This document shows positions 1-37,482 of a stretch of DNA of 37,482 nt, in pieces. Each line of letters begins with the position of its first letter. Within the stretch, counting starts at the first letter, position 1. A model generated the notes under the pieces. That model searched no databases, had not been told where the DNA came from, and was given only the letters and a program-made list of their open reading frames with translations. The position numbers and the translations under genes were made by a program. Origin of the DNA: Alistipes senegalensis (GTDB lineage Bacteria > Pseudomonadota > Gammaproteobacteria > Burkholderiales > Burkholderiaceae_D); assembly GCA_023664945.1 (NCBI GenBank), contig JAMPER010000009.1:1-37482 (forward strand), given 5' to 3'.

Positions 1-19
1 TATTCCTGTCTCACTGGTC

Positions 20-56
20 GCCCCGTCAGCCTGATTCCCTGACGGGGCTTTTTTTC
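20..56 (+). terminator. Intrinsic terminator of an upstream gene
   Basis: A 10-bp perfect stem (GCCCCGTCAG at 20-29 with its complement at 39-48) has a 9-nt loop and is followed by a T run at 49-55. The gene it ends lies outside the window to the left. Confidence 0.85.
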
Positions 57-164
57 TTTGGGGGGACTGGGAATGGTTTGGCAAACCTGCATGGTGAAAA
101 AACATGCTATGCTGAAAAACAGCAGGAGATGATTTGCGCTGTGTTTCAATATTGATTATCGGAA

Positions 165-1196
165 ATGAATATTGCCCCGAATTGCTTTTCCAGGTTTCCT
201 GTTTTGCCGCCGGCTGCTTTTGCCATCATAATGGGCACTGGTGCATTGGCATGTGCAACATTTATTCAAAGTGATATATGCCCGTTTCTTGTTATTCCGG
301 CAGGATATCTTCACTGGTTTAATATTGTTTTGTTTGCCTGCCTTATGCCCTACGCGTTTTTAACGTGGCTAGGAAGGGGAAAGGAGGTCTATGAATTAAA
401 CCGTCTTCCGGCCAAAATGGCTTTTTTTTCCACAACCGGAATCGCCTTGCTTGTCTTGGCAAACCAATGCCTGGTTTTTGGACTGGGTGTTATTCCGGCT
501 GCCGTTTTTTGGGTTGCCGGAAGCGGGATTACGATAGCGCTTAATTTTACTATTGTTTTCAAGGTGTTTCTTGAAAGGCAGGAATTACAGGGGTTGTCTC
601 CGGTTTTTTTTATTCCGGTAGTTGGCCTGGTGGTCATTCCGGTTGCAGGAAGCAGTTTGAGTGCCCAGTTTACAGGGCCGTGGAATGCCGTATGGCAGCT
701 TGTTTGTGTTTTTGGGCTGGGTGCCGGTTTGCTGCTTTATTCTGCACTGTTTGCCTTGATGCTCCAGAAGCATCTTTTACTGGAACCTGAACCTGATTAT
801 CTGACGCCAACCTTATGGATTCATCTTGCCCCCTTAAGTTGGGGCGCAATAAGTATGTTGTCTCTGGGGCGGTTGGTTGGCGGGGCAAAAGTTGGCGCAA
901 CGCTGGAATTTTTCGCATTGCTGGCGTGGGGCGCAGCTGCCTGGTGGGTTATTATGGCTTTGCTTCTGACTATACGTGCCCTGATCCATAAGGGTTTAAC
1001 TTTTAGTATGGCCTGGTGGAGTTTTATTTTTCCTTTGGGTTCTTTTGCCATATTGACCAGGTTGCTTGCGTTTACCTTTTCAGGTGCAATTTCGTTTGCA
1101 GTCTGGATATTGATGACAGTGATTTGGCTTTATGCTGCAGTCCGCACGACAGGTCTTCTTGCAGGGACAATCCGCGCACGGTGGCATGGCAAATGA
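165..1196 (+). CDS. TDT/SLAC1-family transporter (tellurite resistance/dicarboxylate type)
   Basis: This is a 343-residue, very hydrophobic protein with about ten membrane segments. It fits the TehA/SLAC1 (TDT) fold in length and in the family-like start near residues 15-27 (PPAAFAIIMGTGA). Family members move small anions or dicarboxylates such as malate, or affect tellurite and sulfite efflux; the substrate here cannot be told. The gene stands alone: a terminator lies just upstream (20-56) and the next gene is convergent. The leader (61-164) holds an inverted repeat GGTTTG-G-CAAACC at 75-87 and a possible -35 TTGGCA at 78-83, but no clear -10 at the right distance. The SD in front of ATG 165 is weak. 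Base composition is somewhat richer in A+T than the neighbouring genes. The family call is firm and the substrate is unknown. Confidence 0.8.
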   Translation: MNIAPNCFSRFPVLPPAAFAIIMGTGALACATFIQSDICPFLVIPAGYLHWFNIVLFACLMPYAFLTWLGRGKEVYELNRLPAKMAFFSTTGIALLVLANQCLVFGLGVIPAAVFWVAGSGITIALNFTIVFKVFLERQELQGLSPVFFIPVVGLVVIPVAGSSLSAQFTGPWNAVWQLVCVFGLGAGLLLYSALFALMLQKHLLLEPEPDYLTPTLWIHLAPLSWGAISMLSLGRLVGGAKVGATLEFFALLAWGAAAWWVIMALLLTIRALIHKGLTFSMAWWSFIFPLGSFAILTRLLAFTFSGAISFAVWILMTVIWLYAAVRTTGLLAGTIRARWHGK

Positions 1197-1402
1197 ATCC
1201 GCTCCTGTTTTCTGCTTGCCGCAGACATTTCAGCAATTTCAGCACAGGGGCAAGGTGACGGCAGGAATCGTTTAAATTATTTCCTGTGTATCGTATTTCT
1301 TTAATAATCCGGTGAGGTTTCCTGAAGAGAAAGGTTCGGCCAGTGTGCTTTCAGGGGATATGTCTCCGGATAGTTTTTATTCTCTTTTTTCCTGAGTTTT
1401 GC

Positions 1403-2044
1403 TTATCTTTTTTGTTGCCAGTTATTTCTTAATGCGCAGTAAATGGCGCTTAAAATGATACCTTCCGGACTTTTTTCTGTGCTGCTGATAAGACAGTGAA
1501 GCCCGGGCATAAGCCACACGGCTTTGATGCTTTTTAGGTTGCCTGTTTCGCCAAAGGGGCAGGTTTTTTGCCGTGGATGGCTCCGGATAACCAGTTCATC
1601 CATTGCTTCGTTTCCCAGGGGCAGGCATCCGCAGTAACAGAGGGCGCCATTTTCCTTTTCGTCCCCCAGAATCAGACGGGCCATTTTTTTACCTTCTGTC
1701 TCGTATCCGCAGATTTGGTATTCTTCTGTTCTCATGATAAAAACAGGATGGGAAACACTCCGCCGGATGCCGGGTTGTTTCCCTTTGTCTTTTTGGAAGG
1801 CACTGGTTTCATCTTCTTTTTTCAGGCAGGGGCAGCGATGCCTGGGAGAGGGATGGACAATGGGCGGGCGGATGGGAACAGGTTGGCGGTGATGTTCCGG
1901 AACAGGTGCGCGTTGTCTTGCAGGGTTGGGGTTGCGCCGGATGGGAATGGGTTGTACCAGTGTATGACAGCCGGTTTGGTTGTTGTGTTTTAGGGAAAAG
2001 ATGCCGGGAAAGGAATCCGGGTAAAGTTGTATCTGGGTTTTCAT
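1403..2044 (-). CDS. Hypothetical protein, Pro/Arg-rich N-terminus and Cys-containing C-terminal domain
   Basis: I do not recognise this family. From the ATG at 2044 the product has 213 residues. Residues 30-75 are rich in Pro, Arg and His and look disordered. The last 110 residues, from an internal Met at 1735, have the composition of a folded domain with several Cys (for example CYCGC) and a well-formed C-terminus. Codon choice on this strand resembles that of real genes here (CTG, GGC, ATC, GAA), which argues against a shadow reading frame. The frame stays open upstream to 2215, but that extension reads poorly. No convincing SD is seen at 2044 or 1735, so the start is uncertain. The gene is convergent with the transporter and divergent from phoR. 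Confidence 0.45.
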   Translation of the reverse strand: MKTQIQLYPDSFPGIFSLKHNNQTGCHTLVQPIPIRRNPNPARQRAPVPEHHRQPVPIRPPIVHPSPRHRCPCLKKEDETSAFQKDKGKQPGIRRSVSHPVFIMRTEEYQICGYETEGKKMARLILGDEKENGALCYCGCLPLGNEAMDELVIRSHPRQKTCPFGETGNLKSIKAVWLMPGLHCLISSTEKSPEGIILSAIYCALRNNWQQKR

Positions 2045-2259
2045 GGTTGTTTTACAGGATATGGGGGGATGCGGATTAGTGCCTGACAGTGAAAAAAGAT
2101 TCCGGGAATAACGCGATGGGTTGCGCGCAATCAATGGAAAAGAACCGGAAAGAAGTAGCTGGTGCAGCTGTGCGGCATGGTTGGGCAGGTTTGTATTTTG
2201 TTTTGAAACGGTCATATACTGTTTGCTGTTTTGATGATGTTTTCCCGGAAGGTCTTTTC

Positions 2260-3558
2260 ATGAATCCCCATATCCTTTTCTGGATTCCTGCTGCATTGCG
2301 GCTCGCGCTGACCTGGGTTGGCGCAGGTGTGCTCTGGTATTATTTCGGGCCGGTTATTGGCCTTTTGGCCGGTTTTGGCGTGATGACGGTTCTGGTTGTT
2401 GTGCAGCTGTATTTTCTTTGCCGCCTGGATATCTGGCTGGATGACCCGAAGCATGCCGAAGCGCCCGAGGGGTGGGGCGCGTGGGCGGCGGTTTATGAGC
2501 GGTTGACGCAGCTGCACCATGATGAGGAAAAGAGCCGGGATGAACTGACAGAATGGCTGGTGCGGTTCAGGCAGGCTATGTCGCTGCTTCCGGTAGGGGT
2601 GGTGATTGCCGATGATGTGTTGTTTCTGGAGTGGTGCAACCCGATGGCAGAAAAGCATCTGGGCCTGTCTGACAAGGAAGACAAGGGAATGCGCATTACC
2701 AACCTGGTGCATGACCGCGCATTTATGGATTACCTGATACTGGGCCGTTATGAACGACCGTTACAGATGACGTTAAATGACAGGAAGCTGGTGCTTCAGG
2801 TGATTCCGTTTGAGAACCGCCGCCAGATTTTTATTACATACGATATGACGGAACAGGAAAGTATTGCGAAGATGCGGCGGGATTTTGTCGCGAATGCCTC
2901 GCATGAGCTGCGGACGCCGTTGACGGTGATAAACGGGTTTTTGGAGGTGGCAGAGGCGCAGCCGGATATGGACAGGGAGACGCGTCTGGCCCATTTGCAG
3001 CTGATGCGCGAGCAGGGAATACAGATGCAGCGGCTGGTGGACAGTATGTTGCAGCTGACGCACCTGGAATCACCGGACAACCCGGTAGCACACGAGCCGG
3101 TGAAGATGCGGGAAATGGTGAAGGGGATTTATGATGAAGCCAATGCCGTTTCAAATGGCCGCCACCATATTGTGCTGGAAAGCGGGAATGGTCCGGAAAC
3201 CATGTTTGGCAGTGAGGATGAAATCCGGGCAGCATTCTGGAATCTGGTACGCAATGCTGTACGCTATACGCCGCCGGGAGGAAGTATTCGTATCAGGTGG
3301 GAAAGCACAGATGATGGCCCGCGTTTTACGGTAACGGATACGGGGATTGGCATTGCTGCGGAACATATTCCGCGGTTGACGCAACGGTTTTACTGGGTGG
3401 ACAAAAACCGCAGCAGGAAGGAACGGGGATCCGGCCTGGGCCTGGCGATTGTGCGCCATGCGCTGCTCAGGCACCATGCGGAATTGCAGATTACCTCGGA
3501 AGTGGGAAGAGGCAGTACTTTTGCAGCGCAATTTCCCAACAGCGCGCTGGTATCCTGA
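2260..3558 (+). CDS. phoR: Phosphate regulon sensor histidine kinase PhoR
   Basis: PhoR is the membrane histidine kinase that senses phosphate limitation through the Pst/PhoU complex and phosphorylates PhoB. The 432-residue product matches the usual length. It has two N-terminal membrane segments (about residues 5-28 and 30-54), a PAS-like sensor region (about 95-200), the dimerisation box with phospho-acceptor His215 in ASHELRTP, and an ATPase domain with N-box NLVRNAVRYTP, G1 box DTGIGI and G2 box GSGLGLAI. The start at 2260 has SD GGAAGG at 2247-2252 and gives the normal PhoR N-terminus; the frame is open further upstream but that part is not family-like. The usual partner phoB is not next to it: upstream is an unrelated minus-strand gene and downstream a convergent xth. 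Confidence 0.93.
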   Translation: MNPHILFWIPAALRLALTWVGAGVLWYYFGPVIGLLAGFGVMTVLVVVQLYFLCRLDIWLDDPKHAEAPEGWGAWAAVYERLTQLHHDEEKSRDELTEWLVRFRQAMSLLPVGVVIADDVLFLEWCNPMAEKHLGLSDKEDKGMRITNLVHDRAFMDYLILGRYERPLQMTLNDRKLVLQVIPFENRRQIFITYDMTEQESIAKMRRDFVANASHELRTPLTVINGFLEVAEAQPDMDRETRLAHLQLMREQGIQMQRLVDSMLQLTHLESPDNPVAHEPVKMREMVKGIYDEANAVSNGRHHIVLESGNGPETMFGSEDEIRAAFWNLVRNAVRYTPPGGSIRIRWESTDDGPRFTVTDTGIGIAAEHIPRLTQRFYWVDKNRSRKERGSGLGLAIVRHALLRHHAELQITSEVGRGSTFAAQFPNSALVS

Positions 3559-3650
3559 CTGAAAAAGTGCGGTTGGCCCGGCTTTTCGGGAAGGGGAAAG
3601 CGCTTTTTCCCGGCAAGGGGAGTGTTGGGGACAAGCGGCTGATGAGGGTA

Positions 3651-4430
3651 TCAAGCAGGCGGTTTGAGTTCAAGCTGTACGGGACAGTGGTCGCTGCCGG
3701 CAATGTCTGGCAGGATGCCAGCGGCGGCAACAGCCGGCATGAGCCGGTTTGAGACAAGGAAGTAGTCGATACGCCATCCGACATTGTTGGCGCGCGCGTT
3801 GCTGCGGAAGCTCCACCAGGTGTAGGCATCCCTGGCATCGGGATGCAGGGTGCGGAAGGTATCGGTAAAGCCTGCGTTGAGAAGGCGGGTCATTTGTTCC
3901 CGTTCTTCATCGGTAAAGCCCGGATTTTTCCGGTTGGTCTGGGGATTTTTGAGGTCGATTTCCTGGTGAGCGACGTTCAGGTCGCCGCAGAGGATGACTG
4001 GCCGTGACTGATCCAGTGTTGCCAGATAGCTGCGAAAGGCAGTTTCCCATTTCATTCGGTAATCCAGCCGGACTAGGCCCTGCCGGGAATTGGGCGTATA
4101 GACGTTGACCAGATAGAAGGTATCAAATTCGAGGGTGATGACGCGGCCTTCGTTGTCATGTTCTTCGATACCGATGCCACAGGTGGCGGAAAGCGGTTCA
4201 TGCCGGGTGAAGACAGCGGTGCCGGAATATCCTTTTTTGACGGCACTGTTCCAGTATTGGCGGTATCCGGGCAGGTTGATTTCGGCCTGGCCGGGCTGCA
4301 TTTTGGTTTCCTGTATGCAAAGGATATCCGGGTCAAGCCGGTGGGCAATATCAAGAAAGCCTTTGCCGAGTGCGGCGCGCAGCCCGTTGACGTTCCATGA
4401 GATGAGTTTTAGTGCGGCTGGCATGGTCAT
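3651..4430 (-). CDS. xth: Exodeoxyribonuclease III / class II AP endonuclease
   Basis: The 259-residue enzyme cuts DNA 5' to abasic sites and removes 3' blocking groups in base-excision repair. It has the full exonuclease-endonuclease-phosphatase fold motifs: KLISWNVNGLRA near the start, IQETK (metal-binding Glu), the GDLNVAH box and the C-terminal GSDHCP with the catalytic Asp-His pair. The start at 4430 is chosen because AAAGGAA sits 7 nt upstream; an ATG two codons later (4424) is possible. It is convergent with phoR (92 bp between stops) and divergent from the helicase gene. The intergenic region with phoR has only weak hairpins, such as GGGAAA/TTTCCC around 3594-3611. Confidence 0.93.
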   Translation of the reverse strand: MTMPAALKLISWNVNGLRAALGKGFLDIAHRLDPDILCIQETKMQPGQAEINLPGYRQYWNSAVKKGYSGTAVFTRHEPLSATCGIGIEEHDNEGRVITLEFDTFYLVNVYTPNSRQGLVRLDYRMKWETAFRSYLATLDQSRPVILCGDLNVAHQEIDLKNPQTNRKNPGFTDEEREQMTRLLNAGFTDTFRTLHPDARDAYTWWSFRSNARANNVGWRIDYFLVSNRLMPAVAAAGILPDIAGSDHCPVQLELKPPA

Positions 4431-4662
4431 GGCGGAGTTCCTTTGGTTTGCCGGTATCAGTACGGATAATGCGCCAAGCTTACCAGTTTTTTCCTGTACA
4501 GGTGGATGTTGCCGGCGGTTTGCAGGGAAAATAGGAGGGGTTTTTACAGGGGGTGCTGCCGGTGTTTGGGCCAATGCCGATGGTCCAGGATGTGATGGCT
4601 GGCTGTGTGTAACAGGCAGTTTTCCAGGAAAACGAAGGGAGGAAGGACAATTAACTGATTTT

Positions 4663-4692
4663 TTGTACAGTATGTTTGGGATGCCCTATAAT
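4663..4692 (+). promoter_or_regulatory. Sigma-70 promoter for the yoaA helicase gene
   Basis: A perfect -10 TATAAT at 4687-4692 lies 18 nt after TTGTAC at 4663-4668. Transcription would begin near 4699, leaving a leader of about 40 nt before the TTG start at 4738. The rest of the 4431-4737 gap shows no gene. Confidence 0.6.
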
Positions 4693-4737
4693 AGGGGATG
4701 GGAGATTTTTCCCTGATGTTTCTGCTGGGGTTTTTTC

Positions 4738-6759
4738 TTGACCGAGATACCTGATTCCGTACTGAACGCTGATGATGCCACTGCTTTGCCGTCTGGCGTG
4801 CATGATGCGGCGGTAGCCCGTTTTTTTGACCCGTCCGGGCCATTTGCCTGGGTGGTTGACGGTTACCGTATGCGCCCGCTTCAGGTGGAGATGTCGCAAG
4901 CGATTGCCGATGCGATAGAGCGGCGCGAAACGCTGGTGGCCGAAGCCGGTACCGGTACGGGCAAGACGTTTGCCTATCTGGTTCCGGCGCTGCTTTGGGG
5001 CGGCAAGGTGATTATTTCAACAGGGACCAAGCATCTTCAGGATCAGCTTTTTTTAAAGGATATGCCGGTCGTGCGGCAGGCATTGCATGCGCCGGTGACG
5101 GTAACGCTTTTAAAAGGCCGGGCCAATTATGTATGCCGTTTGCGCCTGGAGCGAACGCTGGAGCAGGGCCGCCTGCCTTCGCGTGTGGATGCGGGTTATT
5201 TGCGTTCGATTGCCCGTTTTGCCCGGGTGACCCAGACTGGCGACAAGGCGGAGTTGGCCGAGGTGCCGGAAAACGCCATGATTTGGCATATGGTGACTTC
5301 GACCCGGGATAATTGCCTGGGAGCCGAGTGTGCCCATTATGGGGACTGTTTTGTGGTAAAGGCGCGCCAGCAGGCGCAGCAGGCGGATGTGGTGGTGGTA
5401 AACCACCATCTTTTTTTTGCGGATATTGCCCTGAAGGATTCGGGGGTGGCCGAGTTGCTGCCAACGGCCAATACGGTGATTTTTGACGAGGCGCACCAGC
5501 TGCCCGAGACGGCAACGCTGTTTTTTGGGGAAACGGTTTCCACTTCGCATGTATTTGACTTGTGCCGGGATACGCTGGCGGAAGGATTGGCTCATGCGCG
5601 GGAAGCGACGGACTGGGGGCGGCTGGTATCCGGTGTGGAGAAGGCTGCGAGGGATTTGCGGCTGGTTTTCAGGGAAGATTATCTGAAGCTGGCTGTGGGC
5701 CAGATAGAGGAGACTCACCCCTTGTTTGCGCGGGTGGCGGAGATGGCAGAGGGGCTTGGCCGGCTGGAGGAGGCGCTGGCAACACAGGCTGAGCGGACCG
5801 AGATGCTGGCATTGTGCCATAGCCGGGCGGCGGATTTGGCAGGCCGCTTTGGCGAGTGGGAAAAGGAGGCAAAGGGCGAAGCGGATATGGCGCATGTGCT
5901 GTGGGCGGAGGCATCGGGAAATATGTTGCTGCTGCACAAGACGCCATTGTCGGTGGCATCCATTTTTACCCGGCAGCGTGAGGAAGGACCGCCGCGCGCC
6001 TGGATTTTTACTTCGGCAACGCTGGCGATCCGCGGCAATTTTCACTATTTTGCATCCCGGCTTGGCCTGGAATCTGCCCGCTCGCAGAGCTGGGCCAGCC
6101 CTTTTGATTATGCCAGGCAGGGGTTGTTGTATGTGCCGGAAGGGCTGCCGTTGCCGAATGCGCCGTTGTTTCCGGATGCGGTGGCAGAGGCGGTGTTGCC
6201 GTTGATTGAGGCATCCGGCGGCCGGGCGTTTGTGTTGTGCACAACGCTTAGGGCGGTGGACCGGATTGCCGCGCACTTTAAGGAGGCGTTTGCCTTGCGC
6301 GGCTGGTCTTTTCCGCTTTTTGTGCAGGGCGATTCCAGCCGGACGGAGCTGCTGGCACGTTTTCGCGAGGCAGGAAACGGGGTGCTGGTGGGCAGCCAGA
6401 GTTTTTGGGAAGGGGTGGATGTGCGCGGCGATGCGCTGTCTTTGGTCGCGGTGGACAAGCTGCCTTTTGCACCGCCGGATGATCCGGTGCTGGCAGCACG
6501 GATTGCCGTGCTGGAAAAGGAAGGGGGGAACGGTTTTATGGATTGCCAGCTGCCGGGGGCTATCATGAATTTAAGGCAGGGAGCGGGCAGGCTGATTCGG
6601 GATGAGCGAGATCGGGGTGTGCTGATGATTTGTGATGGGCGGCTGGTTTCCAGGCAGTATGGGCGGCGTGTCTGGCAGAGCCTGCCGCCATTTTCCCGTA
6701 CACGGAGCCTTGGGCAGGCGCTGGCATTTCTGGCAAACAGAGAAGAAGAGGAAGCGTGA
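4738..6759 (+). CDS. yoaA: YoaA/DinG-family ATP-dependent Fe-S DNA helicase
   Basis: This is an XPD-like superfamily 2 helicase that unwinds DNA 5' to 3' in repair and replication-fork rescue. Visible motifs: Walker A EAGTGTGKT (about residues 69-77), the four Fe-S cysteines Cys133, Cys193, Cys198 and Cys204, the DEAH box at about 250-253 (FDEAHQLPE), and the C-terminal GSQSFWEGVDVRG and GAGRLIRDERDRG helicase motifs. The wording around the first cysteine (LLKGRANYVC) matches YoaA better than DinG. The length of 673 aa is normal. The start is a TTG at 4738 with a GGGG-type SD upstream; the first residues are not conserved, so the exact start is uncertain. It has its own promoter, and the DUF2569 gene follows on the same strand. 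Confidence 0.93.
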   Translation: MTEIPDSVLNADDATALPSGVHDAAVARFFDPSGPFAWVVDGYRMRPLQVEMSQAIADAIERRETLVAEAGTGTGKTFAYLVPALLWGGKVIISTGTKHLQDQLFLKDMPVVRQALHAPVTVTLLKGRANYVCRLRLERTLEQGRLPSRVDAGYLRSIARFARVTQTGDKAELAEVPENAMIWHMVTSTRDNCLGAECAHYGDCFVVKARQQAQQADVVVVNHHLFFADIALKDSGVAELLPTANTVIFDEAHQLPETATLFFGETVSTSHVFDLCRDTLAEGLAHAREATDWGRLVSGVEKAARDLRLVFREDYLKLAVGQIEETHPLFARVAEMAEGLGRLEEALATQAERTEMLALCHSRAADLAGRFGEWEKEAKGEADMAHVLWAEASGNMLLLHKTPLSVASIFTRQREEGPPRAWIFTSATLAIRGNFHYFASRLGLESARSQSWASPFDYARQGLLYVPEGLPLPNAPLFPDAVAEAVLPLIEASGGRAFVLCTTLRAVDRIAAHFKEAFALRGWSFPLFVQGDSSRTELLARFREAGNGVLVGSQSFWEGVDVRGDALSLVAVDKLPFAPPDDPVLAARIAVLEKEGGNGFMDCQLPGAIMNLRQGAGRLIRDERDRGVLMICDGRLVSRQYGRRVWQSLPPFSRTRSLGQALAFLANREEEEA

Positions 6760-6917
6760 TAAAGGGCTGAAACGGAGCGGCGCTTTCAGGCAGGGCAGGA
6801 TACGCAGGCAACTTTGTGTATGCGCTCTTTTGACTTGTGGCAAAAAAGGAGAGTGGCTCGGGAGTTTTCCCTTGCTTTGGCAGTCCCACGGAAAGCCTGT
6901 TTTCACGGACTGTCGGT

Positions 6918-7409
6918 ATGTATGAGTCGTCAAGGGAAAAAAGCCTGAAACGGCAGGGAATGGGAGGCTGGCTGGCTTTTCTTGCGGCCAATCTTCTGGT
7001 GCTGTGGCCGTTGGGCGGGCTGGTTACGATTTATATCGGACTGGCCAAAATTGAGACGGTGTTTGGTGTGGCCGGTTTGCCTGCCTGGGAGGATTACAAG
7101 GCGATTACCTGGCTGTTTTTTCTTGCCAGCGCGTCAATTTCCATACTGACGGGATACCTCCTTTGCCGGGTACGGGAAAAGGTGTCTGTGCAGGCGGCGG
7201 TGTACGGGATATGGCTGGCTGGTCCGATACTGAATCTGGCATCGCTGCTTGCCGGCAAGCTGGTTTTACGTGTTGGGTGCGCCGGAGGAAGTTTTTGGCA
7301 GGGGGTTGGCAGCGTGGCTTTTTCTGTTTTGATAGCTTCTTTGTGGACGGGTTATTTGCGGTGTTCGGTGCGTGTCAAGAATACCTATAATTTGCCCTGG
7401 TATCCCTGA
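6918..7409 (+). CDS. DUF2569 family membrane protein
   Basis: A 163-residue protein with four predicted membrane helices. Its opening (MGGWLAFLAANLLVLWPL about 15 residues in) is characteristic of DUF2569 (YdgK-like) proteins, whose function is unknown. The start at 6918 puts this motif at the usual distance from the N-terminus; the frame is open to 6837 but the extra residues are not membrane-protein-like. The SD is weak. It lies 158 bp after yoaA on the same strand and is convergent with the TPR gene, 29 bp away. Confidence 0.75.
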   Translation: MYESSREKSLKRQGMGGWLAFLAANLLVLWPLGGLVTIYIGLAKIETVFGVAGLPAWEDYKAITWLFFLASASISILTGYLLCRVREKVSVQAAVYGIWLAGPILNLASLLAGKLVLRVGCAGGSFWQGVGSVAFSVLIASLWTGYLRCSVRVKNTYNLPWYP

Positions 7410-7438
7410 TTTTTGTTATGTGAGTTTCGGGCAGGATA

Positions 7439-8023
7439 TCAATCATCGCCGTATTCTTCGTAGTCGTCCCGCGGAATGTAGCCGCGGGAGAATCCTTCAT
7501 CATCAAAACGGCCTGCGCCGTAACGGCTATCTTCATAATCTTCTTCATCGCCGTATTCGTATCCGCCGGCGTTTTCGTCTTCGTCATTGTCATGGAGGTC
7601 TGCCCGGTTGCGCAGGTAAACGAGGTCTTCTTCGTCTTCGAAGATATCTTCGCCTTCAAGCAGGTAGGCGCGTGCGAGAAAATCGACGGCGCGCTCTTCA
7701 TCGCCAATCTGGCGGTATATTTGTCCAAGCCGGTAAACGATGAAGGGGTTGGCGTTTTCCGGCCCGGATGCTGTGTAGGATTCATAGAAATGATCCAGCC
7801 CATCGTCAAGACGGTCCATGTGAAAGCAGGCGTCTCCCATGGCTGCCTTGAGCCAGGCATAGGCTTCCCAGTTTTCACGAGGTTCAGGCAGAGCGGCCAG
7901 CGCCTGGTTATACAGTTCAACGGCTTCTTCATAGCGGCCCTGTTCCATGGCTTCTCCGCCCTGGTCGCTTAGGGCTTCTATTTGTTCCTGGAGGTCTTCC
8001 GGCAGTTCTGCTGCGTATTCCAT
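7439..8023 (-). CDS. TPR-repeat protein with acidic, Tyr/Asp-rich C-terminus
   Basis: A 194-residue cytoplasmic-looking protein with no signal peptide. Residues 20-125 form about three tetratricopeptide-type helical pairs (GEAMEQGRYEEAVELYNQAL, then a WLKAAMGDACF unit and a YRLGQIYRQIGDEERAVDFL unit). The last 65 residues are extremely acidic and rich in Asp, Glu, Tyr and Gly, probably disordered. SD AAAGGAAA stands about 7 nt before the start. It lies 25 bp downstream of a secreted Sel1-repeat gene on the same strand, so the two are probably co-transcribed. The binding partner is unknown. Confidence 0.8.
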   Translation of the reverse strand: MEYAAELPEDLQEQIEALSDQGGEAMEQGRYEEAVELYNQALAALPEPRENWEAYAWLKAAMGDACFHMDRLDDGLDHFYESYTASGPENANPFIVYRLGQIYRQIGDEERAVDFLARAYLLEGEDIFEDEEDLVYLRNRADLHDNDEDENAGGYEYGDEEDYEDSRYGAGRFDDEGFSRGYIPRDDYEEYGDD

Positions 8024-8048
8024 GCGGTTTCCTTTTCGGTTTTTTTGT

Positions 8049-8990
8049 TCAGGGCTCAGGTGCTGTCATGACGGGAAGAAGGATTTCCAGGCCATAGGCG
8101 GCAGAGTAGAAGGGATCTGCTGTTGTTTCCCGGACAGCAGTTTTGGCCTGTTGTTTCCAGTTATCGGCTTTTTCGGTATTGGTTTCCTGTCCGAGCAGGC
8201 CATGTTCAAGGATTTCGGCCATTTGTTCCATGGCAGGCGGATAGTTGTTTTGAGCGCTTTGCTGGTACCAGTGCCAGGCCAGGGCGGGGTTTTCGGAAAC
8301 GCCCAGGCCATGATGATACATGCGTGCAAGGTTAAAGGCTGCTGCCGGACTGCCCATCAGCGCGCCGGTTTTATCCAGTTCGAAGGCAGCGGGCAAATCC
8401 TGCGGGGCTCCCCAGCCGCGAAAAGTAAACCAGGCAAGGTTAAGCAGGCAGCATTCGTTGTAGGAGCCGCTCCCTTTCTGATACCAGCTTCGGGCTGTGG
8501 CGAAGCTGACAGGGACGCCGTAACCGTAGCGATAAAGGTGGCCGAGGTTGCACATGGAGCCGGTATCGCCTGCGGCAGCAGCTTTCTCATACCAGTTTTT
8601 TGCGGCCTGGTCATTTTTTTCCACACCTAATCCAAGGATATGCAGGTTGCCAAGGTTGTGCATGGCGCCGGTATGACCCAGATCTGCCGCGGCCTGATAC
8701 CATTCGGCGGCAACACGATAATTTTTTGAAACGCCGATTCCTTTTGCATAAAGAACGCCCAGGCCGAACATGGCGGCAGCATCATGCTTGCGTGCGGCTG
8801 CTATGTAGCAGGCATGGGCTTTTTTTTCATCTTTTTCCACGCCTTGCCCAAGCGCATATTGGGTGCAAACGCCAGCGTCCTGTGCCGGGGTGTCAGTTGC
8901 CTGTGCCGGGGCAGCAAGGCCAAGGCCTGCGGCAAGCAGGATGGCAAGAAGCGGTGTGAACCGGGAGGAAAAGGGCAGGCTGATTGGCAT
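8049..8990 (-). CDS. Secreted Sel1-repeat protein
   Basis: A 313-residue protein with a clear Sec signal peptide (about residues 1-32, ending AAPAQA). About seven Sel1-like repeats of roughly 36 residues follow, with the pattern A-x-x-x-L-G-x-L-Y-x-x-G-x-G-V and W-Y-x-x-A-A. Such repeats form alpha-solenoid scaffolds for protein contacts. The product should be periplasmic or exported. SD AGGAA precedes the ATG at 8990. It is the first gene of a probable pair with the TPR gene and is one of seven Sel1 genes in this window. Some repeats are degenerate, including one with two adjacent Cys (NECCLL). Confidence 0.88.
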   Translation of the reverse strand: MPISLPFSSRFTPLLAILLAAGLGLAAPAQATDTPAQDAGVCTQYALGQGVEKDEKKAHACYIAAARKHDAAAMFGLGVLYAKGIGVSKNYRVAAEWYQAAADLGHTGAMHNLGNLHILGLGVEKNDQAAKNWYEKAAAAGDTGSMCNLGHLYRYGYGVPVSFATARSWYQKGSGSYNECCLLNLAWFTFRGWGAPQDLPAAFELDKTGALMGSPAAAFNLARMYHHGLGVSENPALAWHWYQQSAQNNYPPAMEQMAEILEHGLLGQETNTEKADNWKQQAKTAVRETTADPFYSAAYGLEILLPVMTAPEP

Positions 8991-9468
8991 GAAAGTTCCT
9001 GTGTCGTCCTGGAATGGATGAATGATACAACAAGAATGCGGTTTTTTTCTGTTCTGACCTGGCTAGGCAATATAGACCTTATATGATTTATTGCGTGTTA
9101 ATAAGTCAAAAACGGTCTATTATTGTGGTATTATCGTTTCAGTAAAACAGATGCCGAATAAAATAATGTTAGATGATGTTTTGTTTGTTGTGGGGCTCAT
9201 GCATGAATTTTTCTTTAGGCTGTGAAAAATCAGTTTGTGAAGTGGAAAAATACCGGAAGGTTCGAGTTTGGCTACGGTGGTTTGCAGGAGGTTCTTTTTT
9301 GTTTTGACAGACCATTCATGAAAATTTTTTGGGTGGCTTTGTGGATAGAGATAGGCAAATATGGTCTGTTTTTGCTGTAACAGGGTAAACTATTGCAGGA
9401 AAATGGCTTGATGCCATGAAGGAAGATGGGCCGGAAGAATAGTTGTTTTTCGGGAAAGAGGTGGCAAT
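8991..9468. other. AT-rich intergenic region between divergent genes
   Basis: This 478-bp stretch holds no convincing gene. It is clearly richer in A+T than the flanks (especially 9060-9240) and must contain the promoters of the Sel1 gene (minus) and the hydrolase gene (plus). On the minus strand TTGACT near 9105-9110 is a possible -35, but no well-spaced -10 is obvious. TAAACT at 9386-9391 could be a -10 for the plus-strand gene. Confidence 0.4.
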
Positions 9469-10266
9469 GTGATTCGGTTATACGGGGATCCGCCTTTCAG
9501 GGTTGCCGTCATTCATGGCGGGCCGGGGGCACCGGGTTTTCTTTCAGGGGTAGCCAGGCATTTGTCATCATTGGCAGGGGTTGTTGAACCATTGCAATCA
9601 AAACAGGGTGTGGCTGCCTTGATTGAGGAGTTGCATGACCAGATTGGCCGGAGTTGTACCAGGCCGGTTGTACTGGTGGGACATGCCTGGGGCGCATGGT
9701 TGTCTCTGTTGTATGCTGCCGCTTATCCCCAGGATGTCCGGCAGGCAGTGCTGGTAGGATGCGCGCCACTGGATGCAGGATATGCTTTTCGCATCCATGA
9801 TTGCCGCCGCGCCAGAATGAGCAGGGAGGAATGGATGCTGTTTAACAGGTTGGTTTTTCGCCTGGAACGGGCGCGACGAGAACAGGGCAGCTGGCTGATA
9901 CAGCAGATTGATGCATTGCTGGAAAAGACGGATTACTATGAGCTGTGCATGGGAAAGGGGGAGCAGCAGGTGCGTTTGCCGTTTAATCCGGAGGGGTACC
10001 TGAGAATCTGGCAGGAGGCAGAGGCGATGTGCGAGAGCGGGGAGTTGTTAAGGCGTATTAGGCATATACGTTGTGCGCTGCATGTTATTCATGGTGAATA
10101 TGATCCCCGTCCGGCAGAAGGCATAACGCTGCCTTTGCAGGCAAATTGCATTCCATTCAGGCATTATCTGCTGCCGCAGTGCGGGCATGTGCCTTTTCGG
10201 GAAAAGTATGGGGCGGCCCCGTTTTATGCCATTTTAAGGGAGATTATCCAGGACAGTTTCTGCTAG
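9469..10266 (+). CDS. Alpha/beta-hydrolase-fold protein lacking the nucleophile Ser
   Basis: A 265-residue protein of the alpha/beta hydrolase superfamily, similar in style to proline-iminopeptidase-like hydrolases. It has the oxyanion motif HGGPG at residues 16-20. The acid region HGEYDPRP and the C-terminal CGHVPF His are also present. The nucleophile elbow, normally G-H-S-W-G, reads GHAWG at residues 71-75, so Ala73 replaces the catalytic Ser. Unless another residue serves, it should be inactive or have a non-hydrolytic role. The start is a GTG at 9469 with SD AAAGAGG 7 nt upstream; the overlapping ATG at 9467 is out of frame. It is convergent with the next gene. Confidence 0.82.
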   Translation: MIRLYGDPPFRVAVIHGGPGAPGFLSGVARHLSSLAGVVEPLQSKQGVAALIEELHDQIGRSCTRPVVLVGHAWGAWLSLLYAAAYPQDVRQAVLVGCAPLDAGYAFRIHDCRRARMSREEWMLFNRLVFRLERARREQGSWLIQQIDALLEKTDYYELCMGKGEQQVRLPFNPEGYLRIWQEAEAMCESGELLRRIRHIRCALHVIHGEYDPRPAEGITLPLQANCIPFRHYLLPQCGHVPFREKYGAAPFYAILREIIQDSFC

Positions 10267-10294
10267 TTTCCGGTGTATGGCAGTTTTTTGGCTG

Positions 10295-10981
10295 TCAGTG
10301 GCGTGTGCCGGGCTGGTGTTGTTGTGCCAGGAGATTTATTTGCTGGCGGATTTTGAGGTGGTAGAGGGCCGGCGGATCGCTGACGGGGATTTTCCCGGCG
10401 TGAAGATGGGAGATAAGCCGTTTGATGCTGTTGATTTCAGCGGCATTGTCCAGAAAGGGGGAACGGATAAAAGCGCGGATAAGGTGGTCTGCCTGGCAGC
10501 GGCTGTTTTCATAAATCGGCAGGCGGCGAGGGGCGAAAGACAGGGCAAATCCGGTCAGGGCGGCCAGCGGGTGAAAACGGGTGGGCCGGTTTTTTTTCCA
10601 CCAGGGCGCATTGGGCCGTTCCCATGAAGCGGGTTTGCTGCCATAGGGGGTATTTGCCGCCAGGGGCGGGTAGTTCCGGAGATAGTCGATAATACCGGTG
10701 ACAACGGGGTGCAACGCCAGGGGATGGTTGCGGCCGGTGATGCCGATCTGGAGGATGATTTCGGTTGCCGCGCAGGTTGCAGAGGCGGTGGATTGTGCCT
10801 GATTGCCGGGATGAAAACTGCCGAATCCGCCGTCCTGGTTTTGCCGGGTTGACAGTCCATCCAGGATGCCGGCAGCAGACTGGTCATCCAGTGGCGTATC
10901 GGGCGATAAGGAGAGCGGCAGGGGCGGGCACATGGGAAGGCGGCAGGAAATGGCAGGAAGCGGGCGGGCGCGCGGAATCAT
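10295..10981 (-). CDS. Squalene-cyclase/prenyltransferase-like repeat protein (short)
   Basis: A 228-residue product. The stretch GLSTRQNQDGGFGSF resembles the Q-x-x-D-G-G-(W/F) repeat of the squalene-hopene cyclase and prenyltransferase alpha-toroid fold. The protein is far shorter than full cyclases and no DXDD catalytic motif is seen, so it is either a small member or a remnant. The N-terminus is Pro-rich and the start uncertain: ATG 10981 or ATG 10933, neither with a good SD. It lies downstream of gltA on the same strand behind a hairpin. The frame is supported by the cyclase-like motif and a plausible helical composition; the function is unknown. Confidence 0.5.
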   Translation of the reverse strand: MIPRARPLPAISCRLPMCPPLPLSLSPDTPLDDQSAAGILDGLSTRQNQDGGFGSFHPGNQAQSTASATCAATEIILQIGITGRNHPLALHPVVTGIIDYLRNYPPLAANTPYGSKPASWERPNAPWWKKNRPTRFHPLAALTGFALSFAPRRLPIYENSRCQADHLIRAFIRSPFLDNAAEINSIKRLISHLHAGKIPVSDPPALYHLKIRQQINLLAQQHQPGTRH

Positions 10982-11074
10982 GGCGTGTAACGGAAAATGA
11001 AAGTGACAGGGATTGGGACAGGCAGCCTGCCTGTGAGTTCAGCCTGTGCCAGTGGTGATTGCGGCGGCGCAAAG

Positions 11075-11099
11075 GGGGAAAGCCAAAAGGGCTTTCCCC
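11075..11099 (-). terminator. Probable terminator of gltA
   Basis: A 10-bp perfect stem (GGGGAAAGCC at 11075-11084 and its complement at 11090-11099) with a 5-nt loop lies 15 bp beyond the gltA stop. The T run on the minus strand is short (TTT). Confidence 0.55.
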
Positions 11100-11114
11100 G
11101 GGAAAAGGATGGTT

Positions 11115-12413
11115 TTATGGACGGTTGGGCGGGACATCGCGCCGGGGTTTGCCGATGTAAAGCTGGCGGGGGCGGCCGATGCGTTGTTCCGGGTCGGAGA
11201 TCATTTCTTTCCACTGGGCAATCCAGCCAACGGTGCGTGCCAGGGAGAATATGCCGGTAAAGAGGTTGGAGGGGATGCCAAGTGCGGATTGGACGATACC
11301 GGAATAGAAGTCCACGTTGGGGTAGAGCCTGCGGGAGACAAAGTAGTCGTCTTCCAGGGCGACACGTTCAATTTCAAGTGCAATCTTAAAGAGCGGATCG
11401 TTATGCAGGCCCAGCTCGTTGAGTACTTCGTGGCAGGTTTCGCGCATCAGGGTAGCGCGCGGATCGATGTTTTTGTAAACGCGGTGGCCAAATCCCATCA
11501 GGCGGGAATGGTTGGCCGGGTCTTTGACGCTTTTGACGAATTCACCTACTTTTTCGACGGAGCCGATCTGACGGATCATGGTCAGCGCGGCTTCATTTGC
11601 CCCGCCATGCGCCGGTCCCCACAGACAGGCAATGCCGGCGGAGATGCAGGCAAAGGGGTTTGCGCCGCTGGAACCAGCCAGGCGAACGGTGGTGGTAGAG
11701 GCGTTTTGCTCATGGTCTGCATGCAGGATGAGAATACGGTCAAGCGCGCGTACCAGCACATCGTTGATGCGGTATTCCTCGGCCGGGGTGGCAAACATCA
11801 TGCGCATGAAATTGGCGGTGTAGTACAGGTCTTTGCGCGGATAGATGAAGGGTTGGCCGATGGAATATTTGTAACACATGGCAACCAGTGTCGGCATGTG
11901 GGCCAGGAGGCGCTGCGCCGCCATTTCACGATGGGCCGGGTCGGTGATGTCAAGCGAATCGTGGTAGAACGAGGAGAGCGCGCCGACGGTTGCAACGAGA
12001 ATGGACATGGGGTGGGAGTCGCGCCTGAAACCACGGAAGAAGAACTGCATTTGCTCGTGTACCATCGCGTGGTCTGCCACGTTTTTGGTAAAGACGGCTT
12101 TTTCCTCTTTGGTGGGCAGTTCGCCTTTCAGGAGGAGGTAGCAGGTGTCCATGTAATCGCAGGAAACGGCCAGCTGCTCGATAGGATAGCCGCGGTAAAG
12201 CAGTTCACCCTTTTCACCATCGATGTACGAGATAGCGGACTGGCAGGACGCAGTTGCCATGAAGCCGGGATCGTAGGAGAGTTTGCCTGATTTGCTGTAA
12301 AGTGCGCGCATGTCGATGGCGTCCGGTCCCATGGAGCCTTTGTAAACCGGCAGGTCAACAGCAGGGGAGGAGTTGCTGAAATCCAGTCTGGCGGTGGCAA
12401 TCTTGTTGTTCAT
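11115..12413 (-). CDS. gltA: Type II citrate synthase
   Basis: The 432-residue enzyme condenses oxaloacetate and acetyl-CoA at the entry of the citric acid cycle. It has the type II N-terminal region ([19 protein letters not shown]), the catalytic His motif WGPAHGGAN, the second His in [10 protein letters not shown] and the C-terminal NVDFYSGI with the catalytic Asp. The ATG at 12413 gives the family-typical N-terminus although its SD is weak. Unlike many relatives, no sdh genes adjoin it. A good promoter lies at 12643-12670, which leaves a long leader of about 220 nt containing a tight hairpin (CCCGTT-CGGA-AACGGG, 12551-12566), so control in the leader is possible. Confidence 0.96.
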
Positions 12414-12642
12414 TCGTTTTTGTCCGGGTAGGTTTCGTCAAAAAGGGTCATGCCGGTTCTCCGGCACCTGCGGTGTTTTTTCCGGGTCTGCCGGGTGTTT
12501 TGTCGCCTGCCAGGCTATTGCCTGCGGCGGGCGAAAATACCGGCTTGTTTACCCGTTCGGAAACGGGCGTGCGGGAAGGTTATGCCGTAGCCGGCCTGCC
12601 CGGCTTATGCCGGTACAGGGAAAGTATTGCAGGAAGCTAAAG

Positions 12643-12670
12643 AGTGTAACAGGATATTACAATGTGTCAA
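12643..12670 (-). promoter_or_regulatory. Sigma-70 promoter of gltA
   Basis: Read on the minus strand, a perfect -35 TTGACA (12665-12670) is followed after 16 nt by TACACT (12643-12648). Transcription would begin near 12636. The -35 lies back to back with the plus-strand promoter of the small RNA candidate. Confidence 0.65.
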
Positions 12671-12688
12671 CTACAGGTGAAGAGACCT

Positions 12689-12694
12689 TATAAT
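12689..12694 (+). promoter_or_regulatory. -10 box of a divergent promoter facing thyA
   Basis: TATAAT at 12689-12694 is a perfect -10 on the plus strand. The matching -35 region is poor (12664-12670 overlaps the gltA -35). No protein-coding gene lies downstream on this strand. Confidence 0.45.
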
Positions 12695-12700
12695 GCCTGC

Positions 12701-12772
12701 ATGTCCTTTATGTATGTGGGCTATATTTCTCATCTCTCCAGAAACGCGCCTTTGCCAGGGCGCGTTTTTTTT
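12701..12772 (+). ncRNA. Candidate small RNA between gltA and thyA
   Basis: About 72 nt lie between a perfect -10 box (12689-12694) and an intrinsic terminator. The terminator is a 9-bp stem (12742-12750 with 12759-12767) followed by eight T at 12765-12772. The unpaired part before the stem is C/U-rich (CUCAUCUCUCC) and could pair with SD sequences, as in Hfq-type small RNAs. On the plus strand everything beyond it is antisense to thyA, so the terminator has no other obvious gene to serve. No known RNA family was recognised. Confidence 0.5.
12742..12772 (+). terminator. Intrinsic terminator on the plus strand
   Basis: The stem AAACGCGCC/GGCGCGTTT has an 8-nt loop and is followed by T8. In the minus direction, that of thyA, the U tract is only TTT, so it mainly serves a plus-strand transcript. 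Confidence 0.75.
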
Positions 12773-12785
12773 GCATCCTTCCGGC

Positions 12786-13622
12786 CTAGACGGCGATCGG
12801 GGCAGGAATGGCAGGATGGGGGTCGTAGCCGGTAATGAGAAAATCATTGTAGGTATAGTCCAGGATACTGTCCGGTTTGCGTGCAAAAGCCAGTTCAGGC
12901 AGAGGCCGCGGCTGGCGGGCAAGCTGGGTGTGAACTTGGTCAAGGTGGTTGCGGTAGATGTGCAGGTCGCCGACGGCGTGGATGATTTCACCGGGTTGCA
13001 GACCAGTCTGGTGGGCAACCATATGGGTAAGAAAGGCCAGGCTGGCGATGTTGTAGGGAACGCCCAGGAAGATGTCGCCGGAGCGTTGGGTCATCATGGT
13101 GCAAAGCCGCCCGTTGGCTACCCAGAACTGGTACATGACGTGGCAGGGCGCCAGTGCCATTTTTCCTTCTCTGACATTTTGCTGCGGGCTTTTTGATTCA
13201 TCCGGCAAGAGGGCGACGTTCCATGCGTTGATGATATGGCGCCGGCTGTCGGGATTGTGCCGGATGCTGTGTATAACGGCTTCAACCTGGTCGTGGATTT
13301 TGCCATCGCTTCCCTGCCAGTTTCGCCATTGTGCGCCATAGATGGGCCCCAGTTCACCGTCGGGCGTGGCCCATTCATCCCAGATGGTTACGCCGTTTTC
13401 GTTAAGATAGCGGATATTGGTGTCGCCTCGCAAAAACCAGAGCAGCTCGTGGATGATGGAACGCACATGTAGGCGTTTGGTTGTCAGAAGCGGCAGGCCC
13501 AGGGAGAGGTCGTGACGGTACAGACGGCCGAATACGGAAAGGGTGCCTGTCCCGGTGCGGTCATTTTTGAGAACGCCGTTTTCGAGGATGTCTTTCAGGA
13601 GGGCAAGGTATTGCTGTTCCAT
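12786..13622 (-). CDS. thyA: Thymidylate synthase
   Basis: The enzyme makes dTMP from dUMP using methylene-tetrahydrofolate. The 278-residue product has all classical ThyA motifs: the substrate-binding Arg in NDRTGTGT, the active-site Cys in [23 protein letters not shown] near the nucleotide site, and the C-terminal residues ending in PAPIAV. The ATG at 13622 (MEQQYLALL) gives the normal N-terminus; the open frame upstream begins with a TTG and is not family-like. No strong SD is seen. Folate partner folA is not in the window. It is on the same strand as the GyrI-like gene, 122 bp downstream of it. Confidence 0.96.
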
Positions 13623-13715
13623 GGTGGGCTGCCGGATTGAGTGGAAATACGGGAAATATCCGGACAAGGCCGGGTGGTGATACTATAATGGACGCCATGC
13701 TTTTTTACCAGAGGC

Positions 13716-13737
13716 GCCCGCCGTTGTACCGGCGGGC
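13716..13737. repeat. GC-only hairpin between the GyrI-like gene and thyA
   Basis: A perfect 8-bp stem (GCCCGCCG/CGGCGGGC) encloses a 6-nt loop directly after the stop of the GyrI-like gene. Neither side has a U tract, so it is not a normal intrinsic terminator; it may stabilise the 3' end or mark a Rho-type end. A plus-strand TATAAT also lies at 13684-13689 with no gene behind it. Confidence 0.4.
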
Positions 13738-13744
13738 TGCGGTG

Positions 13745-14236
13745 TCAGGCACTGACGATAGGGATGTAGAGTTTCATCTGGCCTTCTTTCAGGCCGTGGT
13801 CAGGATAAACTTCATAGCAGGGGGTATCTCCTATTCCGATGCTTTCTTCCTGTTCGGGCAGCCATTTGCGGTACAGGTAGTCGTAAAGGCTGTATAAGGC
13901 TTCGCGCGAAGGCAGGGTGCATTCAGCATATAGTCCTGCCGGGATGACGATTTCCTCAAATCTGCCGGGCAGCGCACTATCCCGGTTCCGGCGGCAGGCC
14001 AGGCAGTAGTCGAAGCTGCATGTTCCGGCATCGGTTACCCATGAGACGCCGTAAGCGGCAGTATCCTGTTTTCCGGAAATGAAACGGCTGATTTGCGGCA
14101 GGGCGTTATCCCGGAGTTTTTCGATATCTTCCCGAGCGGTTTCCATGCTGGTGCGAATCCGGATACCGGCAAGCCGGACAGCAGGACGCGGCACGATGCG
14201 TGGCGAGAAGCCTGGAGGCAGTGTAGCTGAAGACAT
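13745..14236 (-). CDS. GyrI-like small-molecule (effector) binding domain protein
   Basis: The 163-residue product is a free-standing GyrI-like/AraC effector-binding domain without a DNA-binding part. The pattern fits: an N-terminal strand with the P-A-V-R-L-A-G-I motif, a central GVSWV strand with a Tyr/Cys-rich FDYCLAC, then FEEIVIPAGLYAECTLPS, a YDYLYRKWLP helix and the end CYEVYPDHGLKEGQMKLYIPI. Such domains bind hydrophobic or cationic small molecules, and some act as hydrolases or sequestering proteins. The start at 14236 has an excellent SD (AAAGGAGA, 6 nt spacing); the open frame upstream is rejected. A possible promoter lies at 14484-14512. Confidence 0.82.
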   Translation of the reverse strand: MSSATLPPGFSPRIVPRPAVRLAGIRIRTSMETAREDIEKLRDNALPQISRFISGKQDTAAYGVSWVTDAGTCSFDYCLACRRNRDSALPGRFEEIVIPAGLYAECTLPSREALYSLYDYLYRKWLPEQEESIGIGDTPCYEVYPDHGLKEGQMKLYIPIVSA

Positions 14237-14483
14237 GGTGTTCTCCTTTCGCGGGCGGCTTCCCTGGCGGGTTACCGCCATGTTACCCCGTGCCCTTATG
14301 GGACACTGTTCCTGAAAGGCTGCGCCATGTTGTACGGGGGATGTTTTGTTTCCCGGAAAACCGTTCACAGGCGTTATCTGCCTTTCCCCTTCTTACTGCG
14401 CTTTTTGTAGTCAGTTCTGAGTATTTATTTCCCTGTCTACGATTTTATTGTAACCAATATGAGAAATTGTGTGTCGTTTTTAT

Positions 14484-14512
14484 ACAATACTTTTGTTCTG
14501 TTTTCTTGACAA
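14484..14512 (-). promoter_or_regulatory. Possible promoter of the GyrI-like gene
   Basis: On the minus strand TTGTCA (14507-14512) is followed after 17 nt by TATTGT (14484-14489). Its -35 overlaps the -35 of the opposing plus-strand promoter. The leader would be about 240 nt. Confidence 0.35.
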
Positions 14513-14534
14513 GATATAACGGATGGGATATAAA
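14506..14534 (+). promoter_or_regulatory. Near-consensus sigma-70 promoter of a small RNA candidate
   Basis: TTGACA at 14506-14511, a 17-nt spacer and TATAAA at 14529-14534. This is the best promoter in the window, yet the next plus-strand protein gene begins only at 15925 and has its own promoter. Confidence 0.7.
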
Positions 14535-14540
14535 GCCGCG

Positions 14541-14601
14541 CCCTGTGGAAAGGGATGGGCAGTGTTTGTTGTCCAGCCGCATTCAATGCGGACTGTTTTT
14601 T
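14541..14601 (+). ncRNA. Candidate small RNA upstream of the GyrI-like gene
   Basis: From the expected start near 14541 only about 60 nt precede a terminator-like end: a hairpin of CCGCAT (14577-14582) with ATGCGG (14586-14591), then, after four nt, six T at 14596-14601. A second small hairpin (CCC/GGG with a GUGGAAA-type loop) lies at the 5' end. The product is convergent with the Sel1 gene ending at 14700. No RNA family was recognised and no reading frame of note lies inside. The rest of 14237-14699 appears to hold only promoters. Confidence 0.5.
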
Positions 14602-14699
14602 CAGGATTGACCTGTTGCCGCGCGAGTTGGCCGGAAAGGCTGACGTTGCTTTTTTAAATGGCAGGGAAGTGGGCGGCAGCTGCCTGCGGATGCCGGATT

Positions 14700-15788
14700 T
14701 CAGGGAGCAGCAGGCGTGTTGTTACGCGGGGTTGTCAGTTCCAGAAGCTGTGCGGCTTCTCTTAGCCCTTGCCGTGCGGCACGGGCAAACCAGTAGCGGG
14801 CTTTTTCACGATTGGGCGGGATACCGCGGCCCATTTCATAGAGCATACCAAGGCTGAACTGGGCGTTGGGGTGGCCGTGTTCGGCAGCTTTTTCGTACCA
14901 TGCAAAGGCTTTGGCCGGGTCGGCCGGTCCGGATTCGCCAAATTCGTACATGGTGCCAACGGTGTACCAGGCCTGGGGGGAATCATGCTTTGCAGCAAGG
15001 AGGTACCACTGGAGGGCACCGGCCGGATTTTTGGGAACGCCCAGGCCGTTTCGGAGGGCAGCGCCGGCAGCCATACAGCTTTCAAGGTCACCTTGTTCGG
15101 CAGCTTTGACGCTCCAGTAGTAGGCTTTGGCGTAATCCCGCAGGACGATGTGTCCGGAGAAGTAGGCTTTGCCCAGGGCTGCCTGGGCGCGCATGTCTCC
15201 CTGTTCGGCTGCGCGGGTATGCCAGATGATGGCGCGGGCAGGGTCGGCCCTGACGCCAAGACCCCTGGCGTACAGGACAGCCAGCCTGTATTGGGCGGTA
15301 GCCAGGCCTTGTTCGGCAGCTTTTTCATACCATGCGGCGGCGGCGGCAAAATCCTGGATATCGCCCCGGCCTTCTTCAAAGAGGATGCCGACGCTGTATT
15401 GTGCCATCGGGTGGCCCTGTTCGGCAGCTTTCATGTACCAGGCGCCGGCACGGGTGTAGTCTTGCGGTGCACCCAGGCCTTCCTCATAGCATTTTGCCAG
15501 TGTGTACTGGGCGTACATCAGTCCCTGTTCGGCTGCTTTTTGGTACCAGGCAAAAGCGGTGCGGTCATTTTTTTCGACGCCTTCGCCGGTGGAATAGGCG
15601 ATGCCAAGATGGTATTGGGATTTTGCGTCTCCCTGGTTGGCTCCCTGGAGAAAGGCCTGGGCGGCCTGCCGGTATTCGCCGTTGCGGTAATGGGCTTGCC
15701 CTTTTTCATAGGCGCTGTCTGGCGCTGCCAAAGCAGGCGGCAGGGCGGTGGCAAGCAGGATGGCGGCAAGGGCAGGCAGTTTTTGCAT
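14700..15788 (-). CDS. Secreted Sel1-repeat protein with eight repeats
   Basis: The product has 362 residues: a signal peptide (MQKLPALAAILLATALPPALA), a TPR-like unit (GQAHYRNGEYRQAAQAFLQGANQG) and eight Sel1 repeats of 36 residues, several ending in the near-identical KAAEQG. It is probably periplasmic and would act as a protein-interaction scaffold. The long open frame upstream (to 16553) is antisense to the next gene and is not part of the protein; the start at 15788 is set by the signal peptide, though its SD is poor. It is divergent from the membrane-protein gene at 15925. A Tyr-for-Trp or Cys variation occurs in repeat 6 (LESCMAAG). Confidence 0.9.
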   Translation of the reverse strand: MQKLPALAAILLATALPPALAAPDSAYEKGQAHYRNGEYRQAAQAFLQGANQGDAKSQYHLGIAYSTGEGVEKNDRTAFAWYQKAAEQGLMYAQYTLAKCYEEGLGAPQDYTRAGAWYMKAAEQGHPMAQYSVGILFEEGRGDIQDFAAAAAWYEKAAEQGLATAQYRLAVLYARGLGVRADPARAIIWHTRAAEQGDMRAQAALGKAYFSGHIVLRDYAKAYYWSVKAAEQGDLESCMAAGAALRNGLGVPKNPAGALQWYLLAAKHDSPQAWYTVGTMYEFGESGPADPAKAFAWYEKAAEHGHPNAQFSLGMLYEMGRGIPPNREKARYWFARAARQGLREAAQLLELTTPRNNTPAAP

Positions 15789-15868
15789 AGAAGCGAAAAA
15801 GCAGTGCAGGCTTCTGAACCAGGGGGAGAAATAGTACCTTATTTTGGCAGGGAATGGGCGGGGGTTTT

Positions 15869-15896
15869 TTGCGATGGCTGGCGGTTCAGTTATACT
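15869..15896 (+). promoter_or_regulatory. Promoter of the 15925 membrane-protein gene
   Basis: TTGCGA (15869-15874), a 16-nt spacer and TATACT (15891-15896). The start of transcription near 15903 excludes the upstream in-frame ATG codons and supports the start at 15925. Confidence 0.55.
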
Positions 15897-15924
15897 GGGA
15901 AAGTGGGGTAAGAAAGAAAGTGCA

Positions 15925-16662
15925 ATGAGACATATCAGCCAGACAGAGATGGCAGCCATGCTGGGAGAGATACCGCTTTCGCGCATTATTTTCAGGCGGC
16001 ATGTTCCGCAGGAAGGCGCGGTGGTGGAAATGCTGGCCAGCAATGGCGAGGAGATTATGATTTCGGAACCGGGCACTCCTGATCCGCAGGTGTTTTCCGG
16101 GCCGGATGCATTGGCATTTTTCCATGAGATTGGCCTGTTTGCGGGCAGGTATGACGAGGTGGTGCTGGATGCCAGGTTGTACCGCCCGGCTGGGTTTGGT
16201 TTTATGCAGGCCAGGCCGGAGATGACGTTTGGCGAGCTGCGGGAGCTGGGTGCCCAGGCGGATGCCGCGCAGGCTGATGAAACGCCGCTGGCAGTGCCGC
16301 CGCAAACAGAGAAGACAGAGGCTGAGGGCAGATATGCGGCCCGCGTGGTTCCGGAGGAACCACAGTACCGGTTGGGAGAACGGTACCTGACAACAACCAA
16401 TTTGTTATGGCTAACGGCCATTTTGGTTACGGTGGAGTTTTTACTGACGTTTTTCCTGCCGTCTTCGCTGACAGCGCTAAAAGAGGTGCTGTATATCTGT
16501 TCGGGCTCGATGATTGTGCTGGCGGCAACATTTCTGTTTTTTGAGCATCGCAATCCGGGGCATCCTTCGCTTCGGATACGCCGTTATCTGTGGCTGTGTC
16601 TTGTGGTATTCAATATTTCGATGGTGCTGTCGTATGTGGTTTCGGGGCAGATTTTCAGCTAG
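15925..16662 (+). CDS. Hypothetical protein with three C-terminal membrane helices
   Basis: I do not recognise the family. The 245-residue product has a soluble N-terminal half of about 150 residues with no known motif, including the segment QARPEMTFGELRELGAQADA and a polar Glu/Thr/Pro linker. Three hydrophobic helices follow at roughly residues 157-178, 188-206 and 217-240. The layout suggests an inner-membrane protein with a cytoplasmic N-terminal domain. The start at 15925 is supported by the promoter and a GAAAG-type SD. It is divergent from a Sel1 gene and convergent with the MscS gene. A weak hairpin with a T run (16701-16730) may end the transcript. Confidence 0.7.
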   Translation: MRHISQTEMAAMLGEIPLSRIIFRRHVPQEGAVVEMLASNGEEIMISEPGTPDPQVFSGPDALAFFHEIGLFAGRYDEVVLDARLYRPAGFGFMQARPEMTFGELRELGAQADAAQADETPLAVPPQTEKTEAEGRYAARVVPEEPQYRLGERYLTTTNLLWLTAILVTVEFLLTFFLPSSLTALKEVLYICSGSMIVLAATFLFFEHRNPGHPSLRIRRYLWLCLVVFNISMVLSYVVSGQIFS

Positions 16663-16787
16663 GCTGATTACCGCGTACCTGTCCTGATGTTGTTTCCTTT
16701 TCCGGTTTTACCGGATGAAACGGTTTTTTTCGGGGAGATATTGCCGGCAGGCAGTATTATCCAGGCAGTTTCCCCATGCTTTTCTGC

Positions 16788-17840
16788 TTATGACAGTTTT
16801 TGCAGGCGAATAGTCCGGGTTGGATCGGGAAGCCCGATGCCTGCTTTTCCCAGGCGGGTGACCAGTTCGATATTAAGCGTTTGCCGGATGTCCATGTAAA
16901 GGTTGTAGTCGGCGTCAAGGATGTGATAGACGATTTCATAATCGAAGGTATAGGCTCCGATAGCGCAGAAGTGGACGCGTTCCAGCCTGGCCTGCGGCAG
17001 GTTGTGGAAGATGTCCTGGACGATATGGTTGACTTGCATAAGATATTCGGGCGGCGTGGATGAATCGATGCCCAGGGTCTGGACTACACGGCGCTCTTCC
17101 ATTTTGCGGTGGTTGTGGATACGGCTGCCAAGCAGGTCGCTGTTTGCAAAAACGAGTTCTTCTCCGGTGACGGCAGCTAGCCGGGTTGTTTTCAGGCCAA
17201 TGTGGCGGACGGTGCCGGTCAGATCGTCGATGGTGAGGGTATCGCCGATTTCAAAGGGTTTATCCAGCATGATGGACAGGGAGGCGAACAGATCGCCCAG
17301 TATGTTTTGTACAGCCAGCGCAACGGCAACGCCGCCGATGCCAAGGCTGGCAATCAGGGAGGTGACGTTGATGCCGAGGTTGGAGAGGATGAGGAGGGTA
17401 ATGACAGACCACAGGATCAGGTACAGGGTGTAGCGGATGATGCCGTAGTTGGTGGTGACCGGGCCTTTTCGGCTGTTTTTTTCGACACGGAGCGCAATGG
17501 CGTTCCGGATAAGCCGGTTGGCCCACAGCCCACACTGGAAGAGAATGGTTGCCAGGAGCAGACGGGTAGCAAAAGTGTGAAGTTCGCTGCTTATTTCCAG
17601 TGTCTGGATGCCAAGAAGAAAGGAAAGAAGCAGCAAGGTACCGGCTGGTGTGGAGGCGGCAGTATCAACAAGGATATCGTCCCATCGGGCGGCTGTATGC
17701 CGGACAGTGCGGGCAAGGTGGCGTCTGACGAGAAAGCGCACGCCGGTCAGGATGGCGGCCAGGGTAAGGATGATGGTTGCCGTGAGTGCAAGGTGGATGG
17801 GGGTGTTGCGCTCAAGGATGGCAAGGAGCTGCTGGATCAT
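16788..17840 (-). CDS. MscS-family mechanosensitive channel
   Basis: A 350-residue inner-membrane protein with N-terminal membrane helices (about 15-38, 68-85, 90-110 and 135-155). The pore-lining helix TM3 lies in GIGGVAVALAVQNILGDLFASLSIMLDKPFEIGD, the signature of the MscS family. A beta domain (TLTIDDLTGTVRHIGLKTTRL) and the alpha/beta C-terminal vestibule follow. It should open on membrane tension and protect against osmotic downshift; the extra N-terminal helices make it larger than E. coli MscS (286 aa) and close to YbdG-like or YnaI-like members. SD AGGAA precedes the ATG at 17840. It stands alone and is convergent with the 15925 gene. Confidence 0.92.
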   Translation of the reverse strand: MIQQLLAILERNTPIHLALTATIILTLAAILTGVRFLVRRHLARTVRHTAARWDDILVDTAASTPAGTLLLLSFLLGIQTLEISSELHTFATRLLLATILFQCGLWANRLIRNAIALRVEKNSRKGPVTTNYGIIRYTLYLILWSVITLLILSNLGINVTSLIASLGIGGVAVALAVQNILGDLFASLSIMLDKPFEIGDTLTIDDLTGTVRHIGLKTTRLAAVTGEELVFANSDLLGSRIHNHRKMEERRVVQTLGIDSSTPPEYLMQVNHIVQDIFHNLPQARLERVHFCAIGAYTFDYEIVYHILDADYNLYMDIRQTLNIELVTRLGKAGIGLPDPTRTIRLQKLS

Positions 17841-18216
17841 GGCTGTTTTCCTGCAGGGAAAACCGCATCATGGCGTATGGCGGTGAGGCGGGTTTTGCGC
17901 TGTATCAGGCTATGGATTGCTCTGGTATCAGGAAGCGGGCTGCATTTCAATGCAATTTTTTCAGGATGAAGGTGGCTTTTACAGCACAAGGGGCGTGGCT
18001 GCCGCCCGGTTTATTGGTTTTTTTTGGAATGAGAAAAAAACAATCAAAAGAGAGAAATATATCTGTTTTCGTTTCACTGATTTTTTATCCTGACTGCTGC
18101 TTTGGCGACAGGTACAATGCCGCGCAACAAAAACAGGTCAGCCATTGGGCTGGCAGGTAAGAAGCGGTATCGGGGTGTGAGGTTATAATGTCCCGATAGA
18201 AAAAAAGAGGGGCGAT
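17841..18216. other. Intergenic region with promoters for mscS-type and ankyrin genes
   Basis: This 376-bp divergent gap has no convincing gene. A perfect -10 TATAAT (18184-18189) stands 28 bp before the ankyrin ATG but its -35 region is poor. A second possible plus promoter is CTGACT (18090-18095), 17 nt, TACAAT (18113-18118). The stretch 17990-18090 is A/T-rich. Confidence 0.4.
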
Positions 18217-18888
18217 ATGGGCCGGAGATGGGGCGTTTCCCTGGTGTGGGTGCTGGTTTGGCTGATTGGGATGCCGGGATGGGCTGCTGGTAATGGCGGC
18301 GGGAAGGCGTGCGATGTGCCGCTTTCGGGTTTTGGGTATGTGTGCGCCTGCGGGAGTGCGGAAGCGATAAAGGAGGCGCTGGCTTCGGGGGCAGATCCGA
18401 ATGCGGAAAAGGAGGGGATGCCGCCGCTTTCTGCTGCTGCGGCTTATAACGCTGATCCGGAAGTAACGCGGGCGCTGCTTTTGGCCGGAGCAACGGTGAA
18501 CCGCCAGGCAGGGCCGGACAGGCGTACGGCCCTGCACCAGGTGCTGTTGACCAATCCCAATGCGCGAGAGGTAGCGGCGGTATTGGTGGCTGCGGGGGCG
18601 GATGTTTATGCGCTGGATCGTTTCCGGTATACGCCGATTGATTTTGCTGTGAGCGGCCGCTATCGCAATGGCGCGTTTGATGGAAATCCAAGGGAGGAGC
18701 TGATTTTGCTGTTGCTTAAGGCGGCAGCGCGTGCGCCTTTTACGATGCCTGCCGGGGATCGCCGTTCTTTCATGACGAAAAAGCTGCGCCAGTATGATAT
18801 CAATATGGGGTATGGCTGGCGGGATTCGGATGTGGTGGAGGCGTTTATCCGGCTGGGTGCGGATGAGCGGGTTATGAAGGATCGCTAG
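18217..18888 (+). CDS. Secreted ankyrin-repeat protein
   Basis: A 223-residue protein with a signal peptide (about residues 1-24, ending in GWAAG). It has about four ankyrin-type repeats: AIKEALASGADPNAEKEGMPPLSAAAA, VTRALLLAGATVN, VAAVLVAAGADVYALDRFRYTPIDFAV and a final VVEAFIRLGADERV. Ankyrin repeats bind other proteins; in bacteria periplasmic ones often act with catalases or toxins, but nothing here says which. SD AGAGGGG precedes the ATG. The mature N-terminus has two Cys (VCACGS) that could form a disulfide. It ends at a bidirectional terminator shared with the convergent small gene. Confidence 0.85.
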   Translation: MGRRWGVSLVWVLVWLIGMPGWAAGNGGGKACDVPLSGFGYVCACGSAEAIKEALASGADPNAEKEGMPPLSAAAAYNADPEVTRALLLAGATVNRQAGPDRRTALHQVLLTNPNAREVAAVLVAAGADVYALDRFRYTPIDFAVSGRYRNGAFDGNPREELILLLLKAAARAPFTMPAGDRRSFMTKKLRQYDINMGYGWRDSDVVEAFIRLGADERVMKDR

Positions 18889-18892
18889 TCAG

Positions 18893-18943
18893 CCGGCCTG
18901 TGCGGGCCGGGGAGAGGAAATAAACCCGGCCGGGGCCGGGTTT
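18893..18943. terminator. Bidirectional terminator region with two GC-rich hairpins
   Basis: The first hairpin is CCGGCC/GGCCGG (18893-18910). The second has a 9-bp stem AAACCCGGC/GCCGGGTTT (18922-18943) with a 4-nt loop; T residues follow on the minus side (TTTATTT). It lies between convergent stops at 18888 and 18962. Confidence 0.65.
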
Positions 18944-18961
18944 GTGGCCCAGGAAGGGGAA

Positions 18962-19237
18962 TCAGGGCTGCTGGTTAATGGGTTTATTGGGGTTTCTGTC
19001 CAGGTTTGATGTGCTGCGGGAGCCGTAGTTGGGGCGCTCGGCAGTGCTGTAGGTGCCGTTGTTGTTTTCTTTTACTGTATCACGTTTGTTGGCTTCGCGG
19101 ATTTGGTTTTCGGTTTTTGTGCGGTATTGCTGTTCTTTCATGGTGCGGGTGTCATAGTTGACCGGATCTGCCTGTGCCAGGCTGGCGACCAGAGCGGCTG
19201 TTATGAAGCTGGCCATGATGGCGGCGTTTTTTTTCAT
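18962..19237 (-). CDS. Small secreted hypothetical protein
   Basis: A 91-residue product with a Sec signal peptide (MKKNAAIMASFITAALVASLAQA). The mature part of about 67 residues is very polar, rich in Asn, Arg, Thr and Lys with no Cys, and is probably disordered (for example KENNNGTYSTAERPNYG). A strong SD (AAGGAGG) precedes the start. I recognise no family. It is probably periplasmic. It lies downstream of lnt on the same strand, with 113 bp between them. Confidence 0.75.
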   Translation of the reverse strand: MKKNAAIMASFITAALVASLAQADPVNYDTRTMKEQQYRTKTENQIREANKRDTVKENNNGTYSTAERPNYGSRSTSNLDRNPNKPINQQP

Positions 19238-19350
19238 TTTTTCCTCCTTCGGAATTTGCTGTCAGGGATGCGCCATAAGGGCGTGTTGGTTGGACAGGCC
19301 GGGACGGAGTGGTTCCCGAATGGATTTGACGGATATCAGGGGAGAATGGA

Positions 19351-20952
19351 CTACAGTTCGCCCAGGTCGTTTTTTCCGGCAAGCGGATGCGGCCGGTATC
19401 CGGGCTGCCTGGTTTGCCGCCAATGGGAAAAAACGGCACCGCCCAGCAGCAGGATCAGGCTGGCCAGGATGGCCGGATGATTGCCAAAGCGGATGTAGGG
19501 CGTGGCACCGTTTCTGCCCTGAATAGTGGTTTGAAGGGATGCTTTTTCCCAGGGGGGCAGTTCTCCCAGAACTTGGCCGTTGGCGTCAATGACGGCGGTC
19601 ATGCCGGTATTGGTGGCGCGGAGCATGGGGCGTCGGGTTTCCAGTGCCCGCATACGGGAAATCTGGAGGTGCTGGGGCAGGGCCAGGCTGTCGCCAAACC
19701 AGGCGATGTTGGAGAGGTTAAGCAGGATGCCGGGTTCGGGTGCGCCGGCCTGCCGGGCGGCATGGATCTGGCGGGCGATTTCTTCGCCGAAGATATCTTC
19801 ATAGCAGATGTTGGGGAGTACCCACTGGCTGTTGACGGCAAAAGGAGGCTGTATTTCCTGGCCGCGGGTGAAGTCGCCCATCGGGATATGCAGCAGGTTG
19901 GTAAACCAGCGGAATCCGGGGGGAATGAATTCGCCAAAGGGAACGAGATGCTGTTTGTTGTAGCGGTAGGCAAGGTGGTATGGGTGTGTGGATTCGGGCG
20001 AGAGGATGACCAGGCTGTTGGTGAATTGCCGCAGGTTGTCGGCAACGGGGATGCCGATAGCCAGGGCGGCGCCATTCTTGACGGCGAAGGTTTCCAGTTT
20101 GCGGTACCAGTCAATGGGGAGGGTGTGCAGGTATTGGGGGATGGCGGTCTCCGGGGTGACGATCAGGTCGGCCGGGGCAGCAGTGATCATGCCTGCGTAT
20201 TGCTCAAGGGTATTGGCAAGCGCGTCGGGCGAGAATTTCATTTCCTGGGGGATGTTACCCTGGAGCAGGCGGATGGTTACCGGTTCGCCTGTCGGGGTTG
20301 TCCATGATACGAAGCGCAGGGCATAGCCGCCGAGGATGACGGCAGCGCCGGCAAAAAAGAGCAGGGTGCGATGCGGCAGCCTGCGGTTGACGAGGAGGAG
20401 GGCACAGCCGGCCAGAAAAGCGGCAAGAAGGGTGATGCCGTACAGGCCAAGAACAGGAGCAAAACCAGCCAGGGCGTTGTCGGTGTGGGCATAGCCCGGC
20501 ACAGCCCAGGGAAAACCGGTAAACAGCCAGCCGCGTACCCATTCGGCCAAGGTCAGCGATGATGGCAGGATGAAGAGTGCCGCGACGGTATCGGAGGCGG
20601 TCAGGCGCAGCCGGACAACGGAAGCCAGCGCAGCAGCCGCAGCCGGCAACAGGCCCATGAAAAGGCCGAGGAGGATAACGGCAGCGGCAGCAAGCCAGGG
20701 GTTGAGTCCGCCATAGCGGTGCATGGAAAAGTAAAGCCAGTGTACGCCGGCGATCATCCAGCCTGTACCATAGGCCCAGCCGGTAAAAAATCCCTGCCGG
20801 ATGGTGGTTGCGCCAAGCAGCAGGTGGAAGAAGAAGGCAAGGCTGATGATCTGGATGAGGGAAAAGCCATAGGGCGCGAGGGCAAAGACCAATAACGCGC
20901 CTGCTACCAGGGCGGCGGCAGGGCGTTTCAGGGCAGCGGCAGCATCGCGCAT
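19351..20952 (-). CDS. lnt: Apolipoprotein N-acyltransferase
   Basis: Lnt adds the third acyl chain to the N-terminal Cys of lipoproteins in the inner membrane, the last step of lipoprotein maturation. The 533-residue product has about six N-terminal membrane helices and a periplasmic nitrilase domain. The catalytic triad is visible: Glu in VTPETAIPQ, Lys in YNKQHLVPFGE and Cys in PNICYEDIFG. The hydrophobic C-terminal helix (AILASLILLLGGAVF) is also present. The ATG at 20952 lies 5 bp after the corC stop, so the two form an operon, a usual arrangement in proteobacteria. Confidence 0.95.
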   Translation of the reverse strand: MRDAAAALKRPAAALVAGALLVFALAPYGFSLIQIISLAFFFHLLLGATTIRQGFFTGWAYGTGWMIAGVHWLYFSMHRYGGLNPWLAAAAVILLGLFMGLLPAAAAALASVVRLRLTASDTVAALFILPSSLTLAEWVRGWLFTGFPWAVPGYAHTDNALAGFAPVLGLYGITLLAAFLAGCALLLVNRRLPHRTLLFFAGAAVILGGYALRFVSWTTPTGEPVTIRLLQGNIPQEMKFSPDALANTLEQYAGMITAAPADLIVTPETAIPQYLHTLPIDWYRKLETFAVKNGAALAIGIPVADNLRQFTNSLVILSPESTHPYHLAYRYNKQHLVPFGEFIPPGFRWFTNLLHIPMGDFTRGQEIQPPFAVNSQWVLPNICYEDIFGEEIARQIHAARQAGAPEPGILLNLSNIAWFGDSLALPQHLQISRMRALETRRPMLRATNTGMTAVIDANGQVLGELPPWEKASLQTTIQGRNGATPYIRFGNHPAILASLILLLGGAVFSHWRQTRQPGYRPHPLAGKNDLGEL

Positions 20953-20957
20953 GGCGT

Positions 20958-21845
20958 TTATGTGGACAGCGCGCCGGCCTGCAGCGAGGGAGCTGCGTGT
21001 TTTTCTACCAGGAGATAGTGAAGCTGGCGGGCATCGGCCCGGAGGACAACAAAGTGCAGGCCATCTATATCGAAGACGTCACCGGTATGGGGCAGGCTGC
21101 CCAGGGTGTTGGCGATGTAGCCTCCCAGGGTATCGGCCGCGGTTTCATCAAGGCCGGCTCCAATGGCAGCGTTGAAATCGGCCAGTTCAATTAAGGCTGA
21201 AACACGCCAGGCTGGGCTATCGCCGGACTTGATGACACGGATTTCGGATTCGTCATCATCATCGTCATATTCGTCTTCGATTTCTCCAACGATTTCTTCC
21301 AGCACGTCTTCAATGGTGATGAGGCCGGCTATGCTGCCGTATTCGTCCACGACAAGCGCCATGTGGTTCCGGTTGGCACGAAAATCCCTGAGCAGGATGT
21401 TGGCGCGCTTGGATTCAGGGATGAATACGGCAGGGCGGATGATGGAGGCCAGGTCAAATTCTTTTTCCACGAAGTAGGCCAAGAGGTCTTTGGTAAGGAT
21501 GATGCCCACGACTTTGTCGAGGTCGCCTTCGATGGCAGGAAAGCGGGAGTGGCCGCTTTCAATGACTTCTGCCAGCCATTCGCCGACAGGGCGGGTAATG
21601 TCGATGGCATAGATTTGGCCGCGCGGCACCATGAGGTCGCGGGCGGCCAGTTCGTTGACCTGGAATACGCCTTCAATCATGGACAGGCATTCGGCGTCAA
21701 TAAGCTTGCGGGTGTGCGCGTCGTGCAGAATATCAAGCAGTTCGCTACGGCTTTCCGGCTCGGGCGACATGAACGCGGCAAGGCGCTCAAAAAGGGTGCG
21801 GTGGGGTCTGGATGCGTTCTGGCTGTTTTCAGGGTGCTCGGGCAT
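20958..21845 (-). CDS. corC: CorC-type CBS-domain protein (HlyC/CorC family)
   Basis: A 295-residue cytoplasmic protein of the YbeX/CorC group, linked to Mg/Co handling and to membrane or ribosome stress. It has two CBS domains (DLMVPRGQIYAIDITRP to GIILTKDLLAYF, and RANRNHMALVVDEYGSIAGLITIEDVLEEIVGEI), a Glu/Asp-rich linker (EDEYDDDDDESE) and a C-terminal transporter-associated CorC_HlyC domain. The start at 21845 is chosen because the promoter at 21887-21914 places transcription just upstream. It is directly followed by lnt, as in the ybeX-lnt operons of other proteobacteria; ybeY and ybeZ are not next to it here. Confidence 0.93.
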   Translation of the reverse strand: MPEHPENSQNASRPHRTLFERLAAFMSPEPESRSELLDILHDAHTRKLIDAECLSMIEGVFQVNELAARDLMVPRGQIYAIDITRPVGEWLAEVIESGHSRFPAIEGDLDKVVGIILTKDLLAYFVEKEFDLASIIRPAVFIPESKRANILLRDFRANRNHMALVVDEYGSIAGLITIEDVLEEIVGEIEDEYDDDDDESEIRVIKSGDSPAWRVSALIELADFNAAIGAGLDETAADTLGGYIANTLGSLPHTGDVFDIDGLHFVVLRADARQLHYLLVEKHAAPSLQAGALST

Positions 21846-21886
21846 AAGTGCGTTGTGATCTCCCGCTTCGGGGGGTGAAAACCTAT

Positions 21887-21914
21887 AGGATACACAGAAA
21901 CGGGAAAATGGCAA
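21887..21914 (-). promoter_or_regulatory. Promoter of the corC-lnt operon
   Basis: On the minus strand TTGCCA (21909-21914), 16 nt, TATCCT (21887-21892). The leader would be about 35 nt. Confidence 0.5.
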
Positions 21915-22080
21915 AATGGCGCGGCTGCATGGTTTTTTTCTGGTGAGAAGCCTGAATTTAATGGTAAAGTTGATTTGTCCCGCCTGGTCTGCGGGATGCC
22001 TGCCGGTGGATATCTGAATGGAAGAATCCGGCAGGGTGAAGCCGTTTTTCCCGGTTTTCTTTTTTATAAAAGGGGGGATG

Positions 22081-22836
22081 ATGAGTTACAAAGTCAGGAT
22101 TGATCCGGAACTGATTGCCATGCGGTCGCGTTTCATGAAGACGTTCGGTATGCCCATTATCGAGTTGATGGATCCGAAGCCGGGGGAGCGGATTCTGGAT
22201 GTGGGATGCGGGTTCGGAGCGGTTTGCCAGCTGCTGGACGAAAAGGGGTGCCGGACGGTGGGCATTGATATCAGTGACAGTGTGGTGGAGGCTGCACGGG
22301 AACTGGGTGTGGATGCGCGGCTGGCCAATGCGGAGAGCATGACGTTTAACGAGGAGTTTGACGCGGTATATTCCGTTTCTGCCTTGCACTGGATGCGTCA
22401 TCTTGACAGGGTGGCGGCCGGCATTATGCGTGCGTTGAAGCCAGGCGGGCGGTTTGTGGGCGAACTGGGCGGCCGTGGAAGTATTGTTAAGATTATTGCA
22501 GCGATACGGCAGGTGATGCTTAAAAACGGCATTGAGATGGAAAGTGTCCGTTCCTGGTATTTTCCTTCTGTATCTGAGTTTGCCGCTGTGCTGGAGAAAG
22601 CGGGTTTTGCCATCCGTTCTGTTGAACTGATTGAGCGGCCAACTGTGCTGCCAGGTGATGTCCGGGACTGGATGAAGATGTTTGGGCGGCATTATATGGA
22701 TGCCTGGGATCCGAGCGAACATGAGCGTTTTCTTGATGCGATCCGGGATGCCGCCGCGCAGGCGATGGTCAATGAGCAGGGGGAGTGGGTAGCGGATTAC
22801 CGCCGGCTGCGTTTTATGGCTGTCAAGCCTGAGTAA
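22081..22836 (+). CDS. Class I SAM-dependent methyltransferase
   Basis: A 251-residue Rossmann-type methyltransferase. Motif I is ILDVGCGFGAV near residues 39-49, followed by the acidic GIDIS loop, AESMTFNEEFDAVYS and the post-motif ALKPGGRFVGELGGRG. The style is that of trans-aconitate methyltransferase-like or UbiE/Tam-like enzymes; the substrate is unknown. The run AAAAGGGGGG just before the ATG pair 22078/22081 is the SD, so 22081 is the best-spaced start. An alternative start at 22018 has GGTGGA 7 nt upstream and cannot be ruled out. It is a single-gene unit ended by a strong terminator. Confidence 0.85.
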   Translation: MSYKVRIDPELIAMRSRFMKTFGMPIIELMDPKPGERILDVGCGFGAVCQLLDEKGCRTVGIDISDSVVEAARELGVDARLANAESMTFNEEFDAVYSVSALHWMRHLDRVAAGIMRALKPGGRFVGELGGRGSIVKIIAAIRQVMLKNGIEMESVRSWYFPSVSEFAAVLEKAGFAIRSVELIERPTVLPGDVRDWMKMFGRHYMDAWDPSEHERFLDAIRDAAAQAMVNEQGEWVADYRRLRFMAVKPE

Positions 22837-22850
22837 TTTTTGCTGTTTTT

Positions 22851-22877
22851 TCCCGCCCTTTTGGGCGGGATTTTTTT
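22851..22877 (+). terminator. Terminator of the methyltransferase gene
   Basis: The 8-bp stem TCCCGCCC/GGGCGGGA (22851-22870) with a TTTT loop is followed by T7 at 22871-22877. Confidence 0.92.
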
Positions 22878-22921
22878 GCCCTGTTGCAAGGGAATATTTT
22901 TTCCGTGAGGTTTTCCTCAGT

Positions 22922-22975
22922 TTCTCCACAGGGATATCCCCATTTGTCTGCCTGGTTATCCCGAGGTTATCCACC
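22922..22975 (+). other. Cluster of four DnaA-box-like sites
   Basis: Four 9-mers in the same orientation resemble TTATCCACA: TTCTCCACA (22922, one mismatch), ATATCCCCA (22934, two), TTATCCCGA (22956, two) and TTATCCACC (22967, one). Starts are 12, 22 and 11 bp apart, near whole helical turns. T-rich DNA flanks both sides (22898-22918 and 22977-23090). dnaA, dnaN or gyrB are not in the window. The rest of 22878-23143 holds no supported gene. Confidence 0.35.
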
Positions 22976-23143
22976 GGTTTTTTACCGGAAAAGGGTATTG
23001 GTTTTTCTGTTTTTTGCTGGTTCGGCGGGTTTTGCCTGTTTTTTCCTTTTTCGGCTGAAGATATGCGTTTTCCCCATTTTTTTTAACAGACAAGGCAAGA
23101 TGAGGAGATTCTTTGTGGAACAGCCTGTTTTTATGCCTTTTTG

Positions 23144-23164
23144 AATATGCGTATAACGCATATT
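23144..23164 (-). terminator. Hairpin directly after the nuclease gene
   Basis: A 9-bp perfect dyad AATATGCGT/ACGCATATT with a 3-nt loop begins 3 bp beyond the stop. There is no U tract on the minus strand, so termination is uncertain. Confidence 0.35.
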
Positions 23165-23167
23165 TGT

Positions 23168-23671
23168 TTATTCCTTCTTACCGGCGCTGCTGTTGCCGCT
23201 GCCGGTGATGCCTTTGCGCCGGAATTCCCAGGGCGGGACGACAATGGAGGATTGCCAGATGCCGATCCGGGCTTTTCGGGCAGTTTCCTGAAGGGCTGCA
23301 AAGGTATTGTCTTTAGGGCATGAACCATCGAACCAGGCCAGCCCGGTGCTGACTTGTTGCCGGTTGATGTTGATGCCATGACAGTGGACGATGGCGACGG
23401 CCTCTTTTTGCCGGTTGGTAAAGAGGGTTTGATACCGGATGTCTTTTCCGGCGCACAGCTGCCTGAGGGCGCGGGCGGACTGGATTGCCTGCGGCTGGCG
23501 CGGTTCAGGTGCATCGATGCAGGCAAGCCGGATTCTGACGGTTTGGTTTTTGTCAAGGACGGTCAGGGTATCTCCGCTGCCGATGCCAAGCAGGGAGGCT
23601 GCACAGGCAGGCAGGAGGCAGCCCGCCAGCAGGAAGGCAGAAAGAGTGAAAAGGCGTGCAGGCAGTATCAT
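23168..23671 (-). CDS. Secreted thermonuclease-like (SNase fold) protein
   Basis: A 167-residue protein with a signal peptide (about 1-25, LLAGCLLPACAA); a lipobox-like LAGC raises the chance of a lipoprotein. The OB-fold nuclease core is recognisable: GDTLTVLD, then RIRLACIDAPEPRQPQ with Arg48, Asp53 and Glu56 matching Arg35, Asp40 and Glu43 of staphylococcal nuclease, and GLAWFDG near the end. The second catalytic Arg (Arg87 in the staphylococcal enzyme, usually in D-x-Y-G-R) is not conserved: the stretch reads NRQKEAVAIV. Activity may therefore be reduced or lost. The SD is weak. It is divergent from the DUF5131 gene. Confidence 0.8.
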   Translation of the reverse strand: MILPARLFTLSAFLLAGCLLPACAASLLGIGSGDTLTVLDKNQTVRIRLACIDAPEPRQPQAIQSARALRQLCAGKDIRYQTLFTNRQKEAVAIVHCHGININRQQVSTGLAWFDGSCPKDNTFAALQETARKARIGIWQSSIVVPPWEFRRKGITGSGNSSAGKKE

Positions 23672-23808
23672 GATGGCTTTTTACCGGATGGAATGGGAAA
23701 ATTATAGGCGTAAGCGCTGATTGTGGAAGGGGACAAAAACGGATTGTTTTTTTGCCAGGAAGGATGCCTGAAAGGACGGAGGATGGCCGGGCAGACAAAG
23801 GATGGCGC

Positions 23809-24618
23809 ATGGCAGAGGGGAGTCAAGTGGGTGGCGGAAAAAGGAAAGATAGCCTGACATGGAATCCGGTAACAGGGTGTACGGCAGTTTCGCCTGCATG
23901 CCGGAATTGTTATGCAAGGGCTATTGCCTTGCGGCTGTGCCGGCAGGGGACGCCGGGTTATGCGGCCGGTTTTTCGCCTGTTTTGCATCCTGAACGGCTG
24001 GAACAGCCGAAAAGGCGCAGGCAGCCTGCGTTTTATTTTGCCGATTCGATGGGGGATTTGTTCCATGCTGCGGTGCCGGACAGTTTTCTTGATGCGGTGA
24101 TGGCAGTGATGCGTGCAACGCCCCGGCATACTTATATGGTGTTGACCAAAAGAGCCGAACGTTTGCCGGCCTATTTTGCCGGGCGCGCCTGTCCGGAAAA
24201 TTTGTGGCTGGGGGTGACGGTTGAGGACCGGGCCCACGGTTTGCCCCGGATGGCATTGCTGCGGCAGGTTGAAGCGCCGCTGCGTATGGTAAATATGGAA
24301 CCGCTTTTGGAGGATGTCGGCGAACTGGATTTATCAGGTATTGGCTGGGTCAGGGTTGGCGGTGAAAGCGGGCCGGGGGCGCGGCCGATGCGAAGGGAAT
24401 GGGTTGTGCGCATCCGGGATCAGGCGGTTTGCGCCGGTATTCCGTTTTGTTTTGCCGGATGGGGGGAGTGGGGGCCTGACGGACGGCGCTGTGGCAAGCA
24501 GGCTGCCGGACGGCTTCTGGATGGGCAGATATGGAATGAGATACCGTCTGGTGAGGTGATTTCCGGCCGAGAGAGCGCGGCAAAGATCCTGCCGCGCCAG
24601 CTTGATCTGGTGTTTTAA
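23809..24618 (+). CDS. DUF5131 / phage Gp37-Gp68 family protein
   Basis: A 269-residue protein of the phage Gp37/Gp68 family (DUF5131). The hallmark is LTWNPVTGCTAVSPACRNCYA, with three Cys arranged like a radical-SAM or Fe-S motif. It continues with FYFADSMGDLFH, YMVLTKRAERL, LWLGVTVED, WVRVGGESGPGARPM and the end FCFAGWGEWGPDG, all typical of the family. Members occur in phages and mobile elements and their reaction is not established. The start at 23809 has AAGGA 7 nt upstream. It is convergent (24 bp) with an S24 repressor gene, so these two may be leftovers of one prophage. Confidence 0.85.
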   Translation: MAEGSQVGGGKRKDSLTWNPVTGCTAVSPACRNCYARAIALRLCRQGTPGYAAGFSPVLHPERLEQPKRRRQPAFYFADSMGDLFHAAVPDSFLDAVMAVMRATPRHTYMVLTKRAERLPAYFAGRACPENLWLGVTVEDRAHGLPRMALLRQVEAPLRMVNMEPLLEDVGELDLSGIGWVRVGGESGPGARPMRREWVVRIRDQAVCAGIPFCFAGWGEWGPDGRRCGKQAAGRLLDGQIWNEIPSGEVISGRESAAKILPRQLDLVF

Positions 24619-24642
24619 GGCAATGTGCCTTACGGAAGGCTG

Positions 24643-25320
24643 TCAGATTTCATTTGTCCATTTTCCGATGACGACACCGCAGATGGCAACGTTGTGTTCA
24701 ATTTTGGTGATGCGGTTTGGCCAGGCAGGGTTTAACGCCATCAGCATCATTTCGCCATTTGGCTCAATAAGAAGCTGCCTGAAGACAGCGGTGTGCTCGT
24801 TGTTGAGCCGGACGATAACCATGCTGCCGTTGACGGCCTGGCGTCCCGGATCTACGACAATGTAGTCGCCATCATTATAGGAACGTTCCCCGCCAGGGTT
24901 GTGCATGCTTTTGCCGACAACCCTGAGTACGAAAGCATTGTCGGTATGCCGGAAAGGGCTGTATATCCATTCATCGGCATCATCCGGATGAAAATTGTCG
25001 ATGGTTTCATTCCATTTGCCTGCCTGAACCCAGGAGATAAGGGGCAGCTGCCCTTCACGTGGTGAGGAAGGCCTGCCGGATACGCCATCCGGCCAGACAA
25101 CATCATCGTCAAAGAAGAATCCAACCGGTACGTCAAAGGCAGAGGCAATGGTGCGCAGGTTTTCTGCTGTGGCGTTGACTTCACCCCGGCGTATTCTGCC
25201 GATGGTGGTTTGACCGATTCCTGTTTTTTTAGCCAGTTTCATCTGGGTGCCCAGCTGGGGATGGGACTTCATCAGATAGTCCAGGCGTTCGGCAACGATA
25301 TCCTTGGATTTTTTCTTCAT
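24643..25320 (-). CDS. XRE/S24-family phage-type repressor
   Basis: A 225-residue transcription regulator: an N-terminal helix-turn-helix (about residues 8-65, MKLAKKTGIGQTTIGRIRRGE) joined to a LexA/CI-type S24 peptidase domain. The Ala-Gly cleavage site (VQAGKW, Ala100-Gly101) and the catalytic Ser138 in VGKSMHN are present. The Lys of the Ser-Lys dyad would fall in EHTAVFRQL, where Arg181 stands instead, so self-cleavage may be lost. The start at 25320 (MKKKSKD) is family-like, but no SD is seen; ATG 25332 and ATG 25362 are in frame. It probably represses itself through the palindrome at 25354-25366. Confidence 0.88.
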   Translation of the reverse strand: MKKKSKDIVAERLDYLMKSHPQLGTQMKLAKKTGIGQTTIGRIRRGEVNATAENLRTIASAFDVPVGFFFDDDVVWPDGVSGRPSSPREGQLPLISWVQAGKWNETIDNFHPDDADEWIYSPFRHTDNAFVLRVVGKSMHNPGGERSYNDGDYIVVDPGRQAVNGSMVIVRLNNEHTAVFRQLLIEPNGEMMLMALNPAWPNRITKIEHNVAICGVVIGKWTNEI

Positions 25321-25353
25321 AAAACAATACATGAACTTATTATGGGTGGTAAA

Positions 25354-25366
25354 ACAAACCATTTGT
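25354..25366. promoter_or_regulatory. Possible operator of the S24 repressor
   Basis: The inverted repeat ACAAA-CCA-TTTGT lies about 35 bp before the repressor start, where a phage-type operator would be expected. A minus-strand CATAAT nearby may be the -10. Confidence 0.3.
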
Positions 25367-25445
25367 GACTTTATGAAAATCCGGAAGTGGTCTATCTTTT
25401 GGATTTTGGCCGGGCAGGTTATTTTTGTTTTCCCTGTATGCCAAA

Positions 25446-25511
25446 GGGCAATCAGGTTTATTGAAGCCTGTTTGGACTAATGGGCTTTTATGATTGCCCA
25501 ACATTTTTTTT
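25446..25511 (+). ncRNA. Structured RNA candidate ending in a poly-U tract
   Basis: A perfect 9-bp stem pairs GGGCAATCA (25446-25454) with TGATTGCCC (25491-25499). A 5-bp hairpin (GGTTT-ATTG-AAGCC, 25455-25468) stacks directly inside it, and eight T follow at 25504-25511. The loop also contains TGGGC, which can pair alternatively with GCCCA (25496-25500). No clear promoter is seen, so it may be an RNA gene, a regulated terminator, or both. It lies divergent to the S24 repressor. Confidence 0.35.
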
Positions 25512-26203
25512 GACCAACCAGACCGTTTCAGGTTTCTTTGAGCCGGGGATAAGGAAGAAAACACGGGAAAGAGAAAACGGGTGCAGCCGGCAGGACAGAA
25601 AGGGGCAATTTTGAGCGGCACCTGATGTTGTCTGTTTTTCCTGTTGCAGTGTGCCGGTTGCAGGAGAACAGATAAGTGCTTTACCGGTTTTGGCTGGCAG
25701 CCGGGCGTATGGCGCTGTGTTTTCGGGCGAGCTGGTTTGAAGGCCGGGGAAGCTGGCTGCCGGCTTGTCAGGTGATGGAAAAAAGGCGGCAGGCTGGCAT
25801 TGTTTTCGGAATGTCCGAAAGTGAAGAGATGGATTTTGCCGGTTTGGGTGGCTGTCATGGTTCCATCAGGACGGTAACGCAAGTGTATTAAATGTCAGAA
25901 GTGGATGGTAACAGCCGGGATAAGGAAGAACAAGCCATAATTGGCGTAAATGGCTATTTTTTATGCGCAATAAGCATTTTTTATAAGGAGGGATATCTGT
26001 TGTGCGCAGGAGGGACTGGCCGATGAGTGGGTGGAGTGTATTGTTTTGCGGACTGGTTCAGCCGGAGGGTGCCGATGCCGGGGCTGGCAGGGCGATTGTG
26101 CAGGAAAGGGAATATCGGGAAGTTTTCTCCCACGGGATGGGCAGTGTAAAATCAGGTGCGGCTGGCGGCGGCCGGTTTTCCGGGGATGGAGGGGAGGACA
26201 GTT
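25512..26203. other. Gene-poor region before the Sel1 operon
   Basis: About 690 bp without a supported gene. Frames on both strands read poorly. Near 25940-25990 the DNA is AT-rich and carries two ATTTTTTAT repeats (25955-25963 and 25975-25983) around GCGCAATAAGC. A strong SD AAGGAGGG follows at 25985-25992 with only a poor GTG frame (26002) behind it. The operon promoter is probably in this part. Confidence 0.4.
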
Positions 26204-27133
26204 TTGCAGTTGAAGGATGGGAAAAAGACAGCCTGTTTCCTGCCCGGGGCGCTTGTATTCAGGGGGGCGGCTGTTGTTTTGTCTGTGTGGTTGTGCCAGG
26301 CGGTTTTTCCGCTTTACGCTGCTTCTTCCCAGCCGCTGGTGTTTTCGGCGAAGTGCCCTGCAGGGGGAGCGGCAGGGGAGAAGCTGTTTGAGGCGGGAAT
26401 GGATTATGAATATGCCCGCAAGGGGATTGAGCAGGATTTTTTCCGAGCGGAACGCTTTTACCAGCAGGCATTGGACAAGGGCAGCGCGAGGGCCGCGCTT
26501 TATTTGGGCCGGTTATACCGGCAGTCTTATGCCGGGCGGCCGTTTTACACGCCTCGGTTGCGTTTTCAGGCGGCGCTTTTTGAATATGCTATTTCGATGG
26601 GATGCCCGGACGCTTATCTTTTTCTGGCCGAAGCCTACCAGAATGGCTGGGGAGTCAAAGCCAGCCTTTTAACGGCCTGGCAGCTGGTAAAAGAGGGGGC
26701 AATGAAGGGTTCAATGGCTGCGATGACAGCCTGGGGAACGAATTTGTATTTTGAGAACCGCTTTGAGAAGGGCGAGCAGGCCCAGGCTATGCGAAGCGAG
26801 GCAAAAGCCTGGCTGGAAAAGGCGCTAAAGCAGGGCGACGGCCAGGCGGGTTATGAGCTGGCGCTGATTTACCGGGTGTATGAGCGCGATCCGAAAAATG
26901 CTGTTCGGGTATTGCGCGAAGGCGCACGGCTGGGCAATGTGGATTGCCTTTCGATGCTGGCGGGAATTTACCGGCGCGGCGAGGATGGGCAGCCCAAGGA
27001 TGAGGCTTATGCGGAAGCGGCAGATGCGCTGCGCAGGGAAATTGATGTCAGGGAAGCGCCCCGGCCGGTCAGCCAGTTTTCCCGGCGTTTGCCATCAAGG
27101 CCGGTGCTGCCGTACCGGGCGGGGATGCCATGA
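26204..27133 (+). CDS. Divergent Sel1-like repeat protein, first gene of a six-gene operon
   Basis: From the TTG at 26204 (SD AGGGGAGG 6 nt upstream) the product has 309 residues. It has a long signal peptide (KK near the start, then a hydrophobic AAVVLSVWLCQAVFPLYA). About five degenerate Sel1-type helical pairs follow, for example ARAALYLGRLYRQ, PDAYLFLAEAYQNGWGV and GYELALIYRVYERDPKNAVRVLREGARLGN. The repeats are less regular than in its neighbours. In-frame ATG codons at 26186 and 26156 are possible starts, but the SD favours 26204. The stop overlaps the next ATG by 4 bp (ATGA). It is probably periplasmic and its function is unknown. Confidence 0.75.
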   Translation: MQLKDGKKTACFLPGALVFRGAAVVLSVWLCQAVFPLYAASSQPLVFSAKCPAGGAAGEKLFEAGMDYEYARKGIEQDFFRAERFYQQALDKGSARAALYLGRLYRQSYAGRPFYTPRLRFQAALFEYAISMGCPDAYLFLAEAYQNGWGVKASLLTAWQLVKEGAMKGSMAAMTAWGTNLYFENRFEKGEQAQAMRSEAKAWLEKALKQGDGQAGYELALIYRVYERDPKNAVRVLREGARLGNVDCLSMLAGIYRRGEDGQPKDEAYAEAADALRREIDVREAPRPVSQFSRRLPSRPVLPYRAGMP

Positions 27134-27867
27134 GGCAGTTGTTACAGGCGGTATGTATTGCCGCATTTTGCTGCGGCTTGTCCGGTTTTGCTGTGGCTGG
27201 AGAAGGGGAATATGCCCGCCTGTATGTGATAAACCGCTGTTACCATACTGTGGATATTACTGTCGGGCAGGAAAAGGAGCCGCTGCGTTTGCCTTCGGTA
27301 CCGCCGCGGGCAAGGGAGATGGTCTGGTTTGCCGGGGCCGGCCGGATGGATATGGCGGATACTGTTGTCCTGTCGCGCGAGTCGGCGCCAAAACGGCAGG
27401 TTTCGCTGGGTGAATTCGTGGAAGGTGCGCAGCATGAGCGCTGGAAAGCGGGAAAACAGACGGTGGATTCCTGGTTTGTTACGTTGTGCCCGAAAGAGCG
27501 TAATTTGGCTGATCCGGCAGGGATGACGATGCGGCCTGCCTATGCGGAAGAGCAGGTGGCAGAGTATGAGATGCGGTTTACGCGGGTGCCAGGCTCGCAT
27601 GATCCGGTTCATTTTCTTGCGGATTATCCGGTAAGGGTGTTGCTGGACGGGGTGCCGCTGCACCTTTTGGCTACAGGCCCGGACGGGGTGCTGCGCTTTT
27701 TGATGCCGGCAGGCGTATCAGGCGAGGTAACGCTGGAATCGCCGCCGGAGGTGCGGCGTACGCTGTGGCTGGGTAAAGACTGGGCGCCTGTGCGGGTGCG
27801 TGCGGCCAAAGCTGGCGAGGCAGTGCTGGTGCGTCCGGTTTTGCTTTCAATGCCGCAGGAGTGGTAG
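27130..27867 (+). CDS. Secreted hypothetical protein, non-repeat member of the Sel1 operon
   Basis: A 245-residue product with a signal peptide (about 1-23, ending in GFAVAG). I recognise no family. The mature protein looks beta-rich, with two halves: residues about 28-130 (LYVINRCYHTVDITVGQE and the end SWFVTLCPKE) and about 150-245 (VRVLLDGVPLHLLATGPDGVLRFLMPAG and VTLESPPEVRRTLWLG). The two Cys (NRCYH and TLCPK) could form a disulfide in the periplasm. Translation is coupled to the previous gene (ATGA overlap) and the next starts 6 bp after its stop. As the only non-repeat product it may be the partner held by the Sel1 scaffolds; this is inference. Confidence 0.75.
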   Translation: MRQLLQAVCIAAFCCGLSGFAVAGEGEYARLYVINRCYHTVDITVGQEKEPLRLPSVPPRAREMVWFAGAGRMDMADTVVLSRESAPKRQVSLGEFVEGAQHERWKAGKQTVDSWFVTLCPKERNLADPAGMTMRPAYAEEQVAEYEMRFTRVPGSHDPVHFLADYPVRVLLDGVPLHLLATGPDGVLRFLMPAGVSGEVTLESPPEVRRTLWLGKDWAPVRVRAAKAGEAVLVRPVLLSMPQEW

Positions 27868-27873
27868 GCCGCC

Positions 27874-29028
27874 ATGCGGGCAGTGATGAGATGTGCAAGG
27901 CCGGCTGGTTTGGCCTGGCGGCGCATGGTAGGCCGGAAGGCCGTTTTCCTGGTATTTTGGGCTGCGGTTTGGTGCTGTGTTGCCTGGGCAGGAGAAGCCG
28001 GGGAAAACGGTGCGGTTTCCCGCATGGAAGCAGCGGCGGGGCCGGTGGAGGCTGCCGCGCAGTATGCGATGGCGCTTGCCTGTGAAACGGGGAGGGGGAT
28101 GCCGAAAGATGAGGCGGCGGCGCTGATGTGGTATGAAAGGGCCGCGCGGCAGGGGTATGCCCCGGCACAAAATAATCTTGGCATGATGTATCTTGAGGGA
28201 AGGGGCACGCCTGAAGACGGGGAAAAGGCGGTGTTCTGGTTTGGGGAGGCGGCTGACCAGGGCAACCGTTATGCCTTGCTGAATCTGGGCATGTTGTATT
28301 ACGAAGGCCGGCTGCTCAAAAAGAATGAGAAAAAGGCGGCGTTGCTGTTGGAGGATGCGGCCCGCCTGGGAGAGGCGCAGGCCCAGTTCAACCTGGGGAC
28401 GATGTATTTGTCTGGCCGCGGCGTGGAGCAAAGTTATCCCCATGCTGCCAGGTGGTTTCATCTGGCGGCAGAAAGCGGAGATGCGCAGGCGCAATTCAAT
28501 TATGCCCTGATGCTGGAATCCGGCGAAGGGGTGCGGCAGGATTTTGCCGGGGCGGCCGGATGGTATGACAAGGCGGCACGGCAGGGTTATGCCGCTGCGC
28601 AGACGGCGCTGGGCCGGCTGTATGAGCTCGGGGCGGGGATAGAGAAGGACGCGGAAGCTGCCGGGGCATGGTACCGGCTGGCCGCCGGGCAGGGTGAAGC
28701 AAAGGCCATGTTTTTTCTGGGGCGGCTTTATGAACGAAGGAGGCTTGGCAGCGGGGAAGGGGCCGATGCTGATGCGCTTGCCTGGTACCGCCGGGCGGCA
28801 ACAGGCGGGCTGGCCCAGGCGTCTTTCCTGACAGGCCGTTTTTATGAGGAAGGCCGGGGGGTGGCCGTTGACCTGAAAGAGGCGCTAAAATGGTATGAGG
28901 CGGCTGCTTCAGCCGGTGTGCAGATGGCTGTGCCTGCCGTACACCGGCTTCGTGCCCGGATGGATGCGCCGCTTTCCGGCAGTGGTGAAGGAAACGGGCG
29001 CGTAAGCAGAGAGGGGCGGAATCAATGA
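27874..29028 (+). CDS. Secreted Sel1-repeat protein with eight repeats (operon gene 3)
   Basis: A 384-residue protein with an N-terminal hydrophobic segment (FLVFWAAVWCCVAWAGEAG) preceded by Arg/Lys, acting as a signal peptide. Eight Sel1 repeats cover about residues 60-350, such as APAQNNLGMMYLEGRGTPED and AQAQFNLGTMYLSGRGV. The tail is short and polar. The start is ATG 27874 with GCAGGAG 12 nt upstream; ATG 27925 (MVGRKAVF) would also give a good signal peptide. The gap to the previous gene is 6 bp and it overlaps the next by 4 bp. Confidence 0.88.
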   Translation: MRAVMRCARPAGLAWRRMVGRKAVFLVFWAAVWCCVAWAGEAGENGAVSRMEAAAGPVEAAAQYAMALACETGRGMPKDEAAALMWYERAARQGYAPAQNNLGMMYLEGRGTPEDGEKAVFWFGEAADQGNRYALLNLGMLYYEGRLLKKNEKKAALLLEDAARLGEAQAQFNLGTMYLSGRGVEQSYPHAARWFHLAAESGDAQAQFNYALMLESGEGVRQDFAGAAGWYDKAARQGYAAAQTALGRLYELGAGIEKDAEAAGAWYRLAAGQGEAKAMFFLGRLYERRRLGSGEGADADALAWYRRAATGGLAQASFLTGRFYEEGRGVAVDLKEALKWYEAAASAGVQMAVPAVHRLRARMDAPLSGSGEGNGRVSREGRNQ

Positions 29029-29786
29029 CGGTTAAACAGAACAGGATGGCGCAGAGAATTTGCTATCGGCCCGGGCTGCTGTTTTTTGCAGCGGGCTTTT
29101 TTTGCAGCGTTGCCTTTGCGCAGGCAGAAGGGGATGCGGCGGCAGGCAGGCGGTTATATGAAGAAGGGCGGTATGAGCAGGCTTTGCCATTGATGAGCAA
29201 GGCTGCGGAAGCCGGAGACAGGGAGGTGCAATACCGGCTTTGCCTGATGTTCAAGCGCGGGCAGGGCATGAAAAAGCCTGATGCGCAAAAGGCGTATGCC
29301 TGGTGCCGGAAGTCGGCAGAACAGGGGTATGGCCCTGCGGAGTATGAGACAGCAGCGAGCCTTTATGCCGGTTTGGGGACAGAAAAAGATACGGCTGCCG
29401 CACTGGATTATTATATGCGCGCTTCCCGCCAGGGGGTGCCGGAGGCGCAATATGCGCTGGGGATGCTGTATGAATCTGGCGATGGCGGTGTTACGCAAAG
29501 TTATTACCAGGCACGTACGCTTTATATGTGGGCATCCGGCAAGGGATATGCGCCGGCGACTTACCGGGTTGGCACGATGTATGAGGAAGGAAAGGGCGTG
29601 CGGCCGAGCATGGCGGCAGCTTTGCGCTGGTACCGCAAGGCGGCTTCGATGGGAAACGGGGATGCACTGGCCCGCCTGGAAGCATTGAAGAAGCAGGAAG
29701 AAGAGATGGAAGCGGCTGTCCGCGCAGCCGTGACGGCGGGTGGCCAGCCAGGGGGCGCTGTGATGCCTGGCCGTGAAGGAGGATAA
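29025..29786 (+). CDS. Secreted Sel1-repeat protein with four repeats (operon gene 4)
   Basis: A 253-residue product that starts inside the stop of gene 3 (ATGA). A signal peptide (PGLLFFAAGFFCSVAFAQA) is followed by a TPR-like unit (AAAGRRLYEEGRYEQALPLMSKAAEAGD), four Sel1 repeats and a C-terminal stretch LEALKKQEEEMEAAVRAAV that looks like a short charged helix. One Cys lies in each of the first repeat's helices (RLCLMF and AWCRKS), which could pair in the periplasm. It lies 7 bp before the next gene. Confidence 0.88.
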   Translation: MTVKQNRMAQRICYRPGLLFFAAGFFCSVAFAQAEGDAAAGRRLYEEGRYEQALPLMSKAAEAGDREVQYRLCLMFKRGQGMKKPDAQKAYAWCRKSAEQGYGPAEYETAASLYAGLGTEKDTAAALDYYMRASRQGVPEAQYALGMLYESGDGGVTQSYYQARTLYMWASGKGYAPATYRVGTMYEEGKGVRPSMAAALRWYRKAASMGNGDALARLEALKKQEEEMEAAVRAAVTAGGQPGGAVMPGREGG

Positions 29787-29793
29787 CAAGGGA

Positions 29794-31269
29794 ATGAATA
29801 AGGGATGGTTTGGAAAAACGGTTGGGCCGGTTCTGGCAAAGGGATGCCTGGCAGTTGCTTTGCTGGCAGGATTTGCGGCTGCTGTGCCGGCACAGGAAGG
29901 GGATTTTGAGGAAGGCACACGCGCTTATGCCGCTGGTGAATATGGCCGTGCTTTTGCGCTGACGGCCAGGGCGGCTGAAGCGGGCGATGCCCGCGCCCAG
30001 ACGGCGGCGGGGCTGATGTGTGAACTGGGGCGGGGGACCCGGAGAAGCGCGCGGGAGGCGGTGAAATGGTACCGGCAGGCGGCCGGGCAGAATTTCCCGA
30101 TGGCGTTTTTCAAGATGGGCGAGATGTATGAGCATGGCATTGGCGTGAAGCAGGATGACGAGGAGGCGCTTTCCTGGTACCGCAAGGCGGCTGCCGAATC
30201 ATACGGGGATACGGCTTATCTGGTAGGGAGCTGGTACCGGAGCGGCAGGGGCACGGCAAAGGATGATTCGCAGGCGGCGCGCTGGCTGGAAAAGGCGGCA
30301 GACAAGGGCCATGTTGAAGCGCAGAAGATTTTGGCCGGCATGTATATGCGCGCCGAGGGGGTGGTGCAAAATGATGAGGAATCGGCCCGGTTGTATAAAA
30401 AGGCGGCGGAGGCCGGGGATGCCGAAGCGCAGTACACCATGGGACTGTTGTATGCGTTCGGGCGCGGGGTATATCAGGATGCCGCAGACGCCATGAAGAT
30501 GTTTGAGCTGGCGGCCGGACAGGGGTATGCGGATGCCTTTTATGAGGTGGGATCAATGTACCTTTACGGCGAGGGCGTATGGATGAGAAATGAGGAAAAG
30601 GCGCTCGAGTGGCTGAAAAAATCGGCAGAGGCGGGAGATGCGAAGGGGATGTACAGCCTGGGGCTGATGTATAGCAAGGGGCAGGGGACTGCCAGGGATA
30701 ATGCCGAGGCAGCGCGCTGGCTGGAAAGGGCGGCAAGCCAGGGCCATGCCGGAGCGGAGGCGGCTTTGGGCCTGATGTATGCGGCAGGCGAAGGCGTGCC
30801 ACAGGATGCGGCCAGGGCATTTGCCTGGATGGGAAAGGCGGCAGCGCAAGGGGATGCGGCAGCCCAGTTTAACCTGGGGGTGATGCACAGCCAGGGGATT
30901 GGGGGCGAACCGGATTATGCCCGCGCTGCGCAATGGTTCAGGAAGGCTGCCGAACAGGGCCATGCCATGGCGCAATATAACCTGGGATGGCTTTATGGCA
31001 ATGGGCGCGGCGTACCGTTTTCGGCTAACCGGACGATATACTGGTTTGAAAAGGCGGCTCGCCAGGGCAATGTGGATGCGCAGTATTCGCTGGGACGGCT
31101 CTATGAGCAGGGGTGGCAGGCAGCGCCGGATGCAGACAAGGCGGCCGAGTGGTATAAGAAAGCGGCTGATCAGGGGGACGAGAATGCCCGGCAGCGCCTG
31201 GCGGCGCTGAAAGGGACGGATGTGCCGGCTTATTCTGCCGAGCCGCAGCAGCCGGAATTTCTGTTGTGA
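29794..31269 (+). CDS. Large secreted Sel1-repeat protein with eleven repeats (operon gene 5)
   Basis: A 491-residue protein. A signal peptide (VLAKGCLAVALLAGFAAAVPAQ) is followed by a short TPR-like unit and eleven consecutive Sel1 repeats of 36-37 residues (about 65-475). The repeats are very regular, several sharing near-identical D-A-A-A-Q-F-N-L-G and F-R-K-A-A-E-Q-G-H segments, so the protein should be one long right-handed solenoid. The short Pro/Gln-rich end is PAYSAEPQQPEFLL. The start at ATG 29794 has AAGGAGG and AAGGGA upstream; a GTG at 29773, inside the previous gene, is in frame but less likely. It is probably the main scaffold of the cluster. Confidence 0.9.
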   Translation: MNKGWFGKTVGPVLAKGCLAVALLAGFAAAVPAQEGDFEEGTRAYAAGEYGRAFALTARAAEAGDARAQTAAGLMCELGRGTRRSAREAVKWYRQAAGQNFPMAFFKMGEMYEHGIGVKQDDEEALSWYRKAAAESYGDTAYLVGSWYRSGRGTAKDDSQAARWLEKAADKGHVEAQKILAGMYMRAEGVVQNDEESARLYKKAAEAGDAEAQYTMGLLYAFGRGVYQDAADAMKMFELAAGQGYADAFYEVGSMYLYGEGVWMRNEEKALEWLKKSAEAGDAKGMYSLGLMYSKGQGTARDNAEAARWLERAASQGHAGAEAALGLMYAAGEGVPQDAARAFAWMGKAAAQGDAAAQFNLGVMHSQGIGGEPDYARAAQWFRKAAEQGHAMAQYNLGWLYGNGRGVPFSANRTIYWFEKAARQGNVDAQYSLGRLYEQGWQAAPDADKAAEWYKKAADQGDENARQRLAALKGTDVPAYSAEPQQPEFLL

Positions 31270-31285
31270 GCGCATAGGGTAAGGG

Positions 31286-31984
31286 ATGGGCAGTTTTTTC
31301 CGGTGTCCGCCGCTGTTTGCGGCATGTTGCCTGGCTGCTTTTTTGTCTTGCCTGGTTTTGCCGGGGTGGGCGGATGATTTTGCCGATGGGGCCACGTTTT
31401 TCCGCAACGGGCAGTACCGCCAGGCGCTGGCAGCTTATTTGCGTGCAGCGCAGGCCGGCCATGCCGGGGCGCAGAATAATTTGGGCAACCTGTATGCGCA
31501 GGGATGCGGCACGGCAAAAAATGAGTCTGAGGCGGTAAAGTGGTTTACAAAATCGGCCGGGCAGGGTTTTGTGCTGGCACAGCGCAATCTGGCCAGGATG
31601 TATCAGGAAGGGCGCGGTGTAAAGAAGGATGCCGGCAAGGCGCTGGCATGGTACCGGAAGGCGGCGCTTCAGGGCGATGCTTTTTCCCAGTACCAGACGG
31701 GATTGTTTTATGCCCGGGGAGAGGGTGTTCGGCAGGATTATGTCAAGGCGCGCCATTGGCTGGCCAAAGCCGCTGAACAGGGGCAGGCAGATGCCATGGT
31801 TTCGCTGGCGATGCTTTCCGAGGCGGGACTGGGCAAACCGCGTGATATTGCCGAGGCGTTAAGGTGGTATGACAAGGCAGCGTTGCGCGGCAAAACGCAG
31901 GCAGCTGCCAGGGCGGATGCCTTGCGGGCCGGCGGGGAACAGGCGGCCATGCAACTGCGCCAACCTGACCGCCGGAAGCAGTAG
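31286..31984 (+). CDS. Secreted Sel1-repeat protein with four repeats (operon gene 6)
   Basis: A 232-residue product with a signal peptide (PPLFAACCLAAFLSCLVLPGWADD), one TPR-like unit (GATFFRNGQYRQALAAYLRAAQAGH), four Sel1 repeats and a charged tail. SD TAAGGG stands directly before the ATG, 16 bp after gene 5, so it closes the operon. No good terminator was seen after it; the following DNA turns AT-rich within about 30 bp. Confidence 0.88.
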   Translation: MGSFFRCPPLFAACCLAAFLSCLVLPGWADDFADGATFFRNGQYRQALAAYLRAAQAGHAGAQNNLGNLYAQGCGTAKNESEAVKWFTKSAGQGFVLAQRNLARMYQEGRGVKKDAGKALAWYRKAALQGDAFSQYQTGLFYARGEGVRQDYVKARHWLAKAAEQGQADAMVSLAMLSEAGLGKPRDIAEALRWYDKAALRGKTQAAARADALRAGGEQAAMQLRQPDRRKQ

Positions 31985-32103
31985 GGGGCCTGTTTTTTGC
32001 TATTGGCAGGATTTACTGGAATATTATTATTTTGAGGATATATCCAATTTGGATTTTGAAAAAATACATTAAAAATAAACCAAAAATAAGTAAGGTTGTG
32101 GAA

Positions 32104-32241
32104 ATGACTGTTATTCCTGGAATAGAAAATATAAGAGATGGAAATAATAGACTTGCTGTATACGGAATCGCTTCAATAGCTATTTCACAGCTTCCTTTCT
32201 TTATTATCAGTTCGTTCCATACTGAATGCCAGCCAGAATAA
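32104..32241 (+). CDS. Possible small protein in AT-rich DNA
   Basis: A 45-residue frame (MTVIPGIENIRDGNNRLAVYG, then a hydrophobic IASIAISQLPFFIISSF and HTECQPE). TAAGG and GGAA lie upstream of the ATG. The sequence could be a small membrane peptide or the remnant of a longer gene, and codon use differs from the Sel1 operon. It is a weak call; otherwise 31985-32241 has no gene. Confidence 0.22.
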   Translation: MTVIPGIENIRDGNNRLAVYGIASIAISQLPFFIISSFHTECQPE

Positions 32242-32262
32242 TATAACTGGCATCCAGTTATA
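32242..32262 (-). terminator. Hairpin at the end of the HDAC-like/MBL operon
   Basis: A 9-bp perfect stem TATAACTGG/CCAGTTATA with a CAT loop lies 1 bp past the MBL gene stop. The minus-strand tail TTATTCT is only a weak U tract. Confidence 0.5.
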
Positions 32263-32263
32263 A

Positions 32264-33145
32264 TTAGAATTTAAGTGTTTCTCCATCAAATGGTATCAAG
32301 ACTTTATCCCTTATTCCTTTTTTCCGGGCATACTGTGACAAGTCTTTGCGATCCACTGTCATGTGGTTGATGGCATCCATGTGAATTGCCACTACATCAG
32401 CCTTGGGCATCTTTGTCACCATTTTCCAGACATCTTCCTTGCCCATGATTATTTCCGGCGCGTCCTTGAATTTTTCAACAGACATGGAAGCGCCACCAGC
32501 ATTGACAATAATCACATCCGGCGCATGCTTTGACAGAGCCTCATCCACACCTTCAAACCAGATGGTATCGCCCACAAGCCACGCTTTTTTGCCGCCGGAT
32601 GTTGTAAAGACAACTCCCATCACTTCTCCAAGAGCTTTGCCAAGGGCCGGATCAGCATACATGGTTTTTGAGCCGTGCTGCGTGGCTGTTCTTTCCATCT
32701 TTACTTTTCCGAATTCGTCAGACTCTTTCATTATGCGCACATTGGTGAAACCCTGGTTCTTTACAACTTTCGCATCTTCCCCATTTTGCACATAAAAAGG
32801 TATGTCTTTGGGCAATGCCTCCTGTGCCGCCTTGTCCCAGTGATCAAGATGGGTATGGGTGAGAACCACCGCGTCCACGCCATCAAGAATATCTTTCACA
32901 GGCATGGGCAGGGGGGTTAAAGGATTGCGGAGCCAGCTGCGATAGGTGTCGGGAAAACCCTCATACGCCCCGACTTCTGCGAACATCGGGTCAATAAGGA
33001 AGGTAGTGTCGCCGCTTGCAAGTTTTATGGTGGCATTCCTGATATGCTGGAGTGACAAATCATTATCCGCCGCTTTCGCAAGGTTCAGGTTGACGGTTAA
33101 TGCGAATGTAAGTACAAGGGACAGGGTGAATATCAGACGCTTCAT
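32264..33145 (-). CDS. Periplasmic metallo-beta-lactamase-fold hydrolase (UlaG-like)
   Basis: A 293-residue protein with a signal peptide (MKRLIFTLSLVLTFALTVNLNLAKA). The metallo-beta-lactamase fold is UlaG-like: HIRNATIKLASGDTTFLIDPMF at the start, the metal motif LTHTHLDHWD, a downstream His in ATQHGSK, Asp in WLVGDTIWFEG, and a final His in VAIHMDAINH. All metal ligands appear intact. Relatives hydrolyse lactones or phosphodiesters; the substrate is unknown. A good SD (GGGAGA) precedes the start. It lies 27 bp downstream of the HDAC-like gene and shares its MerR-type promoter. Codon use is more AT-rich than in the flanking genes, which suggests transfer. Confidence 0.88.
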   Translation of the reverse strand: MKRLIFTLSLVLTFALTVNLNLAKAADNDLSLQHIRNATIKLASGDTTFLIDPMFAEVGAYEGFPDTYRSWLRNPLTPLPMPVKDILDGVDAVVLTHTHLDHWDKAAQEALPKDIPFYVQNGEDAKVVKNQGFTNVRIMKESDEFGKVKMERTATQHGSKTMYADPALGKALGEVMGVVFTTSGGKKAWLVGDTIWFEGVDEALSKHAPDVIIVNAGGASMSVEKFKDAPEIIMGKEDVWKMVTKMPKADVVAIHMDAINHMTVDRKDLSQYARKKGIRDKVLIPFDGETLKF

Positions 33146-33172
33146 TTTTTCTCCCTCAAATTGGTTTTGCTG

Positions 33173-34300
33173 TTACTCTGCCTGGAATTTCCAGTAAGGC
33201 GAAAGAATGCGCTTCACTTCCTCTATGGCTTTTTCCTGATCGGGCGTAAGTTTGTTACCCACAATCAGGCCGGTGACAGGATCTATCACTTCCGTTTCTT
33301 CACCACTCATTGCCTCAATGCTTTTGAGGATACAAAATGACATGTAATTTCCTTTTCCACCTTCCAGAATGGCAATAAGATGTCCATGGGCATGGTTATC
33401 CGCGATGTCTTGAACGATTTCCACAAGCTTTTTATAGCCATCAGCAGTTATTTGCTGACGGCAAAGCGGATCAAAGATATTGGAGGCGTAACCGGCGATG
33501 AGAACAACCAGTTCCGGTTTGTACTGTTCAGCGACCGGGACGATAATATCGGTAAATGCCTTGATGTATGCATCGTCTCCCGCACCGGATGGCATAGGAA
33601 TGACGACATTGTAGCCTTTCCCCCTGCCTTCTCCAATCATGTCGGCATTTCTGTCAGCTACGCTATTTTCCTCAAACGCGCCAGTCTGATGAACTTCCGC
33701 ATAAAGCACTTCATCGGTGTTGTACCAGGCATCCTCAATGCCTTTTTTGTAGTGATTGTCAAAGTCTATGATCATTATGCGTTTCAGGCCGTATTTTTGA
33801 CGTGCATATTCAACAAGTATGTTGAAATCATTGACGACACAGAAACCAAAGCCCTTGTCCCGCTCCGCATGTGCTGACGGCGGCCTTTGCAGGCAAAATG
33901 CGTTATCGATTTTGCCCTGCATTATCATGTCCAGGGCATTCTTGTCGCCGCCAACTGCTTCGCGGATTACGTTAAGGCCCTTATGGCCAATCTGACAGTA
34001 TTCGCCAACTTCCCCGCCTCCGGCATTGCTCAGGGCATCAAGTTTGTCGATGTACTCACGCGAATGGAAGCCAACCAGTTTTTCCTTGTCTTCCAATCGG
34101 GTGGGAACAAATGTCAGCTTGTCCAGCAAGCCTGTTTTTTTTAAAAGATCATATGCCTCTGCCACCCGCTCCGGCGTATCATAATAGTCGTTTGTCGCTA
34201 TCCATGGATTGTACCCGGCAGACATGCAAAGGTAGCCATCGCTTGCCTTGTAATCCGCAAAATTGCCGGAATACATCAAACCGGTTTTTCTTTTAGACAT
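33173..34300 (-). CDS. Class II histone-deacetylase-fold protein with altered active site
   Basis: A 375-residue member of the bacterial class II HDAC/acetylpolyamine-amidohydrolase family, recognisable over its whole length (LVGFHSREYIDKLDALSNAGGGEVGE; GFGFCVVNDFNI; SGAGDDAYIKAF; FDPLCRQQITADGYKKL). Known members use a Zn ion bound by Asp, His and Asp plus a His pair and a Tyr. Here RPPGHHA reads RPPSAHA (Ala143), the D-x-H-H site reads D181-N-H183-Y, the usual third ligand Asp is Ala272 (AGYASN), and the Tyr of EGGY is Lys316. Two metal ligands remain, but deacetylation as in HDACs is unlikely. The start at 34300 has SD GGAGGAAA. No signal peptide is seen, so it is cytoplasmic. It is the first gene of the MerR-type operon. 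Confidence 0.88.
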   Translation of the reverse strand: MSKRKTGLMYSGNFADYKASDGYLCMSAGYNPWIATNDYYDTPERVAEAYDLLKKTGLLDKLTFVPTRLEDKEKLVGFHSREYIDKLDALSNAGGGEVGEYCQIGHKGLNVIREAVGGDKNALDMIMQGKIDNAFCLQRPPSAHAERDKGFGFCVVNDFNILVEYARQKYGLKRIMIIDFDNHYKKGIEDAWYNTDEVLYAEVHQTGAFEENSVADRNADMIGEGRGKGYNVVIPMPSGAGDDAYIKAFTDIIVPVAEQYKPELVVLIAGYASNIFDPLCRQQITADGYKKLVEIVQDIADNHAHGHLIAILEGGKGNYMSFCILKSIEAMSGEETEVIDPVTGLIVGNKLTPDQEKAIEEVKRILSPYWKFQAE

Positions 34301-34346
34301 TTGAATTTCCTCCAATGGTTGAGAGTTTCAATTACCGGACCCCCAG

Positions 34347-34377
34347 ACTGTAAAGCCTGTAGCTACTATAGGGTCAA
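34347..34377 (-). promoter_or_regulatory. MerR-family-type promoter with 19-bp spacer and dyad operator
   Basis: On the minus strand -35 TTGACC (34372-34377) and -10 TACAGT (34347-34352) are separated by 19 bp, longer than normal, the hallmark of promoters untwisted by MerR-type activators. The spacer and edge contain the near-perfect dyad CCTGTAG-CTA-CTATAGG (plus-strand order, 34356-34372), very similar to CadR/PbrR/ZntR-class operators. Transcription would begin near 34340, about 40 nt before the HDAC-like start. No merR-like gene is in the window. The remainder of 34301-34594 holds no gene. Confidence 0.75.
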
Positions 34378-34594
34378 GTTGGGAAATTCAATTTTTGAAA
34401 AAAATAATTAAAGTCAAACTTTTTATATAGTTAGACATGAATTTGCCAGAACCTATGGACACAAACTGCAAGCCCCTGGCAGGTTTCTCTCAACCATCAA
34501 TTCCTTTAATAAATAAGCAAACCGGAAAACAGGGCGAAGGACGGGAAAAACGGCAACCCGGGAACGCAAATTTTTTGTTGTGAAATGAAAAGCG

Positions 34595-34630
34595 TAAGTT
34601 AAGGGCGGGGGAATTCCCGCCCTTAACTTA
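34595..34630 (-). terminator. Long hairpin after hicB
   Basis: A perfect 15-bp stem (34595-34609 with 34616-34630) has a 6-nt loop. It lies 24 bp beyond the hicB stop. The minus-strand tail is CGCTTTTC, a short U tract, so it may end the hicAB transcript; its length and symmetry also recall small repeat elements. Confidence 0.55.
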
Positions 34631-34653
34631 TTGTGCTTACTGGGCAGAGAAAC

Positions 34654-34998
34654 TCAGCGTGCCATTCCCGCTGCCAGGAAAGAAATCACCAGTGAATTGA
34701 GGGATACCCCTTCCGCTTTTGCCCGGGCTGTCATTTGCGCATGAAGCGATTTTGGCACACGGGCAACGAACTTGCCGGAAGCCACCCCGCCGCTATTTGG
34801 CGCGGGTATAGGAAACCCAGCTTCTTCCAGCGCAGTGATAGTTTCAACTAACGCTTCTCTTCCATTAGCAATCGCTTCTTCAAGCGTTGCGCCATCCGAG
34901 ATGCACACATTAAAATCAGGATAGGAGATCAAGAAGCCACCACCTTCCTTTTCTGTCAGCGGGCGAATTTCAAAAGGATATTTGTCAATATCTCGCAT
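34654..34998 (-). CDS. hicB: HicB-family antitoxin
   Basis: A 114-residue antitoxin. The N-terminal RNase-H-like fold is typical (YPFEIRPLTEKEGGGFLISYPDFNVCISDGATLEEAIANGREALVETI). The C-terminus carries a short ribbon-helix-helix segment (GKFVARVPKSLHAQMTARAKAEGVSLNSLVISFLA) that should bind the operator at 35159-35173. HicB neutralises HicA and represses the operon. The ATG at 34998 overlaps the hicA stop by 1 base (TGATG), so translation is coupled. The hicA-hicB order is the usual one for HicB proteins with such a C-terminus. Confidence 0.9.
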   Translation of the reverse strand: MRDIDKYPFEIRPLTEKEGGGFLISYPDFNVCISDGATLEEAIANGREALVETITALEEAGFPIPAPNSGGVASGKFVARVPKSLHAQMTARAKAEGVSLNSLVISFLAAGMAR

Positions 34999-35156
34999 CA
35001 ATAATCAACTTCCATCATCCTGGTGATTTTCATCACATACACCGGCTTTACAGGCCGGTGAATAGGGACAGGCAACATTCTGCCGTCAAGCCAAGTGAAA
35101 ACGCAATGACTTGATCCACGCTGCCGCCATGTCAAATCATATTGCTTCGCAACCAT
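34998..35156 (-). CDS. hicA: HicA-family mRNA interferase toxin (short N-terminus)
   Basis: A 52-residue protein directly before hicB. The HicA core is clear: R-Q-R-G-S-S-H-C-V-F with the catalytic His17, then DGRMLPVPIHRPVKPVYVMK, a version of the double-stranded-RNA-binding-like HicA fold seen in members with the H-R/K-P-V/I-K-P-V-Y-V ending. HicA cleaves mRNA. Relatives usually have 10-25 more residues before the G-S-x-H motif; here an in-frame TGA stands 3 codons upstream of the ATG at 35156, so the first helix is short or lost. No good SD is visible and the likely transcription start is only a few bases upstream, so translation may be nearly leaderless. It may be a weakened toxin. Confidence 0.72.
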   Translation of the reverse strand: MVAKQYDLTWRQRGSSHCVFTWLDGRMLPVPIHRPVKPVYVMKITRMMEVDY

Positions 35157-35158
35157 TT

Positions 35159-35195
35159 CATATTGTCAATATGAAAATTGAAAAATATTTGACAA
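35159..35195 (-). promoter_or_regulatory. hicAB promoter with operator palindrome
   Basis: The perfect inverted repeat CATATTG-T-CAATATG (35159-35173) overlaps the likely -10 (CATATT on the minus strand, 35168-35173), 16 nt after TTGTCA (35190-35195). A HicB dimer binding here would block transcription, as is usual for this system. Confidence 0.6.
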
Positions 35196-35229
35196 ACTGC
35201 ACCGGTATGGCGCGGCCCGTTATGATGTG

Positions 35230-35258
35230 AAAACAGCCCGGTTTTTCAGGCTGTTTTT
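35230..35258. terminator. Bidirectional intrinsic terminator
   Basis: A 9-bp stem AAAACAGCC/GGCTGTTTT with a 10-nt loop ends in T5 on the plus side and T4 on the minus side. No gene clearly ends here; it separates hicAB from the gene-poor stretch to the right. Confidence 0.65.
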
Positions 35259-35790
35259 ATGGTGCGGGTTGCACCAAATATTTATCAGGCGGGAATGGGG
35301 TCGGCAATCAGGCAAAAGCCTGGCGCATGGCCTGTTTTCATGATAGCTGAAAATGCCGGATTCCTGTTTCCGGAAAGCGCCTTATGGCGATTTTCTTTTG
35401 CCAGGCCGTTTTTCCAGCTGAGTTATGCCTCTTCGCGAGCTTTCTCGCAACCATCACATCCAACATGCTGTTTCCCATCATGCGCAGGTAGCCTATACAG
35501 AACCAGCCATACCTTGCCAGAAAAGGGTTTTGCCGTATCCGGCGGCGCTGAATTATCCTGGATGATCTGCCTGGTGCAGGCAGCATGCCGCTTTTTTCCC
35601 TGTCCTGCTATGAAAAGGCTGGCAGCCTGATGATTTTTTATGCTGTTTTTCAGATTTTCAGGACAGAGGGAGCCGTTGCTTTCTTTCCTTTCTTATCAGG
35701 CCCGGTATGTTGCCAGTGTTCAGGATTGCTTACGGTTTTCAAAAAAAATGGCATTTACCCCTAAATAAATTTGCAAGCCTTCCGTTAAAC
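35259..35790. other. Gene-poor stretch
   Basis: No supported gene in about 530 bp. Open frames on the plus strand (35259-35630) and minus strand (35338-35586) have unnatural composition and no good SD. No transposase, integrase or repeat was recognised. Confidence 0.4.
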
Positions 35791-35793
35791 AGG

Positions 35794-35905
35794 TAACAGA
35801 GATTGACCAGGCAGCCAACCCTTGCGACCGGATTACCAATCCGGTGTCAAGCCAGCCGGGGGGGGGATTTCTTATCAAAAAAAGCGGGATTTTCCCGCTT
35901 TTTTT
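35794..35905 (+). ncRNA. Weak structured RNA candidate with terminal hairpin
   Basis: A hairpin ACCGGAT-TACCA-ATCCGGT (35827-35845), extended by CTTG/CAAG beyond a 2x2 internal loop, is followed by a run of nine G (35858-35866) and the terminator at 35877-35905. A poor promoter-like pair TTGCAA (35771-35776), 17 nt, TAACAG (35794-35799) lies upstream. On the minus strand the hairpin resembles the anticodon arm of a tRNA-Thr(GGU), but the D and T arms are missing. Confidence 0.22.
35877..35905. terminator. Symmetrical bidirectional terminator
   Basis: A7-GCGGG, the loop ATTTT and CCCGC-T7 give a 12-bp stem with T7 on either strand. Confidence 0.85.
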
Positions 35906-35930
35906 AATGGTTTTATATTCCCTTCCGGCA

Positions 35931-35966
35931 AAAAAACACCCCGGTCAGGTATTCACCTGACCGGGG
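35931..35966 (-). terminator. Terminator of the flagellin transcript
   Basis: A 12-bp perfect stem CCCCGGTCAGGT/ACCTGACCGGGG (35939-35966) with a 4-nt loop is followed on the minus strand by GTG and T7. It lies 14 bp past the small gene downstream of flagellin. Confidence 0.9.
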
Positions 35967-35980
35967 TATCAAGAAGAGTA

Positions 35981-36199
35981 TCACTCTTCGCTACCTGACT
36001 TATCCTCCTTCATTTCTGCCAGAAAACGGGACAGCTTCTCTGTATCGCTGCCCGGTTCAGATAACAGAGCCTCGCCGGTTTGTTGCAGCAGCTTTCCTCT
36101 TTTATGGTTGCTCTTTCTTCCCGGTTTGACAGAAGCAGAAGGTTGCTTGATGCCTTTTTTACCGGAAAAAGCCTGTTTCTGATAAGGAATTGAAGCCAT
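35981..36199 (-). CDS. Small basic hypothetical protein downstream of flagellin
   Basis: A 72-residue protein. Residues 1-36 are Lys/Gln/Ser-rich and basic (KQAFSGKKGIKQPSASVKPGRKSNHKRGK). Residues 37-72 are acidic and helical (LLQQTGEALLSEPG and TEKLSRFLAEMKEDKSGSEE). There is no signal peptide or Cys and I recognise no family. A good SD (GGGAGGG) stands before the ATG at 36199, 48 bp after the flagellin stop, and a strong terminator follows, so it is very probably co-transcribed with flagellin. A role in flagellin export or assembly is possible but is only suggested by position. Confidence 0.7.
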   Translation of the reverse strand: MASIPYQKQAFSGKKGIKQPSASVKPGRKSNHKRGKLLQQTGEALLSEPGSDTEKLSRFLAEMKEDKSGSEE

Positions 36200-36211
36200 C
36201 TTACCCTCCCT

Positions 36212-36239
36212 GGTTCAGGCTGGGAAACCGGCCTGAACC
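36212..36239 (-). repeat. Hairpin between flagellin and the small gene
   Basis: A 9-bp perfect stem GGTTCAGGC/GCCTGAACC with a 10-nt loop and no U tract lies just before the SD of the small gene. It could protect the flagellin mRNA 3' end after processing or lower read-through. Confidence 0.45.
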
Positions 36240-36247
36240 GTACGGTT

Positions 36248-37482
36248 TTAGCCGAGCAGGGACAGCACCGTCTGCGGGCGTTGGTTTGCCTGTGCCAGCA
36301 TGGCGGTACCAGCCTGTTGCAGGATGGTTGTGCGGGAGAGTTCTGCCGTTTCGGCAGCATAATCCGCATCCTGGATACGGCTTCTGGCATTGCTGGTGTT
36401 TTCAGCGTTTACTTCCAGGTTGGAGATCGTTGAGTTGAAACGGGATTGCAGTGCGCCATAGCGAGCCATTTCCTTGTCAATAGTGTTAATGGCGGCATCG
36501 CAGATGGCAATGGCCAACTGGGCCTTGTCAAAGGCGCTGACGTCCAGGCTGGCTACGGTTTTCAGCTTCGATGAATTGGCAGTTGCCGCAAAGTCTGTTG
36601 CTGTTGCAGCAGCAGTTGTCTTGATATTGAAGCCGGATTGGGAATCAAAGGTGATTGTGCCGACTACGCCCAAAGATGCCTTGGCTTCGGCAGCAGCAAT
36701 AGCAGTAAGTTCGGCAGCTGTGGGATTATCAGGATCCGCAGGTGCCGCGGCAGTAGCTATTTCAAACTCTTTTGCTGTACCAACAGTAGCCTTATCAGTA
36801 TTCGAGTCATACTGGATACTTGCCAGTGTGGCTGTCTTGCTATCCCCGACATCTTGAACAAGATTAATGCTTTCCCCCGCGGCATTAGTCAGCTTGATTC
36901 CGCCCAGATCTTCCGAATACTCTGCCGAGACGCCAGTTTTGGCAGTTTGTGCATTAAAGGCATTGATGGCTTCCGCATAGCCGTCTGCATCCAGATTGGA
37001 GCCAATAGTAAAGGAAATCGGGACAGCATCGCTATTATTGGAATTGATCTTGAAACTGTAAGATTTACCAGCTGCTGCTGTGAAAAGTGCCTCTGTCTTG
37101 GCCGAAGCGGTTACCCCTGTTTTGCCAGTCTGGGCATTTACCAGTGCAGCTGCTTCCTTGGCAGATTTGCCGGAAAGGTCGATTTCACTGGAGCTGCCCA
37201 AACGGCCTGCTACTGTAATTTTATCGGTTAATCCAGGAAACTTGGCAGGAGTATCAATAACAGCTTTGCCGCCATCATCTTTATATGTAGCAGGCGTTAT
37301 CGAAGCCGCATCATTTGCTTTTGAATACACCCGGTTCCCACCATACACATGCGTCTGGAAATTCGTGCCGTTGGCGGTGATCAGCTCGCCTGCGTTAGCA
37401 CCTACCTGGAAGTTTTGCCCGCCCAACGTCCCATCCAGCAGGTGCTGGCCGTTGAATGTGGTGGTCTGCGCTATCCGGTTGA
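36248..37482 (-). CDS. fliC: Flagellin, 3' part (5' end beyond the window)
   Basis: About 410 C-terminal residues of the flagellar filament protein are visible; the start lies to the right of the window. The upstream edge still shows the conserved D1 sequence NRIAQTTTFNGQHLLDG and GGQNFQVGANAG. The middle is a variable surface region with flagellin IN-type motifs (SYSFKINSNNSDAVPISF to GYAEAINAFNAQTAKTGVSAEY). The C-terminal D1/D0 helices are intact (ALQSRFNSTISNLEVNAENTS, ARSRIQDADYAAETAEL, SRTTILQQAGTAMLAQANQ, ending VLSLLG). A Cys in the C-terminal helix (AICDAAINTI) is unusual for a flagellin. The small gene at 35981 follows. The protein is secreted by the flagellar apparatus, and its presence implies a motile organism. 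Confidence 0.95.
   Translation of the reverse strand, partial: NRIAQTTTFNGQHLLDGTLGGQNFQVGANAGELITANGTNFQTHVYGGNRVYSKANDAASITPATYKDDGGKAVIDTPAKFPGLTDKITVAGRLGSSSEIDLSGKSAKEAAALVNAQTGKTGVTASAKTEALFTAAAGKSYSFKINSNNSDAVPISFTIGSNLDADGYAEAINAFNAQTAKTGVSAEYSEDLGGIKLTNAAGESINLVQDVGDSKTATLASIQYDSNTDKATVGTAKEFEIATAAAPADPDNPTAAELTAIAAAEAKASLGVVGTITFDSQSGFNIKTTAAATATDFAATANSSKLKTVASLDVSAFDKAQLAIAICDAAINTIDKEMARYGALQSRFNSTISNLEVNAENTSNARSRIQDADYAAETAELSRTTILQQAGTAMLAQANQRPQTVLSLLG

Follow-up and report, generated by a model that had tools for sequence, protein, structure and literature searches.

Can a heavy-metal sensor of the CadR/PbrR type control genes that are not metal pumps? The question is raised by an operon in the window, the whole stretch of 37,482 nucleotides analysed here, which is contig C16 of a 1.93-Mb Oxalobacter genome. 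A promoter of MerR type stands there in front of genes for an HDAC-fold protein and an MBL-fold hydrolase. The features of the locus are as follows.

34347 to 34377, minus strand: MerR (CadR/PbrR)-type promoter with -35 box TTGACC, a 19-bp spacer carrying the dyad CTATAGTAGCTACAG, and -10 box TACAGT
33173 to 34300, minus strand: HDAC-fold protein P0001, 375 aa, with A143-H144, D181-N182-H183, A272 and K316 replacing HH, D-x-H, D and Y
32264 to 33145, minus strand: SaxA-like MBL-fold hydrolase P0002, 293 aa, with H97, H99, D101, H102, H157, D193 and H255 kept
32242 to 32262, minus strand: terminator-like hairpin directly 3' of the MBL gene, a possible end of the operon

Promoter and surroundings of the operon

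Positions 34377 to 34347 of the minus strand read TTGACC-CTATAGTAGCTACAGGCTT-TACAGT, a 31-mer with a spacer of 19 bp, as the earlier note had described. This operator was the single match in the window at up to three mismatches, and none of 100 shuffles contained a match. The dyad had been called close to CadR/PbrR operators. It shares 18 of 23 bases with the consensus that a part of PMC12301328 gives for CadR of P. aeruginosa, and 19 of 23 when read on the opposite strand; the runner-up places in the window reach 15 of 23. A 19-bp-spacer promoter with a CadR-type dyad, the mark of a CadR/PbrR regulon member, is thus present. The site was absent from the output of a sigma-70 scan of the window with spacers of 16 to 18 bp. 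The HDAC-fold gene lies 46 bp from the promoter, and the MBL gene follows 27 bp past the HDAC stop. Neither product matched a transporter family, which rules out reading the two genes as metal pumps and agrees with the earlier note on this point. In the region, 7 terminator-like sites were observed against 3.9 (sd 2.3) in shuffles, so the hairpin behind the MBL gene is weak evidence of a terminator.

Beside the operon promoter, a HicB-like antitoxin (PF05534) is encoded at 34654 to 35156 on the minus strand, and a 52-aa ORF upstream of it is HicA-like by eye. Between 32001 and 36000, the GC content passes from about 0.61 to 0.44-0.47, and near 32 kb, at the end of the operon, the GC skew reverses. 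This could mark an island border, though the gene strand switches there too. Two adjacent Sel1-repeat proteins of 498 and 232 aa occupy 29773 to 31984. ORFs of these two lengths also lie behind the MBL gene at a locus of a sister Oxalobacter (L042), so the two Oxalobacter genomes seemingly carry the operon in the same location.

Regulator gene and operator sites

The earlier note had seen no MerR-type gene in the window, had placed the regulator elsewhere, and had advised scanning the genome for such a gene and for further copies of the dyad. The MerR family search of the genome gave two genes, on contigs C8 and C15, and none on the window contig C16. The gene at C8:944958 scores 168.1 bits against TIGR02047 (cut-off 151.45), and it is the genome's single CadR-PbrR equivalog. 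Its first 115 residues align with the CadR of PDB 6jgf, which we take to be from P. putida. By eye, its product has C77, C112, the pair C131-L-C133, and C140. The Pb response of PbrR requires C14, C79 and C134, with C134 lying within a CVC motif (PMC3431237, in part); C14 of PbrR is without a counterpart in the C8 CadR. Divergent from the C8 gene is an ORF for a His-rich P-type ATPase of 764 aa (heavy-metal translocating, TIGR01525, 613.1 bits). The ATPase promoter, at C8:944880-944910, reads TTGACT-CTATAGCGGCTACAGGGTT-TCTAAT; it has a 19-bp spacer and the same operator type as the window. A dyad scan at up to one mismatch found two places in the Oxalobacter genome, the window site and this ATPase site. 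The advised scan therefore led to a CadR gene outside the window, next to the other dyad.

A shorter dyad pattern gave one extra site with one mismatch, at C8:858609; it sits where a gene that looks AraC-like by eye ends, and was taken as chance. The C15 gene was set aside as the regulator. It encodes a short, general MerR-type protein, no dyad was found on C15, and it adjoins a gene resembling integration host factor.

The arrangement is the same as in known CadR/PbrR regulons, which have the 19-bp-spacer promoter, this dyad type, a regulator divergent from a P-type ATPase, and about two sites per genome. Of 13 genomes in the genus, nine encode CadR, including 7/7 of the good ones. The HDAC gene occurred in two of the 13, one of them carrying a remnant. 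The frequency of CadR in the genus indicates that the HDAC-MBL operon probably joined a pre-existing CadR regulon.

Ten genomes were scanned for the dyad at up to two mismatches, with all matches listed and the reversed pattern as a control. At up to one mismatch, the dyad always stood before a P-type ATPase (10/10 genomes) or an HDAC gene (six genomes: G000, G195, G196, G200, G201 and G262). The HDAC site of G304 has two mismatches with TTGACC in place, and G006, which carries an HDAC remnant, has the ATPase site only. At two mismatches, the pattern found fewer matches than the reversed control in all ten genomes, so only near-perfect sites count; the other two-mismatch sites were counted without a one-by-one look for a -35 box. 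Between the window site and the other HDAC sites, 20-22 of 31 bases are identical, compared with 13-21 of 60 in the upstream flanks and 13-20 of 70 downstream. Because the sites had been picked by their dyad, this identity was set aside as independent evidence, and weight was placed on operator position instead. In a check independent of the sites, eight loci were fetched by protein alone (73,545 bases) and searched for the operator core at up to three mismatches. The core appeared at five places, and each of the five is where a promoter of the HDAC gene, or of the ATPase that precedes it, would lie. Shuffles of the loci (n = 10) gave 0-5 core matches, with a mean of 1.8. The count is little above the shuffles, and so position rather than number is the evidence.

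The right half of the operator is CTACAG in 3/3 Oxalobacter sites and CTATAG in 12/14 Desulfovibrionaceae sites, and it looks as if the operator had been adjusted to the resident regulator. The -35 box is weak in four of the Desulfovibrio HDAC promoters (TTGTGT, TTGCAT and, twice, TTGCGT). The regulator of Desulfovibrio ZJ369 has TIGR02047 as its best family at 143.9 bits, which lies below the equivalog cut-off of 151.45.

Close HDAC-fold homologues were found at eight loci in a scan of genome contigs. Among the Desulfovibrionaceae, the family of G198, 7 of 288 genomes held a homologue (E 1e-60), a set that overlaps with the eight loci. Samples of larger groups were also searched. The class of G197 gave two genomes with a homologue among 350 (E 1e-100). 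The phyla of G198 (345 genomes, E 1e-100) and G197 (398 genomes, E 1e-85) gave one each, the centre genome. The wider distribution of the subfamily is thin. In the HDAC tree, the window gene groups with G195, G196 and G262 with a support of only 80/79, and the GC content of the window pair is 0.474 versus 0.655 in G195.

Thirteen loci were read, and several of the relatives are MAG contigs. Nine HDAC genes are full-length (window, G195, G196, G262, G198, G255, G304, G197 and G689). Two have an in-frame internal deletion with promoter and start kept (G200 and G201), and two are remnants (G006 and G202). At L043:4946-5359 and L044:924-1274, in two MAG relatives, in-frame deletions of the HDAC gene leave the promoter, the start and the C-terminal third; these deletions could be real or assembly artefacts. 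At L042:2613-3866 (G006:C4), the sister Oxalobacter retains a C-terminal HDAC remnant without an operator and an intact MBL ORF, 93% identical. Three other Oxalobacter genomes have MBL homologues of 54-56%, with no operator in promoter position at up to three mismatches and no HDAC orthologue.

Upstream DNA was readable at 11 loci, and a CadR-type operator was present at nine of them. It lies directly 5' of the HDAC gene in seven loci. In the other two, G198 and G255, both Desulfovibrionaceae, it lies 5' of an ATPase-HDAC row; the order is a MerR gene divergent from ATPase-HDAC, with one site for both. A further P-type ATPase gene stands 5' of the operator in G304. The neighbourhood search for pairs with the same operator, which the earlier note had also advised, thus found this operator type before HDAC orthologues in Desulfovibrionaceae. 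The dyad might instead be a chance or relict site, with the operon transcribed from another promoter. The remnant in G006 speaks for this, having lost the operator while its MBL gene is still open, so the MBL can be kept without the operator. We consider it very improbable, given the nine of 11 loci with this site type before the HDAC gene or its row, and given that the sigma-70 scan (spacers 16-18) returned no other minus-strand promoter just 5' of the window operon. The shared operator type, the CadR gene and the ATPase-HDAC rows argue that the window HDAC-MBL pair very probably belongs to a CadR-type metal regulon, as a second target of the C8 regulator. The case drawn from these sequences is a strong one for the regulatory anatomy rather than for the metal response itself.

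The HDAC-fold protein and the MBL-fold hydrolase

The start of P0001 was set at ATG 34300, which is preceded by GGAGG. A longer ORF of 380 aa with a TTG start was judged less probable, given the ribosome site in front of the ATG. P0001 contains a Hist_deacetyl domain (Pfam PF00850, 216.6 bits). It matches HDAC6 and HDAH (PDB 5g0h and 5g13) with 273.3 bits over two domains and 216.8 bits, at residues 30-344 and 36-346, respectively. The HH pair, the Asp-His-Asp metal site and the catalytic Tyr of HDACs have the roles described in the HDAC literature. In the comparison with HDAC6 and four canonical outgroup proteins, the first catalytic His is replaced by A143, the third metal-ligand Asp by A272, the catalytic Tyr by K316, and the second His of D-x-H-H by Y184. 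Judged by sequence, the class II HDACs and HDAC-like amidohydrolases (HDAC6 and HDAH) belong to the same fold family as P0001, but P0001 lacks their complete set of HH, Asp-His-Asp and Tyr. The earlier note's changed active site is thus present, and it is rewired in the same way in the relatives. A143-H144, D181, H183, Y184, A272 and K316 are identical in 8/8 aligned members, and the canonical outgroups (n = 4) carry H, D and Y at 143, 272 and 316. Read by eye, the residues of the distant G689 protein are G, A and Q at these three positions and Cys at 182. None of the nine full-length members has the catalytic His at 143, the Asp ligand at 272 or the catalytic Tyr at 316, and H144, D181 and H183 are kept in all nine.

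The dN/dS ratio of the HDAC-fold gene was 0.07-0.13 in four pairs of relatives, which is purifying selection. In pairs that include the window gene, silent sites were saturated except with the G006 remnant (0.14). These ratios, together with the invariant changed residues, indicate a maintained subfamily and not decay, and decay of the window gene is unlikely on the same grounds. From its sequence, P0001 is a maintained protein that nevertheless should not act as a normal deacetylase. The subfamily is a candidate for a new activity or a pseudoenzyme within the HDAC superfamily.

P0002 begins with a signal peptide-like N-terminus (by eye); the MBLs of G198 and G201 apparently do not. H97, H99, D101, H102, H157, D193 and H255, which have known ligand roles in MBL proteins, are conserved in 7/7 aligned members. 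The best solved relatives are SaxA (PDB 6brm, 241.1 bits, residues 31-293) and PDB 3rpc, a possible metal-dependent hydrolase, which matches nearly as well (238.5 bits). Three solved sequences were matched at E 0.001, namely SaxA, 3rpc and a UPF0173 hydrolase. UlaG was not among them, and the UlaG-like identity given in the earlier note was replaced by a SaxA-like one. The sole NCBIfam match, PRK00685, was below its cut-off. P0002 has the MBL fold, the HxHxDH site in common with SaxA, and full-length similarity to it, and is by sequence a candidate SaxA-type enzyme. It differs from SaxA in its signal peptide-like N-terminus and its metal-type promoter. SaxA and 3rpc are likewise the top solved matches of the G198, G201 and G689 MBLs.

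Both the HDAC and the MBL fold usually carry a divalent metal. The two proteins could therefore be metal buffers or metalloproteins that bind surplus Zn or Cd, and true metal-resistance proteins. Their operator type is the same as that of the pump, and the HDAC-fold protein retains D181, H183 and H144. The third HDAC metal ligand, however, is lost: with A272 in place of Asp, the known HDAC metal site should be weaker. There is also no His-rich stretch like that of the ATPase N-terminus. We consider this reading improbable.

Downstream DNA was readable at 12 loci, and in nine of these the HDAC gene is followed by a SaxA-like MBL. The MBLs of the window, G195, G196, G262, G200 and G006 are orthologues, and those of G198, G201 and G689 belong to other subfamilies. 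No MBL was found behind the HDAC gene in the downstream DNA of G255 and G304. The UPF0173-type MBL of G197, on the opposite strand, was excluded from the count. In the upstream DNA of the Negativicutes orthologues G197 and G689, no CadR-type operator was found. The HDAC gene of G197 adjoins an AraC-type gene, and that of G689 a TetR-like gene (TetR_N 22.1, below the Pfam cut-off of 24). Metal control is therefore not universal for the HDAC-fold family. In place of the operator, G689 has an 11-1-11 palindrome between its HDAC gene and the TetR-like gene. At L131:684-3383, in a Negativicutes genome, a distant HDAC-fold/MBL pair stands opposite a TetR-like gene, and a perfect 11-1-11 palindrome, CTGTCTATAAT-C-ATTATAGACAG, lies between. 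SaxA-like MBLs were also seen on six plasmids (L089-L094) of Acinetobacter, Cupriavidus, Achromobacter, E. coli and P. syringae. Helix-turn-helix regulators lie nearby, and in 3/6 an isochorismatase-type or cysteine hydrolase gene is next to the MBL; the regions inspected around the six held no metal gene.

A serious alternative is that the pair is a free-standing xenobiotic hydrolase unit hooked to various sensors, and that CadR senses thiol-reactive organics through metal freed from thiols. This alternative accepts the CadR promoter and overlaps with the metal-regulon reading on regulation. It fits G689, where the distant HDAC-fold gene and the SaxA-like MBL gene are 13 bp apart beside the TetR-like gene, so the chemistry of the pair need not be metal-specific; it also fits the AraC-type neighbour in G197, the recurrence of SaxA-like MBLs of several subfamilies 3' of the HDAC gene, and the degradation of isothiocyanates by SaxA (PMC7036374, in part). 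Set against it, the linked sensor type is CadR-like in Desulfovibrionaceae and Oxalobacter, and the pump comes first in the row in two genomes. In our judgement, it falls a little short of being probable.

Proposed mechanism and meaning

For the metal-regulon reading, we propose the following course of events at the operon (34377-32242). Without metal, CadR would occupy the 19-bp spacer and keep the promoter silent. Once Cd(II), Pb(II) or excess Zn(II) is bound, CadR would untwist this long spacer and so make the promoter usable for RNA polymerase, by analogy with PbrR and MerR (PMC3431237, in part). Both promoters would be activated, giving the HDAC-fold protein and the MBL at the same time as the P-type ATPase. 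The pump would reduce the metal level in the cytosol, and the pair may act on a small molecule that accompanies the same thiol stress or arises from it. The MBL may be an exported SaxA-like hydrolase of an electrophile or of a carbamoyl or thiocarbamoyl compound, with the HDAC-fold protein as its putative cytosolic partner, whose part may be binding or a changed chemistry. That the pair targets a thiol-reactive or acylated small molecule is a tentative and rather doubtful proposal, drawn by analogy from SaxA and the HDAC-like amidohydrolases. More speculative still is a new enzyme type, in which the HDAC fold would hold its metal through two His and one carboxylate (H144, D181 and H183). With the exported SaxA-like hydrolase, it would form a detoxification arm controlled by a metal sensor, by which gut anaerobes would connect stress from heavy metals with dietary compounds that react with thiols.

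Known CadR/PbrR regulons comprise pumps, pbr genes and one zinc-ribbon gene, as described in the consulted parts of three sources (PMC12301328, PMC3431237 and PMC1526738). The P. aeruginosa CadR regulon consists of cadR-cadA plus the zinc-ribbon gene (PMC12301328), the C. metallidurans pbr operon is a CadR/PbrR regulon (PMC3431237), and PMC1526738 is a comparative survey. The second target here is an HDAC-fold protein with an MBL, and those parts of the three sources contain no such member. A literature search for MerR, CadR or PbrR together with HDAC, the MBL fold or isothiocyanate hydrolase gave no such pair in the titles and abstract openings of the papers listed.

The usual picture of these regulons is a pump and its regulator with little else. 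Our comparison suggests that in Oxalobacter and several gut Desulfovibrio relatives the reach of metal sensing extends beyond metal export. Two unrelated groups of gut bacteria seem to put one non-pump protein, mostly with a partner hydrolase, under the CadR switch. This makes it possible to test for a connection between metal sensing and a different type of detoxification.
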